From Vibrio rarus (GTDB taxonomy: Bacteria; Pseudomonadota; Gammaproteobacteria; Enterobacterales; Vibrionaceae): a stretch of DNA of 64,000 bases. Position 1 is the stretch's first letter, and every line of letters begins with the position of its first letter. The stretch covers positions 2,356,001-2,420,000 of the forward strand of contig NZ_AP024900.1 in NCBI RefSeq assembly GCF_024347075.1, given 5' to 3'. A program made the position numbers and the translations under genes. Below the pieces are notes generated by a model, which did not search any database, had not been told where the DNA came from, and saw only the letters and a program-made list of their open reading frames with translations. This document shows, one piece after another, positions 1 to 64,000 of the stretch.

Positions 1-493
1 TACACAGTTTCTTATCTTCAGTATAGCGAATGGTGTCGCCAGGCAAACCAATCACTCGTTTAATATAGTCAATGCTTGGTTGAGGCGGGTATTTAAATAC
101 CGCAACATCACCACGCTTAGGCTTACCGGTTTCCACTAGTTGAGTGCGCCATACAGGGTCTTTTAAACCGTAAGAGAATTTCTCAACTACGATAAAATCA
201 CCCACCAATAGAGTTGGCATCATAGAGCCTGATGGGATCTGAAAGGGTTCATAAATAAATGAACGTAAGATCAACACAAAGGCAATAACAGGGAAGATAG
301 AGACACTATTTTCAACCCACCAAGGCTGATTGGCTACTTTTTCTTTAGTTTTCTCATCTAAACCGGTTGTTTGAGCTTCAACTTCAGCAACCTTAGCTTC
401 TCTTTTCTTTGCCCAAACGAGCTTTTCCAAAGCGTAGACAATACCAGTAACCAAAGTCACTAAGACTAAGATCAGCGAAAACGTATTAGCCAT
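1..493 (-). CDS. lepB: Signal peptidase I, C-terminus beyond left edge
   Basis: Leader peptidase that cleaves signal peptides from exported proteins at the periplasmic face of the inner membrane. The reading frame starts with ATG at 493 and runs open through the left edge, so about 164 N-terminal residues are visible. An N-terminal hydrophobic segment is followed by a charged cytoplasmic loop and a second membrane segment. The catalytic serine motif IPSGSMMPTL and the lysine motif KRVIGLPGD are both inside the window. It lies 95 bases downstream of lepA on the same strand, the usual lepA-lepB operon order. The family identification is secure; the C-terminal part cannot be judged here. Confidence 0.96.
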   Translation of the reverse strand, partial: MANTFSLILVLVTLVTGIVYALEKLVWAKKREAKVAEVEAQTTGLDEKTKEKVANQPWWVENSVSIFPVIAFVLILRSFIYEPFQIPSGSMMPTLLVGDFIVVEKFSYGLKDPVWRTQLVETGKPKRGDVAVFKYPPQPSIDYIKRVIGLPGDTIRYTEDKKLC

Positions 494-588
494 TGAAATC
501 CCTTAAATTCATTTGTTTCTAAAACACGAAAGTGAAAGAGCCATTAACCCTTTCACTTTTATCATTGTTATCTAATCATTATTAATGA

Positions 589-2382
589 TTAATCTTTACC
601 TACATGCAAAATCGCTAAGAAGGCTTCTTGCGGAAGCTCAACATTACCAATTTGTTTCATGCGTTTTTTACCTTCTTTCTGTTTCTTCAACAGTTTTTTC
701 TTACGGCTTACATCACCACCGTAACATTTCGCGATTACGTTTTTACGTAATTGCTTAACGGTAGAGCGAGCAATAATATGGTTACCGATGGCGGCTTGAA
801 TGGCAATATCGAACATTTGACGAGGGATAAACTCCTTCATCTTCTCAACCAATAAGCGACCACGATTTTGCGAGTTATCTTTATGAGTGATAATCGCCAA
901 TGCATCTACTGTATCACCATTAAGTAATACGTCTACACGTACCATGCTTGAGGCTTCATAACGGTGGAAGTTGTAATCAAGTGATGCATAACCACGAGAG
1001 GTCGATTTTAGACGGTCGAAGAAGTCTAATACCACTTCTGCCATTGGCAAGTCATAGGTTAGAGCAACTTGGTTGCCGTGATAAACCATATCCACCTGAA
1101 TACCACGCTTCTCAACACAAAGGGTAATCACATTACCCAAGTAGTCTGATGGCACTAGGATATTACAACGAGCAATTGGCTCACGTATTTCTTCTAAATC
1201 GTTAACAGCAGGTAGCTTGGCAGGGCTATCCACATACAGCACGTCACCATTGGTTTTTTCGACTTCATACACCACTGTTGGCGCGGTAGTGATCAGGTCT
1301 AAGTCGTATTCACGCTCTAAACGTTCTTGGATAACTTCCATGTGAAGCATACCCAAGAAACCACAGCGGAAACCAAAGCCGAGTGCAGCTGAGCTTTCTG
1401 GCTCATAAAATAGTGAGGCATCATTTAGGCTTAGTTTACCCAATGCATCACGGAAGTTTTCATAATCATCAGAAGATACCGGGAATAAACCCGCGTATAC
1501 CTGTGGTTTTACTTTTTGGAAACCCGGCAAAGCAATATCACTACCGCCTTTAGCATGAGTTAATGTATCGCCTACCGGGGCCCCTAGGATATCTTTGATA
1601 CCACACACAACCCAGCCTACTTCGCCCGTATTTAGCTCAGTCGTATCAATTTGTTTAGGAGTAAAGATACCTAAACGATCCACACCCCATACTTGGCCGG
1701 TGGTCATGACTTTGATTTTGTCATTCTTCTTGATACTGCCGTTTTTAATACGTACCAGAGACACAACACCAAGGTAGTTATCAAACCATGAGTCGATGAT
1801 GAGCGCTTGTAGCGGACCATCTGGATCGCCCTCTGGAGCTGGAATTTCTTTTACAATTTCTTCAAGTACTTCATCGACACCTAAGCCCGTTTTTGCCGAG
1901 CAACGAACCGCTTCCATTGCATCAATGCCAACGATCTCTTCGATTTCTTCAGATACACGCTCAGGATCCGCAGCAGGTAGGTCAATCTTATTTAAGATTG
2001 GCACAACCTCTAAGTCCATCTCGATTGCGGTATAACAGTTAGCCAGTGTTTGTGCTTCAACCCCTTGACCGGCATCGACAACCAACAATGCACCTTCACA
2101 GGCGGCTAAAGAGCGCGATACTTCATAAGAGAAATCAACGTGTCCTGGGGTATCGATAAAGTTGAGCTGATATGTTTCCCCATCCTTTGCTTTGTAGTCT
2201 AAGGTCACACTTTGAGATTTAATCGTGATACCACGCTCTCTTTCAAGATCCATAGAATCAAGGACTTGCGCTTCCATCTCGCGATCGCTCAGGCCTCCAC
2301 AAACTTGTATCAAACGATCTGATAAGGTGGATTTACCGTGGTCAATATGGGCGATTATCGAAAAGTTACGAATGTTCTTCAT
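589..2382 (-). CDS. lepA: Elongation factor 4 (LepA), back-translocating GTPase
   Basis: Ribosome-associated translational GTPase of 597 residues, close to the usual 599. The N-terminus carries the P-loop AHIDHGKST, a DTPGHVDF G3 motif and the NKIDLP G4 motif, followed by EF-G-like domains and the LepA-specific C-terminal domain ending in a lysine-rich stretch ([17 protein letters not shown]). It sits between the rse genes and lepB, all on the minus strand. The ATG at 2382 directly opens the conserved [16 protein letters not shown] start, so this start is well supported. Confidence 0.98.
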
Positions 2383-2491
2383 AGTTAGGTGTGGTTAGAC
2401 TCATACAAAATTGAAAGGGAAAATGATGTTTTTATCATCATTTTTGCTCAGGTTGGGCGATTCTACCGAATTTCAGCGCTTGTCGCTATCT

Positions 2492-2986
2492 TCATTTTAC
2501 TTCTAGTGGTTGCCCTAACGTACGAATCAAGGTGACTTGCTGCTCTGCTTGATGGTTTGTGTGGTTTAATTTGGCTTTTACTAGCATGCCACTTAGCACT
2601 GCAAATCCGATACCAAACACAATACTCACCCATTCCTGGCCATTGAATATGGCGTCCGATATTTCGGCACCAACCAAGGCACCGAGGAATAAAAACAGCA
2701 GAGGAATTAAATAGACTAACGCGGCAGCGGCAAGGAGCGCTTTTTCTGGTAGACCTATCTCTATGATATCCCCTACCTGTACTTTAACCTTGCTGGTCAG
2801 TGTCCAAGCGTGCTGTTTATTACCAATGGCCTTGCTCACTTGTCCTGTAGCACAGCTGGATTTAGACGCGCACCCCTTACAGCTGGTCTGTTGCTCACAG
2901 GTTAACTCCACTTTAAATACTGTTTCGTCTGAATCTGAGGATGGCAACTCAGTTACCCTCGTCACCAGAGCCAATGCACTCATCAT
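2492..2986 (-). CDS. rseC: SoxR-reducing / sigma-E regulatory protein RseC
   Basis: Inner-membrane protein of the RseC/MucC family, 164 residues. An N-terminal cysteine cluster (C-x5-C-x2-C-x5-C, around residues 30-46) suggests metal or Fe-S binding, and two adjacent hydrophobic segments follow at about residues 83-105 and 115-135. It is the last gene of the rpoE-rseA-rseB-rseC operon, and its start overlaps the stop of rseB by four bases (ATGA). Two consecutive ATG codons (2986 and 2983) are possible starts. In E. coli RseC is linked both to modest control of sigma-E and to reduction of SoxR. The role here is inferred from family and operon. Confidence 0.95.
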   Translation of the reverse strand: MMSALALVTRVTELPSSDSDETVFKVELTCEQQTSCKGCASKSSCATGQVSKAIGNKQHAWTLTSKVKVQVGDIIEIGLPEKALLAAAALVYLIPLLFLFLGALVGAEISDAIFNGQEWVSIVFGIGFAVLSGMLVKAKLNHTNHQAEQQVTLIRTLGQPLEVK

Positions 2987-3945
2987 TGTTTAACTACCTG
3001 ATGAAAAGTAACGGATTGTAAAATACGCTGTGCGGTACTGGGAGGAATATCTCCAACAACAATGATTTCATGATGATTAACCACGGCACTTTGCAAGGTC
3101 AATCTACCCTGCCTAACCAGTTGACGTTTTAAAGATAACTCGTCTTCTGGAGCAACATAAATAGAAAACTGAAATAAACCATCTGAATAAATTTGGCTCT
3201 CAACAATACGATTAGAGCCTAACAAGGGATGACTTTGCATTTTTTGACTGACAAAGCCTTGCGGCATCCAACTTGCACTCCAGGAAATTTCATCGACACT
3301 CCCATCGGGTAATGTCACCACATCGGGTAGGTGGGCTTTTTCCAGCCCTTTCATTATAGGAATGAGATGATCGGTTATGGAGTATGAAACGGTTCGGTAC
3401 TGCTCTAATATTTCGCCATTACGGTCCATTAAATCGGCACGTAGCGGCAATGCGGTTTGTTCGTCAATCCATACGATATAGGAGTAGCGTTGCCCGTCTT
3501 TTGGCACCACTCTCACCACTTCAGTGGCTGAACCGGCTTCTCGCGCTCGACCTACTTTTACAAAGTCATAATAATCTTTGATTTTTTCGGGAGACACGTC
3601 CAGCATCGGCATTAACGGAGCCACCATTTTATCTGATGCAATGGTAAATGGGTCGATTCCAGGCTCAATATAGCTGATTTCATTACCGCGACGAATCACC
3701 TCTCTTACCGGGCCACTCAAATACATGAGTTGCGCAAACTGCGTGTCATTATCACTCGCTTGACGGTACACCAGAGGTTCAATACTACTCTTACGAATAA
3801 GTACATAGGACATCTCATAATTAAGCGTGTCACTGGCTACACTCATTTTATGCAGCAGAGCTTCAGCAGGGCTGGTATCAGCTAACGCTATCGGAGAGGT
3901 CGCTAAGCTGAGCAGCGTACATACGCTGGCCAGAAATTTCTTCAT
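2983..3945 (-). CDS. rseB: Periplasmic sigma-E regulator RseB
   Basis: Periplasmic negative regulator that binds the RseA periplasmic domain and protects it from DegS until mislocalised LPS or lipoproteins titrate it away. The 320-residue protein opens with a signal peptide (MKKFLASVCTLLSLATSPIA, cut near ALA-DT) followed by the MucB/RseB lipoprotein-like fold and C-terminal domain. It overlaps the end of rseA by four bases and the start of rseC by four bases, which indicates translational coupling in the sigma-E operon. Confidence 0.96.
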   Translation of the reverse strand: MKKFLASVCTLLSLATSPIALADTSPAEALLHKMSVASDTLNYEMSYVLIRKSSIEPLVYRQASDNDTQFAQLMYLSGPVREVIRRGNEISYIEPGIDPFTIASDKMVAPLMPMLDVSPEKIKDYYDFVKVGRAREAGSATEVVRVVPKDGQRYSYIVWIDEQTALPLRADLMDRNGEILEQYRTVSYSITDHLIPIMKGLEKAHLPDVVTLPDGSVDEISWSASWMPQGFVSQKMQSHPLLGSNRIVESQIYSDGLFQFSIYVAPEDELSLKRQLVRQGRLTLQSAVVNHHEIIVVGDIPPSTAQRILQSVTFHQVVKQ

Positions 3946-4553
3946 TTTACGTCCGTTTCTACATCAATATTGGCTTCGCTATGGTTCAAACGAAGTTGCA
4001 ACTCATAATCTTGTAAGACCGTATTAATCCGTTGACGTTGCTCTGCCATCTGCTCACTTTGCGGTGAGTTAGATAGGGACTTAGCTCGTACTGAATCACG
4101 CGTTAAGCTTACAGGTTCGACGCTACCGGCCATGGGAATTGTCTGTAGTACAGGAAGCGTTTCTGTCGCAGAAGCCCCATCACCATCGGTACTGCCACCG
4201 TATTGTTGCACACTTAAAATGACCACAAAAGATACACAAGCAGCAACCGCTACTTGGCCAAACTGGGTTAGCCATTGAGGAAGCGCTTTTTTGGCTTGTT
4301 GCTGTGAAGGTTGCGCTTGTAAAATAGGTTCTACATTAGCGCGATGAACCGGCTCATCTTCAAGAGCCAAAGCCACTCGACTTGCAATATCCCAGTCAGT
4401 ATTTTCTGGGGCATCACCTCGCATGACGTCACCAATTAAATGGTAGTTTTGCCATGTTTTCTGAGCATCTTTATTACCTTCAATGTCCGAAAGTACGCTC
4501 AAGTCTACCGACTCACTATCCATCAACGCTGATATTTTCTCTTTGTTAGACAT
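3942..4553 (-). CDS. rseA: Anti-sigma-E factor RseA
   Basis: Single-pass inner-membrane anti-sigma factor. The cytoplasmic N-terminus (MSNKEKISALMDSESVD) binds RpoE, a hydrophobic span near residue 100 (VAVAACVSFVVILSV) crosses the membrane, and the periplasmic tail binds RseB and is cut by DegS. The ATG at 4553 is preferred because it gives the family's MxKEKLSALMD-type start and is preceded by GGTGAAAG. An in-frame ATG at 4565 would add only four residues. The gene lies 23 bases after rpoE and overlaps rseB by four bases. Confidence 0.96.
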   Translation of the reverse strand: MSNKEKISALMDSESVDLSVLSDIEGNKDAQKTWQNYHLIGDVMRGDAPENTDWDIASRVALALEDEPVHRANVEPILQAQPSQQQAKKALPQWLTQFGQVAVAACVSFVVILSVQQYGGSTDGDGASATETLPVLQTIPMAGSVEPVSLTRDSVRAKSLSNSPQSEQMAEQRQRINTVLQDYELQLRLNHSEANIDVETDVK

Positions 4554-4576
4554 TACTTTCACCATTGTAATTGCTT

Positions 4577-5155
4577 CTAACGCTGAAGGAGCGGTTGCAT
4601 TTTTTTCTCTACCGCTTCTCGAGCTCTAAATATTCGCGAACGAACTGTGCCCACAGGACATTCCATAACCGCTGCTATTTCTTCATAACTTAAGCCATCG
4701 AGTTCTCGCAAAGTCATCGCTGTTTTTAAATCTTCAGGTAACGCTTCAATTGCATCAAACACAACCTCTTTCAATTCATTGGACAACGTTAAGTTTTCTG
4801 GGTTCGATATTTCTTTTAACGCATTCCCAGTTTCTATATATTCAGCATCTTCTGCATCAATATCGTTGGCAGGTGGTCTACGTCCTAAAGCGACGAGATG
4901 ATTTTTTGCCGTATTGACCGCAATACGATAAAGCCAAGTATAAAATGCACTCTCTCCCCTAAAGTTAGGGATAGCTCGGTACGCCTTAATAAAGGTCTCT
5001 TGAGCAACATCAGCAACATCACTGTGGTTGTTCACGTATCGAGAAATCAAGTTACACACTTTATTCTGGTACTTTACTACCAAAAGGTTAAAGGCTTGCT
5101 TATCTCCATTTTGAATGCGATCAATTAGTACCTGATCGGTCAACTGCTCGTTCAT
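4577..5155 (-). CDS. rpoE: RNA polymerase sigma factor RpoE (sigma-E)
   Basis: ECF sigma factor of 192 residues for the envelope-stress response. Region 2 (DVAQETFIKAYRAIPNFRGESAFYTWLYRIAVNTAKN, residues about 48-84) and region 4 (LRELDGLSYEEIAAVMECPVGTVRSRIFRAREAV, about 150-185) are complete. It is the first gene of the rpoE-rseABC operon and is transcribed divergently from nadB across a 420-base spacer. A candidate sigma-E-type promoter upstream suggests autoregulation. Confidence 0.98.
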   Translation of the reverse strand: MNEQLTDQVLIDRIQNGDKQAFNLLVVKYQNKVCNLISRYVNNHSDVADVAQETFIKAYRAIPNFRGESAFYTWLYRIAVNTAKNHLVALGRRPPANDIDAEDAEYIETGNALKEISNPENLTLSNELKEVVFDAIEALPEDLKTAMTLRELDGLSYEEIAAVMECPVGTVRSRIFRAREAVEKKMQPLLQR

Positions 5156-5575
5156 TCGAGCTTTTACTCCTATATTCAGCTCCCATCTTCTCAGATATGA
5201 GTTTTATCACTGCATAATGTATATTGACACTTGCAACTACTAGAGCACTATTGTGACTCACTCGGGATAGAAAAGTTCATTTTGTTTACAATTTTTGCAA
5301 AACTTAGTCCAAAATGTGATGTACTAGAGGGGAAGTACAGTTTTGCATAGTTAGATTTTAGGTCTCTATGTTCTCAATTAAAACGAACTTCAGTCAAAGA
5401 TTACAACTCTTGATATAGCGCATAGTTTTGCACGACAACTAGTAGTCGAATAGTAGCACCCAAGCTCTTCACAGAGTTAAGAATACGTCAAAAACCATAA
5501 ATATAATATGTGTTCCAATTTAGGGTTAATTGTTGCTCTTAGCGAGCAACGGACAAAATAGGATATAAGGTTCCA
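5156..5575. other. rpoE/nadB divergent intergenic region
   Basis: 420 bases without a supported gene. It must hold the promoters of rpoE (leftward) and nadB (rightward). Besides the sigma-E-like element listed separately, nothing else can be assigned: it is AT-rich, with no terminator hairpin or riboswitch that I can see. Confidence 0.7.
5252..5279 (-). promoter_or_regulatory. Candidate sigma-E-dependent promoter of rpoE
   Basis: On the minus strand, TGAACTT (5279-5273) is followed after 15 bases by GTCACA (5257-5252). This resembles the sigma-E consensus GGAACTT-N15/16-GTCAAA with one mismatch in each half. It points towards rpoE, about 100 bases from its start codon, as expected for sigma-E autoregulation. 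Pattern match only. Confidence 0.5.
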
Positions 5576-7204
5576 ATGAATTCAATCTCTCAACATCAAT
5601 GTGATGTACTGGTCATCGGTAGCGGGGCTGCTGGACTGTCTCTAGCCCTACGTGTTGCAGAAAAATCTAAAGTTATAGTCATAAGCAAAAGCCTAAGCCG
5701 AGAAGGGGCTACTTTTTATGCTCAAGGTGGTATTGCGGCAGTATTTGACGAATCGGACACTGTTGAGTCTCATGTGGATGACACCCTCATTGCTGGTGCC
5801 GGGTTATGTGAAAAAGATAAAGTTCAGTTTATCGCTGAAAATGCAAAAAAATGCGTGCAATGGCTTATCGATGGCGGTGTGCCATTTGATCAGGAAAAGT
5901 CGGGGGATGACAATCAACCACGCTATCACCTAACGCGTGAAGGGGGCCACAGCCACCGACGCATTTTGCATGCCGCTGATGCTACAGGCATGGCAATGCA
6001 AACCTCTCTACAAGAAAACGTACTCAACCACCCTAACATCACCGTCTTAGAGCGACATAACGCCGTTGATTTGATCACTGAAGATAAAATTGCAGGGGAT
6101 GCGCAAAAAGTGGTTGGTGCATACGTTTGGAATCGCGATTCTGAACATGTGGAAACGGTAGCGGCCAAATTCGTGGTGCTGGCTACCGGTGGCGCATCCA
6201 AAGTTTATCAATATACCAGTAACCCAGACGTCTCTTCTGGTGATGGTATAGCAATGGCATGGCGTGCGGGTTGCCGAGTGGCGAACCTTGAGTTCAACCA
6301 GTTTCATCCAACCTGCTTGTTTCACCCTGAAGCAAGAAACTTTTTACTAACAGAAGCTCTTCGCGGTGAAGGTGCATTCCTTCGTAGACCGGATGGCACT
6401 CGCTTTATGCCCGATTTTGATGAAAGGGAAGAGTTGGCACCTCGCGATATTGTTGCTCGTGCTATCGACTATGAAATGAAGCGTTTAGGTGCGGACTGCA
6501 TGTATTTAGACATCAGTCATAAATCGGCTGAGTTCATTACTAAGCACTTCCCGACCATTCATATGCGTCTGCAAGATCTTGGTCTCGATATGACTAAAGA
6601 GCCGATTCCTATCGTTCCTGCAGCACACTACACTTGTGGTGGTGTGATGGTAAACCCTGAGGGGCAGACGGATATTAAACAGCTATACGCTATTGGTGAG
6701 GTGAGTTACACAGGCTTACACGGTGCTAACCGTATGGCGTCCAACTCTCTACTAGAGTGTGTGGTTTATGCTTGGTCCGCAGCGAAAAGCATCTTGCAGC
6801 AGCTAGAACATGCACAAATGCCTAAAGGGCTACCCTGCTGGGATGAAAGTCAGGTTAATAACTCGGACGAAGAGGTTGTGCTACAACACAACTGGCATGA
6901 ACTTCGATTATTTATGTGGGATTACATGGGGATTGTACGCACCGATAAGCGATTAGAGCGTGCATTGCACCGTATTCAACTCCTACAACAAGAAGTGAAC
7001 GACTACTACAGTAACTTCCGAGTTTCAAATAACTTGCTGGAATTGCGTAACCTATTGCAAGTAGCCGATCTAATGGTTCGCTGTGCGATGGAACGTAAAG
7101 AAAGCCGTGGATTGCATTACACTCTCGATTATCCTGAGATGCTGGAAGAAGCGAAACCGACTATTTTGACACCAAAGCCATCCAATAGAACCTATCCTAA
7201 TTAA
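5576..7204 (+). CDS. nadB: L-aspartate oxidase
   Basis: FAD flavoenzyme that oxidises L-aspartate to iminoaspartate, the first step of de novo NAD synthesis. At 542 residues it matches the family length. The N-terminal dinucleotide motif [13 protein letters not shown] (about residues 13-25), the [10 protein letters not shown] segment, the HRILHAAD segment, the HPTC motif and the HYTCGGV motif are present, with the helical succinate-dehydrogenase-like C-terminus. ATG at 5576 is preceded by a purine-rich AGGATATAAGG stretch. It is monocistronic and ends in a strong hairpin terminator. Confidence 0.98.
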
Positions 7205-7210
7205 TCTAAT

Positions 7211-7240
7211 AAAAAAGGCGCCAATTCAGGCGCCTTTTTA
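7211..7240 (+). terminator. Rho-independent terminator after nadB
   Basis: GGCGCC (7217-7222), loop AATTCA and GGCGCC (7229-7234), flanked by an A-run and a T-run. The symmetry means it could also terminate minus-strand transcription from sdhE. Confidence 0.9.
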
Positions 7241-7257
7241 TGTCTGTCCGTTTGTGG

Positions 7258-7521
7258 CTACGAGCGAACCTTACTCAAATTATGAGCAACAACTTTATCT
7301 ATCATTGCCGCATGTGCAAGATTTTCGCTACGACCGTGTCCCATAATCCAAGTAAACAAATCGGGATCATCACACTCTAATAGTGATACAAAATCCTTTT
7401 TTTCTTGTTCACTTAATCCTTCGAAACACTCTTCAAAAAAAGGCATGATAACGACATCTAATTCTAACATACCACGACGGCACGCCCATTTGATGCGCGC
7501 TTTTTGCTCTGATGTGTACAT
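7258..7521 (-). CDS. sdhE: FAD assembly factor SdhE (YgfY)
   Basis: Small chaperone that promotes covalent flavinylation of succinate dehydrogenase. The conserved RGxxE motif is visible as RRGMLELD, followed by the family block IMPFFEECFEGL and LLECDDPDLFTWIMGHG. The ATG at 7521 (giving MYTSEQKARIKWACRRG, 87 residues) fits homologues best. A second ATG directly before it (7524) and an upstream TTG (7533) are alternatives, and the GGGGTGG stretch just upstream is probably the ribosome-binding site. It is divergent from ygfZ, as in E. coli. Confidence 0.93.
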   Translation of the reverse strand: MYTSEQKARIKWACRRGMLELDVVIMPFFEECFEGLSEQEKKDFVSLLECDDPDLFTWIMGHGRSENLAHAAMIDKVVAHNLSKVRS

Positions 7522-7703
7522 CATCCACCCCAAAATAATTTCATTTTATTAGCATGATTGTAACAGTCTCATACCTTTGTAACTATTAGTTCAATCACAG
7601 CTTAAAGCTTATTACTTTCAAAACTAAAACCAAGTTCAAAATTCCGCCCTTAGACATCAGTGTAAATAGTGATTACCATAGGCACAACCATTTAGCTCAA
7701 GGA

Positions 7704-8651
7704 ATGACTATGAGAGCAAAACCTTCTATTTCTATTAAACCATTTTCACTGGCATGGACAGCACTTACCGACTGGCAAGCCATCACAGCAACAGGTGAAG
7801 AGAGTAAATCTTATCTTCAAGGGCAGGTGACCTGTGATGTTGTACAACTGAACCCTTTCCACTCTACTTTAGGCGCACATTGTGATGCAAAAGGAAGAAT
7901 GTGGAGTCTGTTTCGTCTATTTCATCACCATGAAGGCTATGCGCTTTGGCAGCACAAATCGGCGATTGACACGGCCCTACAAGAAATAAAAAAATACTCC
8001 GTGTTTTCAAAAGTAGATTTAGCCATCAGTACTCAAGTAAGCATTGGTATTTTTGGTGAAGATGCGCAAGATTTCATCGACTCTATTACTGATGGAGGAG
8101 GCGATGTTCGCTGCTGTTATGCACATGGTAGTGCTATCAAAATAGACGCACAGCGTTGGTTGCTACTCATCGATGCTACGGAACAAAAAGAGCTAGAAAA
8201 AGAACTGCAAAACGCACAACAAATAGAACCCGAACTATGGGACTACTTTGATCTAATTCAAGGTATACCGCGCGTTACCGCACCCCACCAAAATAGCCAT
8301 ATCCCGCAAACATTAAATTTGCAGGCCTTATCCGGAATTAGCTTTGAAAAAGGTTGCTATACCGGTCAAGAAACCGTAGCCCGAGCCAAGTACCGAGGCA
8401 CCAATAAAAAAGTGATGCGCCTCCTACAAGGTCAAGCTATGAACAACAATACCTACACTTTTGAACGTGAAGTAGGGGAAAACTGGCGCAGCGCAGGTGA
8501 AGCAATAGCTCAATACCAAGCGCCGAATGGTGATGCCCTAGCCCTTATCGTCCTCAATAAAGACATTGAATTTGAAACCCGCTTTAAACTCTCCGGCGAT
8601 TCAGACAACTACTGGACACTAGTAGACCTCCCTTACAACCTAGAAGAATAG
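7704..8651 (+). CDS. ygfZ: Folate-binding protein YgfZ (Fe-S cluster / tRNA modification)
   Basis: Folate-dependent protein of the GcvT-like family that supports Fe-S enzymes such as MiaB. The signature KGCYTGQE, with its conserved cysteine, lies near residue 220, preceded by PQTLNLQALSGISFE. The N-terminus has the typical QGQVTCDV and HCDAKGRMWSLFRLF blocks. At 315 residues it is slightly shorter than E. coli YgfZ. ATG at 7704 follows AAGGA at the usual distance. It is divergent from sdhE. Confidence 0.95.
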   Translation: MTMRAKPSISIKPFSLAWTALTDWQAITATGEESKSYLQGQVTCDVVQLNPFHSTLGAHCDAKGRMWSLFRLFHHHEGYALWQHKSAIDTALQEIKKYSVFSKVDLAISTQVSIGIFGEDAQDFIDSITDGGGDVRCCYAHGSAIKIDAQRWLLLIDATEQKELEKELQNAQQIEPELWDYFDLIQGIPRVTAPHQNSHIPQTLNLQALSGISFEKGCYTGQETVARAKYRGTNKKVMRLLQGQAMNNNTYTFEREVGENWRSAGEAIAQYQAPNGDALALIVLNKDIEFETRFKLSGDSDNYWTLVDLPYNLEE

Positions 8652-9217
8652 TCACCACCAAAGGGGGGTACTCCCCCTTTATCATGACACCCATCCTTTT
8701 TATTTAGACACCCATTGTTAAACACCTTATCAAGATATCCAAACTAACGAGAACTTATGGAAACTTATCGTGAACTTATCCGAAACTTATCGCGACACCC
8801 ATAAGAAATTATCGAAACTTATCGCGACACCCAGAGTTCTTATCCCACGGATAAAGCATCAAGGATAAGCATGGAAGGATAACCATAGACATCCATAAAA
8901 GATAAGCATGGACATCCATCATAAATGTTTCCATCAGATGTTTTTTTACACCTAGTTACATTCCCACTTTTGATCCGTTAGAACTTTTACTACTAAGCCA
9001 CGGTCTATATAAATACTGGTGATACAGAAGATTGCAATTTAGCACTAAACCCTACACTGCCATGCACAAGCATCATTAATAACTATGTCAAATTGCAAAC
9101 ACAGTTAAAAACATCAAAATAAATACATGTTCTGTTTATTAATCCAGTTACATCACAATTTTATGGAAAGAAATGACCTATAGTAAGCCTGCCATGGAGG
9201 CTAGATAATAATTAGAA
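8652..9217. other. Repeat-rich spacer between ygfZ and the small gene at 9.2 kb
   Basis: About 566 bases without a supported gene. The left half (8686-8919) is filled with GACACCCA-type and AACTTATC-type repeats, annotated separately. The right half is AT-rich and featureless to me. In the E. coli arrangement the neighbouring genes sit without this insert, so the stretch looks like part of the transposase-associated accessory segment that continues to 10990. Confidence 0.6.
8686..8919. repeat. Upstream field of GACACCCA/GACATCCA repeats
   Basis: GACACCCA occurs at 8686, 8707, 8794 and 8826, and the variant GACATCCAT at 8888 and 8911, all in the same orientation. Two of them lie in a perfect 20-base direct repeat (8782-8801 and 8814-8833, 32-base period) built of GAAACTTATCG plus the motif. 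Additional AACTTATC units occur between 8751 and 8820. The reverse complement, GGGTGTC, recurs on the other side of the transposase gene. Confidence 0.75.
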
Positions 9218-9235
9218 ATGAAAAAGGTATCAGAA

Positions 9236-9442
9236 ATGAGACTGTTCAAACGTTATATTCCTAGCATGATCGCAAAGCACGTAAGTAGACTATTCAAGGG
9301 ACGAATTTATATTTATGGTGTGGGTAAGTTTGAGTTTGATAACGGGAAGCTAATCCTCCCTAATCACGCTGAAGAACGTCACTACAAAGCAGTAAACGAA
9401 GTGAACGTTGAAGTGAAAAGGCTCCGAGATTGCTACATATAG
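9236..9442 (+). CDS. Small conserved-looking protein of unknown function
   Basis: Unrecognised basic protein of 68 residues if translation starts at the ATG at 9236 (MRLFKRYIPSMIAKHV). That start has AAAGG 8 bases upstream. An in-frame ATG at 9218 would add six residues but its nearest GGAGG is 17 bases away. The sequence has an amphipathic basic N-terminus, then a compact region (GRIYIYGVGKFEFDNGKLILP) suggesting beta strands, and a charged helix. It has no signal peptide or membrane span. A good terminator follows at once, which supports a real monocistronic gene. No function can be assigned. Confidence 0.65.
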   Translation: MRLFKRYIPSMIAKHVSRLFKGRIYIYGVGKFEFDNGKLILPNHAEERHYKAVNEVNVEVKRLRDCYI

Positions 9443-9450
9443 TTGGCTAA

Positions 9451-9477
9451 AAAAAAGGAGGCTTTGCCTCCTTTTTG
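9451..9477 (+). terminator. Terminator after the small gene
   Basis: GGAGGC (9457-9462), loop TTT, GCCTCC (9466-9471) with A-run before and T5 after. Confidence 0.88.
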
Positions 9478-9681
9478 TTCATTTATGAATACTTATTCTA
9501 AGCGCTATTAATGACTCTTCATTACCCTTCCCCTACTATTACAACTACCGTATAAACGACCTACCAACTAGGCAGTTATCTTACTATCTAAGCTATTGCT
9601 AACTAAGCCACCCATTTATAATGAGCAAGACTCAATATCATTGACTAAACTAATATACGTTTATTGAAGTGGAGCAAAAGT

Positions 9682-10659
9682 ATGCCTCGCCCTCGAAGAA
9701 CTCAAATTAGTATCGAAGACACTCCCTACTACCACTGCTGTAGTCGCGTAGTACGACGAGCCTATCTTTGTGGGAATGACCCTTATTCAGGGAAAAATTA
9801 TGACCACAGACGTGCATGGGTAGAAGCCTTGCTCATCAAACTAGCCGGCGTTTTTGCTATCGACATAGCCGCTTTTGCCGTTATGTCGAATCACTTGCAT
9901 GTGGTATTAAAAGTTGACATTGATACAGCTAATAACTGGTCGGATAAGAAGGTAATTGAACAGTGGCATAAGCTGTTTAAGGGCGATGAACTTACCCACC
10001 GATTTGTAAATGGCAATATTATTGAAGCTCATGAAATTGAACAATTAAAGCACGCTATCGCTGTCTATCGAAGCCGACTTTGTGATATTAGTTGGTTTAT
10101 GCGTTGCCTCAACGAGCCTATCGCAAGACAAGCAAATCAAGAAGATAAGTGCACAGGAAGATTCTGGGAAGGTCGTTTTAAATCCCAAGCATTACTTGAT
10201 GATGCAGCCCTCCTCACATGTATGGCCTACGTTGATTTAAACCCGATCAGAGCTAAAATTTCCGATACTCCAGAACATTCAGACCATACCAGTATTCAAC
10301 TCCGTATTCAGGGAGTTTTAAAAGGAGAACAACCAAAAACGCTTTTACCATTCATAGGTAATGAGTTGCAAAACCAAGGAAGGGGAATTGCATTTTCACT
10401 TAGTGATTATCTTGAATTGCTTGATGAAACTGGTCGCATCATTCGCAATGATAAACGAGGTGCGATAAGTGAGCACAGCGAAAAACTGCTTTCGAGAATA
10501 AGTATCCCTCCTAAAAATTGGCTCAAACTTACCACTGAATTTGGCCAACTATTTCATGGTCCAGTAGGCACGTTGGATGAATTAACCTGCTATTGTGAGC
10601 ACCTAGAAAAAAGACGGCGACACTTTTCTTCATGTTGCCAGTACCTTAAAGCTAATTAA
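9682..10659 (+). CDS. Y1 HUH transposase of the REP-associated (RAYT) type
   Basis: Single-stranded-DNA transposase-like protein of the IS200/Y1_Tnp superfamily, 325 residues from the ATG at 9682, which has GGAG 7 bases upstream; a TTG at 9664 is in frame but unnecessary. The HUH motif is SNHLHVVL (His at about residues 71 and 73) and the likely catalytic tyrosine is in CMAYVDLNPIRA (about residue 183). The N-terminus MPRPRRTQISIEDTPYYHCCSRVVRR and the block GRFWEGRFKSQALLDD are typical of RAYT-type proteins of marine gammaproteobacteria. It is a single gene with no IS200-style left/right end hairpins that I recognise, but it sits between two fields of inverted short repeats. The reading frame is intact. 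Confidence 0.88.
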   Translation: MPRPRRTQISIEDTPYYHCCSRVVRRAYLCGNDPYSGKNYDHRRAWVEALLIKLAGVFAIDIAAFAVMSNHLHVVLKVDIDTANNWSDKKVIEQWHKLFKGDELTHRFVNGNIIEAHEIEQLKHAIAVYRSRLCDISWFMRCLNEPIARQANQEDKCTGRFWEGRFKSQALLDDAALLTCMAYVDLNPIRAKISDTPEHSDHTSIQLRIQGVLKGEQPKTLLPFIGNELQNQGRGIAFSLSDYLELLDETGRIIRNDKRGAISEHSEKLLSRISIPPKNWLKLTTEFGQLFHGPVGTLDELTCYCEHLEKRRRHFSSCCQYLKAN

Positions 10660-10730
10660 CACAGCACTATTCTTTATATAAATGAGGGGTAAATGCAACA
10701 TTTCCATCTCACCGAAGATGATACCTTCTT

Positions 10731-10754
10731 CTCTTGCTCTTGCTCTTGCTCTTG
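10731..10754. repeat. Hexanucleotide microsatellite (CTCTTG)4
   Basis: Four tandem CTCTTG units followed by CAAAG. Such a tract can change length by slippage, but no gene start or promoter that would be switched by it is obvious. Confidence 0.85.
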
Positions 10755-10836
10755 CAAAGACACTCCTACCTAAAAAATAGAAACGCATACTCAATTTTAA
10801 TGATGGGGAAGCCTTATAAAATCTTTTTATAAAGAA

Positions 10837-10990
10837 GGTGTCCATATAACCCTTCACTATAAAAACCGATAGGTGTCTGCTTAAAAACCATTCATTAAAT
10901 ATGGGTGTCTACTTAAAAACCACTCTATAAAAACCGATAGGTGTCTGCTTAAAAACCATTCATTAAATATGGGTGTCTACTTAAAAACCA
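10837..10990. repeat. Downstream GGTGTC repeat field with perfect 65-bp tandem duplication
   Basis: GGTGTC occurs at 10837, 10872, 10904, 10940 and 10972, all opposite in orientation to the GACACC units left of the transposase. Positions 10858-10922 and 10926-10990 are identical over 65 bases (period 68). Each copy itself holds two near-identical halves of the form GGTGTCTRCTTAAAAACCA. The identity of the copies implies recent duplication or ongoing homogenisation. Confidence 0.9.
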
Positions 10991-11009
10991 AAAACCAAAA
11001 ACCACAAAA

Positions 11010-12212
11010 CTACTTAGCCAATTTAGGAAGGTCACCTTTTAAACCCAGGGCATGAGCCATCACTTGTTTTTTTATGCCTGGTAATCTTCCGGCAAGGGTC
11101 ATTCCTAGACCACGAAATAGCTTCTTCAGCGGGTCACTGCCTTCGAACAGTTCTTTGAACCCTTGCATACTGGTGATCATTTTAAGCGCCTCTGTCTTCC
11201 TCCAGCGTTCAAAATGCCTAAGGTTAGAATACTCACCGATATCTTTACCTAGATTCCAATGCTTTTCTATTTCTTCCGCTAAAGTAACCGCATCCAGAAG
11301 CCCCAAGTTAACACCCTGCCCCGCTAATGGGTGAATGGTATGTGCAGCATCACCGATTAGAGCGATTCTCTCTTTAGCAAAATCTCGGGCATATCGCATT
11401 TTTAAGGGGATGGCTGTTCGTTCGGTAATATGGGTGGCCTGGCCTAAGGTCATGTTGAAGTCTACAGTGAGTTGTTTGCAGAATTCTTCATCTGAGGCTT
11501 TCATTAGTAACTCTGCTCTATCTGTATCTTGAGACCACACTATGGAGCATAGGTTTGGCTCATGCAGTGGTAAAAATGCCAGTGGACCGGTTTCCGTGAA
11601 CACTTGTCTTGCTACATTGTTATGTGGTTCACACGTAGTGATATTAGCAACTATCGCTGTGTGATCGTAATCCCATTCAGTAACAGGAAAACCTTGTTGC
11701 TGACGTACCCAAGAGTTAGCACCGTCAGCGGCTACAACCAACTTAGCCGTCAGGTTTTGACCGTTATCTAAAGTCAGCCATGCTTCTCGCTCTCCAACTG
11801 CCAGGTTGGTGCAACGATTCGGGTGAAATAGGCTTACATTATCTAAAAACTCCACTTGCTCACGCAAAGCCTGCAAAATAATTTGATTCTCAACAATATG
11901 CCCCAAATCATCTGCAAAGATGTCGTCGGCGCAAAACTTTATCTGAGCAAAGGTATCTTTTTCCCACACTTCCATTGCCGTATAAGGTGCATGGCGATGG
12001 GTTAATACTTTAGGCCAAGCGCCTAAGCGCTGAAGCACTTTTTCACTAGCACGGCTTAAAGCAGAGACTCGAGAGGCAGGCTGATCCGTCACGGGTTGCG
12101 CTTCAGTACTTTCAATAATAGCTATTCGAATATCGGTATCTTTTAATGCCAAAGCTAGAGTTAGCCCAACCATACCACCACCGACAATTACTAAATCTAC
12201 GTTTTTTATCAT
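11010..12212 (-). CDS. ubiI: UbiI/VisC-type FAD monooxygenase of ubiquinone synthesis
   Basis: Class A flavin monooxygenase of 400 residues, most likely the C5 hydroxylase of the ubiquinone pathway. Motifs are the N-terminal VIVGGGMVGLTLALAL (FAD binding), the AADGANSWVR block (DG fingerprint) and the C-terminal RIALIGDAAHTIHPLAGQGVNLGLLD. It follows ubiH with a 9-base gap on the same strand. Distinguishing UbiI from UbiH and UbiF rests on gene order (ubiH then ubiI, as in E. coli) rather than on a diagnostic residue, so the exact hydroxylation position is inferred. Confidence 0.9.
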   Translation of the reverse strand: MIKNVDLVIVGGGMVGLTLALALKDTDIRIAIIESTEAQPVTDQPASRVSALSRASEKVLQRLGAWPKVLTHRHAPYTAMEVWEKDTFAQIKFCADDIFADDLGHIVENQIILQALREQVEFLDNVSLFHPNRCTNLAVGEREAWLTLDNGQNLTAKLVVAADGANSWVRQQQGFPVTEWDYDHTAIVANITTCEPHNNVARQVFTETGPLAFLPLHEPNLCSIVWSQDTDRAELLMKASDEEFCKQLTVDFNMTLGQATHITERTAIPLKMRYARDFAKERIALIGDAAHTIHPLAGQGVNLGLLDAVTLAEEIEKHWNLGKDIGEYSNLRHFERWRKTEALKMITSMQGFKELFEGSDPLKKLFRGLGMTLAGRLPGIKKQVMAHALGLKGDLPKLAK

Positions 12213-12221
12213 TTCTGTGTT

Positions 12222-13427
12222 CTACACCAATCCTAAGCTACGGTTCTTGACCGCGCCTTGTATAGCAGGGGCTATATCAAAGATAGCGAGTCCTACATTT
12301 CTGGCCACCACCATTGGCAGCCAATCATTTGAAAATATTCTGACAAAAGCTGAGGTCATGGCACAAGTGGCTTCTCTATCGGCCTCTCTGCTATCACGAT
12401 ACTTGGCAAGACAATGATACTCACCACAATCCTCATCATTCGATACAGCATCAACTAAAGCCGCAACATCTCGAATACTAAGATTAAAGCCCTGACCAGC
12501 AATAGGGTGCAAGGTTTGCGCCGCATTCCCAACAAACACAATGCGATGATGAATCAAGCGTTCCCGCTTATGCAATTGCAACGGGTAACTGGCTAGCGCT
12601 CCAACCTTATTAAAGCGTCCTAATCGCCAACCAAATTGACCTTGTAACTCAGTCAAAAACTGCTGTTCATCCCAAGCAAGTGCCTGCTTTAGCATAGTTT
12701 CAGACATACACCAAACCAAAGACATTCGATTATCAGTCATCGGCAATAGAGCAACTGGACCATGGGCAGTAAATCGCTCATAGGCTCGATTTCTATGAGG
12801 CTGTTCTAACTCAACATTCGCAATCAAGGCATGCTGTTCAAAGTCATCAATAGATTTAGTGTTATTGATAAGTTCAGCCACTTTCGAGTTAGCCCCATCG
12901 GCCGCAACAATAAGCTTACCCGTCAGCTGAATGCCCGATTGCAATTCAACGTCAACATGATTGGCGTGTTGGACAAGTTGAGTGATCGCATCAGGGCAAA
13001 ATAGGTCAATGTTAGGATCAAGCTGTAATTGCTCTTGATACACTCTACCCACATCCGCTAACTCAACCACCGCACCTAACAGCTCTTTATCCAATTGCTG
13101 TGCATCAAATCCCGTTTGTGCAAAATGCCCTCGATCAGAGACGTCAATACTGCTAATTGGCGTAGCGTTTGCTGACAAGTCAGACCAAAGGGCATACTTG
13201 CGCAATAACTGCACACTGCCCAAAGATAAAGCAATCGCTCTTGAGTCAAAACCTGGGTGTCTCGATAAATTGTCCGATAAATTACTCGTTGAGGGGTTAT
13301 GCTGTACAGGCCCAGCAAAAGCCTCTACCACCGCCACTCTTTTATTCGCCACTCGACTCAATGCCAGAGCAAGGGTTCCCCCACTCATCGCACCACCAAT
13401 TACAATGACATCATATTGCAACTGCAC
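12222..13427 (-). CDS. ubiH: UbiH-type 2-octaprenyl-6-methoxyphenol hydroxylase
   Basis: Paralogue of the next gene, 401 residues, with N-terminal VIVIGGAMSGGTLALAL, AADGANSKVAEL in the middle and RIVFVGNAAQTLHPIAGQGFNLSIRD near the C-terminus. The last block has GN-AAQ where most family members have GD-AAH, a substitution commonly seen in UbiH. It lies 18 bases downstream of ygfB, without the pepP gene that separates them in E. coli. Function is by family and operon position. Confidence 0.9.
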   Translation of the reverse strand: MQLQYDVIVIGGAMSGGTLALALSRVANKRVAVVEAFAGPVQHNPSTSNLSDNLSRHPGFDSRAIALSLGSVQLLRKYALWSDLSANATPISSIDVSDRGHFAQTGFDAQQLDKELLGAVVELADVGRVYQEQLQLDPNIDLFCPDAITQLVQHANHVDVELQSGIQLTGKLIVAADGANSKVAELINNTKSIDDFEQHALIANVELEQPHRNRAYERFTAHGPVALLPMTDNRMSLVWCMSETMLKQALAWDEQQFLTELQGQFGWRLGRFNKVGALASYPLQLHKRERLIHHRIVFVGNAAQTLHPIAGQGFNLSIRDVAALVDAVSNDEDCGEYHCLAKYRDSREADREATCAMTSAFVRIFSNDWLPMVVARNVGLAIFDIAPAIQGAVKNRSLGLV

Positions 13428-13445
13428 GCTTCCTTATTAGCAAGA

Positions 13446-14012
13446 TTAATGAAGTGTTGTAGACTCAGGTTTGCTTGGCTTTTTACCCAACTCAGCATAA
13501 ATAGTAAGAACACATATTTTAGCATGCTCAAGAACCTGCTCTAAAAGAGCCAATTGCTCTTCCACGTCTTCTTCAGGGTATACTTCTACTTTTGAGATCT
13601 CTAACAAATCTTGCAAAGCTTCCTTGGTTTGCTCACTGGCTTTGTTTACCTGAGCATCAATCAAGCCTAAACCCGAAACAAAATGGCTAACCCATTCGCT
13701 CATTGCCTGTGCATACACCGCAATGTCACTCTCTGTTGGCAACAAAATACTCAACTCAAAGTTATCATCACTGAGCTCACCTCGTGCCACCTGCAGACAC
13801 TGCTCTGCTAATGCCAAACTCGGCATCGGCCATCCCATACCATCGTTGGTATAATCAAATAACAACGATTGCCAAGCATCACTATCATTGGCGAGTCCCC
13901 CGCCTAACATACCAATTAGAAGGCCATGCATCTCTGCCGGTGTCACGGCTATTTGTGCCGTTTTAAATTCATCAGCAACAGAAAAATAATCAGGTAAAGA
14001 GAGCTTACTCAT
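13446..14012 (-). CDS. ygfB: UPF0149 family protein YgfB
   Basis: All-helical acidic protein of 188 residues of the YgfB/YecA family. The signature MHGLLIGMLGGGLA is followed by a C-terminal run EDVEEQLALLEQVLEHAKICVLTIYAELG. The molecular function of this family is not established. It heads the ygfB-ubiH-ubiI unit on the minus strand and is divergent from zapA across 279 bases, as in E. coli. Confidence 0.92.
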   Translation of the reverse strand: MSKLSLPDYFSVADEFKTAQIAVTPAEMHGLLIGMLGGGLANDSDAWQSLLFDYTNDGMGWPMPSLALAEQCLQVARGELSDDNFELSILLPTESDIAVYAQAMSEWVSHFVSGLGLIDAQVNKASEQTKEALQDLLEISKVEVYPEEDVEEQLALLEQVLEHAKICVLTIYAELGKKPSKPESTTLH

Positions 14013-14291
14013 GAGACAAGGTTCCTATAGAGAGTTATAGCGTTATCTTATCACTTGGTGGATACTCATTACAGACACAAATCGGTACTCACCACGCTTC
14101 TTATTGGAGTACTTTGTCACTTAAAAGTGCCGAGCAATTAAACAAATTGCTCTGTTTCTAGCTAATTAAACAGACAATCTGTCACTCAAGAGCGGAAAAG
14201 CTTGAATCTTGCTGGTGGTTTTTCTATAGTTTCTTGCTTATACGGTGCACAGGACGCACAGCTTTTTGGGAGCGGTAACGAGTTGTCGAGC

Positions 14292-14582
14292 ATGAGCAAT
14301 CAAGCAGTTGAAATTGAAATTTTAGGTAAGATTACTCGAGTAAATTGCCCTGCAGGCAAAGAAGATGCTCTGCGACAAGCTGCCCAGAATCTTGATCAAC
14401 GAATTAAAGAGATGGCCGATAAAACCAAAGTGGCCAATACGGAAAAATTGATCACCATAGCAGCACTGAATATCTGCTATGAGCTATTAGAAAAAGAAGC
14501 CTCTAGTGAAATCCAACAAGATATCGAGCAGCGCCTTGAACTCCTTGATGGAAAACTAGACAAAGCGCTGACTAAAGAGTAA
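14292..14582 (+). CDS. zapA: Cell division protein ZapA
   Basis: FtsZ-ring-associated protein that cross-links and stabilises FtsZ filaments, 96 residues from ATG 14292. The N-terminal beta strand region (VEIEILGKITRVNCPAGKED) is followed by an amphipathic coiled coil (about residues 50-94). The frame is open upstream to 14202, but those residues have no counterpart in the family and include an unlikely composition, so the MSNQAVEIEIL start is chosen. It is directly upstream of 6S RNA and ygfA, the conserved gammaproteobacterial arrangement. Confidence 0.93.
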   Translation: MSNQAVEIEILGKITRVNCPAGKEDALRQAAQNLDQRIKEMADKTKVANTEKLITIAALNICYELLEKEASSEIQQDIEQRLELLDGKLDKALTKE

Positions 14583-14610
14583 CAATAGCCAACTGGACGG
14601 CAAGAATTAA

Positions 14611-14796
14611 AATTACCCTGGGGTGTGCGTCAGCTGGATTTATGTCCCTGAGCCGATAAGCAACCCTTAAGGGTTAGTATTTGACGACTATTGAGCAAGC
14701 TCGACTCGTATCGAGAAGCCTACGGTCTTCATTGCTGATCCGCCTTGAACCAGCTGGTTCAAGGGCCAAAATCCGCAACGGCACTCTGGGGTTCCT
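14611..14796 (+). ncRNA. ssrS: 6S RNA
   Basis: About 186 nt between zapA and ygfA. Conserved family blocks are seen in order: the 5' closing stem (ACCCTGGGGTG), CCCTGAGCCGATA, GAGCAAGCTCG..TCGAGAAGCC, and CCTTGAACCAGCTGGTTCAAGGG followed by the 3' closing stem (CACTCTGGGGTT), which pairs with the 5' end. This forms the long hairpin with a central bubble that binds sigma-70 RNA polymerase. The ends are placed from pairing of the terminal stem and may be off by a few bases. ygfA begins directly after it, as is usual. Confidence 0.95.
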
Positions 14797-14797
14797 C

Positions 14798-15388
14798 ATG
14801 CAATTACTATCCACTCGTAGTGATATACGAAAACACATTCGCGCAGTTCGTGGCGCTCTATCACACACCCAACAAAACCACGCATCTTCGCAACTGGTAA
14901 AACAATTCCGTCAACTCACCGAATTAACCACAGCTAAAAATGTGGCTCTATACTTAGCCAACGATGGCGAAATAGATCCCATTTTAGCCATCCAGTGGTG
15001 CTGGGAAAATGGCATTAACACCTGCATCCCCGTTCTACACCCTTTCTCTAAAGGGCAGCTACTCTTTCTCCAGTATAACGAACACAGCCAACTGCAAAAA
15101 AACAAATACGGTATTCTAGAACCTAAGTTACGTATGCAAGATATTATTCCCGCAGCCCAGCTAGATATCATTTTCACCCCTCTAGTGGCCTTCGATACCC
15201 AAGGACAGCGCCTCGGTATGGGGGGTGGCTACTACGACAGAACCTTAGCCCCATTTACCAACATAGCAACCCCTAAACCCATTGGCATCGCCCATGACTG
15301 CCAACACCTTGAACAGCTACCCAGCAAAGAGTGGGACATACCATTAGAGAAAATAGTCACGCCTAGTAAAACATGGAACTGGCCGTAA
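14798..15388 (+). CDS. ygfA: 5-formyltetrahydrofolate cyclo-ligase
   Basis: Converts 5-formyl-THF to 5,10-methenyl-THF using ATP; 196 residues from ATG 14798. The family motif GMGGGYYDRTLA near the C-terminus and the basic N-terminus (SDIRKHIRAVRGAL) are clear. The frame is open further upstream, but that part overlaps the 6S RNA gene and is rejected. It is cotranscribed with 6S RNA in other gammaproteobacteria. It has an overlapping arrangement with nothing downstream: rpiA starts 93 bases later with its own promoter. Confidence 0.95.
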   Translation: MQLLSTRSDIRKHIRAVRGALSHTQQNHASSQLVKQFRQLTELTTAKNVALYLANDGEIDPILAIQWCWENGINTCIPVLHPFSKGQLLFLQYNEHSQLQKNKYGILEPKLRMQDIIPAAQLDIIFTPLVAFDTQGQRLGMGGGYYDRTLAPFTNIATPKPIGIAHDCQHLEQLPSKEWDIPLEKIVTPSKTWNWP

Positions 15389-15415
15389 ACTTAGCGTTCC
15401 TCTTCTTGTGGCGCA

Positions 15416-15444
15416 TTCTCTTATTCTCCAATTCGGTATATAAT
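15416..15444 (+). promoter_or_regulatory. Candidate rpiA promoter
   Basis: TATAAT at 15439-15444 is a perfect -10 hexamer; the 17-base-spaced position has a weak -35 (TTCTCT). A GC-rich tract follows the -10 before the rpiA start at 15482. Confidence 0.4.
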
Positions 15445-15481
15445 CGCCCCGACCCCTTTATCCTCGATCTGGAGAATTCGA

Positions 15482-16138
15482 ATGACCCAAGATGAAATGA
15501 AAAAAGAAGCTGGTTGGGCAGCGCTAAAATACGTAGAAGCTGGCGCAATTGTTGGTGTTGGTACAGGCTCTACTGTTAACCATTTTATCGACGCTTTGGG
15601 CACTATGAGCGATAAGATCAAAGGGGCAGTGTCTAGCTCTGTAGCATCAACAGAGAAGCTAGAGCAACTGGGTATCAAAGTATTTGATTGCAATGAAGTT
15701 GCTGCCCTTGACGTTTATGTTGATGGCGCAGATGAAATCAACGCCGACAAAGATATGATTAAAGGTGGCGGTGCCGCTCTTACTCGTGAAAAAATTGTCG
15801 CGGCAATTTCTGAAAAATTTGTCTGTATTGTTGATGGTACAAAAGCTGTAGACGTACTGGGTAAATTTCCGTTACCAGTAGAAGTCATTCCAATGGCTCG
15901 CTCTTACGTGGCTCGTGAACTGGTAAAACTTGGCGGTGACCCTGTTTATCGTGAAGGTGTTATCACAGATAACGGCAACGTAATCCTTGATGTACATAGC
16001 CTTAAAATCACCAACCCGAAACAACTAGAAGACCAAATTAACGCACTGGCTGGCGTAGTCACTGTGGGTTTATTTGCGCATAGAGGTGCAGATGTGGTCA
16101 TTACAGGTACACCAACAGGTGCAAAAATCGAAGAGTAA
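15482..16138 (+). CDS. rpiA: Ribose-5-phosphate isomerase A
   Basis: Interconverts ribose-5-phosphate and ribulose-5-phosphate in the pentose-phosphate pathway; 218 residues as in E. coli. Visible motifs are [13 protein letters not shown] (phosphate loop), [11 protein letters not shown] (with catalytic Asp) and [17 protein letters not shown] 15482 follows TGGAG at 15470-15474. It is followed by a terminator and then serA, the conserved rpiA-serA order. Confidence 0.98.
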
Positions 16139-16196
16139 TGGAATTAACTTCCAAACCACGAACTTTTTAAGATATTGATTTAAAAAGACTTTAAAG

Positions 16197-16232
16197 AAAG
16201 TGAGTACTATTGTTAGTGCTCACTTTTTTTTT
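16197..16232 (+). terminator. Terminator after rpiA
   Basis: AAAGTGAGTACT (16197-16208) pairs with AGTGCTCACTTT (16215-16226) with one G-T pair, followed by a run of nine T. Confidence 0.9.
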
Positions 16233-16344
16233 ATTGTAATTTTCTTACCCAAATTGTTCATTTTTTGATAATTTAAGGGGAGTCCGATTTAGAAAGCCAT
16301 TGCTTTTCGGAATTAATTTACTCAAATGTTAAGGAATAACCGCT

Positions 16345-17577
16345 ATGACCAGAGTCTCTCTAGACAAAGACAAAATCAAAATATTACTTCTAGAAGGGCT
16401 ACACCCTTCATCGGTTGAAGTACTAGAAGCGGCGGGATATTCCAACATCCAATACCATAAAGGCTCTATTTCAGAAGAAGAACTCATCGAAGAAATTAAA
16501 GATGTACACTTTATTGGTATTCGCTCTCGCTCTAACTTAAACGAACGCGTTTTAGCAGCCGCCGATAAATTGGTTGCTATTGGTTGTTTTTGTATTGGTA
16601 CCAACCAAGTTGACCTTAAAGCGGCAGCAGCTAAAGGGATTCCCGTATTTAATGCACCGTTCTCAAATACACGAAGTGTTGCGGAATTAGTTTTAGGACA
16701 AATCCTGCTACTTATGCGTGGTATTCCAGAGAAAAATGCCCTTGCTCACCGCGGAATTTGGAAAAAAAGTGCCGAACTCTCTTATGAAGCAAGAGGAAAA
16801 CGCTTAGGTATTATTGGTTATGGTCATATCGGTACTCAGCTTAGCATCATCGCTGAAAACTTAGGTATGCGTGTCTACTATTATGATATTGAAAGCAAAT
16901 TGTCTCTTGGTAATGCCACTCAAGTACGCACTATGGCAGAGTTGCTAAACAAATGTGATGTGATCAGTTTGCATGTTCCAGAAACGCCATCCACTAAAAA
17001 CATGATGGGAGCCGAAGAGTTTGCTCTAATGAAACCAGGGGCTATCTTCATCAATGCTGCACGAGGCACAGTTGTTGATATTCCAGCTCTTTGTGACTCT
17101 CTAGAATCTCGTCATCTAGGTGGTGCTGCCGTTGATGTATTCCCAGTAGAGCCAAAAACCAACGCAGATTCATTTGAAACTCCGCTAATGCAGTTTGATA
17201 ACGTGATCCTTACTCCACACGTAGGGGGGTCAACTCAAGAAGCACAAGAAAACATCGGTGTTGAAGTGGCCGGTAAGCTGGCGAAATACTCAGACAACGG
17301 TTCAACGTTATCTAGTGTCAACTTCCCTCAAGTATCGCTACCGCAAAGTGGCAATGGTACATCGCGTTTATTGCATATTCACGAAAACCGCCCAGGCATA
17401 CTAACCCAAATCAACACCATCTTTGCTACCGCTTCTATTAACATCGCCGGTCAGTACCTACAAACTAATAATGATATTGGTTATGTTGTGATTGATGTTG
17501 AAGCCGATCGCTCTCAAGAAGCTCTAGCCAAACTAAAAGAAATCGACGGCACGATTCGCGCCCGTCTACTGCACTAA
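16345..17577 (+). CDS. serA: D-3-phosphoglycerate dehydrogenase
   Basis: First enzyme of serine synthesis, 410 residues, the same length as E. coli SerA. It contains the substrate domain with IGIRSRSNL, the NAD-binding motif GIIGYGHIGTQL, the catalytic HVPETPSTKNM, FINAARGTVVD and ILTPHVGGST blocks, and a C-terminal ACT domain (RLLHIHENRPGILTQIN) for feedback control by serine. The start ATG 16345 follows TTAAGGAATAACCGCT. It is monocistronic, with a terminator downstream. Confidence 0.98.
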   Translation: MTRVSLDKDKIKILLLEGLHPSSVEVLEAAGYSNIQYHKGSISEEELIEEIKDVHFIGIRSRSNLNERVLAAADKLVAIGCFCIGTNQVDLKAAAAKGIPVFNAPFSNTRSVAELVLGQILLLMRGIPEKNALAHRGIWKKSAELSYEARGKRLGIIGYGHIGTQLSIIAENLGMRVYYYDIESKLSLGNATQVRTMAELLNKCDVISLHVPETPSTKNMMGAEEFALMKPGAIFINAARGTVVDIPALCDSLESRHLGGAAVDVFPVEPKTNADSFETPLMQFDNVILTPHVGGSTQEAQENIGVEVAGKLAKYSDNGSTLSSVNFPQVSLPQSGNGTSRLLHIHENRPGILTQINTIFATASINIAGQYLQTNNDIGYVVIDVEADRSQEALAKLKEIDGTIRARLLH

Positions 17578-17637
17578 TTTATAGAGTTAATAATAAACTC
17601 AAGCTTTGCAAGCCTAAGCTAAAACAAACAGACTCAA

Positions 17638-17694
17638 AAGCCCTTACTGTAGCGTTAAACATAGCAATGTCGCAGTGAGGGCTTTATTTTACTA
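17638..17694 (+). terminator. Terminator downstream of serA
   Basis: AAGCCCTTACTG near 17639 pairs with CAGTGAGGGCTT near 17685 (one G-T pair), with an inner loop of about 20 bases, then TTATTTTACT. It lies between convergent serA and the SIMPL gene and could serve both. Confidence 0.7.
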
Positions 17695-17709
17695 TTTAAT
17701 TTTATAATT

Positions 17710-18405
17710 CTATTTAAGCTTAAAAATCACTTCAACACGGTCTTTAATCACTATCGTCGCATCCTGATAACTCTCTCCTCGCGCCGCAGAATCCATACTC
17801 ACGCTGCGTGATAACATGGGGCGAGACTGCGCAGACTGATAGCGCACCTGCCACACACTATCCACGCTCTTATTAAAGCCTTTTGCTACCGCGCTGGCTT
17901 TTAACTGAGCATCTTTAATCGCCTCGCTACGAGCAATAGCTTGATACTTAGAAGGGTCTTTAACACTTAACTGCACTCGGTCAATACGATTAATACCAGA
18001 GGCTAAAGCGATATCTAATAGCTTAGGTAACGCCGTTAACTGTTCCACCACAACCATAACCTGCCGTGAAGCCTTATAACCTCTTTGTTCTGGATCCCCT
18101 TTTTTGGGGTAATGCATTTGAGGTAGTAACTGAATATTGCCACTTTGTATGTCCTCTCTAGACACCGCAGACTGTTGTAGCTTTTGTAGCAACTTATCTA
18201 CCACTAAATCGGCGGCAACCTTTGCCTGCTCTGCACTCTCCTTGATAACCACCACTTGTACGCTAAATTCCGCCATATCAGGCTCAGCACGCACCTCTCC
18301 GAAGCCAGTGGTAATAAGATGTGCAAAGTTAAGCGATTGTCCTTGTGCTCCCAAAGCGCACACTAAGATGGCTATAGAAAAAATCAGCCTCAGTATTTTC
18401 ATCAC
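17710..18405 (-). CDS. yggE: SIMPL (DUF541) domain protein, YggE-like
   Basis: Periplasmic protein of 231 residues with a signal peptide (MMKILRLIFSIAILVCALGAQG). The SIMPL core includes GFGEVRAEPDMAEFSVQV and the C-terminal TIVIKDRVEVIFKL strand. E. coli YggE is associated with oxidative-stress tolerance, but its biochemical role is unclear. Its place beside mscS matches E. coli, where argO lies between them; no argO is present here. Confidence 0.88.
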   Translation of the reverse strand: MMKILRLIFSIAILVCALGAQGQSLNFAHLITTGFGEVRAEPDMAEFSVQVVVIKESAEQAKVAADLVVDKLLQKLQQSAVSREDIQSGNIQLLPQMHYPKKGDPEQRGYKASRQVMVVVEQLTALPKLLDIALASGINRIDRVQLSVKDPSKYQAIARSEAIKDAQLKASAVAKGFNKSVDSVWQVRYQSAQSRPMLSRSVSMDSAARGESYQDATIVIKDRVEVIFKLK

Positions 18406-18511
18406 ACACTCCTGTTTCGTTTGTTATTGGATCCTTCCTATCAATCATAGTCAGGAATCATAGCCAGAAACTAAACACGCATATTCTTTATTAAGAAAGT
18501 GCCGGAGCTAA

Positions 18512-18541
18512 AACGAAAAAACGCGCCAAAAGGCGCGTTTA
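18512..18541 (-). terminator. Terminator of mscS
   Basis: AACGCGCC (18520-18527), loop AAAA, GGCGCGTT (18532-18539). Read on the minus strand it is followed by TTTTTTCG. Confidence 0.9.
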
Positions 18542-18562
18542 TGAGTCAATTCGTAAGGTGTA

Positions 18563-19435
18563 TTACGATTCCACTTTGTTTAAATGTACATCCATTTGAG
18601 GGAATGGGATTTCAATACCATTTTCATCAAGAGCAATTTTAATCGCTTTAAGAGTATCAAAATAAACATCCCAATAATCTTCGGTACGACACCAAGGACG
18701 AACCACAAAATTCACAGATGAGTCAGCCAGCGCTAACACACCAATTTGAATGCCTTTATCTTTAAGTAGACGTTCATCCGCTTCCAATGCCTGACGAATA
18801 ACCTGTTCGGCTTTTCTCAAGTCTGCTCCGTAAGAGACCCCAATAACATGGTCAATACGACGGGTAGCGTGTCGTGAATAGTTCACTATTGGGCTGCCAA
18901 TGACACTGCCATTAGGCACGATAACCATTTTGTTATCAGGAGAAGTCAGTACAGTTTGGAAAATTTGAATGGAATCAACTGAACCTGCAACGCCGCCAAT
19001 TTCAACGTAGTCACCTGATTTAAATGGACGAAATGCAACGATAAGCACACCAGCAGCAAAGTTAGACAGTGACCCTTGCAACGCAAGACCAACCGCTAAA
19101 CCAGCAGCACCGATAATGGCAACAACAGAGGCTGTTTGCACGCCAAGACGGCCAAGAGCGGCAATCAGTACGATAACAAACAATAGATAACGCACCATGG
19201 CATGTACAAAATCAATTACGGCCTTATCTAAATCACGCTTTTTAAGCACTTTAGAGACACTGTTCGCAATCATTTTGGTAATAATATTACCAATAAACAG
19301 AATGAGAACGGCGGTAATGATATTCACTGCGTACCCTATCAATAGATCGGTATTGTTAATGAACCAGTGATGGGCACCTAACATACCTTCATGAAGGGCA
19401 TCTACATTTGGGATTTGTGGAGTTTCTTGTGACAT
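18563..19435 (-). CDS. mscS: Small-conductance mechanosensitive channel MscS
   Basis: Inner-membrane osmotic safety valve of 290 residues. Three N-terminal membrane helices are followed by the pore helix segment GAAGLAVGLALQGSLSNFAAGVLI, rich in Gly/Ala packing, then the beta domain (FKSGDYVEIGGVAGSV) and the C-terminal alpha/beta domain ending in IPFPQMDVHL. Length and motifs match E. coli MscS (286 residues). It precedes fbaA-pgk-epd in the conserved order. Confidence 0.96.
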   Translation of the reverse strand: MSQETPQIPNVDALHEGMLGAHHWFINNTDLLIGYAVNIITAVLILFIGNIITKMIANSVSKVLKKRDLDKAVIDFVHAMVRYLLFVIVLIAALGRLGVQTASVVAIIGAAGLAVGLALQGSLSNFAAGVLIVAFRPFKSGDYVEIGGVAGSVDSIQIFQTVLTSPDNKMVIVPNGSVIGSPIVNYSRHATRRIDHVIGVSYGADLRKAEQVIRQALEADERLLKDKGIQIGVLALADSSVNFVVRPWCRTEDYWDVYFDTLKAIKIALDENGIEIPFPQMDVHLNKVES

Positions 19436-19596
19436 TGTAAATTTCTCTTCCGTAATAAAGTGTTACAACTTATGCTGTTACCAGCATCATACGTCCATAT
19501 GTACGTTATAAGTCAGACTTCTGTAAAAAACAGAGCATGTTCAAGACTTTAAAGACTGCGCTTAAAAACTGCACTTAAAAACTATAGTACAGAAGA

Positions 19597-19630
19597 CAAA
19601 AAAAACCCGCTATAAAAGCGGGTTTTTCTA
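19597..19630 (-). terminator. Terminator of fbaA
   Basis: ACCCGCT (19605-19611), loop ATAAA, AGCGGGT (19617-19623), followed on the minus strand by a run of eight T. Confidence 0.9.
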
Positions 19631-19655
19631 ATTTAATTAGTATGTTGCGAAGTAA

Positions 19656-20732
19656 TTACAGCACATCAATCGCATTAAGGTCAGCAAACGCTTTTTCAAG
19701 ACGCGCAACCATAGACGTTTGACCTGCACGTAGCCATACGCGAGGATCGTAGTGCTTCTTGTTTGGCGCAGCTTCACCAGTAGGGTTACCAATTTGACCT
19801 TGTAGGTAATCGCGGTTTTTAGCTTCGTATGTACGCACGCCATCCCAAGTTGCCCACTGAGTATCAGTATCGATGTTCATTTTAATCACACCGTAGCCAA
19901 TAGACTCTTTGATTTCAGCTTCAGAAGAACCAGAACCACCGTGGAATACAAAGTTAAGTGCATTTGGTGCAATACCAAATTTCTCAGCACAATATGCTTG
20001 AGAATCACGTAGGATAGTTGGAGTAAGTACTACGTTACCCGCTTGATAAACACCGTGCACGTTACCGAAAGAAGCGGCAATAGTGAAACGAGGGCTAATA
20101 GCGTGTAGCTTCTCATAAGCGTAAGCAACATCTTCAGGAGAAGTGTATAGCTCAGACGCATCCATATCAGAGTTATCAACGCCGTCTTCTTCGCCACCAG
20201 TACAACCCAGTTCAATTTCTAGAGTCATACCCATCTTAGCCATACGCGCTAAGTATTTAGAACAGATCTCAATATTCTCTTCTAGAGGCTCTTCTGAAAG
20301 ATCAATCATGTGTGAAGAGAAAAGAGGTTTACCTGTTTTAGCAAAATGTTCTTCACCTGCATCAAGCAGACCGTCGATCCAAGGAAGGAGTTTCTTCGCC
20401 GCATGGTCAGTATGAAGAATGACTGGAATACCGTAAGCTTCAGCAACCGAATGAACGTATTGTGCGCCAACGATGCCACCAAGAATTTGTGCGCCTTGGC
20501 CTTCTAGTTTCACGCCTTTACCAGCAAAGAAACCTGCGCCACCATTAGAAAACTGAACAATAACTGGAGCTTTAACTTTCGCTGCAGCTTCTAGTACACC
20601 ATTTACTGAATCCGTGTTAACAACATTTACAGCAGGAAGAGCAAAGTTATTCTCTTTCGCTACTTCAAATACCTTCTGCACGTCATCGCCTGAGATAACA
20701 CCTGGTTTTACAAAATCAAAGATCTTAGACAT
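19656..20732 (-). CDS. fbaA: Fructose-bisphosphate aldolase, class II
   Basis: Zinc-dependent aldolase of glycolysis and gluconeogenesis, 358 residues. Metal-binding and catalytic blocks are VILHTDHAAK (His and Asp ligands), ELGCTGGEEDGVDN, NVHGVYQAGNV and FVFHGGSGSS. It is the last gene of the epd-pgk-fbaA run, 127 bases after pgk, and has its own terminator. The start MSKIFDFVKPGV is canonical. Confidence 0.98.
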   Translation of the reverse strand: MSKIFDFVKPGVISGDDVQKVFEVAKENNFALPAVNVVNTDSVNGVLEAAAKVKAPVIVQFSNGGAGFFAGKGVKLEGQGAQILGGIVGAQYVHSVAEAYGIPVILHTDHAAKKLLPWIDGLLDAGEEHFAKTGKPLFSSHMIDLSEEPLEENIEICSKYLARMAKMGMTLEIELGCTGGEEDGVDNSDMDASELYTSPEDVAYAYEKLHAISPRFTIAASFGNVHGVYQAGNVVLTPTILRDSQAYCAEKFGIAPNALNFVFHGGSGSSEAEIKESIGYGVIKMNIDTDTQWATWDGVRTYEAKNRDYLQGQIGNPTGEAAPNKKHYDPRVWLRAGQTSMVARLEKAFADLNAIDVL

Positions 20733-20829
20733 GGAATAAGTCCTATTTTCTGTCGTTTAGTATTAAATTGCACTTTTGCAAAAATGAAAACTTGTTACGG
20801 CAGTTTATTACCGTAATCAAGCTCAATAA

Positions 20830-20856
20830 AAAAGGCGAGATAAAATCTCGCCTAAA
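20830..20856 (-). terminator. Terminator of pgk
   Basis: AGGCGAGAT (20833-20841), loop AAA, ATCTCGCCT (20845-20853); on the minus strand a T-run follows. Confidence 0.9.
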
Positions 20857-20859
20857 AAA

Positions 20860-22023
20860 TTACGCTTTTGCGCGTTCTTCCAACATGGCAACCGCTGGAA
20901 GCACTTTGCCTTCTACAAACTCTAGGAAAGCGCCGCCGCCTGTAGAGATGTAAGACACATCCGCTTTGATACCGAATTTATCGATAGCGGCCAATGTGTC
21001 ACCGCCACCCGCTACAGAGAAACCTGCAGACTCAGCGATAGCTTTAGAAATACCTGCAGTACCCGCTTCGAAGTTTTTAAATTCGAATACGCCAACTGGG
21101 CCATTCCAAAGAATTGTTTTTGCATTAGCAATGATGTCAGCAAGAACGGCTGTTGAGTCAGGACCAAGGTCAAAAATCATGTCATCATCTTGAACGTCAG
21201 CAACGTTTTTGATTTCAGCTTCTGCGTTTTCATCGAATGCTTTTGCACAAGCAACATCAGTTGCAACAGGAATAGCACACTCTTTCATTAGCTTTTGAGC
21301 TGTTTCAACTAGGTCTGCTTCATAAAGAGACTTACCTACATTGTGGCCTTCTGCAGCGATAAATGTGTTAGCAATACCACCACCCACAACCAGTTGGTCA
21401 GCAACTTTAGATAGAGACTCAAGAACCGTCAGTTTAGTAGAAACTTTAGAACCACCAACAATAGCAACTAGTGGGCGCTCTGGGTTATCCATCGCTTTAC
21501 CTAGTGCTTCAAGTTCAGCAGCAAGAAGGGGACCGGCACAAGCTACAGGAGCGTTAGTACCAACACCGTGAGTTGACGCTTGAGCACGGTGAGCTGTACC
21601 AAATGCATCCATTACAAAGATGTCACAAAGAGCGGCATACTTCTTAGATAGCTCTTCTTCGTTTTTCTTCTCGCCTTTGTTGAAGCGAACATTCTCAAGA
21701 ACAACCAATTCACCCGCATTTAGCTCAAGGCCATTTAGGTAGTCTTTTGCTAGCTTAACGTCGCAATCAAGAGCATCGTTTAGGTAGTTAACTACAGGTT
21801 GTAATGAGAACTCTTCTGCGTATTCGCCTTCAGTTGGACGACCTAGGTGAGAAGTAACCATTACTTTAGCGCCCGCTTCTAAGCAACGCTTAATAGTAGG
21901 TAGAGATGCAAGGATACGAGCATCAGAAGTTACTTTACCGTCTTTTACTGGAACATTTAGGTCAGCACGGATAAATACACGCTTACCTGCTAGATCCAGG
22001 TCAGTCATCTTAATTACAGACAT
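20860..22023 (-). CDS. pgk: Phosphoglycerate kinase
   Basis: Glycolytic kinase transferring phosphate from 1,3-bisphosphoglycerate to ADP; 387 residues as usual. Conserved blocks include [15 protein letters not shown] (substrate binding), [37 protein letters not shown] and the C-terminal [11 protein letters not shown] / [16 protein letters not shown]. It is cotranscribed or closely linked with fbaA and epd. Confidence 0.98.
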
Positions 22024-22183
22024 TGTTAGTCCTCTAGGTTCTAATTTAAAAACTTTCCACTCACCCTAAAAAGCTCAAGCATGAGTGTTCGAAATCTATA
22101 TAATTTAATACCACATGGGGCCGCAAACTCTATACTTCAAGCTCTTAAAGCAAAAAGCCAAGGATTTAATTCACGCGATGTAA

Positions 22184-23209
22184 TTAATGTGACACGTGCA
22201 TCGCTAAGGCCGTATCTAACATCCTATTTGCAAAACCCCACTCATTATCACACCACACCAGCATCTTCACTAATTGGCCATCACTGACACGAGTTTGAGA
22301 CCCATCCACAATCGCACTATGGGGATCATGATTAAAGTCAATGGAGACCAGCGGCGCCTCAGTGTAGTCGACTATTGATTGTAATGTACATTGAGATGCA
22401 TGCAAGATGGTTTGATTTACATCATCAACACTCACATTGGCATCTAAGGTTACACTCAAGTCCATTGCCGTTACATTTACCGTAGGCACTCGAACTGAAA
22501 TGGCTTCAAATTTATTCTCAAACTTAGGGAAAATTCGCTCAATCCCCTTATGTAGCTTAGTATCTACCGGAATAATCGACTGGCTGGCACTGCGAGTTCG
22601 TCGTAAATCTGAGTGGTAGGCATCAATAACCTGCTGATCATTCATTGATGAGTGAATGGTGGTAATTGTGCCTCGCTGAATACCATAAGCCTCATCCAGC
22701 ACCTTAATAATAGGAACAATACAGTTAGTGGTGCATGAGCCATTAGACACCACTTTATGCTCCGCTTTTAAGCTTTGATGGTTAATGCCATAAATAATTG
22801 TATTATCAAGATCTTGAGAGCCGGGATGAGAGAATAATACTTTACCCGCTCCTGCAGCAATATGTTGTTGACCGTCCTCCTGACTACCGAAGACACCTGT
22901 ACAATCGAGTACAATATCAACCCCTAGATCTCGCCAAGGCAATAGGTCTAACTCTGCCAAATGCAAAATACGAATTTCATCTATATGGTCATCACTATCA
23001 TGAATATTCAGATACTCTTGAGTGTGAGTTACTTTGTGCTGAAAACGACCGTGGCTAGTATCATATTGAAGCAAATGCGCCATTGCGTCAGGTTGGGCTA
23101 TCTCATTGACCGCAACCACTTTAATCTGCTGTTGCTTGCCACTTTCATAGACGGCTCTAAGTACATTCCGTCCAATGCGACCAAAGCCATTGATTGCGAC
23201 TCTTAGCAT
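22184..23209 (-). CDS. epd: D-erythrose-4-phosphate dehydrogenase
   Basis: NAD enzyme that oxidises erythrose-4-phosphate to 4-phosphoerythronate for pyridoxal-phosphate synthesis; 341 residues. It is GAPDH-like: [17 protein letters not shown] opens the Rossmann fold and SNGSCTTNC holds the catalytic cysteine. The Epd-type block [24 protein letters not shown] and the tail [19 protein letters not shown], plus its position between tktA and pgk, favour Epd over a glycolytic GAPDH. Confidence 0.95.
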
Positions 23210-23272
23210 ACCTAACTCCAGTAAGGCTTATTATATAATGCAGCCCGAGTTTATCAGAACATATTCTGAGGG

Positions 23273-23303
23273 CAAAAAAAAACCAGCAGTAAACTGCTGG
23301 TTT
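23273..23303 (-). terminator. Terminator of tktA
   Basis: AACCAGCAGT (23281-23290) pairs with ACTGCTGGTT (23293-23302) across a two-base gap, followed on the minus strand by T9. Confidence 0.88.
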
Positions 23304-23343
23304 CAATTGATTTTAAGATCTTAAACGAAATATTCTCTCGCGA

Positions 23344-25338
23344 TTAAGCCAAAAGATCGTTTGCTGTATTCACTACATTTTCAGTAGTGAAGCCAAACAT
23401 CTTGAACAATTCGCCAGCAGGTGCAGATTCACCAAATGATCTCATGCCGATGATCTTGCCACCGAAGCCAACATACTTGTACCAGAAGTCAGCGATACCC
23501 GCTTCTACAGCGATACGTTTGGTCACAGATGAAGGCAATACTGATTCGCGGTACGCTTCGTCTTGCTTATCAAATGCATCCGTTGATGGCATAGAAACAA
23601 CACGTACTGCTTTGCCAGCAGCGGTCAGTTCAGCTTGCGCTGCAACAGCAAGTTCAACTTCAGAACCTGTGGCAATGATGATGAGCTCAGGAGTAGCTGC
23701 GCAATCTTTTAGCACGTAAGCGCCTTTAGCAATATCAGCAACTTGAGTTGCGTTACGCTCTTGCTGTGCAAGGTTTTGGCGAGAGAAGATAAGCGCTGTA
23801 GGCGCATCTTTACGTTCGATAGCCAATTTCCAAGCAACGGCTGACTCAACTTGGTCACATGGACGCCATGTGCTCATGTTTGGAGTCATACGTAGAGAAG
23901 CGACTTGCTCAACCGGTTGGTGCGTTGGGCCATCTTCACCTAAACCGATAGAGTCATGTGTGTAAACTTGAATGTTCTGAACTTTCATCAGAGCAGCCAT
24001 ACGCATTGCGTTACGCGCGTATTCCATGAACATTAGGAATGTTGCGCCGTATGGTACGAAACCACCGTGCAGAGCAATACCGTTCATGATTGCTGTCATA
24101 CCAAATTCACGTACACCGTAATGGATGTAGTTACCTGAGAAGTCATTCGCTTCAAGAGACTTAGAACCAGACCACATAGTCAAGTTAGAAGGCGCAAGGT
24201 CAGCAGAACCACCCATGAATTCAGGAAGCATTTGACCAAACGCTTCTAGTGCGTTTTGTGATGCTTTACGTGATGCAATGTTAGCTGGGTTTGCTTGAAG
24301 ATCAGCAATGATTTCATTTGCTTTTTCTTCCCACTGCGCTGGAAGCTCACCGTTTACACGACGTTTTAGTTCAGCAGCTTCAGCTGGGTATGCTGCCGCG
24401 TAAGCGTCAAATTTAGCATTCCAAGCGGCTTCTTTTTCAGCGCCAGATGCTTTTGCATCCCACTGTGAATAGATATCAGCCGGTACTTCGAAAGGACCGT
24501 GTTCCCAGCCAAGAGCGGCTTTAGTGGCAACGATTTCGTCAGCACCTAGTGGAGCACCGTGACAATCGTGCGTACCCGCTTTGTTTGGAGAACCAAAACC
24601 AATCACAGTTTTAGTACAAATAAGTGTTGGGCGAGGGTCTGCTTTTGCAGCAATAATAGCGGCATTGATGGCTTCGCTATCGTGACCGTCGACAGCAGGA
24701 ATTACGTGCCAACCGTAAGCTTCAAAACGCTTAGGCGTATCATCAGAGAACCAGCCTTCAACTTCGCCGTCAATTGAGATGCCGTTGTCATCCCAGAAAG
24801 CAACCAGTTTGCCAAGACCTAGAGTACCCGCAAGAGAACATGCCTCGTGTGAAATACCTTCCATCAAACAGCCATCACCCATGAATACATAAGTGAAGTG
24901 GTCAACAATGTCGTGACCTTCTTTGTTAAATTGAGCTGCCAATGCTTTCTCAGCCATAGCCATACCAACAGCGTTGGTGATGCCTTGACCTAGAGGGCCG
25001 GTAGTGGTCTCAATACCCGGTGCATAACCATATTCTGGGTGACCTGGAGTTTTAGAGTGCAACTGACGGAAGTTTTTAAGGTCATCGATTGATAACTCAT
25101 AACCAGTCAAATGAAGCAGAGAGTAGATCAGCATTGAGCCGTGACCATTTGACAGAATAAAACGGTCGCGATCAGCCCACTCTGGGTTTTGCGGGTTATG
25201 GTTTAAGTGACCACGCCAAAGTACTTCAGCGATGTCAGCCATACCCATTGGTGCGCCTGGGTGACCAGAGTTAGCTTGTTGAACACCATCCATGCTAAGG
25301 GCACGAATTGCATTGGCTAGATCTTTACGAGAAGACAT
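23344..25338 (-). CDS. tktA: Transketolase
   Basis: Thiamine-diphosphate enzyme of the pentose-phosphate pathway. From the ATG at 25338, which has AGGAG about 5 bases upstream, it has 664 residues, close to E. coli TktA. Earlier in-frame starts up to 25362 add eight unconserved residues. Motifs: [14 protein letters not shown], the ThDP signature [19 protein letters not shown]...WDDN, and [15 protein letters not shown] plus [19 protein letters not shown] in the second half. It provides erythrose-4-phosphate, the substrate of neighbouring Epd. Confidence 0.97.
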
Positions 25339-25362
25339 GTCTGCTCCTGAATGCATAAGCAA

Positions 25363-25675
25363 TTTATAAAAAAATAAGTCCTGACCCCAACAGAGGGTGT
25401 TGGGCGTCGTTATTGTCGCAAAGCGCCTCTATTACTGCAAACAGTTTCCCGAGCAAAATGACAACTATGAGAGATATATTTGTTTAACATCTCACTATCT
25501 TTGTTAAATAGTGCTGTGACCTAACGCAAACGTTTAGTTCATTTAAATCGTAAAAAAGCTTGTATTTCACACATTCAAAATTAGAATAGACGTCTAGATG
25601 TAGATACAGCTACAAAAAAGTACCATTCAAAAGGCGCCCTGAAGCGTCTTTTCTTAACGAATAAGGGAGCCCATC
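25363..25675. other. tktA/metK divergent intergenic region
   Basis: Just over 300 bases carrying the promoters of both genes and the MetJ operator at 25588-25611. No open frame or RNA element is supported here. Confidence 0.6.
25588..25611 (+). promoter_or_regulatory. Tandem Met boxes (MetJ operator) upstream of metK
   Basis: Three contiguous 8-base units: AGACGTCT (perfect consensus), AGATGTAG and ATACAGCT (degenerate), starting 88 bases before the metK ATG. MetJ with SAM binds such tandem boxes cooperatively, so metK is likely repressed when SAM is plentiful. Confidence 0.75.
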
Positions 25676-26830
25676 ATGGCTAAGCACCTGTTTACTTCTG
25701 AGTCAGTATCAGAAGGCCATCCAGATAAAATCGCAGACCAAATATCAGATGCGGTTCTAGATGCAATTATTGAGCAAGACCCAAAAGCTCGCGTTGCATG
25801 TGAAACCTACGTAAAAACTGGCATGGTTATGGTAGGTGGTGAAGTGACTACCTCTGCTTGGGTTGATATCGAAGAGATCACTCGTGAAACCGTTCGTGAA
25901 ATTGGTTACGTACATTCAGATATGGGCTTTGATGCCAATTCTTGTGCGGTACTAAACACTATTGGTAAACAGTCTCCAGACATTAACCAAGGTGTTGATA
26001 AGTCAGACCCTAAAGATCAAGGGGCGGGCGACCAAGGTATCATGTTTGGTTACGCTACCAACGAAACAAAAGTATTGATGCCTGCACCCATTACTTATTC
26101 TCACCTTTTAGTAGAGAAGCAAGCAGAAGTTCGCAAGAACGGCACTCTACCTTGGTTGCGTCCAGACGCTAAATCTCAAGTAACATTCCAATACGACCAA
26201 GGCAAAATTGTCGGTATTGATGCCGTTGTTCTTTCTACTCAGCACAGTGAAGAGATCTCAACAGACGATCTTCGTGAAGCGGTAATGGAAACCATCATCA
26301 AACCGGTATTGCCATCAGAGTGGTTAAATAAAGAAACTAAATTCTTTATCAACCCAACCGGTCGTTTTGTTATCGGTGGCCCAATGGGTGACTGTGGTCT
26401 TACTGGTCGTAAAATCATCGTTGATACCTACGGCGGCGCAGCTCGTCACGGTGGCGGTGCATTCTCTGGTAAAGATCCATCAAAAGTTGACCGTAGTGCA
26501 GCATACGCAGCTCGTTATGTAGCGAAGAACATCGTAGCGGCTGGCATGGCTGACCGTTGTGAAATCCAATTGTCTTACGCTATCGGTGTTGCTGATCCAA
26601 CGTCTATCATGGTAGAAACTTTTGGTACTGAAAAAGTATCTCAAGAGATCATCATTGAAGCTGTACGTCAAAACTTCGACTTACGTCCATACGGCCTACA
26701 AGAGATGCTGAACCTACTGCAGCCTATCTACAAGAAAACTGCCGCATATGGTCACTTTGGTCGTGAAGAATTCCCATGGGAAGCAACGGACAAAGCCGCA
26801 ATCCTTAAAGATTTCGCTGGTATCAAATAA
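25676..26830 (+). CDS. metK: S-adenosylmethionine synthetase
   Basis: Makes SAM from ATP and methionine; 384 residues as in E. coli. Motifs are [50 protein letters not shown] and [19 protein letters not shown] 25676 follows AAGGGAG. A MetJ operator lies upstream and a strong terminator downstream. Confidence 0.98.
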
Positions 26831-26857
26831 GCCAACCTATCTCAAGGTCTCAACATC

Positions 26858-26890
26858 AAACCTCAGCCTTAGTGCTGAGGTTTTTTTTCG
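26858..26890 (+). terminator. Terminator after metK
   Basis: CCTCAGC (26861-26867), loop CTTAGT, GCTGAGG (26874-26880), then eight T. Confidence 0.93.
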
Positions 26891-27111
26891 CCCCTTCCTC
26901 TTAAGGTGTTTTGTCAGAACCACTACCCACTGTAGCCGCCATCATTTCGATTAATTTTCATACAAAATTTGTATTTCATGCCATCCATGACGATAGTTAC
27001 CAAGTGAACAAAATGTTAACTAGATCAAGTTTTATCAAATAACGTGGCTCAGTTTAAGGCTAGTGTGAGGTGAACGCCTCTCTGCCCTTAGACTCAATCA
27101 GGAGGATGATT

Positions 27112-27906
27112 ATGCCTCGTACATATAATGAAGATGGCTTTCAGCAAGCATCGAAAGTAAAAGACAGTGAGTACGCAAAAACACTGCCATGCAACAAAAT
27201 CACCATCAGCGACCCATTTCAATGGCTCGCTTTAGGTTTAAATGATTTTGTACGCTCCCCTATTATCAGCCTTTTTTACGGGGCATGTTTTGCCATCGCC
27301 GCCGCCGGTATTGTGGGATTGATATATCTACAAGGAAACCACTCCCATTTAGTTATCCTACCGGCTCTTATTATTTACATGCTTATCGGGCCATTCCTTG
27401 CCTTGGGTTTATACGATACTAGCTGGGCAAGAGAGCGAGGTAAGCAACCAAGCCTACTCCATTCCATGAAAGCCATTGGCCGTAACTCAACCTCACAGTG
27501 GAGCTTTGCTGTATTACTGGTGGTCGCGATGATATTTTGGATGCGAATAGCCTCTTTACTGCACGCTTTATACCCCTCTGTAGCCGGCGCCTCTATTATT
27601 GATTTTGCACCTTTTCTTATTACCGGTTCCATTGCCGGATTCATTTTAGCCAGCGTAGTATTTAGTATTTCGGTGTTCTCCATGCCTCTTATGCTAGAAA
27701 GGCGCGTGGATATTATGACCGCGATATTTTCAAGCTTTAACGCTGTGAGAAGTAATCCTGCACCTCTTTTAGTATGGGCAGGCGTAATTTGTGGTGGTGT
27801 ATTAATTGGCTTTGCCACCTATGGACTCGGCATGATCATTACCATGCCCATTTTAGGCTATGGTACTTGGCACGCCTATCACGCAACCATTCAAAAGAAG
27901 CATTAA
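27112..27906 (+). CDS. DUF2189-family integral membrane protein
   Basis: Predicted inner-membrane protein of 264 residues from the ATG at 27112, which is 6 bases after a perfect AGGAGG; a GTG at 27070 is in frame but has no such signal. After an N-terminal cytoplasmic stretch (ITISDPFQWLALGLNDFVRSP) there are about six hydrophobic segments. The family (COG5473-like) has no established function. It lies alone between metK and sprT with a terminator following. Confidence 0.82.
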   Translation: MPRTYNEDGFQQASKVKDSEYAKTLPCNKITISDPFQWLALGLNDFVRSPIISLFYGACFAIAAAGIVGLIYLQGNHSHLVILPALIIYMLIGPFLALGLYDTSWARERGKQPSLLHSMKAIGRNSTSQWSFAVLLVVAMIFWMRIASLLHALYPSVAGASIIDFAPFLITGSIAGFILASVVFSISVFSMPLMLERRVDIMTAIFSSFNAVRSNPAPLLVWAGVICGGVLIGFATYGLGMIITMPILGYGTWHAYHATIQKKH

Positions 27907-27935
27907 TAATGCCGCTATTGTAACGCTCACCATAC

Positions 27936-27961
27936 AGGAGAACTTAGGTTCTCCTTTTTTA
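27936..27961 (+). terminator. Terminator after the DUF2189 gene
   Basis: AGGAGAAC and GTTCTCCT arms around TTAG, followed by T6. Confidence 0.88.
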
Positions 27962-28014
27962 GCGCTATTGATTACGTTACAGTAGCGAGGTTATTTTTAT
28001 CGATTGTTTGCTGC

Positions 28015-28509
28015 ATGAGCCCTATTCAATACCAACTCACCAAAAAAACTGCCTCACTGATTCAAGTGGCAAACGCCCATTTTCAGCGTAGTTTTCCTAT
28101 GCCACAAATAGACATAGACATGCGAGGTAAAGCAGCAGGAAAAGCCTTCTTACAACTCAATATCATCAAGTTAAATAAAGTGTTGCTGGCAGAGAATCAG
28201 CAAGCCTTTTTCGATGAAGTCTTACCCCATGAACTGGCACATTTAATTACTCACCAGGTATTTGGCCGAGTAAGGCCACACGGTAAAGAGTGGCAATATG
28301 TTATGAGCAAGGTGTTTGCTATTAAGCCAGAGCGGACGCACTCTATGGATGTCACCTCCGTTCAAGGAAAGACCTTTGAGTATCAATGCGGTTGTCGCAC
28401 CTACCCTCTTACTATTCGTCGCCATAACAAAGTGATTCGTGGTGACAGTCACTATAGTTGTCGCAATTGTGGAACTGAATTGAGCTTTACCGGAAAGCAA
28501 CTTAGCTAA
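28015..28509 (+). CDS. sprT: SprT family zinc-binding protein
   Basis: 164-residue SprT-like metalloprotease-fold protein. The HExxH motif is [11 protein letters not shown] (about residues 75-85) and the C-terminal zinc ribbon is formed by CGCRTY and CRNCGTEL. The physiological role of bacterial SprT is not settled. Its position just upstream of endA is the conserved gammaproteobacterial order. Confidence 0.93.
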
Positions 28510-28631
28510 CAATATTCAGCGCCCAATCCCTCCCCAAATACCCTCTCATACTCAACCAGACGCAATCTGGTCAAGAGGGGGAATTAGCGGTATCCTCTTC
28601 GCTGTTTTTCAGCTATCACGATATATTACCC

Positions 28632-29327
28632 TTGAAACGTTCATTTTTTCTTATTATCAGTCTAGTACTCATCTCTGTTGCTGCGCACGCAAAGCCTCAC
28701 TCTTTTTATCGTTCTAAAAAACTAGCTATCGGCATCTATAAGCAGCACCCTGAAACCTTTTACTGTGGCTGTAAAATTGACTGGCATGGTAAAAAAGGTA
28801 CACCACAACTCTCTAACTGTGGTTATCAAGTACGTAAGCAACAACGTCGTGCCAATCGCATCGAATGGGAACACATTGTCCCTGCAGCGCAACTTGGTAA
28901 GCTAAGACAGTGCTGGCAAAAAGGCGGGCGCGCCAACTGCACTAAGAGCGATCCTGTATATAAAGAAATGGAAGCAGATCTGCACAATTTAGTGCCAGCC
29001 ATAGGTGAAGTAAACGGCGACCGCTCTAATTACGAATTTTCACAATGGAACGGTATGCACGGTGTCAGCTATGGGCAGTGTAAAATGCAAATCAGCTTTA
29101 AAGACGATAAAGCCATGCCTCCTGTATACGCGCGTGGGGCAATTGCACGCACCTACCTATACATGAAACAACACTACCCAATCACACTGTCATCACAGCA
29201 AATCAAGCTAATGAATGCTTGGAACAAAAGCTACGCCGTGACCGATTGGGAATGCCAAAGAAACCAAATAATCAATAAAATCCAAGGAAACTCCAACCCA
29301 TTTGTTGCGCAAAAATGTAAACAGTAG
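28632..29327 (+). CDS. endA: Endonuclease I (periplasmic or secreted DNase)
   Basis: Non-specific nuclease of 231 residues with a signal peptide ([20 protein letters not shown]). The endonuclease I domain shows [12 protein letters not shown] (catalytic His region) and [20 protein letters not shown], with several cysteines for disulfides. The only start giving a complete signal peptide is TTG at 28632, with no strong Shine-Dalgarno sequence, so translation may be weak or the start unusual. Vibrio homologues (Dns) affect DNA uptake and extracellular DNA turnover. Confidence 0.93.
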
Positions 29328-29421
29328 AAAATCGTACCAAGCAGACTGAGCCACACCTCTTGTTATTTGCTACCATAGCAACCATATTTAGTTAGTTCAG
29401 TCAGTTACAGGTACGATTTAA

Positions 29422-30153
29422 ATGCGCATCCCTAGGATATACCATCCTGAATCTTTGTCTTCAGCCACTCACGTTCAGCTATGCGACGATGCCGCAGGGC
29501 ATATCGGGCGTGTATTACGAATGCAGGTAGGCCAAGCGGTTTGCCTGTTTGATGGAAGCAACGTCGAATATTCCGCAGTCATCACTGAGGTCTCCAAAAA
29601 GAACGTTGCCGTTGAGATACAAGAATCAATACACAACAACCTTGAATCCCCATTAGATATTCACTTAGGCCAAGTGGTCTCCCGTGGCGATAAAATGGAA
29701 TTCACCATTCAAAAATCAGTGGAGTTGGGAGTGAACACCATCACCCCTCTTATCTCTGAACGTTGTGGGGTAAAACTCGACCCTAAACGCTTTGAAAAGA
29801 AATTAATCCAGTGGCAAAAAATCGCCATCGCAGCGTGTGAGCAAAGCGGTCGCAATAGCGTGCCTGTTATCAGACCTATCATGCAACTTGAACAGTGGTG
29901 TAGCGAAGAATATCAAGGGCTGAAGCTCAACCTTCACCCAAGAGCGCCCTACTCCATCAACACCCTGCCCCAACCAATAACACAAGTTAAGTTATTAATT
30001 GGTCCCGAAGGTGGACTTTCTGATCCAGAAATTCACATGACCACGGACTATAACTTTGCACAAACCTTGTTAGGCCCACGTGTATTACGAACCGAAACAG
30101 CGGCACTAACAGCCATTACCGCACTGCAAGTTCGCTTCGGCGATCTTGGCTAG
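29422..30153 (+). CDS. rsmE: 16S rRNA (uracil-1498-N3)-methyltransferase
   Basis: SPOUT-class methyltransferase of 243 residues. N-terminal PUA-like region ([22 protein letters not shown]), then the knot domain with [45 protein letters not shown] and [10 protein letters not shown]. It sits 9 bases upstream of gshB, the conserved pairing. Confidence 0.97.
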
Positions 30154-30162
30154 GAGAGATGA

Positions 30163-31131
30163 ATGATTAAGATCGGTATAGTGATGGACCCTATTTCGTC
30201 CATCAACATTAAAAAAGATTCAAGCTTTGCCATGCTACTTGAGGCGCAAAGCCGTGGTTATGAAATCCACTATATGGAAATGAATGATCTTCACCTAGAT
30301 CAAGGTGTGGCGGTGGCAGATACTAAAACACTAAAAATTGAAAAGAACCCTGACAATTGGTTCGAGTTTCTATCTGAGCAAACCATCAGACTCTCCGATC
30401 TTGATGCGGTACTGATGCGCAAAGATCCTCCATTTGATACCGAGTATATCTACGCTACTTATATTCTGGAGCGTGCGGAAGTGGAAGGAACTCTAATCGT
30501 CAACAAACCGCAAAGCCTGCGTGATTGTAACGAAAAGCTCTACACCGCATGGTTTGCCGATATGACGCCGACCACCATAGTGACTCGTAAAGCAGAAAAA
30601 ATTAAAGCATTTCACGAAGAACATGGTGATGTGATACTTAAGCCTCTTGATGGCATGGGTGGCGCCTCTATTTTCCGCGTCAAGGAAGGCGATCCTAACG
30701 TATCAGTGATCATCGAAACACTGACTAACCATGGTCAAAACTACGCTATGGCGCAGGCGTTCGTACCTGATATTAGCAATGGTGATAAGCGCATTTTAAT
30801 CGTTGATGGCGAACCCATGCCATACTGCCTCGCCCGTATCCCTGCTAAAGGAGAAACACGTGGTAACTTAGCCGCTGGTGGCCGTGGTGAAGCAAGACCA
30901 TTAAGCGAAACAGATTTTGCAATAGCCAATGCAATCGGTCCTACACTTAAAGAGAAAGGATTGATTTTTGTTGGCTTAGACGTCATTGGCGATAAAGTGA
31001 CTGAAATAAACGTAACCAGCCCAACCTGTATTGTTGAGATTGAAACTGAGTTTGGCATCTCTATTACCGGTAAATTGATGGATGCTATTGAACGACGCAT
31101 CAAAAATATCAAACGCAATAAGTCAGCATAA
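30163..31131 (+). CDS. gshB: Glutathione synthetase
   Basis: ATP-grasp ligase adding glycine to gamma-glutamylcysteine; 322 residues. Motifs: GIVMDPISSINIKKDSSFAM (start), VLMRKDPPFDTEYIYATY, ILKPLDGMGGASIFR and the end EINVTSPTCIVEIE. Start ATG 30163 follows GGAGAG. Part of rsmE-gshB-yqgE-yqgF. Confidence 0.98.
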   Translation: MIKIGIVMDPISSINIKKDSSFAMLLEAQSRGYEIHYMEMNDLHLDQGVAVADTKTLKIEKNPDNWFEFLSEQTIRLSDLDAVLMRKDPPFDTEYIYATYILERAEVEGTLIVNKPQSLRDCNEKLYTAWFADMTPTTIVTRKAEKIKAFHEEHGDVILKPLDGMGGASIFRVKEGDPNVSVIIETLTNHGQNYAMAQAFVPDISNGDKRILIVDGEPMPYCLARIPAKGETRGNLAAGGRGEARPLSETDFAIANAIGPTLKEKGLIFVGLDVIGDKVTEINVTSPTCIVEIETEFGISITGKLMDAIERRIKNIKRNKSA

Positions 31132-31146
31132 ATAGCGCTGAAAACC

Positions 31147-31178
31147 CTGGATAACAAAAATATCCCCCCGTTATCCAG
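31147..31178. terminator. Hairpin after gshB (possible terminator)
   Basis: CTGGATAAC (31147-31155) pairs perfectly with GTTATCCAG (31170-31178) around a 14-base loop. There is no proper T-run, so it may stabilise the mRNA end rather than terminate. Confidence 0.4.
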
Positions 31179-31271
31179 AGTTTCCGCTAAGTTCAAAGAT
31201 TATTTTCAATGCCTCGTCTAGGTAAAGTGGGTAGCGACCTAATCAAGGTAGCGAGTATAAAAGGGTAACTT

Positions 31272-31832
31272 ATGAATCTTACTAATCACTTTTTAGTGGC
31301 TATGCCATCGATGCAAGACCCTTATTTCAAACGCTCAGTGATCTACATTTGTGAGCACAATGAAAAAGGCGCTATGGGTATCATGATTAATGCGCCTATC
31401 GATATCACCGTCGGCGGCATGTTAAAGCAAGTGGAGCTTCATTCTGCGAATGTTCAGGCAGGTGATAGCTTAAAGCAACCTGTGCACAATGGTGGCCCTG
31501 TTGCCGAAGATCGTGGATTTATTTTGCATCAACCCAAAGACAAGTATCAATCCAGTATTGAAATGACCGATGCGTTAACCGTAACCACATCCAAAGACAT
31601 ATTGTCAGTATTAGGCACTCAGCAAGAACCCACCCAATATTTAGTGGCACTGGGTTACTCTGGCTGGGAACCGGGACAGCTTGAAAGTGAGTTAGCGGAA
31701 AACTCTTGGCTCACCATTGAGGCCGATCCAAACATTATCTTTACCACCCCAGTGCAAGATCGCTGGGCAAGTGCGGTACAGTCTTTAGGTATCGACGCCT
31801 CTCAACTATCAACACAAGCAGGACACGCATGA
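31272..31832 (+). CDS. yqgE: UPF0301 (AlgH) family protein YqgE
   Basis: 186-residue protein with the family start [39 protein letters not shown] and [13 protein letters not shown]. Function is not established. The end overlaps yqgF by four bases (ATGA), so the two are translationally coupled. Confidence 0.95.
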
Positions 31833-32254
31833 GTAAAACCATAATGGCGTTTGATTATGGCACCAAAAGTATTGGTAGCGCTATAGGACAAGATATCACT
31901 GGCACAGCCACACCATTAAAGGCGTTCAAAGCCAAAGATGGCATTCCTAACTGGGATGATATTGGTACCTTACTTGCGGAGTGGAAGCCAGATCTAGTCG
32001 TAGTAGGCTTACCCACTGACTTACACGGTAAAGATTTAAAAACCATTACCCCTAGAGCCAAAAAGTTTGCCCAGCGTATACATGGTCGCTTTGGCATGCA
32101 GGTAGAACTGCACGATGAAAGGCTCTCTACCACTGAGGCTCGCGCAGATCTGTTTGCTATGGGTGGCTATAAAGCATTAAGTAAAGGCAATGTGGATTGC
32201 CAATCTGCGGTGGTTATCTTAGAAAGTTGGTTTGAGAGTCAATGGGGCGAGTAA
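31829..32254 (+). CDS. yqgF: Holliday junction resolvase-like RuvX (YqgF)
   Basis: RNase H-fold protein of 141 residues with [15 protein letters not shown] (catalytic Asp), [10 protein letters not shown] and [10 protein letters not shown]. The family is essential in E. coli and implicated in pre-16S rRNA 5' maturation. It overlaps yqgE and is convergent with pilU across 8 bases. Confidence 0.96.
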
Positions 32255-32262
32255 TCGTCTCA

Positions 32263-33366
32263 TCACCCCATATCAATTTTAATCTCATCTAGTGGGCCAT
32301 CACTGCTCACGCCTTTAAAGTTTTTTAACATCAAGCGCAGATCGTTGGCCGAATCTGCGCTTCTTAATGCGTCTTGTTCGCTGATCTTGCCCTGTTTAAG
32401 TAACTCAAATAAAGACTGATCAAAAGTACAAATCCCCACCTGCTTTGTCTTAGCCATGTAGTTCTTGATCTCGGTGATCTCTCCTTGGCGAATAAGATCC
32501 GCCGCCCTTGGCGTCACCTGCAAAATCTCTAACGCTACATGTCGGCCCGTACCTTGTGTTGCTTTAAGCAATTGCTGACCCACTATTCCTCTTAAATTAA
32601 GGGAAAGATCCAACAAAAAGTGCTCTCTTTGTTCTCTTGGCACTAAATGTAAAATTCGCTCTAGAGCCTGATTGGCATTGTTGGCGTGCAAAGTGGCCAC
32701 ACACAAGTGCCCCGTTTCAGCAAACGTCATAGCATAGCGCATGGTTTCCGCTGAACGTATCTCACCAATCACTATCATATCAGGGGCTTGGCGAAGAGAG
32801 TTTTTTAGCGCCACTTCATAACTTTCAGTGTCCAAACCAACTTCACGCTGAGTCACTATGCTTTGTTGATGCTGATGAACAAACTCTATCGGATCTTCCA
32901 CGGTCAAAATATGGCCACGTTGGGTGTTATTTCGATGCCCCACCATAGCGGCAAGAGTCGTAGACTTGCCAGAACCCGTCGCCCCAACCACCAGCACTAA
33001 ACCTCGTTTCACCATCGCCAAATCTTTTAAGGTATCCGGTAAACCAAGCTCAGCAAAAGAAGGAATTTTTGTTTCGATATGACGAATCACTGCACCCGGT
33101 AAATCACGCTGGAAAAAAGCACTGACCCGAAAACGCCCCGACTCACTTTCAATAGCAAAATTTGCTTCCCTATGGGCGCGATACTCTTTACGCCTATCGT
33201 TATCCATTATGCTATCAAGCAGTGCGGTAACACCGGACTGATGGAGTTTATCCGCGAAAGGTTGCAGCTCACCATCAATGCGAAACATACAAGGAGAATC
33301 TACCGTAATATAAAGATCAGACGCTCTATGTTGCGTCATCGCTTCTAACAACTCTTTTAGTTCCAT
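32263..33366 (-). CDS. pilU: Type IV pilus retraction ATPase accessory PilU
   Basis: PilT-like AAA ATPase of 367 residues. Walker A GATGSGKSTT, Asp box TVEDPIEF, Walker B IGEIRSAETM and the His box AETGHLCVATLHANNA are present. The C-terminal extension ending in SSDGPLDEIKIDMG is longer than in PilT, typical of PilU. It lies downstream of pilT on the same strand, but 246 bases away because a dispersed repeat separates them. Confidence 0.93.
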   Translation of the reverse strand: MELKELLEAMTQHRASDLYITVDSPCMFRIDGELQPFADKLHQSGVTALLDSIMDNDRRKEYRAHREANFAIESESGRFRVSAFFQRDLPGAVIRHIETKIPSFAELGLPDTLKDLAMVKRGLVLVVGATGSGKSTTLAAMVGHRNNTQRGHILTVEDPIEFVHQHQQSIVTQREVGLDTESYEVALKNSLRQAPDMIVIGEIRSAETMRYAMTFAETGHLCVATLHANNANQALERILHLVPREQREHFLLDLSLNLRGIVGQQLLKATQGTGRHVALEILQVTPRAADLIRQGEITEIKNYMAKTKQVGICTFDQSLFELLKQGKISEQDALRSADSANDLRLMLKNFKGVSSDGPLDEIKIDMG

Positions 33367-33423
33367 CGTTTTCTCCTTGTTATGCCCTGCATGTTTAAAG
33401 CTTGTATTTGAAAGCCCGTAGTT

Positions 33424-33594
33424 ATACCAATCGTACTAAATAACTGGTCATCCTAGCTTGTTAAAATACTCTATGACTGCGTTAGAATTTTTGATTGTAG
33501 AATAACTGCTTATCAAAAATTCTGCCTTGTCCTCGAGCATTTTTCCTACGCTATTTCTGATCACTTACTTAGTGTGATTGATATTAAACCTTTA
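33424..33594. repeat. Dispersed inverted-end repeat, copy A (171 bp)
   Basis: Element bounded by imperfect inverted ends (ATACCAATCGTACTAAATAA at the left; the right end reverse-complements to ATATCAATCACACTAAGTAA, 16 of 20 identical). It is closely similar over its length to the copy at 45441-45597. It has no coding capacity; MITE-like in character. It sits in the pilT-pilU intergenic region and would be transcribed with the operon. Confidence 0.85.
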
Positions 33595-33612
33595 CCGCTA
33601 AATAACGGGTTG

Positions 33613-34659
33613 CTAAAAACTTGAACCAAAACTGCTTTGCAATTCTATTTTCGCTTCCGCCTCTTCTCTTGTTACCACATTTTGTTGCATTAACTGATTC
33701 ACCGACTGTTCCATGGTTCGCATACCTTGAGCGGCACCCGTTTGAATAATCGAATACATCTGCGCCACTTTATCTTCTCGAATCAAGTTACGAATGGCAG
33801 GGTTGGCTAACATAATTTCGTGGCACGCCACTCGGCCACCACCAATACGCTTCAATAATTTCTGGGCAATTACCGCACGTAAAGATTCGGAAAGCATAGA
33901 GCGCACCATGTTTTTATCTCCAGCCGGAAACACATCAATGATTCGGTCTATGCTCTTTGCCGCAGAACTGGTATGCAAAGTAGCAAACACTAGATGCCCT
34001 GTTTCCGCGGCGGTAAGCGCCAAACTTATGGTTTCTTGATCCCGTAACTCCCCCACCAAGATCACATCGGGATCTTCACGTAAAGCAGAGCGCAGTGCCG
34101 CTTTAAAACTATGAGTATCACGATGCACTTCACGCTGATTAATCAAAGATTTAGCGCTGTTATGTACAAACTCAATAGGGTCTTCAATGGTTAATATATG
34201 CTTATTGTGGTTACGGTTAATATAATCCACCATTGCCGCCAAAGTGGTGGACTTACCTGAGCCTGTCGGTCCGGTGACTAGCACTAAGCCTTTTTCATAA
34301 TTAACAATCTGTTCAAAGGTCGGCGGGCAATCTAATTGTTCTAAGGTTGGAATAATAGTAGGGATGGTACGAAATACCGCCGAAGCACCACGGCTTTGAT
34401 TAAAAGCGTTAACCCTAAAACGCCCTACACCTGTGAGCTCGATAGAAAAATCAATCTCTAACTTTGACTCAAACTCACTTCGCTGCGCATCATCCATTAT
34501 GTCAAAAATGAGATCATGCACCTCTGATTCACTAAATTCCGCCATCTCTAAGCGACGCACATCACCATCAATTCTCACCATAGGTGGCAAACCCGATGAA
34601 AGATGTAGATCTGATGCATTATGCTTTACACTAAAGCGAAGCAATTCGGTGATATCCAT
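33613..34659 (-). CDS. pilT: Type IV pilus retraction ATPase PilT
   Basis: Hexameric ATPase powering pilus retraction; 348 residues from ATG 34659, which is preceded by AAGGA and gives the conserved MDITELLRFSVKHNASDLHLSSG start. An upstream in-frame codon would add 13 unconserved residues. Walker A GPTGSGKSTT, TIEDPIEF, LVGELRDQETI and AETGHLVFATLHTSSA are intact. It is divergent from yggS with only 24 bases between start codons. Confidence 0.97.
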   Translation of the reverse strand: MDITELLRFSVKHNASDLHLSSGLPPMVRIDGDVRRLEMAEFSESEVHDLIFDIMDDAQRSEFESKLEIDFSIELTGVGRFRVNAFNQSRGASAVFRTIPTIIPTLEQLDCPPTFEQIVNYEKGLVLVTGPTGSGKSTTLAAMVDYINRNHNKHILTIEDPIEFVHNSAKSLINQREVHRDTHSFKAALRSALREDPDVILVGELRDQETISLALTAAETGHLVFATLHTSSAAKSIDRIIDVFPAGDKNMVRSMLSESLRAVIAQKLLKRIGGGRVACHEIMLANPAIRNLIREDKVAQMYSIIQTGAAQGMRTMEQSVNQLMQQNVVTREEAEAKIELQSSFGSSF

Positions 34660-34683
34660 AAAAATCCTTGTTAAGTCAAAACT

Positions 34684-35394
34684 ATGCAGACAATCCAATC
34701 AAATTTAGAACACATTCATCAGCAGATTAACGATTCTGAACGTAAGTTTGGGCGTCCAACTCATTCAGTGCAACTTCTTGCGGTAAGTAAAACCAAACCC
34801 AATCAAGCGGTACTGGATGCTTGTGAAGCTGGTCAACGCCAATTTGGCGAAAACTATGTTCAAGAAGGCGTTGAAAAAATTCAATACTTTCAAGAGCATC
34901 ATAACGATTTCGATATAAAATGGCACTTTATTGGACCTATACAATCTAATAAAACTCGCCCTATTAGTGAGAACTTCGACTGGGTTCACTCTATTGATCG
35001 CGCCAAAATAGCCCAGCGCTTAAATGATCAAAGACCCGCAGACAAAGGCGCTCTACAAGTACTGATACAGGTTAATACTAGTGGAGAAGCCAGCAAGTCG
35101 GGGATTTCTACACAACAAGCTGTGGAATTAGCGGCCGTAATAGACGGTTTACCTAACCTCACCTTGCGCGGTTTGATGTCCATTCCTGCTAATGTGTCGA
35201 GCTATGAACAGCAGTTACATGCCTTTAATCAACTTAAAGACTTGTTTGAACAAATTAAATCCCAATATCCACAAGTAGATACTCTGTCTATGGGCATGAG
35301 TGGTGATATGCAAGCGGCTATCGAAGCGGGCAGTACCATGGTGCGCATTGGTACCGCTATTTTTGGTGCCCGAGATTATTCAAACAGTAAATAA
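34684..35394 (+). CDS. yggS: PLP homeostasis protein YggS
   Basis: Alanine-racemase N-terminal-fold protein of 236 residues that binds pyridoxal phosphate but has no known catalytic activity. Motifs: LLAVSKTKPNQAV (PLP lysine), FGENYVQE, WHFIGPIQSNK, LRGLMSIP and LSMGMSGDMQAAIEAGSTMVRIG. It heads yggS-proC-yggT and the DUF4426 gene. Confidence 0.96.
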   Translation: MQTIQSNLEHIHQQINDSERKFGRPTHSVQLLAVSKTKPNQAVLDACEAGQRQFGENYVQEGVEKIQYFQEHHNDFDIKWHFIGPIQSNKTRPISENFDWVHSIDRAKIAQRLNDQRPADKGALQVLIQVNTSGEASKSGISTQQAVELAAVIDGLPNLTLRGLMSIPANVSSYEQQLHAFNQLKDLFEQIKSQYPQVDTLSMGMSGDMQAAIEAGSTMVRIGTAIFGARDYSNSK

Positions 35395-35417
35395 CACAAA
35401 CAGTAAAGGATACCGTT

Positions 35418-36242
35418 TTGGCTAATTCAGTACGCAACATCGCCTTTATCGGCTCAGGGAACATGGCAAGCTCTATCATTTCAGGGTTGCTTGAGAGTGG
35501 CTATCCAGCACAAGCCATCACGGCAACAGCTCCTTCACAGAGCAGTCGTAGCAAGATTGCACAGCGCTTCTCTGTGTCAACCACAGCAGATAACCACCAC
35601 GCAGCTTCCGTGGCGGATGTGATTGTTTTGTCGGTGAAACCGCAGATTATGAGTGACGTTTTAGCAAAACTTAGCGATATAGATTTTAGCAATAAGCTGC
35701 TTATCTCTATTGCCGCGGGTATCACCATACCACGCCTGCAAGCCATGCTAGGTAAACCGGCCAACTTTGTACGCGTCATGCCCAACACACCTTCGTTAGT
35801 TGGGCTAGGCATGAGTGGCTTATTCGCACCTGAACAAATTAGCCAACAAGATAAAGACTTTTCTGGCGAGCTTATGCAAGCCGTAGGTAAGGTGTGTTGG
35901 GTAGAAGAAGAATCGCAAATCAACGCTATTATTGCCGCAGCAGGAAGCGCTCCTGCTTATTTTTTCCTATTTATGGAAGCCATGCAAAAAGAAGCTATAG
36001 CGCAAGGCTTTGATGAACAAACCGCGCGCCTACTGGTTGAGCAATCAGCGGCAGGGGCGGCGCAAATGGTGGTAGAAAATTCCGAACTGGAACTCTCTAC
36101 TCTGCGCCAACAAGTGACCTCTAAGGGTGGTACGACAGCCGAGGCTATCGCCACATTTAATCAGCATCAACTCTCCGATACCGTCGCTAAAGCCATGCAG
36201 GCTGCAGTGAAACGTGCCGAAGAGATGGAATCCCTTTTTTAA
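35418..36242 (+). CDS. proC: Pyrroline-5-carboxylate reductase
   Basis: Last step of proline synthesis; 274 residues. N-terminal dinucleotide motif NIAFIGSGNMASSIISGL, then VKPQ, RVMPNTPSLVGLG and the C-terminal signature TSKGGTTAEAIATF. The start is a TTG at 35418 with AAAGGA 7 bases upstream; no ATG lies close enough to preserve the N-terminal strand. Confidence 0.96.
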   Translation: MANSVRNIAFIGSGNMASSIISGLLESGYPAQAITATAPSQSSRSKIAQRFSVSTTADNHHAASVADVIVLSVKPQIMSDVLAKLSDIDFSNKLLISIAAGITIPRLQAMLGKPANFVRVMPNTPSLVGLGMSGLFAPEQISQQDKDFSGELMQAVGKVCWVEEESQINAIIAAAGSAPAYFFLFMEAMQKEAIAQGFDEQTARLLVEQSAAGAAQMVVENSELELSTLRQQVTSKGGTTAEAIATFNQHQLSDTVAKAMQAAVKRAEEMESLF

Positions 36243-36260
36243 CATCATCAAGGATTTGTA

Positions 36261-36830
36261 ATGAATTCAATGCAATTTTTAGTGACTACCGTTTTTGACC
36301 TCTACATTATGGTCGTCATTCTTAGAATTTGGTTGCAAGCAGCACGCGCTGACTTCTACAACCCATTTTCTCAATCTATAGTGAAAGCGACTCAACCGGT
36401 GTTAAAGCCGCTGCGTCGCATCATCCCGTCAGTGGGTAATCTCGATCTTGCCACATTAACTTTTGCCTATGTACTGTGTGTACTGAAATTTGTCATTTTA
36501 ATGTTAATCGCATCCAATGGTGCGGTAGCCTTTAGCCCTGATCTACTGATCATCGGTCTTCTAGCGCTGATCAAAGCGGCGGGTAAGTTACTATTTTGGA
36601 TACTACTACTGCGTGCCATCCTAAGCTGGGTAAGCCAAGGTCGTAGCCCTATCGAGTATGTTTTTCATCAACTCACCGAGCCTATGCTAGCGCCAATTCG
36701 TCGTATTCTTCCTGCCATGGGTGGCTTAGATCTCAGTGTATTAGTGCTCTTTATTGCATTGCAGTTTGCTAACTACCTAATGGGCGATATTACAAGCAGT
36801 CTATTTGGACCTATTTGGTTTGGGCTGTAA
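36261..36830 (+). CDS. yggT: YggT family membrane protein
   Basis: Inner-membrane protein of 189 residues with two repeats of the YGGT domain: each has a membrane helix followed by a segment of the type NPFSQSIVKATQPVLKPLRRIIP and IEYVFHQLTEPMLAPIRRILP. Role unclear; linked to osmotic or ion homeostasis and division in various bacteria. Position after proC is conserved. Confidence 0.95.
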   Translation: MNSMQFLVTTVFDLYIMVVILRIWLQAARADFYNPFSQSIVKATQPVLKPLRRIIPSVGNLDLATLTFAYVLCVLKFVILMLIASNGAVAFSPDLLIIGLLALIKAAGKLLFWILLLRAILSWVSQGRSPIEYVFHQLTEPMLAPIRRILPAMGGLDLSVLVLFIALQFANYLMGDITSSLFGPIWFGL

Positions 36831-36861
36831 CACCTAATCTTAACGACTTTAGAGGCTATCA

Positions 36862-37305
36862 ATGAAAAAACGACTCACTGCAACACTGTGTGTCCTGTTA
36901 ATAGCAGGCTTTGCAATGCCAAGTTGGGCCGAACAATTTGTACGAATGAAGGATATTGAATTGCACTACTCTGCTTTCAATTCCACATTTTTAGCCCCTA
37001 AGGTTGCTCGAGAGCTCAAACTCAAAAGAAACCCTTATGTGGCTCTGATCAACATCAGTGCCTTAGATCTGTACAGCGTAGGCAAAAAGCCAACCAAAAC
37101 TCAGCTGACAGGCACAGCAAAGAATTTAATCGGCAACAGTAAAACCTTAACCTTTAGAGAAATCACTCAAGGTGATGCCATCTACTATTTAGCCGAACTG
37201 CCCATTACCGAAAATGAAACATTCCGCTTTGAAATCAAAGCGGACTCTGGCACTAAAGGCAGTGGTATTCTTCGCTTTAACCAAACCTTCCATATTCAGG
37301 AGTGA
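36862..37305 (+). CDS. Periplasmic DUF4426 protein
   Basis: Exported protein of 147 residues with a signal peptide (MKKRLTATLCVLLIAGFAMP, cut near SWA-EQ). The mature part resembles DUF4426: HYSAFNSTFLAPKVARELKLKRNPYVALINIS and a C-terminal beta-rich region. No function is known. It is located between yggT and rdgB, as in other vibrios, and ends 6 bases before rdgB. Confidence 0.85.
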   Translation: MKKRLTATLCVLLIAGFAMPSWAEQFVRMKDIELHYSAFNSTFLAPKVARELKLKRNPYVALINISALDLYSVGKKPTKTQLTGTAKNLIGNSKTLTFREITQGDAIYYLAELPITENETFRFEIKADSGTKGSGILRFNQTFHIQE

Positions 37306-37311
37306 TTCCTT

Positions 37312-37926
37312 TTGTCGTCAAATAAGCCAGCACATAAATTAGTTCTCGCCACCGGTAACCAAGGCAAAGTCCGTGAAATGGCAACTCTGTTGTCTGATTT
37401 CGGTTTCCAAGTACAAGCGCAAAGTGAGTATAACGTTTCTGAAGTTGCAGAAACGGGCACCACCTTTATTGAGAATGCCATCATCAAAGCCCGTCATGCG
37501 GCTCAAGAAACGGGCCTGCCCGCTATTGCCGATGACTCAGGACTCGAAGTGGATTACTTGCAAGGTGCTCCTGGTATTTATTCGGCACGCTTTGCGGGAG
37601 AAAACGCCAGCGACCAGCAAAACCTCACTAAACTATTGCAAGAGTTGCAAGGGGTAGAGCAGGCACAACGTAGCGCGCGTTTTCATTGTGTATTGGTGTA
37701 TATGCGCCATCACTTAGATCCAACACCCATTGTTTGCCACGGAGTATGGGAGGGAGAAATTCTCACCCAAGCAGAAGGGGAAAATGGCTTTGGTTATGAC
37801 CCTATTTTTTATGTTCCAGAAGATAAATGCGCCTCAGCACTGCTCTCTCCTGAGCGCAAAAAACAGCTTTCCCATCGAGGAAAAGCCCTAACTCAGCTAT
37901 TCCAAGAACTAAAACAATCCTTATGA
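37312..37926 (+). CDS. rdgB: dITP/XTP pyrophosphatase
   Basis: House-cleaning nucleotidase removing deaminated purine triphosphates; 204 residues. Motifs: [43 protein letters not shown] and GFGYDPIFY, with SHRGKAL near the end. The start is a TTG at 37312 preceded by CAGGAG. The stop overlaps hemW by four bases. Confidence 0.96.
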
Positions 37927-39095
37927 GCAAGCTCATTCCGCCCCCCCTAGGGCTATATATTCACATTCCGTGGTGTGTGCAAAAATGCCCGTACTGCGAC
38001 TTCAACTCTCATGCTGTTAAAGAAGACATTCCACAACAGCAGTATATTGATGCCCTATTGGAAGATTTAGAGACGGATCTTGCCAAATATTCAGCCTCTA
38101 TTGAGGGGCGAAAAATCACCTCTATATTTATTGGTGGCGGTACTCCTAGCCTGATCTCTGCCGAGCACATTTCCCGACTATTGAGCGGGATTGAGCTGCG
38201 CATTCCTTTCATGGAAAATATTGAAATCACCATGGAAGCCAACCCTGGCACCATAGAAGCAGAACGCTTTGCTCGATATGTACAGGCAGGCGTCACGCGC
38301 ATTTCTATTGGTGTGCAAAGCTTTGAACAACAAAAACTAGAACGTTTGGGGCGGATTCACGGCAAGGAAGAGGCCATTAATGCCGCCAAACTGGCGCACA
38401 ATATTGGCTTAAATAGCTTCAATTTAGATTTGATGCATGGCTTGCCCGATCAAAGTATTGAACAAGCTATTGGTGACTTAGACAAAGCCATTCAACTTGC
38501 CCCTCCTCATCTCTCTTGGTATCAGCTCACTATCGAGCCCAATACTCTGTTTTATTACAAAAAACCGACTCTGCCAGACGATGATGACCTGTGGGATATT
38601 TTTGAACAAGGTCATGCCAAACTCACCACCGCTGGCTATGTGCAATATGAAATATCTGGCTATAGCAAACCGGGGTATCAATGTCAGCACAACCTCAATT
38701 ACTGGCGTTTTGGGGACTACCTTGGCATTGGCTGTGGCTCTCATGGCAAGCTCAGTTTTAGCGATGGTCGCATTATTCGCACCACAAAGGTGAAGCACCC
38801 TCGCGGTTACCTCAGTGCCTATCAAAATCTAGTGAAACCTTATTTAGATAGCGAACAACAAGTGACTGACGAAGACCGTCCTTTTGAGTTCTTTATGAAC
38901 CGTTTTCGACTTATTGAAGCCTGTCCAAAACAAGACTTTATTGATACAACAGGGTTGGCTCTAAGCTCCATTAAACCCACAATGGATTGGGCGTTAGATA
39001 TGGGGTATCTCACAGAAAGTGATACTCACTGGCAAATCACAGAAAAGGGCAAATTGTTCCTAAATGATCTGCTAGAGGCTTTTGTTCCTGACTAA
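37923..39095 (+). CDS. hemW: HemW-type radical SAM protein (heme chaperone)
   Basis: 390-residue radical SAM protein formerly annotated as oxygen-independent coproporphyrinogen oxidase. The 4Fe-4S motif is C-x3-C-x2-C in [13 protein letters not shown], followed by [15 protein letters not shown] and RISIGVQSF. It lacks the extra N-terminal part of true HemN, as expected for HemW, which is thought to deliver heme. Translationally coupled to rdgB. Confidence 0.95.
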
Positions 39096-39149
39096 TAACC
39101 CTTCTATTTTAGCCGTTATCAGATCAGAGCAATCCTAGTTTTCTCTCAA

Positions 39150-39190
39150 AAATAAAGCCTCAAAACTTAATGTTTATGAGGCTTTATTTT
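39150..39190. terminator. Bidirectional terminator between hemW and the methyltransferase
   Basis: AAATAAAGCCTCA (39150-39162) and TGAGGCTTTATTT (39177-39189) are perfect inverted arms, giving A/T runs on both strands between convergent genes. Confidence 0.92.
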
Positions 39191-39230
39191 TTAGCTATTG
39201 CTGTCTTTGTTTATCAAAGAGACGTCATGC

Positions 39231-40262
39231 TTATGGTTTTACCGCGATAAAGATATTGCGGTTAATGGATTGATCCACTCTGTGTAGATAACCAATATAC
39301 GGTTCCGCATCTTGTACTTCAAAGCCTTGCTCGGCAAACAGCTTGGCCAGTTCACTCCACTTTAAAGTAAACTCATTAAACGACAGTACTACCGCCCCTT
39401 TAGGCTTTAATGCGCTCTTCCAAGCAGGTAGTGCCTCTTCAATCAACCCTAGAGGGCTACGAGCCATCTTAGTATCTTTCGCGCTCTTACTGCCGTGCTG
39501 AACGCCGTAAGGGAGATCAGAGACCATCACATCACAGCTATTTTTCTTGATAATTTGATTGATGATGCGAGTATCAGAAGCATACAGCTTCATGGATTGC
39601 CCTAAACCGTTGGCAAAATCCTCTTTGCTTACTGCCGCACTTATTGCAAAACCATCCGCAATTTTTTTGCCCCCTTCACCGGTGCGCTTCTCTTTGGTCA
39701 CTTTATGTTTATAACGACCGTTTTTCATATACTTAACGATGAAAGTTTGGATCTCTTGCACCCACTTAGCATTGATTTCAACCCCAATCACATCTAGACC
39801 TTGGATCAAGCCTTCATACAAGGTGGTGCCTTTACCACACATTGGGTCCATCAAACATTTTCGTTCGCTGTTCGTCTTGGCTGCGCTCAAACCAAGGTTG
39901 ACCATTAAGCGAGTAAACTGCTCATTGGTTTTACCGGTATAACGCAAGATCTGACTCATGCTCTCAGGAAAAGTATTAAACGCTTGAGGTTGCAATGGCT
40001 TTAATAACCCACAATCCAACACTTGAAAAATAGCGTAGTAAATAGAAGACGATGATAGTCTTTTTAACTGAAGAGCATCTAGCTCTTGCTCGGTTTCAAA
40101 CACTAAAGCGGCTGGCAAGCCAATATCTTTTTCTAGCACTTCATCGACACGAATATCCATAGAAGCAAGCATCGCTTTCAGCTCAGAACAGGCAATTTTA
40201 ACTGCGGTGTCAAAATAGATGCGATTGTGACCGGGGTTTGCCAAAATAGCGTATTGAAACAT
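39231..40262 (-). CDS. TRM11-like SAM-dependent methyltransferase
   Basis: 343-residue Rossmann-fold methyltransferase. The SAM-binding motif DPMCGKGTTLYEG (about residues 139-151) and the catalytic motif SDLPYGVQHG (about 248-257) are of the type in N2-guanine RNA methyltransferases of the TRM11 group. The N-terminal 130 residues are less conserved and could be an RNA-binding domain. The substrate is not known from sequence. It lies downstream of trmB on the same strand. Confidence 0.8.
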   Translation of the reverse strand: MFQYAILANPGHNRIYFDTAVKIACSELKAMLASMDIRVDEVLEKDIGLPAALVFETEQELDALQLKRLSSSSIYYAIFQVLDCGLLKPLQPQAFNTFPESMSQILRYTGKTNEQFTRLMVNLGLSAAKTNSERKCLMDPMCGKGTTLYEGLIQGLDVIGVEINAKWVQEIQTFIVKYMKNGRYKHKVTKEKRTGEGGKKIADGFAISAAVSKEDFANGLGQSMKLYASDTRIINQIIKKNSCDVMVSDLPYGVQHGSKSAKDTKMARSPLGLIEEALPAWKSALKPKGAVVLSFNEFTLKWSELAKLFAEQGFEVQDAEPYIGYLHRVDQSINRNIFIAVKP

Positions 40263-40290
40263 ACCAAAACCTTAATCTAATAGGTACAAA

Positions 40291-40318
40291 CAAAAAGGAG
40301 CTACATAGTAGCCCCTGT
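40291..40318 (-). terminator. Terminator of trmB
   Basis: On the minus strand GGGGCTAC, loop TAT, GTAGCTCC, then TTTTTG. Confidence 0.75.
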
Positions 40319-40334
40319 ATAACTTAGTGTGAAA

Positions 40335-41054
40335 TTAAACAGTGCGCTTATATTTAATATCCCAAACACCATGACCTAAACGATGACCACGAGCTTCAAA
40401 CTTAGTCAGTGGGCGTTCATCAGGGCGAGGAATATAATCACCATCGGTGGCGATATTAGCAAAGCCTGGGGCTTGGTTCATGATTTCAATCATATGCTCA
40501 GCGTAGTTTTCCCAATCTGTTGCCATATGGAAAACGCCCGTGTCTAGCTGCAGTTTTTCACGCACCATTTCGGCAAATTCAAGCTGTACGATACGACGCT
40601 TATGGTGACGCTTTTTATGCCAAGGGTCAGGGAAGAACAATTGCAAGGTATGCAAACTAGCGTTAGGAATCATGTGCGCAAACACTTCAACCGCATCGTG
40701 GCACATAACACGCAAATTCGTTACGCCAGCATCACGCGCTAAGCCAAGGCAAGCACCCACACCTGGGCGGTGAACTTCAATACCAATAAAGTTTTTCTCA
40801 GGAGCGGCTTTTGCCATCTCAACCAGAGAAGTCCCCATACCAAAGCCAATCTCTAACACTACAGGATTGTTATTACCGAATACTTGTGCCCAATCTAGCA
40901 GTTGATTTTGGTAATCGATGCCCATTTTTGGCCAGCATTCATTCAAAGCGGCTTCCTGACCTTTAGTCAATCGACCTTCTCGACGCACAAAGCTGCGGAT
41001 TTTTCTCACCAGCTTGCCATCTTCGGTGTATTCGTTAGTCGTTACTTCGCTCAT
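40335..41054 (-). CDS. trmB: tRNA (guanine-N7-)-methyltransferase
   Basis: Methylates G46 of tRNA; 239 residues. Motifs: [16 protein letters not shown] (SAM), [34 protein letters not shown] (family signature) and [10 protein letters not shown]. It is divergent from mutY across 207 bases, the standard arrangement. Confidence 0.97.
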
Positions 41055-41261
41055 TCTGTTGCCTGTTCATCGATTAATCAAAGCGGGAATTATCCAAAGA
41101 AATCTTCATTACGCAAGTGCATAAGCCATTTCATAGCTAAATTATTCTAATTTCTCAGCATAATCGCCAAAGTTAGGCTTATTCAGTGCAACTCGATTTT
41201 ACTTCTCCCCACTATTATGGTGCAATTTCTAACCTTTTATGACTTAATTTCTGGGTTCTAA

Positions 41262-42314
41262 GTGACGCCATTCGCAAATAAAATACTTAATTGGTATCAA
41301 CAATACGGTCGCAAACACCTTCCCTGGCAACAACAAAAAACCGCCTATAAAGTATGGCTGTCTGAAATCATGTTGCAACAAACTCAGGTTGCCACTGTTA
41401 TCCCCTATTTTGAGCGTTTTATTACTCAATTCCCAGACGTTGACTCTTTAGCTAACGCGCACATAGATGAGGTATTGCACCTGTGGACAGGGCTTGGCTA
41501 CTATGCGCGAGCGCGTAATTTACATAAAACCGCGCACATTATTGCAAACCAATATCACGGTGAGTTTCCCTTAGAGATTACAGAGCTTAATGCCCTACCC
41601 GGCATTGGACGCTCCACCGCAGCGGCCATTTTATCCTCGGTATTTAAACAGCCCCACGCCATTCTTGATGGCAATGTAAAACGCGTTCTGGCGCGATGTA
41701 ATGCCATTGCAGGTTGGCCGGGGAAAAAAAGCGTCGAAAACCAACTATGGTCAGTGGCTACCGAACATACGCCCCAACAAAATGTCGATGATTACAATCA
41801 AGCCATGATGGATATGGGAGCGATGGTGTGCACTCGCAGTAAACCTAAGTGCTCATTATGCCCAGTAGCAGAACACTGCATCGCGTTAAAGCAGCAAGCG
41901 CAAACGGATTACCCAACCAAAAAACCTCGCAAAGAGAAGCCCACTAAAGAAACTTGGTTGGTGATTTTGCATTATCAAGGTGAGGTGTGGCTAGAGCAAA
42001 GACCTGCGGTGGGTATTTGGGGTGGACTGCACTGCTTCCCAGAACAGCCTAGCGCCGATATTGCCCCTTTTCTACAACAGTACCAGTGTAGTGAAACGGA
42101 AATTCGCCAAGGGAAAACATTAATTAGCTTCAAACATACTTTTAGTCATTACCATTTACACATCACACCTGTTTTAATAAACCTAACTCAGCGACCTAGC
42201 CTTATAATGGAACAAAGCCAAGGTCTTTGGTATAACTTGTCACAACCACAAAAACTTGGGCTGGCTGCACCGGTTAAGAACCTGTTAGCAAACCTTAAGT
42301 ATGATCTAACATAA
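41262..42314 (+). CDS. mutY: A/G-specific adenine glycosylase
   Basis: Base-excision repair glycosylase for A opposite 8-oxoG; 350 residues. HhH-GPD region [13 protein letters not shown], catalytic area [20 protein letters not shown], the 4Fe-4S cluster C-x6-C-x2-C-x5-C ([17 protein letters not shown]) and a C-terminal NUDIX-like domain. The start codon appears to be GTG (41262); no better ATG precedes the conserved region. It overlaps nothing and is 9 bases before yggX. Confidence 0.96.
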
Positions 42315-42323
42315 GGAACACTC

Positions 42324-42596
42324 ATGAGCCGCACAGTATTTTGCGAGCATCTTAAAAAAGATGCAGATGGTCTGGATTTTCAACTTTACCCCGGTGAACT
42401 TGGCAAACGCATCTTTAATGGTATTTCCAAAGAAGCGTGGGCCATGTGGCAAAGTAAGCAAACCATGCTAATTAACGAGAAAAAGCTTAATATGATGGAC
42501 CCAGAACATCGAAAACTGCTTGAAACAGAAATGGTTAATTTTTTGTTTGAAGGTAAAGATGTCGTCATTGATGGTTACACACCACCAAGTCAGTAA
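42324..42596 (+). CDS. yggX: Fe(II)-trafficking protein YggX
   Basis: 90-residue protein with the conserved start [29 protein letters not shown] and the single conserved cysteine. It protects and repairs Fe-S clusters. Its position between mutY (an Fe-S enzyme) and mltC is conserved. Ends in a terminator. Confidence 0.97.
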
Positions 42597-42602
42597 TAGT
42601 AT

Positions 42603-42630
42603 AGAGTGGCGTTTTAGCCACTCTTTTTTG
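42603..42630 (+). terminator. Terminator after yggX
   Basis: AGAGTGGC (42603-42610), loop GTTTTA, GCCACTCT (42617-42624), then T-run. Confidence 0.9.
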
Positions 42631-42643
42631 TTTGTGGATACCA

Positions 42644-43783
42644 ATGAAAAAGCTGCTTTATTTATTCCTTCCCTTAATACTAAGTGGTTGCAGTCGTGAA
42701 TTTGTCGAAAAGATATACGATGTCAATTACGAACCAACCAGTCGATTTGCCGCTCATAACCTAGCTCCAAAGCCCGGACAATTTGAAAAAGACACCGCGG
42801 CCCTAGACTCTTTAATCAACAGTTTTACTGGTGATATTGAGAAAAAATGGGGTAAAGATCAGGTCAAAGTGGCGGGTAAAAGTAACTATGTTAAGTACAT
42901 AGATAACTACGATAGTCGCGCCGAAGTGAACTTTTCTACAGGTAAAATCACCATAGAAACCGTTGCCACTAGTGAGGCGAAAGCGCATTTAAAGACCGCC
43001 ATTATCACCACATTATTAACCCCAGATGATCCTGCTCATGTGGATCTATTTTCATCTTCCAATATAAAGCTGGAAGGTGAACCCTTTTTATATCAACAAG
43101 TTGTGGATCAAGACGGCAAGCCCATCCAATGGAATTGGCGAGCAAGTCGCTTTGCTGACTACTTAATTGCCCATAAAATGAAAACTAGGAAAGTAGACTA
43201 TAAAATAGCCCACTATGTAGAAATACCTATGGTGTCTACGCACTCGGATGTACGCTCATATAAATACGCCAATATTGTACGTAAAGCCTCCCAGCGTTAC
43301 GGGATCCCAGAAGATCTTATCTATGCCATTATAAAAACAGAAAGCAGTTTCAACCCTTATGCCGTTAGTTGGGCTAACGCCTATGGACTGATGCAAGTGG
43401 TTCCTAAAACCGCTGGGGCAGATGTATTTAAACTGGTGAAGAAAAAATCCGGTATGCCCTCTCCTGAGTATCTGTTCAATCCAGAAAATAATATCGATGT
43501 GGGCACCGCTTACTTCTATATTCTGAAAACCCGATACCTGAAAAACATTCATAATTTCGTGTCTTTAGAGTATGCCATGATCTCAGCCTACAACGGCGGA
43601 ACGGGTGGCGTGCTGAATACCTTTGATAGAAATAGTCGAAATAATGCGCTAAAACACATCAATGCTTTGCAACCTAATCAAGTTTTTTGGGCCTTAACCC
43701 ATAAACATCGCAATATGGAATCGCGTCGCTATTTAGAGAAGGTGACAAAATTCAAACGTGAATTTAACCAAGGGAAGGGATAA
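42644..43783 (+). CDS. mltC: Membrane-bound lytic murein transglycosylase C
   Basis: Outer-membrane lipoprotein that cleaves peptidoglycan; 379 residues from ATG 42644. A TTG at 42632 is in frame, but the ATG directly opens the signal peptide MKKLLYLFLPLILSGC with the lipobox LSGC (Cys 16). After a DUF3393-type N-terminal domain the SLT domain shows AIIKTESSFNPYAVSWANAYGLMQVVPKTAG (catalytic Glu about 233) and AYNGGTGGVL. Confidence 0.96.
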   Translation: MKKLLYLFLPLILSGCSREFVEKIYDVNYEPTSRFAAHNLAPKPGQFEKDTAALDSLINSFTGDIEKKWGKDQVKVAGKSNYVKYIDNYDSRAEVNFSTGKITIETVATSEAKAHLKTAIITTLLTPDDPAHVDLFSSSNIKLEGEPFLYQQVVDQDGKPIQWNWRASRFADYLIAHKMKTRKVDYKIAHYVEIPMVSTHSDVRSYKYANIVRKASQRYGIPEDLIYAIIKTESSFNPYAVSWANAYGLMQVVPKTAGADVFKLVKKKSGMPSPEYLFNPENNIDVGTAYFYILKTRYLKNIHNFVSLEYAMISAYNGGTGGVLNTFDRNSRNNALKHINALQPNQVFWALTHKHRNMESRRYLEKVTKFKREFNQGKG

Positions 43784-43847
43784 TTTAACCAATATGGTTA
43801 AATTAAAAGCAAACAACACGTTTTTTTGAAAAAAATAAAAAAAGCAG

Positions 43848-43876
43848 TTGACGGATTTACGAAAAATGCGTTTAAT
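43848..43876 (+). promoter_or_regulatory. Promoter of tRNA unit 1
   Basis: TTGACG (43848-43853), 17-base spacer, TTTAAT (43871-43876), followed by a GC-rich discriminator (GCGCTCC) typical of stringently controlled stable-RNA promoters. Confidence 0.85.
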
Positions 43877-43887
43877 AGCGCTCCGTT

Positions 43888-43963
43888 GCCCGGATAGCTC
43901 AGTCGGTAGAGCAGAGGATTGAAAATCCTCGTGTCGGTGGTTCGATTCCGCCTCCGGGCACCA
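43888..43963 (+). tRNA. tRNA-Phe (GAA), copy 1
   Basis: 76 nt cloverleaf with encoded CCA; acceptor GCCCGGA/TCCGGGC, anticodon loop TTGAAAA. First gene of unit 1. Confidence 0.97.
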
Positions 43964-44016
43964 CAATTTGTTGTTGGTGTTCATAGAACGTCAGTGAAGC
44001 AAAAAGAATATAGTGT

Positions 44017-44092
<76 letters not shown>

Positions 44093-44099
44093 TTCTTTT

Positions 44100-44175
44100 G
44101 CCTCGATAGCTCAGTCGGTAGAGCAGAGGATTGAAAATCCTCGTGTCGGTGGTTCGATTCCGCCTCGAGGCACCA
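44100..44175 (+). tRNA. tRNA-Phe (GAA), variant acceptor stem
   Basis: Identical to the other tRNA-Phe copies except in the acceptor stem: GCCTCGA pairs with TCGAGGC instead of GCCCGGA with TCCGGGC. Two positions changed on each strand with pairing kept, so the molecule should fold normally. CCA is encoded. Confidence 0.96.
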
Positions 44176-44214
44176 TTATTTGGTGCGTAACACAATAAGT
44201 GTTGCTCAAATAAT

Positions 44215-44290
44215 TCCCCTTTAGTTCAGTTGGTAGAACGGCGGACTGTTAATCCGTATGTCGCAAGTTCAAGTCTTGCAAGGGGAGCCA
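44215..44290 (+). tRNA. tRNA-Asn (GTT), copy 1
   Basis: 76 nt, acceptor TCCCCTT/AAGGGGA, anticodon loop CTGTTAA, CCA encoded. Last gene of unit 1. Confidence 0.97.
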
Positions 44291-44295
44291 CATTA

Positions 44296-44328
44296 TAAGC
44301 CCTAGTCTTCGGACTGGGGCTTTTTTTT
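44296..44328 (+). terminator. Terminator of tRNA unit 1
   Basis: AGCCCTAGTC, TTCG tetraloop, GACTGGGGCT (one G-T pair), then T8. Confidence 0.93.
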
Positions 44329-44330
44329 AT

Positions 44331-44803
44331 CTGTCTATTTTCTCGAACTCACCCTCATAGACCCAGCCGCTTAACCCAACTTGCTCAATCCCCCCTCAAT
44401 TCCCCTTTCTATTCTCTGTTGCTGTTTTCATACCAATCACCCAAGAATAAGCCTATAAATCGCACTGCATCATATTTCCCTTTTCTTGATTGCCCTATGT
44501 AAAGTGACCGACTCAAATACTAACTCTGAGTAAATAACTCAAATTGTGCCACTACATTCATGATGAGAGTCCAAGCCGACCTCTTAGCACAACTGTTTTT
44601 GCAGCACTATTTGCCCTCAATGACCTCTAGTGATCCGTAAAAGCATAAAATTAGTCTCTTTCCCCTTTAACTGTAACACGCCATTCTCCCCTAAAATAAA
44701 TACGCAACTCGTTTGTAACTGGTGAAAAAACGACTCTTTTATACATAAAACATACTACTCGGCCTAGAATTTCGCCAAGTGGAACTTTTTTTGCATTTTT
44801 TTG
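44331..44803. other. Spacer between the two tRNA units
   Basis: About 470 bases with no supported gene. The only assignable element is the unit 2 promoter at its right end. A short ATACCAATCAC stretch near 44440 resembles the end of the dispersed inverted-end repeat, but the similarity does not continue. Confidence 0.6.
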
Positions 44804-44832
44804 TTGACGTGAAAAGGGAAAAACCGTTTAAT
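44804..44832 (+). promoter_or_regulatory. Promoter of tRNA unit 2
   Basis: TTGACG (44804-44809), 17-base spacer, TTTAAT (44827-44832), then a C-rich discriminator. The hexamers are the same as in the unit 1 promoter while the spacer differs. Confidence 0.85.
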
Positions 44833-44842
44833 ACCCCCCGTC

Positions 44843-44918
44843 GCCCGGATAGCTCAGTCGGTAGAGCAGAGGATTGAAAATCCTCGTGTCGGTGGTTCGA
44901 TTCCGCCTCCGGGCACCA
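44843..44918 (+). tRNA. tRNA-Phe (GAA), copy 3
   Basis: Same sequence as copy 1. First gene of unit 2. Confidence 0.97.
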
Positions 44919-44963
44919 CAATTTAATTGTTGGTGTCTTAGACATCAGTAAAGAATATAGTGT

Positions 44964-45039
<76 letters not shown>

Positions 45040-45060
45040 TTTATTTACTTTAAAAGTAAT

Positions 45061-45136
45061 TCCCCTTTAGTTCAGTTGGTAGAACGGCGGACTGTTAATC
45101 CGTATGTCGCAAGTTCAAGTCTTGCAAGGGGAGCCA
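45061..45136 (+). tRNA. tRNA-Asn (GTT), copy 2
   Basis: Same sequence as tRNA-Asn copy 1. Confidence 0.97.
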
Positions 45137-45216
45137 TATTTAAACTAGAGTTTAATGCTAACTGTATAGCAGACAGCAATGAAGTTTAGTTAGGTGTAGT
45201 GCCACGAATATAGTGT

Positions 45217-45292
<76 letters not shown>

Positions 45293-45310
45293 TTAATACT
45301 TAAAAGTAAT

Positions 45311-45386
45311 TCCCCTTTAGTTCAGTTGGTAGAACGGCGGACTGTTAATCCGTATGTCGCAAGTTCAAGTCTTGCAAGGGGAGCCA
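45311..45386 (+). tRNA. tRNA-Asn (GTT), copy 3
   Basis: Same sequence as the other tRNA-Asn copies. Last gene of unit 2. Confidence 0.97.
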
Positions 45387-45389
45387 CAT

Positions 45390-45422
45390 TATAAGCCCTA
45401 GTCTTCGGACTGGGGCTTTTTT
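45390..45422 (+). terminator. Terminator of tRNA unit 2
   Basis: Same hairpin as at unit 1 (AGCCCTAGTC-TTCG-GACTGGGGCT) with T6, consistent with the units having arisen by duplication. Confidence 0.93.
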
Positions 45423-45440
45423 GTATCCAAAAAGGCACCG

Positions 45441-45597
45441 ATACCAATCGTACTAAATAACGGGTCATTCTAGCTTGTTAAAATACTCGATAACGGCGTT
45501 AGAGTTTTTGATTGTAGAAGCTTATCGAAAAATTCTGCCTTGTTTTCGAGCATTTTTCCTACGCTATTTCTGATCACTTACTTAATGTCATTGGTAT
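45441..45597. repeat. Dispersed inverted-end repeat, copy B (157 bp)
   Basis: Closely similar to copy A at 33424-33594 along the whole length, with a short deletion in the middle. Starts ATACCAATCGTAC and ends ATTGGTAT, so the outer 8 bases form a perfect inverted repeat. Non-coding. Lies just after the tRNA terminator. Confidence 0.87.
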
Positions 45598-45813
45598 AAC
45601 CCGTCATCCGTCCTATCACAATGCCTGCTAACGATCTTAACCATTCCCCCTACAGCTATTCACTCCTCATTCCCTGTTTACCTTCATTATCTTCCAGCTG
45701 ATTTCATGTAATTTAATTACATATCATGCGGCAAGTAATTATTTTTGCCAATTTCAATATGCAAAACTTGCCAAATGTACCTTTATCGTCAAAAACTTCT
45801 TATTAAATATTAA

Positions 45814-45835
45814 TTTAGTGATCGCGATCACAGCA
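45814..45835 (+). promoter_or_regulatory. CRP-like site 1 upstream of mtlA
   Basis: AGTGATCGCGATCACA core, nearly the palindromic CRP consensus TGTGA-N6-TCACA. Confidence 0.75.
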
Positions 45836-45860
45836 AGAGTTGCACTGCGCAACTATTTTC

Positions 45861-45876
45861 TGTGACATACATCACC
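45861..45876 (+). promoter_or_regulatory. CRP-like site 2 upstream of mtlA
   Basis: TGTGA-CATACA-TCACC, nine of ten consensus core bases. Confidence 0.7.
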
Positions 45877-45933
45877 AATAGATGGTAATCATTATCACTT
45901 AGCTGTGCTTGTAATTTTTTGACAGGTGATTTC

Positions 45934-45949
45934 CGTGATAAGGATCACT
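45934..45949 (+). promoter_or_regulatory. CRP-like site 3 upstream of mtlA
   Basis: CGTGA-TAAGGA-TCACT, eight of ten core bases. Confidence 0.6.
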
Positions 45950-45976
45950 AGAAAATAAATACACTTCATTTTAGAA

Positions 45977-45992
45977 GGTGATCGAGATCGCA
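45977..45992 (+). promoter_or_regulatory. CRP-like site 4 upstream of mtlA
   Basis: GGTGA-TCGAGA-TCGCA, eight of ten core bases; nearest to the gene. Confidence 0.5.
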
Positions 45993-46000
45993 TTTTTTGG

Positions 46001-46041
46001 CTAACACATACCTTATTTCAATTATGTGTTAGATTTTTCTT
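46001..46041 (+). promoter_or_regulatory. Leader hairpin upstream of mtlA
   Basis: CTAACACATA (46001-46010) pairs perfectly with TATGTGTTAG (46023-46032), followed by ATTTTTCTT. If transcribed this could act as a weak attenuator or a structured 5' end. In V. cholerae an antisense RNA (MtlS) covers the mtlA 5' untranslated region; whether one is made here cannot be read from sequence. Confidence 0.45.
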
Positions 46042-46097
46042 AACGTTAAACATAACAGCAAAGCCATTTGGCTCTAATAATAAACGAGGTCCCCCTT

Positions 46098-47978
46098 ATG
46101 CTATCTCCCGAAGCGAAGATAAAAGTACAAAACTTTGGTCGTTTCCTCTCCAACATGGTTATGCCTAACATAGGTGCATTCATTGCTTGGGGTTTTATTA
46201 CCGCGCTCTTTATCCCTACAGGTTGGATACCTAACGAAAAGTTAGCCGCCATGGTGGGACCAATGATTACCTACCTATTACCACTATTGATTGGTTATAC
46301 CGGCGGTAAAATGGTGGGTGGTGAACGCGGAGCTGTTGTGGGCGCTATCACTACCATGGGTGTTATCGTTGGTACTGATATTCCAATGTTCATGGGGGCG
46401 ATGATTGTTGGCCCTCTTGGTGGCCTTGCCATTAAGAAATTTGATAACGCTGTTCACGGTAAAGTGAAGAGCGGCTTTGAAATGCTAGTGAATAACTTCT
46501 CTGCCGGTATCGTCGGTATGATTTGTGCCATTCTAGCCTTCTTAATTGTGGGTCCTGCAGTAAAAATGCTCTCCTCAGCTCTAGCAGCTGGTGTCGATGT
46601 CATGGTCAATGCAGGCTTGCTTCCTTTAGCCTCTATTTTTGTTGAACCTGCAAAAATCCTATTCCTTAACAATGCCATCAACCACGGTATTTTCACTCCG
46701 CTAGGCGTACAACAATCGGAAGAGCTAGGTCGTTCCATCTTCTTCTTAATTGAAGCAAACCCAGGCCCAGGTCTTGGTCTACTACTTGCTTACATGGTCT
46801 TTGGTAAAGGTAACGCTAAACAATCTGCGGCAGGCGCTTCTATTATCCACTTCTTCGGTGGTATCCATGAAATTTACTTCCCATATGTTCTAATGAATCC
46901 ACGCCTAATCCTTGCTGTTATTGCAGGTGGTATGACAGGCGTATTCACCAATGTCATGTTTAGCTCAGGTCTTATCTCTCCAGCATCTCCAGGCTCTATC
47001 TTTGCTGTACTGATTATGACACCTAAAGGTTCTTATGTTGGGGTAATCCTTTCGGTTATTGCTGCCACCTTAGTCTCTTTCATTGTTGCTTCACTGCTAA
47101 TGAAAACTCAGTCTCAAACAGATGACGAGGAAGACCTACTAGAAAAAGCGGCTAACCAAATGAAAGACATGAAAGCCTCTTCTAAAGGTCAAAGCACTGG
47201 TGAAGTAAACATGTCTGCGGTTCGCAACATCATCGTCGCCTGTGATGCGGGTATGGGTTCAAGTGCTATGGGTGCAGGACTGCTACGTAAAAAAGTAGAA
47301 GCTGCGGGTCTTGATATTTCTGTTACTAACCTTGCTATCAACAATCTGCCACAAGATGTTGATATTGTAGTGACTCATAAAGATCTCACGGACCGCGCAC
47401 GCTCAGTGGTAGAAAATGCTTATCATATTTCTCTATCAAACTTCCTAGACGGCGGCATCTACGACAACCTAGTTGCGCAGCTTGTTAATGCTCAACAAAC
47501 TACAGAAACAGCCACGCAATCTGCCGCACCTAAGCAATCGGCAACGTTAAGTTTATCTCAGGATAATATCTTTTTAGGCATGCAAGCTAACAGCAAAGAA
47601 GAAGTGATTAAATTTGCTGGAGAACAACTGGTTAAGCTTGGCAATGTTAGCCCTGAATACATTGATGGCATGTTAGCTCGTGAAGAGTTAGTTACCACCT
47701 ATCTAGGTGAGTCCATAGCCGTTCCTCACGGCACTATCGAAGCGAAGAAGTACGTGCAAAGCACGGGTATCGTATTTTGCCAATTCCCTGAGGGTATTCA
47801 GTGGGGCGAAGACGAAGATGATATTGCGAAGATGGTTATAGGCATCGCCGCTCAAGGTGATGAGCACATCCAAGTTATCACCGCTATCACAAATTCACTT
47901 GATGACGAACAAGCCATTGAACTGTTGAAAACAACATCTGATCCACAAGATGTTCTTAATATTCTCAACGGTAAGTAA
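46098..47978 (+). CDS. mtlA: PTS mannitol transporter EIICBA
   Basis: Takes up mannitol and phosphorylates it to mannitol-1-phosphate; 626 residues from ATG 46098, which has ACGAGGT 7 bases upstream (an in-frame TTG further up is not needed). The EIIC membrane domain (about 1-335) contains GGIHEIYFPYVLMNPRL. The EIIB domain has the phospho-cysteine in IVACDAGMGSSAMG (Cys about 382), and EIIA has the phospho-histidine in AVPHGTIEAK (His about 544), after a linker with Ala/Gln/Thr. All three domains are intact. Likely CRP-activated and MtlR-repressed. Confidence 0.97.
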   Translation: MLSPEAKIKVQNFGRFLSNMVMPNIGAFIAWGFITALFIPTGWIPNEKLAAMVGPMITYLLPLLIGYTGGKMVGGERGAVVGAITTMGVIVGTDIPMFMGAMIVGPLGGLAIKKFDNAVHGKVKSGFEMLVNNFSAGIVGMICAILAFLIVGPAVKMLSSALAAGVDVMVNAGLLPLASIFVEPAKILFLNNAINHGIFTPLGVQQSEELGRSIFFLIEANPGPGLGLLLAYMVFGKGNAKQSAAGASIIHFFGGIHEIYFPYVLMNPRLILAVIAGGMTGVFTNVMFSSGLISPASPGSIFAVLIMTPKGSYVGVILSVIAATLVSFIVASLLMKTQSQTDDEEDLLEKAANQMKDMKASSKGQSTGEVNMSAVRNIIVACDAGMGSSAMGAGLLRKKVEAAGLDISVTNLAINNLPQDVDIVVTHKDLTDRARSVVENAYHISLSNFLDGGIYDNLVAQLVNAQQTTETATQSAAPKQSATLSLSQDNIFLGMQANSKEEVIKFAGEQLVKLGNVSPEYIDGMLAREELVTTYLGESIAVPHGTIEAKKYVQSTGIVFCQFPEGIQWGEDEDDIAKMVIGIAAQGDEHIQVITAITNSLDDEQAIELLKTTSDPQDVLNILNGK

Positions 47979-48011
47979 CATTGCTGTGAGTCATGCTCCT
48001 AAGTAAGTGAC

Positions 48012-48052
48012 GAGGCCAGTTCCCCTAGTATTGCACTGGCCTCCTTTTTTAT
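48012..48052 (+). terminator. Hairpin between mtlA and mtlD
   Basis: GAGGCCAGT (48012-48020) and ACTGGCCTC (48035-48043), then C-T6-A-T5. This is a full terminator shape inside the operon, so it probably reduces mtlD relative to mtlA expression by partial read-through. Confidence 0.82.
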
Positions 48053-48081
48053 TTTTATTCATTTTATTGTTAGGTATTGTT

Positions 48082-49230
48082 ATGAAAGCTCTACATTTTG
48101 GTGCAGGCAACATAGGTCGCGGGTTTATTGGTAAATTGCTGTCAGATGCGGGTGTCGATGTAACATTTGCTGATGTCAATGAAACCGTTGTGAACGCGTT
48201 AATCGAACGCAATGCATACCCAGTGAAAGTTGTTGGCGCAGATTGCGTTGTCGAAACCGTTTCCAATGTTACCGCCGTCAACTCCACCAGCCCTGAAGTG
48301 ATCGCTTGCATTGCCGAATCCGACCTGTTGACGACAGCAGTAGGCCCTACCGTTCTAAAAATCATCGCTAAAACCGTCGCACAAGGCATTGAATTACGTT
48401 TCAGCCAAGGCAATGAAACACCTCTTAACATCATCGCCTGTGAAAACATGGTTCGTGGTACTAGCCAGCTTAAAGAAGCGGTATACCAGCACCTCAACGA
48501 CGCTGTAAAAGCCAAGACAGATCAATTAGTAGGCTTTGTCGACTCAGCCGTTGATCGCATTGTGCCACCAGCAGAGGCGGGTGAAACCGATCCTCTTGCC
48601 GTTACCGTTGAAACCTTCAGTGAATGGATTGTGGATCAGACACAATTTAAGGGCGAGATTCCCAACATTCCTGGCATGGAATGTACGGATAACCTAATGG
48701 CCTTTGTGGAACGCAAGTTATTCACCTTAAACACAGGTCACTTAATTACCGCATACCTTGGGGTACTTGCAGGCCATGAGACCATTAAAGACTCAATTGA
48801 AGATGACGCCATTCGCGCTGATGTAAAAGCGGCAATGGAAGAAAGTGGCGCGGTGCTTATTCGTCGTTACGGTTTTGATGCCAAAGCACATGCAGCTTAT
48901 ATTGAAAAAATTCTCGGTCGATTTGCCAATCCATACCTAAGAGATGAAGTGGATCGCGTGGGTCGTCAGCCAATTCGTAAGCTAAGTCCGCAAGATCGCC
49001 TAGTCAAACCTTTGAATGGTACGCTAGAATACAGCCTCGCTAACGAGCACTTGCTAAAAGGTATTGCTGCGGCATTCCATTATAAAAATGACGATGACCC
49101 GCAAGCCGTCGAACTGCAAGCCATGTTCGCAGAAAAAGGCTTTGCCGATACTCTCGCTCATTACTCTGAACTCGATGCTAACGCCGACGTCGTAGTACGA
49201 GCACAACAGGCTTACCTAGCGCTAAAATAA
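48082..49230 (+). CDS. mtlD: Mannitol-1-phosphate 5-dehydrogenase
   Basis: Oxidises mannitol-1-phosphate to fructose-6-phosphate; 382 residues from ATG 48082, the same as E. coli MtlD. The frame is open upstream into the mtlA-mtlD hairpin, but [20 protein letters not shown] is the canonical start with the NAD motif GxGxxGxG. Further motifs are [13 protein letters not shown] and [14 protein letters not shown]. It lies between mtlA and mtlR. Confidence 0.97.
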
Positions 49231-49236
49231 CATCCG

Positions 49237-49266
49237 TTAAGGTGCCTATTACTGGGCACCTTTATT
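49237..49266 (+). terminator. Hairpin between mtlD and mtlR
   Basis: AAGGTGCC (49239-49246) and GGCACCTT (49255-49262), with a weak T-rich tail. Probable partial terminator. Confidence 0.6.
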
Positions 49267-49293
49267 CATTTTTATCATCCTATAAGTAGTTGT

Positions 49294-49830
49294 ATGCCCA
49301 TAAACCCTGAGCACGAAACAGAACTCCTAGAAGCCCTTTCTGAGGCAGACAGTGCTTATGAATGTTTGCTTACGGCATACGATGCTTTAGACGATACTGT
49401 GGATGCATTACTGAAAAGTATTTTCTTCAAAGACGACCATGCGGTTAAGTATGTGGTAGACCCGCTTCTTACGAACGACGGGCCACTTGGCGAAATCCAA
49501 GTAAGAACCAAGCTATTACTTGGCCTTGGCAGTATTTCTAAACAAATTTATGACGACATTGATATTTTCGTGACTTTACGAGAGTGGGCGAAAATCCAAG
49601 GCTCAAAAGTCAGTTTCACAGAAGTCGACGTTTTATTTGAGCTCAATAAGATCAATGCCATCAAAGGCATTATGCCTATCGAATTTGACGCTGATCTTCT
49701 GCAAGGCATGAGTGGCGCGACACTAGAGATGTTCTTAAGTCGACATTTCAAACGAGTACGCTCAACACTGGTATTGGCCGTCACCGACATCATTACTCAG
49801 CTATGCCGTGAAAACGATCTGACCTCTTAA
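49294..49830 (+). CDS. mtlR: Mannitol operon repressor MtlR
   Basis: 178-residue all-helical protein of the MtlR/MltR family, with LLTAYDALDDTVDALLKSIFFKDDHAVKYVVDPLLTNDGPLGEIQVRTKLLLGLG near the N-terminus. The family represses the mtl operon but has no classical DNA-binding motif. Third gene of the operon, 63 bases after mtlD, preceded by a hairpin and with no strong Shine-Dalgarno sequence, so its level is probably low. Confidence 0.94.
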   Translation: MPINPEHETELLEALSEADSAYECLLTAYDALDDTVDALLKSIFFKDDHAVKYVVDPLLTNDGPLGEIQVRTKLLLGLGSISKQIYDDIDIFVTLREWAKIQGSKVSFTEVDVLFELNKINAIKGIMPIEFDADLLQGMSGATLEMFLSRHFKRVRSTLVLAVTDIITQLCRENDLTS

Positions 49831-49863
49831 CTTCCCTACTGTTAAACCTCAAAGCTAGAACCA

Positions 49864-49892
49864 AAAAAAACCATCTTTCGATGGCTTTTCTA
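49864..49892. terminator. Terminator between mtlR and nagB
   Basis: CCATC, TTTC loop, GATGG with an A8 run before and C-T4 after. A short stem serving the convergent genes. Confidence 0.6.
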
Positions 49893-49925
49893 TCGTCAAT
49901 TCAGGTTCATCTCAGGCACTAACCG

Positions 49926-50726
49926 CTATAGCCCTTTAATGTTCTCAGCTTCCAACTCATTAAAATATTTAACGGTTTTCACTTTTAGTTCTTGCTGAGC
50001 GGGTTCGTCAGCCACAATGATCGCCTTGTTATGCAGTTGCAGTGCGGTCACTGTCCACATGTGATTCACACAACCTTCAACAGCCATCTGCAATGCTTGT
50101 GCCTTATTGTGCCCTAAAGATAACACCATCACTTCTTCAGCATCTAATAACGTTGCCACACCAATAGTCAGAGCGTATTTAGGCACTTGGTTAATGTCGC
50201 CATCAAAAAAGCGTGAGTTCGCAATACGAGTATCTTCGGTTAACGTCTTAATGCGAGTGCGTGAAGAGAGTGACGACCCGGGCTCATTAAATGCAATATG
50301 CCCATCAATACCCACACCGCCCATAAACAAGTTAATTTTGCCATAAGACTTAATTTTGGCTTCATACGCAGCACAGTGAGCATCAATGTCATCCGCTAAA
50401 CCGTCCAGCAAATTAATGTTTTGCTCTTGTACATCCACATGATTGAAAAAGGTGTTATACATAAAAGAGCGATAAGACTCAGGATGCTCAGGATCAATCC
50501 CGACATACTCATCCATATTAAAGGTAACGACATGCTTAAAGCTCACTTCGCCGGCTCTATATAAGTCAATAAGTGCTTGATATGTTGTTAGTGGCGTCCC
50601 CCCTGTCGGCAAACCAAGTACAAACGGTTTTTCTGCGGTTGGCTGAAACTTATTAATACTTTCCGCAATATGACGCGCCGCCCACTTACCTACTTTTTCA
50701 GCATTACTTAAGGGAATTAATCTCAT
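49926..50726 (-). CDS. nagB: Glucosamine-6-phosphate deaminase
   Basis: Converts glucosamine-6-phosphate to fructose-6-phosphate and ammonia; 266 residues. Motifs: [44 protein letters not shown] and [15 protein letters not shown]. It stands alone here, without nagA, and is divergent from the DeoR-type regulator, whose likely operators fall in the shared 332-base spacer. It opposes GlmS, encoded 1.1 kb away. Confidence 0.97.
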
Positions 50727-50869
50727 AACAGTACCTTTTTCAATTAAGGGTTAATTGTTTTTTTGTAGTGTAAAATAAGTATTAAGATTATCCAATCCTT
50801 AATCATCAAATTTAGACATTGATCGGCTAATTATCGGTTAATTCGTGGCTTTAATAGGCATATAGTTCC

Positions 50870-50884
50870 CTTTCAAATCGAAAG
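50870..50884. promoter_or_regulatory. Candidate operator CTTTC-N5-GAAAG, site 1
   Basis: Perfect 5-base arms around AAATC, extended by one further C/G pair on each side. Same architecture as site 2. Confidence 0.55.
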
Positions 50885-51011
50885 GAAACGGTAAAACACC
50901 CTCGTATAATTCATGTCGAGAATTATCTTGTCACATTGACGAACCCATACTCAACTTAGGTAAATACAGGAAAAAAGCGTTTTTTAAGCCTTACGAAGTG
51001 TAGATTTTATC

Positions 51012-51026
51012 CTTTCGTTGTGAAAG
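51012..51026. promoter_or_regulatory. Candidate operator CTTTC-N5-GAAAG, site 2
   Basis: CTTTC, GTTGT, GAAAG; 142 bases from site 1 and 34 bases before the regulator start codon. A further AAACGAAAC half-site-like sequence follows. Confidence 0.55.
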
Positions 51027-51058
51027 AATATGCAAAGTAAAACGAAACATAGACGGTT

Positions 51059-51826
51059 ATGACCAAAAGAAATACACAAATTCGACGTAGTGCCATTGCC
51101 TCCCTTGTTGAAGAACAAGGGGAAGTGACTGTAGAGGAACTAGCGAAACACTATCAAACGTCAGAAGTGACTATTCGTAAAGACCTAGCCTCACTTGAAC
51201 AAAGTGGGCAATTGCTACGTCGCTACGGTGGTGCGGTGTCTCTACCAAAAGAGACCCCTTCTGAAGAGCTCGAATTAACGGTATCGGAGCAAAAGCTTTC
51301 TCTGGCTACCGTTGCCGCTTCTTTAATTCACGACCATAACCGTATTTTAATTGATAGCGGAAGCACCACTGGCGCACTGATTTCTCAGTTAGGCAGTAAA
51401 AAAGGCTTGTTGGTTATGACCAACTCCTTAACCGCAGCCAATGCACTCAACGAACTAGAAAGTGAACCCACCTTATTAATGACAGGTGGCACATGGGATG
51501 CCCACTCCGATTCATTTCAAGGACAAGTCGCAGAAGTGGCTTTACGCTCCTATGATTTTGATCAGTTGTTTATCGGTGCCGATGGCATCGACCTTGAACG
51601 AGGCACAACAACCTTTAACGAACTCATCGGTTTAAGCCGAGTAATGGCCGAAGTCTCTCGCCAAGTTATCGTTATGATTGAATCGGATAAAATTGGTCGC
51701 CGCATCCCGAACCTAGAGCTTGCTTGGGAGTGCATTGATATCGTCGTCACTGATAAGCACCTATCTGACGAATATAAACAGATCATCGAATCGAAATCTG
51801 TTCGCGTTATACGAGCAGAACGCTAA
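51059..51826 (+). CDS. DeoR/GlpR-family regulator upstream of glmS
   Basis: Transcription factor of 255 residues. The N-terminal winged helix-turn-helix is VTVEELAKHYQTSEVTIRKDLASLEQSGQLLRRYGGA (about residues 21-58) and the C-terminal DeoRC sensor domain contains ILIDSGSTTGALISQL and LFIGADGIDLERG, a sugar-phosphate-binding fold. It lies 52 bases upstream of glmS on the same strand and divergent from nagB, so it probably responds to an amino-sugar phosphate and adjusts the balance between the two enzymes. The effector is not known. Confidence 0.9.
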   Translation: MTKRNTQIRRSAIASLVEEQGEVTVEELAKHYQTSEVTIRKDLASLEQSGQLLRRYGGAVSLPKETPSEELELTVSEQKLSLATVAASLIHDHNRILIDSGSTTGALISQLGSKKGLLVMTNSLTAANALNELESEPTLLMTGGTWDAHSDSFQGQVAEVALRSYDFDQLFIGADGIDLERGTTTFNELIGLSRVMAEVSRQVIVMIESDKIGRRIPNLELAWECIDIVVTDKHLSDEYKQIIESKSVRVIRAER

Positions 51827-51878
51827 ATTTAACTTATGGTCCTCTATGATAATAGAAGGACAAACTGGAGAATAAAAC

Positions 51879-53711
51879 ATGTGTGGAATAGTTGGCGCTG
51901 TAGCGCAACGTGATGTAGCAGAAATCCTAGTAGAGGGCTTACGCCGTCTTGAATACCGTGGTTATGATTCCGCAGGTGTTGCTGTAGTCGATAGTGAATC
52001 GAACCTAACTCGCGTTCGTCGCTTGGGTAAAGTTCAAGAATTGGCTGATGCAGTAAACGAGCAACACGTTGTAGGTGGCACTGGTATCGCACACACTCGT
52101 TGGGCTACTCATGGCGAACCTAGTGAAGCAAATGCTCACCCACACGTTTCAGGCAACATTGCTGTAGTACATAACGGTATCATCGAAAACCACGAAGAGT
52201 TACGTGAACTGCTGACTGAACGCGGTTACGTATTTACTTCTCAAACTGACACCGAAGTTATCGCTCACCTAGTGGAATGGGAACTAAGAACATCAGCATC
52301 ATTAGTAGAAGCGCTACAAAAAACGACTAAGCAACTTGAAGGCGCTTACGGCACAGTAGCTGTAGATCGCCAAGATCCTAGCCGCATTGTTGTCGCTCGC
52401 TCTGGTAGCCCTATCGTAATTGGCCGTGGCGTGGGTGAAAACTTCCTAGCTTCTGACCAATTAGCACTGCTAAACGTCACTCGTCGCTTCATCTACCTAG
52501 AAGAAGGTGACATTGCTGAAATCACACGTCGTGACGTCACTATCTTTGACGCGCAAGGCAATACAGTTGAGCGTGAAGAGCACGAATCAAACGCTGAACA
52601 CGATGCAGGTGACAAAGGTAAATACCGTCACTTCATGCAAAAAGAAATCTTTGAGCAACCTGGCGCTCTTATCAACACAATGGAAGGCCGTGTCTCTGCA
52701 GACTCAGTGATCACAAACGCTATCGGTGTTCACGCCGAAGAGATCCTAAGCAAAGTTGAGCACGTTCAAATCATCGCTTGTGGTACTTCATACAACTCAG
52801 GTATGGCCGCTCGTTACTGGTTTGAATCTATTGCTGGCGTTAGCTGTGACGTAGAAATCGCTTCTGAATTCCGTTACCGCAAATTCGTCACTCGTCCAAA
52901 CAGCCTACTTGTCACCCTTTCTCAATCTGGTGAAACGGCCGATACCCTTGCTGCACTGCGTCTTGCAAAAGAAAAAGGCTACATGGCGGCAATGACTATC
53001 TGTAACGTAGCTGGCTCTTCACTGGTTCGTGAATCAGACTTTGCCTTCATGACTCGTGCAGGAACAGAGATTGGTGTGGCATCAACCAAAGCATTCACCA
53101 CTCAACTAGCCGCAATGCTAATGATGGTTGTTTCTATTGGTCGTCTACAAGGTCGCGTTGATGGCGCTCGTGAAGCGGAAATCGTAAAAGCACTGCATGA
53201 TCTTCCAGCCGATATCGAAAAAGCACTGGCCTTTGATAAAGAAATCGAAGCTCTAGCACCAGACTTTGCTGACAAGCATCACACTCTATTCCTTGGTCGT
53301 GGTGAGTTCTACCCAATTGCAATGGAAGCCTCTCTTAAACTTAAAGAGATCTCTTACATTCACGCAGAAGCCTACGCCGCTGGCGAACTAAAACACGGCC
53401 CTCTAGCACTTATTGACGCAGACATGCCTGTCGTCGTGGTTGCACCAAACAATGACCTACTAGAAAAACTAAAATCAAACGTTGAAGAAGTGAGGGCTCG
53501 TGGCGGCCAACTGTATGTATTTGCAGACGAAGACACCGGCTTTGAAGGCGATGAGAACATGAAAATCATCAAGATGCCTAAAGTCAGCGAAATCACCGCA
53601 CCAATCTTCTACACAGTGCCAATGCAATTGCTTTCTTACCACGTTGCCATCATCAAAGGTACGGATGTTGACCAACCTCGTAACCTAGCAAAAGCGGTAA
53701 CGGTTGAATAA
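51879..53711 (+). CDS. glmS: Glutamine-fructose-6-phosphate aminotransferase
   Basis: Makes glucosamine-6-phosphate for peptidoglycan and LPS; 610 residues. The N-terminal nucleophile is Cys1 of the mature enzyme (MCGIVGAV). The glutaminase domain has [10 protein letters not shown] and [10 protein letters not shown], and the two SIS domains carry [21 protein letters not shown] and [17 protein letters not shown]. Start ATG 51879 follows CTGGAG. It ends in a strong terminator. Confidence 0.98.
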
Positions 53712-53754
53712 TAAGACTGAGTTTGTCGCAAGACATTAAAGCTTAACCAACAAC

Positions 53755-53797
53755 AAAAGCCTCCTACATCATTTCATTGAGTAGGAGGCTTTTTTAT
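53755..53797 (+). terminator. Terminator after glmS
   Basis: AAAGCCTCCTAC pairs with GTAGGAGGCTTT around a 13-base loop, then T-run. Confidence 0.93.
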
Positions 53798-54174
53798 GTA
53801 TTGGTGAAAGAGGGGTGTTTCTAGCTTATGTTTAATACCAATCGAACTAAATAACTGATCATTCTAGCTTGTTTAATTATAGAGGTGGCCATATTTCTTG
53901 GTAAGCATCTATTTTGGCTAATACAAAGGTTACTAGCGAAGGTAAAAGGTATATTATTACGGCTAACAATATTCTGGTTATAAGCATTAAAGATACCATT
54001 AATTGCAAATAAATGAATATTGTTGCTTATATAAAATTAGTTACCCTAGTGTAATTCAATAATGGCATTGACGGGTAATACAATCCGTAAAAATATTATT
54101 TAGCACTGTAGCAACAGCTTATTTAATTGCAGTAGAGACTATTTTCATTAATAACCAGAGTTTTAAGGATTTAT
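53798..54174. other. Spacer at the start of the accessory region
   Basis: Nearly 400 AT-rich bases with no supported gene. A truncated copy of the dispersed inverted-end repeat begins at 53835. The rest shows nothing I can assign apart from the presumed promoter of the following hydrolase gene. Confidence 0.6.
53835..53876. repeat. Truncated left end of the dispersed repeat, copy C
   Basis: About 42 bases matching the left end of copies A and B (ATACCAATCG-ACTAAATAACTG...CTAGCTTGTT), after which similarity stops. Confidence 0.75.
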
Positions 54175-55017
54175 ATGTTAGTCACTTTATCCAATCAAGG
54201 GATTACCAATATTCACCTAGAAGTACTTGGCAAAGGCGAGCCTGTTTTATTTTTGCATGGTGGACCTGGGTGTTGCCATGATTCGTTCGCACCGTTCTTC
54301 CAACCACTTGCTGAAAATCATCAAGTTATTTACTTTGATCAAATAGGTTGCGGTAAATCTGACTGGGATATCAATTTTAATTATGAAATTAACCACGATG
54401 TTGAAGTCATTGAAGCCATACGAAAAGAACTAGGGCATGAATCTCTAACCATTGTTGGTGAATCATGGGGCACTTACCTAGGTTTGCAGTATGCTTCACT
54501 TCATCCCGATAAAGTAAAAAATCTTATCCTTTTATCCAGTGTGGGCTATAACTACCAGCACTTGACACACTTTGGAGAACTTCTGCAAAGCAAGATCACA
54601 CAGAGTGACCAAAAAAGGCTAGAACAACTCTGGGGCGAACATAAAGAAAACAAGATTGATACGCAACAATATAATAAGCAATGTCAGGATATCTATAATA
54701 GATACTATCTTTACGACATAAATAATGCATCATTATTAATAGACCACCCTATTAATTTTGAGCAAAACCAGCGCGTCACCCATTTGTTTAATGAACAACT
54801 GGATTTCATTAAAAGAAAGGACATTCTAAAAAAGGGGAATATTCATATGTATCAAGGTGAGCATGATATTATAACCCCTAAAGAGATTACGAAAACACTG
54901 GTTCCTCAAATAGAGCCCACCTCATTTACTCGTGTTCCTAATTGTGGGCATTGGATTTACCTTGAAAAGCAAGATTATATTAATGCAGAGATTGCCAAAA
55001 TTATTGCTGAAATTTAA
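54175..55017 (+). CDS. Alpha/beta hydrolase, proline iminopeptidase-like (S33)
   Basis: 280-residue hydrolase. HGGPG (residues 28-32) forms the oxyanion region, GESWG holds the nucleophile (Ser 97), GEHDIITP supplies Asp 231 and NCGHWIYLE supplies His 259, a full catalytic triad. HGGPG plus GxSWG is characteristic of peptidase family S33 (prolyl aminopeptidase and relatives), but the substrate cannot be deduced. No signal peptide, so probably cytoplasmic. The gene is AT-rich compared with glmS and opens the accessory region, suggesting transfer. ATG 54175 follows TAAGGAT. Confidence 0.85.
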   Translation: MLVTLSNQGITNIHLEVLGKGEPVLFLHGGPGCCHDSFAPFFQPLAENHQVIYFDQIGCGKSDWDINFNYEINHDVEVIEAIRKELGHESLTIVGESWGTYLGLQYASLHPDKVKNLILLSSVGYNYQHLTHFGELLQSKITQSDQKRLEQLWGEHKENKIDTQQYNKQCQDIYNRYYLYDINNASLLIDHPINFEQNQRVTHLFNEQLDFIKRKDILKKGNIHMYQGEHDIITPKEITKTLVPQIEPTSFTRVPNCGHWIYLEKQDYINAEIAKIIAEI

Positions 55018-55455
55018 CCCCCGCCCTCTGACTGACATTCGCTTTCTTGTTGAGGGAACGCCTCAGTGGCAAATAACGCCACTGGGTCTGCGTGCTTTGT
55101 TTTATGACTGAATATTTAGACATTGTGCCCAAAAAAGCACGGTCAGCGTAACTTAACCTCCCCTTTTGCATCACTCCACTCACTGAAAGACAGTCGTATC
55201 TCCTACTCATGCAACCTAACTCGCACTACTTTTTAAGTGAGGCTGCCGCTATTTCGTCAACAATTAATTATGTTCCTGCTTTGTGAAATAGTTTGCATAA
55301 TTGCGATTTGTATTTGATAAACTGTTAACAAATATAAATAGCGGTACCGCCCTTTCCGTTGAGTGCTATGACCAAATTCTAGTAGTTCAACCACTGACAA
55401 TAAAACGGCGGCGCAATCGTTAAAGCTTATGATGTCACGATAACAAGGAAGTATT
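55018..55455. other. Spacer upstream of the pilin-like gene
   Basis: 438 bases. A perfect hairpin CAGTGGC (55064-55070) / GCCACTG (55078-55084) without a T-run lies near the left. The minus-strand frame over 55001-55210 resembles a remnant or dispersed repeat rather than a gene. The remainder shows nothing. Confidence 0.5.
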
Positions 55456-56001
55456 GTGGTAAAAAAAACCAAAGGCTTTACATTAATAGAGTTACTGTGT
55501 GTCATTGTGCTAATGGCGGTGTTAGCGGTGGTAGCCATACCCAAGTATTTTAGTTTTGCCAGCGACGCTCGCAGTAACAGCATGAAAATGGTCGCCTCCG
55601 CTATGCGTGACAGTGCCAACCAAGTGGCCTTTAAAGCTCAGATTCAAGGCGTGAAAAACGGTGACGTCTACCTAGAAAGCATAGGACGAAGTGTCTCTGT
55701 ATATAACGGATACGTTAGAGGGCACTGGAGAGAAGCATGGCAACACATTCTCGATATTGGAAAGGTCATTGAGTGGACCAACGCCCGAACCACTTGTGTT
55801 AAACACGATATTTGTGGTGTAGGCAACCAAGTTGGGGCGAATATCCCCGGCTTCCCAATACCCGACAATTACAGCGGAGAAAGAGGTTTAGTTCTCATTT
55901 GGCCGCAAGGTTACCTACTTGAAGACCTGTGCTACTCCTACTACTACAACCCGCAAAATGGTGGAGAGCCCACGGTAGGCACAGTGCTTGATGGCTGTTA
56001 A
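55456..56001 (+). CDS. [12 protein letters not shown] protein with class III signal
   Basis: 181 residues with a prepilin peptidase site KTKG^FTLIELLCVIVLMAVLAVVAIPKY: glycine at -1, phenylalanine at +1 and glutamate at +5, followed by the hydrophobic stem helix. The C-terminal part holds cysteines in TTCVKHDICG, EDLCYSY and a terminal DGC that may form disulfides. The start is GTG (55456) with AAGGAAG just upstream. It resembles MSHA- or type IV-like major/minor pilins, yet no assembly genes adjoin it; PilT/PilU are over 20 kb away. It could be an orphan pilin using the cell's general machinery. Exact family not recognised. Confidence 0.8.
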   Translation: MVKKTKGFTLIELLCVIVLMAVLAVVAIPKYFSFASDARSNSMKMVASAMRDSANQVAFKAQIQGVKNGDVYLESIGRSVSVYNGYVRGHWREAWQHILDIGKVIEWTNARTTCVKHDICGVGNQVGANIPGFPIPDNYSGERGLVLIWPQGYLLEDLCYSYYYNPQNGGEPTVGTVLDGC

Positions 56002-56034
56002 CTATCCATCCATGTCACTATTTTTAAGTTTTAT

Positions 56035-56535
56035 TTATAGCAGTTCACTATCAGGAGCAGACAGTATCACCTTCTTTTTCGCCTCTTTATCCAGTGTGTT
56101 TATGCTATAAGCCGAACCTGACATGCTAAATCTAGAGACTTTAAAATGGCCACTTTCCATTGGCACCGCAATGCCAATTTTTTTGCTTTCTTTGGCCGCA
56201 GTTTCAATCACATCAAAATTGTCGAACACTAACACACTCTGCTCACCAATTTTTTCGCCACAATGAAGAAAGGTATTAAATGCCCCAGAATCAGCATTCA
56301 CTAAAACAGGATACTTGTTACCTGTAGTGCAGTTAGTATCGATTCCCGTAAGGTACAAACACTGCCCCGAGTCTAGGTAGCAATACTTACCAAAAATGTT
56401 GCCACTGTTATTTAGCGTTATGGCATAAAGGTAATCCGCTCTATCGGTATTGACGAACCAATCTTTATACATTTTTTCTTCAGCCAATACATTTGCCGAA
56501 ACCAAACACAAAAATAAACATATCATTTTTTTCAT
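56035..56535 (-). CDS. Exported protein of unknown function
   Basis: 166 residues with a clear signal peptide (MKKMICLFLCLVSANVLA, cut before EEK). The mature part has cysteines in KYCYLDSGQC, DTNC and HCGEK, suggesting disulfides in the periplasm, and a likely beta-rich fold. I do not recognise the family. It is convergent with the pilin-like gene (33 bases apart) and lies directly downstream of the HsdM remnant. Confidence 0.7.
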   Translation of the reverse strand: MKKMICLFLCLVSANVLAEEKMYKDWFVNTDRADYLYAITLNNSGNIFGKYCYLDSGQCLYLTGIDTNCTTGNKYPVLVNADSGAFNTFLHCGEKIGEQSVLVFDNFDVIETAAKESKKIGIAVPMESGHFKVSRFSMSGSAYSINTLDKEAKKKVILSAPDSELL

Positions 56536-57027
56536 AACGAAAACCTACTTCTAATAAAACCCACAGACAAATGTCTCAGCAAACTTGATGCCATCTTCAA
56601 CCAGCAGTTCATCATAATAATAGTTCAGCTTATCTGACAGATCTTTTTAAAAGATAAGCCAATAATATAGTCAAGGAAGTTATCCTCTGACATGTTACTT
56701 CTTAACATATTGGGTATATTCCACAACTGTTTTCTTAATGCCTGTTGATGTTCGCGAACCATGCTGTACCGGTTGCCAGAATAGAAAAAGGCGAAGTAAC
56801 TACAGTCATACTTTGCAAAAAAGAAAAAGCTACTCACAGACTCAATCAGAATTAATGACCAAGCCTACTTTTGATGTAGATGTGCTATGGCAACAAATCA
56901 ACGTTAAAAACCTACTCATCTTAAAATCCTACGATGTAGAGAGTAGCTACCGTTGAGAAACAACATCATCCATTTTTATTTGCTTCTCAACTAACATCAA
57001 AATTATGGCACAAACCTGATTTTAGGC
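56536..57027. other. Gap holding the HsdM remnant
   Basis: Nearly 500 bases with no intact gene. The left part is the broken hsdM fragment. On the plus strand a 33-codon frame from ATG 56855 to 56956 (MTKPTFDVDVLWQQINVKNL...) exists but has no ribosome-binding site and no recognisable relation. Confidence 0.6.
56551..56762 (-). pseudogene. hsdM: Remnant of type I restriction methylase HsdM (N-terminus)
   Basis: On the minus strand, the frame from about 56762 reads REHQQALRKQLWNIPNMLR then SNMSEDNFLDYIIGLSF, the HsdM N-terminal helical domain. It then hits a stop, while the next frame continues DLSDKLNYYYDELLVEDG then IKFAETF until a TAG at 56551-56553. Adding one A to the A5 run at 56644-56648 would join the two frames. 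Even rejoined it would be only about 70 residues against roughly 500 or more for HsdM, and no methyltransferase motifs follow. So it is a frameshifted, truncated relic of a type I restriction-modification locus. Confidence 0.75.
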
Positions 57028-57780
57028 TCATTTATCACCATTTTTTAACAGTCCTTTTATCTCACTAATCTCACTTTTTAAAGATTTGATTTCGGCCATT
57101 AAATCATCATTATTATCACTAGCCATCTCATCAACAAAAATAGCATTAGCTAAAGATAAAGCAATAAATCCTCCGAGCACTAAAACCATTATGACAAACG
57201 CATTTACAGAGTAATATATATATGGTTGATTAAGCGCCTTTGCTGCCTCTGGAACTGCCCCCCAATTCTCGATGGTAAATATACCGAAAATAGTATTCAT
57301 TGATCGCAATGGATCTCCAAAATACTCAGGTATAATATTTGAAAACAGAGTAAACCCTAGCAATGAAAAAAATGTTAACTGTATACCTAATAAAATCAAT
57401 ACAGCTTTCGAGGCTTTTATACCACGAATAAGACCATTCACAATATGTTCTGTATTTGGCATTAATCTTATTATTTTTATAAGAGACACCATCCTAAATA
57501 TCCTAAGATACACTACACTTCCAAGTGATTCCGACGGGGAAAACAGAAAAGCCAAACTTATAATAACTATTAATAAATCAAATTTATTGCCTAATAAAGA
57601 TATGTATCCGCAAAAGGTATTCTCATTAATTTTAAAAATAACCTCAAAAACAAAATAGGTAATTACAAGCCAGTTTAAAGCATGTATTACAATAGAGTTA
57701 CTATAACTACTAATGAAAGCTAGAATTACAGATAAAACGATGACAATTGAATTGTATTTTGGTTTAGTAAAATATTTCAT
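57028..57780 (-). CDS. Voltage-gated-type ion channel protein (Ion_trans family)
   Basis: 250 residues with six predicted membrane segments. An S4-like helix at about 91-107 carries basic residues every third position (R93, R96, K102, R105). The pore loop reads GIFTIENWGAV; T169-x-E171-x-W173 matches the TxExW selectivity-filter pattern of bacterial sodium channels (TLESW). The cytoplasmic tail after residue 215 is a short coiled coil (LMAEIKSLKSEISEIKGLL), as in bacterial tetrameric channels. It lies 33 bases downstream of the HsdR_N-like gene on the same strand, so is probably cotranscribed. Ion selectivity is inferred only. It may be an ordinary channel or the membrane effector of a defence pair. 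Confidence 0.82.
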   Translation of the reverse strand: MKYFTKPKYNSIVIVLSVILAFISSYSNSIVIHALNWLVITYFVFEVIFKINENTFCGYISLLGNKFDLLIVIISLAFLFSPSESLGSVVYLRIFRMVSLIKIIRLMPNTEHIVNGLIRGIKASKAVLILLGIQLTFFSLLGFTLFSNIIPEYFGDPLRSMNTIFGIFTIENWGAVPEAAKALNQPYIYYSVNAFVIMVLVLGGFIALSLANAIFVDEMASDNNDDLMAEIKSLKSEISEIKGLLKNGDK

Positions 57781-57813
57781 ATTAAAAAAGGGAGGGGTTA
57801 CCTCCCTAACTCT

Positions 57814-58902
57814 TTACTCTTCATACTTAGATGCTTGTGCAAGCAACAGATCAGAAAGGTTATATATATCATCTAACGTTTCTATTGGATGACGAACTTC
57901 TTTTTTATCTTCACCTATAACACCAACATATTTTTGCTTGGAGTTAAAATGCAGTCTGCATAAAGGCTTACGATTATTATCATCAAGTAATATACCAAAA
58001 TAACTCTGAGTGTCTCTTGATGTTATACGAGAAACATCTAATTTCGCTCGAAGAATAGCCTTAACAATATTAAATCCGTCTATTTCTTCCTCAGTAGTTA
58101 CTACTTTTGATTTATTATTTTCTAATACTTCCTCTTTTATTTCAGCTTCTAATTCTGGTGGTTTTACATTAACTGAAACATCTTCATTACGACCAATCGC
58201 TGATTTTAATCTATCATTAATACTATCATTTAAAAATTGTTTTAATGCTTTAGATGTTATATCTAAAAACTGAGCTTTCACCTTTGCCGTTTGAACACCA
58301 TCATATACTTTTGAAGTGAAAAACTTAACAAAGTCTTCTTCTGGACTTTTAAATTGTTCTTGAAGTACTTTTTTAATTTGATTCAAATACTTTAACTCAC
58401 CAGCCGCATCTACAACAGAGTCAACGTCAAAAGATGATTTAGTTAGCTTCTTAACTTCTGGAACGATATGTTCATCAATCTCCGTCATATTAAGAGTCAA
58501 GAAAGGTTTATCATCCATCTTATTTGGAGCATCTAAATCTGTATAAAATTCGTATATTTCACCATTTGTCAGGATTGCAATTCGAGCATTAGTTACTGAA
58601 AAATATCGAAATAATTGACTTGCATGCTTGGTAGATAACTTTTCACCAAATTTTTTACATTCAATTAGTATTTGTACTTCTCCATCTTTAAGAAGTGCAT
58701 AATCTACCTTTTCACCCTTTTTAGTTCCTGTATCTGCATTAAACTCTGGAACAACTTCTGTTGGGTCAAAAACATCATAGCCAAGAACTGTATGTAAGAA
58801 AGGCATTATCAAAGCATTCTTTGTAGCCTCTTCTGTTTCTAATCTTGAACCAGTTTGTGCTATTTTTTTAGATAGTCCCTGTAAACGTTCAATAAAATCC
58901 AT
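57814..58902 (-). CDS. HsdR_N-like PD-(D/E)xK nuclease-fold protein
   Basis: 362 residues from ATG 58902, which has AAAGG 8 bases upstream (an in-frame upstream start adds 15 unlikely residues). The N-terminal 130 residues resemble the nuclease domain of type I restriction subunit R: ETEEATKNALIMPFLHTVLG, then KVDYALL (Asp 67) and ILIECKK (Glu 81, Lys 83), a PD-(D/E)xK core, followed by QLFRYFSVTNARIAILTNG. There is no helicase part. The middle is helical, and the C-terminal 100 residues (FNIVKAILRAKLDVSRITSRDTQSYFGILLDD) look like a separate small domain also found in restriction-like proteins. It precedes the ion channel gene. Activity and partner are unproven. Confidence 0.82.
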   Translation of the reverse strand: MDFIERLQGLSKKIAQTGSRLETEEATKNALIMPFLHTVLGYDVFDPTEVVPEFNADTGTKKGEKVDYALLKDGEVQILIECKKFGEKLSTKHASQLFRYFSVTNARIAILTNGEIYEFYTDLDAPNKMDDKPFLTLNMTEIDEHIVPEVKKLTKSSFDVDSVVDAAGELKYLNQIKKVLQEQFKSPEEDFVKFFTSKVYDGVQTAKVKAQFLDITSKALKQFLNDSINDRLKSAIGRNEDVSVNVKPPELEAEIKEEVLENNKSKVVTTEEEIDGFNIVKAILRAKLDVSRITSRDTQSYFGILLDDNNRKPLCRLHFNSKQKYVGVIGEDKKEVRHPIETLDDIYNLSDLLLAQASKYEE

Positions 58903-59530
58903 AGTATTACCTTTTAAATTTAGACAGCAATTAGCACATAATACCAAATGGATATTAATCGTCTAGGAACAGTTTGAAAATTTTATTAAATACATACTCT
59001 GTAGAAGTTACTGGCAGAACAACCACATTAGTACTTATAAGACGGTCACTATCTCACCCAACTTCTTTATGCAGTTATTATATTTTAAGATTCTTTAATC
59101 CAAGCTCACACGGCTCAAGCGCAAAGAGAAATATATCAGGCTGGAGTTTCGCACGAATCATCCCTAATTTCAGATAGAAGTCTTCTTTCCCTGCTCTGGA
59201 TTGCAAAAATAATGCATAAACACCAACATCACCAGAGGATAAATAAGCCAGTCTATTGCATGCCCTAAACGGCACTTCCCTCCCCCTAGTCCTTGACCTT
59301 GAACGCTTGTACAAACAGCAAGTTTCATACCTTTACGTTTCTCTATCAAACCATTTTGTACGGCATTTTAACGTTGAAATGGCATTGCTCACTCACAGAC
59401 TTTGTTGCAGGCTCTTTCATTAACATCGTAAAGAACTCCCTTAACAACAATAAGCTTGATTTTGTATGCTACAAATGTCATATAGATATCAAACACCATG
59501 TATTAAACGACACTTAACATAGAGTAATAA
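58903..59530. other. Large spacer upstream of the possible DUF6933 gene
   Basis: 628 bases without a convincing gene. A minus-strand frame at 59078-59314 (…SSGDVGVYALFLQSRAGKED…) has protein-like composition and may be a gene relic or dispersed repeat, but has no ribosome-binding site and a basic low-quality N-terminus. Nothing else is seen besides presumed promoters of the flanking genes. Confidence 0.55.
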
Positions 59531-60238
59531 ATGACTATTAAATTGCTTGTCTTTAACTGCACTAAAGCCGCGGCTGAGTTTTTTACCGTTACCCGTCATG
59601 GCCAGAAAGAGTCGCCCCTAGTGCCTGCACCCCATAAGACCATACAAGAGTCGGTGCAAAACCCTATTTTTCCGAGCGAACTTGGGATGATAGCAAGTGA
59701 TAGTTCTCAGTGGCACTGGGTACTTCACTGTGTATCCATTAAACGCAAAAAGTACCTAATGGTGATGGATTATGAGAGTCGTTTTTGTATCACTTTGTTA
59801 GCGGGAGCAAAAGGTGATATTTATCAATTTCTAAATACATTTGAACCACTTCTAAAGACGAGCTTTCACTCTCTAGCCATAGAAAGTGGTGTTGATAATA
59901 CAGAAATTGAGCTGTGTATTGAGTATTACGATAGAGAAGTGGATGAGTGTGTATTTCACCCTAGAGGTGATCGTAGCGTACAAGCACACTTAAATGACGT
60001 TTATTGGCATCTTGAGCGTCAATGCCATGACGATGGAATGTTAATTAAAGATATTGACCTACTTGGCTTTAGCTTTTTTACAGGCCAGTTTCCCCGTAAT
60101 AGCAAACACAAAAAGTCGCACTTTTTCCCTTCTAAAGAGTTCGTTGATCAATGGCGACAGTGGCCACTGAAAAGTAGCCCATTTGATATGAGTAATGTCG
60201 TCGATTTAAGTACTTACAAGCGCAACCTCAATAAATAA
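59531..60238 (+). CDS. Possible DUF6933-type protein
   Basis: 235 residues, soluble, no signal peptide. The N-terminus LLVFNCTKAAAEFF followed by SSQWHWVLHCVSIKRKKYLMVMDYESRFCITLL resembles the DUF6933 family as I remember it; the match should be treated as tentative. The C-terminus is rich in aromatic and basic residues. No function is known. It is unaccompanied and divergent from the HsdR_N-like gene. Confidence 0.7.
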   Translation: MTIKLLVFNCTKAAAEFFTVTRHGQKESPLVPAPHKTIQESVQNPIFPSELGMIASDSSQWHWVLHCVSIKRKKYLMVMDYESRFCITLLAGAKGDIYQFLNTFEPLLKTSFHSLAIESGVDNTEIELCIEYYDREVDECVFHPRGDRSVQAHLNDVYWHLERQCHDDGMLIKDIDLLGFSFFTGQFPRNSKHKKSHFFPSKEFVDQWRQWPLKSSPFDMSNVVDLSTYKRNLNK

Positions 60239-60308
60239 CCAACCCCACCTTAAATTAAGTGGTGTGTGCTAAGGCTTGTTAATTGCTTCGCCGCCAAACT
60301 CCCCCCTC

Positions 60309-60866
60309 TTAACAGGAAATCCATTTTTTCTTACTATTTGCCGTGCGTTTAATTTGGTTCGTGCTACATAACTCATTCACCGCTTTAGTGAACTCAGATT
60401 TAGAAAGGCCAAGACGACTTTGCAGAGATGGATCAAGCGAGTGCGGTGACTTTAAAGCCTTTAGTAACATCTCTTGTGCCGTTGCAGGTTCAACCTTTGG
60501 GGAGACGATTGGAACAACGGTATTATCTCTAGAGCGAATACACGCAAACTTTGCACCGAGTACATCACATTGAAACTCGAAAGCTGAGATCAAGCTTTCA
60601 TCGTTACTGTATAACTCAAAATGCGTAGAACCTAATTGCTTCTTATCCACTGCGAGCAACACTCTTGATAGATAAGCAATGATATAAAAGTCAGCCTGAT
60701 TCTGACCTGTAGGGTAATCGCTCAAGAAATGATATAACGACTTTTCGCAGACCAACCTTACTGCATCAGATTTTGAAAATACAAACACCTTATCGACAAT
60801 CGTAGCATTGATCTTCTCAAGCTGTTTTACCCCAATATTTTCAGCATCGACAAATATTACCTTCAT
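60309..60866 (-). CDS. NYN/PIN-like domain protein
   Basis: 185 residues from ATG 60866, with GGAG about 10 bases upstream; an earlier in-frame start adds eight residues. The N-terminal domain looks like a NYN/PIN-type nuclease fold: KVIFVDAENIG (Asp 7, Asn 10), TGQNQADFYIIAYLSRVL (Asp 59) and ELYSNDESLISAF (Asp 89). The C-terminal 50 residues (SLQSRLGLSKSEFTKAVNELCSTNQIKRT) look like a winged helix. Such proteins may cleave RNA. It is convergent with the preceding gene (70 bases). Confidence 0.7.
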   Translation of the reverse strand: MKVIFVDAENIGVKQLEKINATIVDKVFVFSKSDAVRLVCEKSLYHFLSDYPTGQNQADFYIIAYLSRVLLAVDKKQLGSTHFELYSNDESLISAFEFQCDVLGAKFACIRSRDNTVVPIVSPKVEPATAQEMLLKALKSPHSLDPSLQSRLGLSKSEFTKAVNELCSTNQIKRTANSKKKWISC

Positions 60867-61145
60867 AGAAAACAAACTCCATTTGCTCATATCAGATAGG
60901 TATCTTGCACAGTCACATATAAAACTTCAATCATATAAAGAGGCACGTATGATCTAATGCGATGAGGATCTTTCTTTTTACACAATTGATAGCAAACGTC
61001 GTAAACCTCTGCTCAGTCTAGGTAGTTAAAACACTTGATAACCGCGTTGAAATTTTTGACCATATCAGGGTAAACACGTCGAGATTCATGTTGCCGGAGA
61101 GCAGGAAGTGATTAAGGATGAACTTTTGCTTATGCCAGATACAAC

Positions 61146-61171
61146 AAAGCCCCGACATAAGTCGAGGCTTT
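61146..61171 (-). terminator. Hairpin downstream of the tRNA-Leu fragment
   Basis: AAAGCC and CGAC arms pair with GTCG and GGCTTT (one mismatch) around ATAA. It lies 12 bases beyond the tRNA CCA end in the tRNA's direction, where the terminator of the original tRNA-Leu gene would be expected. Confidence 0.55.
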
Positions 61172-61182
61172 ATCATTAAATA

Positions 61183-61235
61183 TGGTACCGGTGGGCGGAC
61201 TTGAACCGCCACGCCTTTCGGCAACGGATTTTGAA
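61183..61235 (-). other. Attachment-site remnant: 3' half of tRNA-Leu(CAA)
   Basis: Minus-strand sequence from the anticodon loop (TTCAAAATCCGT) through the long variable arm (TGCCGAAAGGCGT), the T arm (GGCGGTTCAAGTCCGCC) and the acceptor 3' strand to CCA (61185-61183). The 5' half of the tRNA is missing. A 3' half ending exactly at the anticodon loop beside a tyrosine integrase gene is the standard scar (attL or attR) of integration into a tRNA gene. The intact tRNA-Leu should lie at the other end of the island, beyond the window. Confidence 0.88.
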
Positions 61236-61294
61236 GGTACCGCCTACAAGTTGACACCTTATAAAACAATAGCTTAAAATCAATTAATAATACT

Positions 61295-62650
61295 ATGAAA
61301 GAAACTATAAAAATGAGTGATGAATTAAAAAATTATATCAAACTTGCTCGAGGGCTTGCGATCTACAAACAAAAGCAAAGTAATAACTACTATATCTACA
61401 TCAGAGGTGAATACAAGAATCAAAAGATCGAGAAGCGGTTCAGCCTAAAAACAGACGACGTTAATGAGGCAAAGAAACAAGCATATGCTCATCAATTTAT
61501 GCTCGAAAAAAATATGGACGGAAGCATATTCTCCAACATAAAAAAGTCAAATTTATTAAGGATTTGCAACGATATACTAAAAAAGCTAGATAAGGAGACT
61601 AAAGAAAGTACTCAAAAAAACCCTCAGTCAAAGACACACGCTTCATGCATTCGAAACGATATTTTGCCAAAGTATGGGCAACTCTCGATCCATCAATTCA
61701 AAAGTAAGCAAATTAAAGAAATTTTAGGGTTGGCCACCAATCAAACTAAATACAATAATCTAGCAAAAATTATTAAAGATATTTTTGAACTCGCATACGA
61801 CGAGGAACTCATTAAGAAGTCTGATATCCCTGAAGTTAAGGCACCAAAAAAATTTAATGAGAGTGAATCTAGATCTCCTTTCTCTGATGACCACCTCAGA
61901 TTGATTCGATCTGGCTTCTCTAATTTTATCAATGCAAGTAACAGTCAGGTTACTAAAACAAATAGACAGCTTCTTGAGCTAGCATTCGATTTCCTGTTGG
62001 AAGTTGGTTGCCGACCAGGAGCTGAGATAGATAACCTTACTTATGGGTCTATTAGTAAAGTTATTAGCGAAGACGACATAATATATCGTCTGGAGTTTCC
62101 TCATACTAAGACCGATAACCACCGTAAGCCCCGTATGATACAGCTCTCAACAGAGGCTCTGAAGATAATAATCAGGGTGCATATGCTTTTTAATCCTGAC
62201 TTATACCCAAAGACAGAGTACTCTAAAGTAACCTGTCAAAGTCTGGATTTAAGTGTTAGTAAAAAAATGAGCTGGAGTGACTATGAAGATATTTTTTTTC
62301 AGCACTTACAAAATGATGCTTTTATTTTTCGTCGCCCAGAAAAAATAGAACTAAAACTTGACTGGAGTAAATTTTTTAAGCAGTACATGACAGTGTGTAA
62401 ATTAGATTACACACTATATTCATGTCGCCACTACTTCATCACAACACAATTACTCAATGCGACGAACCATATTGACCTTGCTAGTCACTGTGGGACATCA
62501 GTTCATATGATTGAGAAGTACTACTCTGATATCAAGCCTTACGAAGTTGGAAAGCGTGTCTTGGAAAACATGCCTAAACCCAAAATATACCTAACAAAAA
62601 TTCAGCATGGGAAAAAGCCAGAAACCATAGTCAGAACCCTTGATAAGTAA
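61295..62650 (+). CDS. int: Tyrosine recombinase / phage-type integrase
   Basis: 451 residues. An N-terminal SAM-like/arm-binding portion (about 1-180) precedes the catalytic domain with the Arg I box EVGCRPGAEIDNL, a Lys region PHTKTDNHRKPR, the box II sequence LYSCRHYFIT (a tyrosine replaces the usual first histidine, as in many integrases) and HCGTSVHMIEKYYS with the nucleophilic tyrosine. It starts 60 bases from the tRNA-Leu fragment and faces into the island. ATG 61295 has no strong Shine-Dalgarno sequence; an ATG at 61313 is an alternative. Confidence 0.92.
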   Translation: MKETIKMSDELKNYIKLARGLAIYKQKQSNNYYIYIRGEYKNQKIEKRFSLKTDDVNEAKKQAYAHQFMLEKNMDGSIFSNIKKSNLLRICNDILKKLDKETKESTQKNPQSKTHASCIRNDILPKYGQLSIHQFKSKQIKEILGLATNQTKYNNLAKIIKDIFELAYDEELIKKSDIPEVKAPKKFNESESRSPFSDDHLRLIRSGFSNFINASNSQVTKTNRQLLELAFDFLLEVGCRPGAEIDNLTYGSISKVISEDDIIYRLEFPHTKTDNHRKPRMIQLSTEALKIIIRVHMLFNPDLYPKTEYSKVTCQSLDLSVSKKMSWSDYEDIFFQHLQNDAFIFRRPEKIELKLDWSKFFKQYMTVCKLDYTLYSCRHYFITTQLLNATNHIDLASHCGTSVHMIEKYYSDIKPYEVGKRVLENMPKPKIYLTKIQHGKKPETIVRTLDK

Positions 62651-62720
62651 TTTATATTAATTATTTTGAAGAGGGGACTCTGTATCACTGCCATACAGAA
62701 TATTTCATAATTGTTAGCTA

Positions 62721-62745
62721 AAGGCGGGAAAACCCGCCTTGCTTT
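62721..62745. terminator. Hairpin between int and the convergent res gene
   Basis: AAGGCGGG (62721-62728), loop AAAA, CCCGCCTT (62733-62740). A perfect 8-bp stem with T-rich but interrupted flanks; may act on both strands. Confidence 0.65.
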
Positions 62746-62757
62746 ACTTTACTTCTT

Positions 62758-64000
62758 TTAAATATGCGTCGAGAAAGTATCGAACGAATCAGCTTTAACG
62801 AACTTGGCTGGATTGTCGAGAACGTTCCCTGCTTTGTCTTTAGATAGGGCTTCAAAGTGTGCGATACCGCAATCTATTTTTGCTTTTTCAGCTGCTCTCA
62901 AGTCATCTGAGAAGATGCTTGATTTGGTTTCTACCACAAAGTATAGCTGTTCACCCAAGCCATCTTCTTTGTCTATTAGGACAGCCCAGTCTGGGTTGTA
63001 ACTGCCCAGCGGTGTATCTATCTTGAACCAGGCAGGCAACTTGGCATACAACTTCACATCCGCTGAGATTTCAAGCTTTTCTGCAAATTCAAACTCAGTG
63101 TCAGAATCACAGATGATATAGTCATAAACCGACTTGTTCGCCTCAACCATATTCTTGAGATAACCTGTTAACTCTTCCTCCTGGAACAGCTCCTGCGCGT
63201 AGTAGTCATCATCACCGATACGGTGATAAGAAATACCATCAACAATAGCCAAGCGCATTTGCTTGCGGATCACCTCACCCGTCAGTTCAATAAAGCGCTG
63301 TGGGTTGTTCTTGAACGCCTCGAGCTTATCGCCTAGACCAAGTAAAATCTGAACCACCGTCTTTCGCGTTAAGTTGGTGTGGGATTCTAAGTAAGTCACT
63401 ACATCTGGCAGTTGGTAGTTTCTATTCTTATAGGTGTGAGTTTTTGACTCTTCATTATGAGTTTCAAGTGCAGCTTCAGTAACGGCAACTTTGGCTTTTT
63501 TATACTCAAACTTTGCACTTGCAACCGCTACTGAGGCTTGGATCTCTTTGATGCAATTTTCAACTAACTCTCCGACACTAAAATCCACTCGGTAGGTTGT
63601 TTTGTACTTAATGCGATCCCAAAGTGCTTTGAAGTCCTCACCCAAGACAATTTGCTTACCATTGTCTTCACGTAGTGACGCTGTTTTCTTCTCTTCGTAT
63701 TTCTTAATGCTAAGGCCTTTAGATACCTTGGCTAACGTCGCCAAAATCGCCTCTGAATGCTGTTGTACACTCTCTGGAAGACTGACCGAGTTATCCGCTA
63801 AATCAGTCTTCAATGCATCGAGAATCTTACCGTTTTTATCAATATATCCTTTATCTAGCAGATGCGTAAAAATCTCTTCCGATTTCAGAGAGCCAAGAAA
63901 CTCCTTTTTACCCATAGTGGTGTAATTGTCAGAGCTAATCACAATGTTGGCAAACTGATGTTTCTCTACCGCGCCAAACTTGATGCCCTCTTCTTTCTCA
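62758..64000 (-). CDS. Type III restriction enzyme Res subunit, C-terminal part
   Basis: The reading frame runs open through the right edge (before the first internal GTG it reads EEGIKFGAVEKHQFANIV), so about 414 C-terminal residues are visible and the helicase part lies outside. The C-terminal region has SYNPDWAVLI followed by LYFVVETKSS, the PD-(D/E)xK endonuclease core of type III Res proteins, after VKLYAKLPAWFKIDTPLG. The partner modification gene (mod) would be expected upstream, outside the window. It is convergent with int. Confidence 0.87.
   Translation of the reverse strand, partial: EKEEGIKFGAVEKHQFANIVISSDNYTTMGKKEFLGSLKSEEIFTHLLDKGYIDKNGKILDALKTDLADNSVSLPESVQQHSEAILATLAKVSKGLSIKKYEEKKTASLREDNGKQIVLGEDFKALWDRIKYKTTYRVDFSVGELVENCIKEIQASVAVASAKFEYKKAKVAVTEAALETHNEESKTHTYKNRNYQLPDVVTYLESHTNLTRKTVVQILLGLGDKLEAFKNNPQRFIELTGEVIRKQMRLAIVDGISYHRIGDDDYYAQELFQEEELTGYLKNMVEANKSVYDYIICDSDTEFEFAEKLEISADVKLYAKLPAWFKIDTPLGSYNPDWAVLIDKEDGLGEQLYFVVETKSSIFSDDLRAAEKAKIDCGIAHFEALSKDKAGNVLDNPAKFVKADSFDTFSTHI

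Follow-up and report, generated by a model that had tools for sequence, protein, structure and literature searches.

The question raised by this locus is whether two adjacent genes of Vibrio rarus, one encoding a nuclease-like protein and the other a voltage-gated-type ion channel, work together, and if so, what they do. We analyzed a stretch of 64,000 nucleotides (contig NZ_AP024900.1, positions 2,356,001 to 2,420,000; hereafter the window) and compared both proteins with their relatives in bacterial genomes, plasmids and phage sequences. The first-pass annotation had described a 362-residue HsdR_N-like protein with residues D67, E81 and K83 and no helicase, followed after 33 bp by a six-helix channel with an S4-like helix and a TxExW filter, and our analysis confirmed this architecture, the channel being of the NavBac type and 250 residues long. 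The features discussed below are as follows.

57814..58902, minus strand: HsdR_N-type PD-(D/E)xK protein, 362 residues
57028..57780, minus strand: six-helix NavBac-type voltage-gated channel, 250 residues, filter TIENW
57784..57807, minus strand: terminator-like hairpin with T tract in the intergenic gap
58938..58965, minus strand: promoter-like site with an extended -10, upstream of the nuclease gene (consensus match only)
56637..56738, minus strand: relic of an HsdM N-terminus, 34 residues, downstream of the channel (HsdM_N, E = 0.0022)
61135..61235, no strand assigned: stretch with a partial tRNA-Leu gene (3' part), at which a neighboring integrative element has its left edge

The predicted nuclease consists of an N-terminal nuclease domain (approximately residues 1-140), a helical domain (147-236), a low-confidence stretch (239-265) and a C-terminal alpha/beta domain (271-361) with a middling structural likeness to the DNA-binding domain of T4 MotA and to YjbR. 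The putative active site residues D67, E81 and K83, whose conservation the first-pass annotation had made a test of its proposal, were invariant in all 46 aligned HsdR_N homologues. Judged by a full-length profile match (residues 1-361, E = 4.6e-129) together with the conserved D and ExK, the protein is a member of the phage-borne family PHROG 4225, annotated as 'endonuclease'. Foldseek gave no match below 0.001 in the PDB; in the viral set there was one match below that value (6.3e-11), to a phage protein whose name refers to the type I R-protein N-terminal domain. Neither protein of the pair matched any family in PADLOC-DB 2.0.0.

Pfam detected no helicase or translocase domain behind the nuclease domain, and the protein is therefore not a typical HsdR subunit. 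The HsdM relic at 56637-56738 nevertheless invites the idea that the protein serves a type I restriction system, as decoy or helper, and that this relic is what is left of the system's HsdM. The relic is a weak match, however, and HsdR_N homologues were found in varied contexts among the loci examined for the channel. Apart from the 34-residue relic, no intact hsdM or hsdS was present among the scanned neighbors. We give this explanation almost no credence.

The channel belongs to the Ion_trans family and shares with the bacterial sodium channels NaChBac and NavAb the S4 charge pattern and a TxExW-type filter; it differs from them in forming a separate clade, in a conserved DNN stretch after S6 (SLANAIFVDEMASDNN in the window protein) and in having adjoining partner genes. 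It might be a physiological Na+ or Ca2+ channel serving motility, pH or the osmotic response, with no relation to defense, since NavBac-type channels are common in Vibrio (matches in 35 of 196 genus-sample genomes at E of 0.001) and both fold and filter are of that type. A close relative (at least 39% identity), however, was present in only seven of the 196 genomes, one of them with a broken gene, whereas 23 of the other 28 genomes had channels that fell outside the clade in the tree (five were left out). Together with the link of this clade to candidate defense genes, described below, this makes a purely physiological role very improbable.

The separation is clear in a tree of 39 channel sequences, in which the window channel falls within a 12-member clade (support 100/100) and 27 ordinary channels lie outside, although some branches are long and the tree program warns that the placement of long rows is unsure. 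We conclude from this sequence grouping that the window channel does not belong to the ordinary Nav-like channels of Vibrio, which speaks against the possibility, raised in the first-pass annotation, of an independently distributed chromosomal gene of the genus. The clade comprises three channels with HsdR_N, which form a subclade (100/98), eight with M40B-like proteins and one with M09-like proteins. Two further channels (genomes G937 and G929) came to light only once the tree had been built and were assigned to the clade by the shared post-S6 stretch ending in DNN.

At E of 1e-20, channel matches were found in 8 of 394 order-sample genomes (four with ordinary-type channels) and in 7 of 227 family-sample genomes. 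A scan of approximately 85,000 species genomes yielded seven loci; it rests on two short patterns, and other relatives, found by genome searches, escaped it. The channel had no match in the phage collection, no confirmed match in IMG/VR and only distant matches (<28% identity) on plasmids, and we therefore no longer consider phages or plasmids of the searched collections to be carriers of the pair.

The HsdR_N-channel pair is present in three Vibrio species (the window genome, G127 and G125), with intergenic gaps of 33 (window), 34 and 36 bp. DNA similarity by blastn extends from 57041 to 58983 of the window in G127 and from 57047 to 58950 in G125, that is, over the two genes and a short upstream stretch, and ends at the edges of the pair in both cases. 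In G127, the pair lies between glmS and an intact tRNA-Leu; in the window the site is the same, with a tRNA-Leu remnant in place of the intact gene. In G125, the pair is inside contig C1, while glmS is on C46 and the RDD gene (the next after the tRNA) on C27, placing the pair at a different site. Both genes are under purifying selection in the comparison of the window with G127 (dN/dS of 0.074 for the channel and 0.068 for HsdR_N). The HsdR_N value between G127 and G125 was 0.051 (dS 1.76), and synonymous sites were saturated in the other comparisons involving G125.

The nuclease is far more widespread than the pair. HsdR_N matches occurred in 12 of 196 genus-sample genomes, nine of them with at least 73% identity along most of the length (including the window's own) and three weak or partial. 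The channel gene follows in three of the nine strong cases, namely the three paired genomes, and is absent in the other six. Matches were also found in 12 of 369 class-sample genomes (E of 1e-20; this includes the window and one weak partial match), in 18 phage records, in 50 plasmid records and in 26 IMG/VR loci, some of them near-identical. Counting loci besides the window (8 from Vibrio, 11 from the class sample and 26 viral, some short and some of the viral ones near-copies, with phage and plasmid records left out), a channel was present in 2 of 45 (G127 and G125) and absent in 43. HsdR_N relatives thus mostly stand alone, often in phage sequences. The prediction that the pairing would recur was borne out by two further Vibrio species, one with the pair at a different site, but the recurrence is limited to three Vibrio genomes. 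Because all three are Vibrio and their channels belong to one clade, a single joining event suffices. In the HsdR_N tree, the three paired sequences group with one unpaired viral copy, L096 (97/84); with this copy inside the paired group, HsdR_N and channel are not perfectly tied.

This distribution is the main support for the view that the two genes are independent. In this view the nuclease is a phage-type cargo endonuclease that needs no partner and ends at its own terminator, and a channel gene that landed behind it a single time has since been inherited with it, with a function of its own or none. The 43 channel-less loci and the abundance of HsdR_N in phage sequences fit this view, as does the hairpin with T tract between the genes, which has a similar counterpart at the end of the HsdR_N gene in the unpaired phage copy L096. 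As that copy has no channel, the hairpin probably belonged first to the nuclease gene. A promoter-like match inside the nuclease gene (58016-57989) points the same way and might serve the channel alone, although such matches are no commoner than chance. Against independence, both genes are intact, with dN/dS of approximately 0.07 between the window and G127, and the edges of the unit are kept at two different chromosomal sites. In addition, the channel ATG (57780) lies 3 nt past the T tract, too close for a promoter to fit between hairpin and start. We consider the independence of the two genes a serious possibility, though a doubtful one.

The junction is similar in all three paired genomes. 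Within the gap of 33-36 bp, 6-7 pairs form a stem that is accompanied by a T tract, and the ATG of the channel gene comes only a few bases later; by eye, no obvious ribosome-binding site precedes this ATG in the window, and no purine-rich one does in any of the three. The combination of a hairpin and the lack of an obvious ribosome site suggests, as a prediction from sequence, limited expression of the channel. Terminator-like sites in the scanned region were at chance level (1 found, 1.4 expected), so the case for the hairpin rests on its position and conservation. When four sequences were folded, two pairs had changes on both sides, in an alignment that was imperfect. In the promoter-like site ahead of the nuclease gene, the -10 sequence appeared by eye to be similar across the three paired genomes; promoter-like sites in the scanned region numbered 9, versus 14.6 in shuffles.

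A different line of evidence comes from the partners of the channel clade. Among the 13 intact clade members besides the window, two are directly behind HsdR_N. Seven others (in G126, G037, G039, Vibrio albus, G326, G542 and G937, the last a weak match with E of 1.7e-12) directly adjoin an M40B-like gene, with gaps of -1 to 78 bp. Two more (Parendozoicomonas haliclonae and Oceanospirillum beijerinckii) have an M40B gene within their gene cluster, at distances of 3.2 and 4.7 kb, so that 9 of the 13 have a protein resembling 'PDC-M40B' of PADLOC. One (Oceanospirillum sanctuarii) adjoins M09-like genes, and for the remaining one, G929, no such partner was found. Genome G140 was left out of this count; its clade channel gene is broken (L055 9986-10742), and the neighboring M40B-like gene is open over 585 residues. 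At locus L139 (7382-9016), a clade channel without M40B has a neighboring 255-residue protein that matches PHROG 1249 'acetyltransferase' (E = 6.2e-6).

PADLOC scans of six M40B-like proteins all gave matches to PDC-M40B (E of 1.2e-11 to 2.6e-74); those of G037 and G039 were assigned by 60% identity to one scanned protein, and that of G937 was outside the PADLOC scan. D206, H207, N238 and N247 are kept in the eight aligned M40B-like proteins, a D-H...N...N motif that we take to be of the HNH type by name, and by this motif alone the proteins appear to be HNH-like. Pfam gave no meaningful match, and a structure model was poor (pLDDT 55.6) and was not used. Several M40B-channel loci also hold a WYL regulator, a TerB-like protein (by profile), a coiled-coil membrane protein and a further coiled-coil protein (by eye). 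A recurrent cluster of a WYL regulator, a coiled-coil membrane protein, TerB-like, coiled-coil and PDC-M40B-like proteins and a NavBac channel was seen at L052 (10576-16767), L053, L054 and L083, and in part at L082, L045 and L047.

In our control, neither M40B nor HsdR_N was found within 1.5 kb of ordinary channels in 23 Vibrio loci or in 4 others. In the reverse direction, M40B-like proteins were present in 11 of 237 order-sample genomes, nine of which have no channel beside M40B; the other two are G326, with a clade channel, and G217, with an ordinary-type one. In the class sample, one of 369 genomes has M40B, and there the channel is absent. Taken together with the clade counts, this indicates that the channel is an optional component of M40B loci, whereas the clade usually has M40B as its partner. 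The NavBac-like channel of G217, 99 bp behind the M40B-like gene (L141 6569-9238), suggests that a channel was recruited a second time, independently. At L144-L148, M40B-like genes are adjoined by a gene of approximately 88-93 residues with a CxxCxxCC pattern and no channel; this gene is perhaps another exchangeable M40B partner. G077 has a channel-less HsdR_N gene and an M40B-like gene approximately 5 kb apart (L057 9806-10885 and 15682-17373). The window genome had no M40B match at E of 1e-10 and therefore does not qualify as PDC-M40. Some loci of that PADLOC candidate share with the window a clade channel and a nuclease-like gene, but they have more genes, and an HNH-like membrane protein takes the place of HsdR_N.

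The clade channels beside HsdR_N or M40B are thus one channel module with two unrelated nuclease-like partners. The expectation that the pairing lies near defense genes holds for the channel clade, whose members elsewhere are beside or clustered with PADLOC candidate-defense genes. The proposed defense island stands in part. The HsdM relic and type III restriction genes are nearby, but the island is only next door: the type III genes to the right are in an element of approximately 17 kb whose far end is an intact tRNA-Leu. Between them and the pair lie the tRNA-Leu remnant and, at 61295, an integrase-like gene (named by eye, with no significant Pfam match). The pair is therefore outside the integrative element, and we rejected this element as its carrier. 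In the element, an SNF2-like helicase gene comes after the type III restriction and methylase genes (L062 2-8908; G000:C1:2419001-2427907).

What the pair does can be proposed from this evidence. Our preferred reading, held tentatively and at somewhat less than an even chance, is a RexAB-like abortive-infection or anti-plasmid unit of two components, with the channel as membrane effector. The two genes would form one transcription unit. The HsdR_N-type protein would bind, and probably cut, incoming or replicating DNA, and the channel would let cations in and collapse the membrane potential, triggered by a signal from the nuclease protein or by depolarization at phage entry. The terminator-like hairpin and poor start would keep the channel scarce. 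The strongest argument for the RexAB-like reading is the change of partners, one channel clade having two unrelated nuclease-like neighbors; the strongest counter-argument is that HsdR_N is channel-less almost everywhere examined and that the three paired genomes need only one joining event.

The roles could also be reversed, with the nuclease as effector and the channel as sensor or regulator, for example if depolarization at phage entry released the nuclease. The invariant putative active site is compatible with such an arrangement, and the occurrence of the HsdR_N family without a channel elsewhere implies that the protein can act by itself. However, Pfam recognized no domain in the pair that would link channel state to the nuclease, and we think this arrangement improbable.

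RexAB is described as two adjacent genes, one for a DNA-binding protein that is presumed to be the sensor of infection and the other for a membrane protein presumed to act as an ion channel or pore, and for the RexAB-type system of P. putida membrane damage was seen without depolarization (PMC12894663). The Vibrio pair resembles lambda RexAB and RexAB-type systems, so described, in having adjacent genes for a DNA-binding-type and a membrane channel-type protein. No match named Rex was found for either protein in the Pfam, PADLOC and PHROGs tables. To our knowledge, RexA is not an HsdR_N nuclease, and RexB falls outside the NavBac family. The closest known systems also include Shedu SduA, type I HsdR nucleases and the orphan phage endonucleases of PHROG 4225. 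The window protein matches this last family over its full length; the other members are mostly channel-less, whereas here a channel follows. The first-pass annotation knew of no described system with this pairing, and we also found none that joins an HsdR_N-type nuclease and a NavBac-type channel in the titles and abstract starts searched, among the matches listed.

On sequence grounds, then, this small pair (approximately 1.9 kb) may be a kind of bacterial suicide defense. In a broader version, voltage-gated-type channels of this distinct clade would be an exchangeable immune effector working with unrelated nuclease-like sensors, mostly HNH-like and here HsdR_N, and the Vibrio channel would be silenced by the terminator until read-through, for example during phage infection; we regard this version as rather unlikely. 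What many bacterial voltage-gated channels do in nature is unsettled. If the clade is an immune effector, such channels would gain a testable role, and unrelated nuclease-like partners would have one effector in common.
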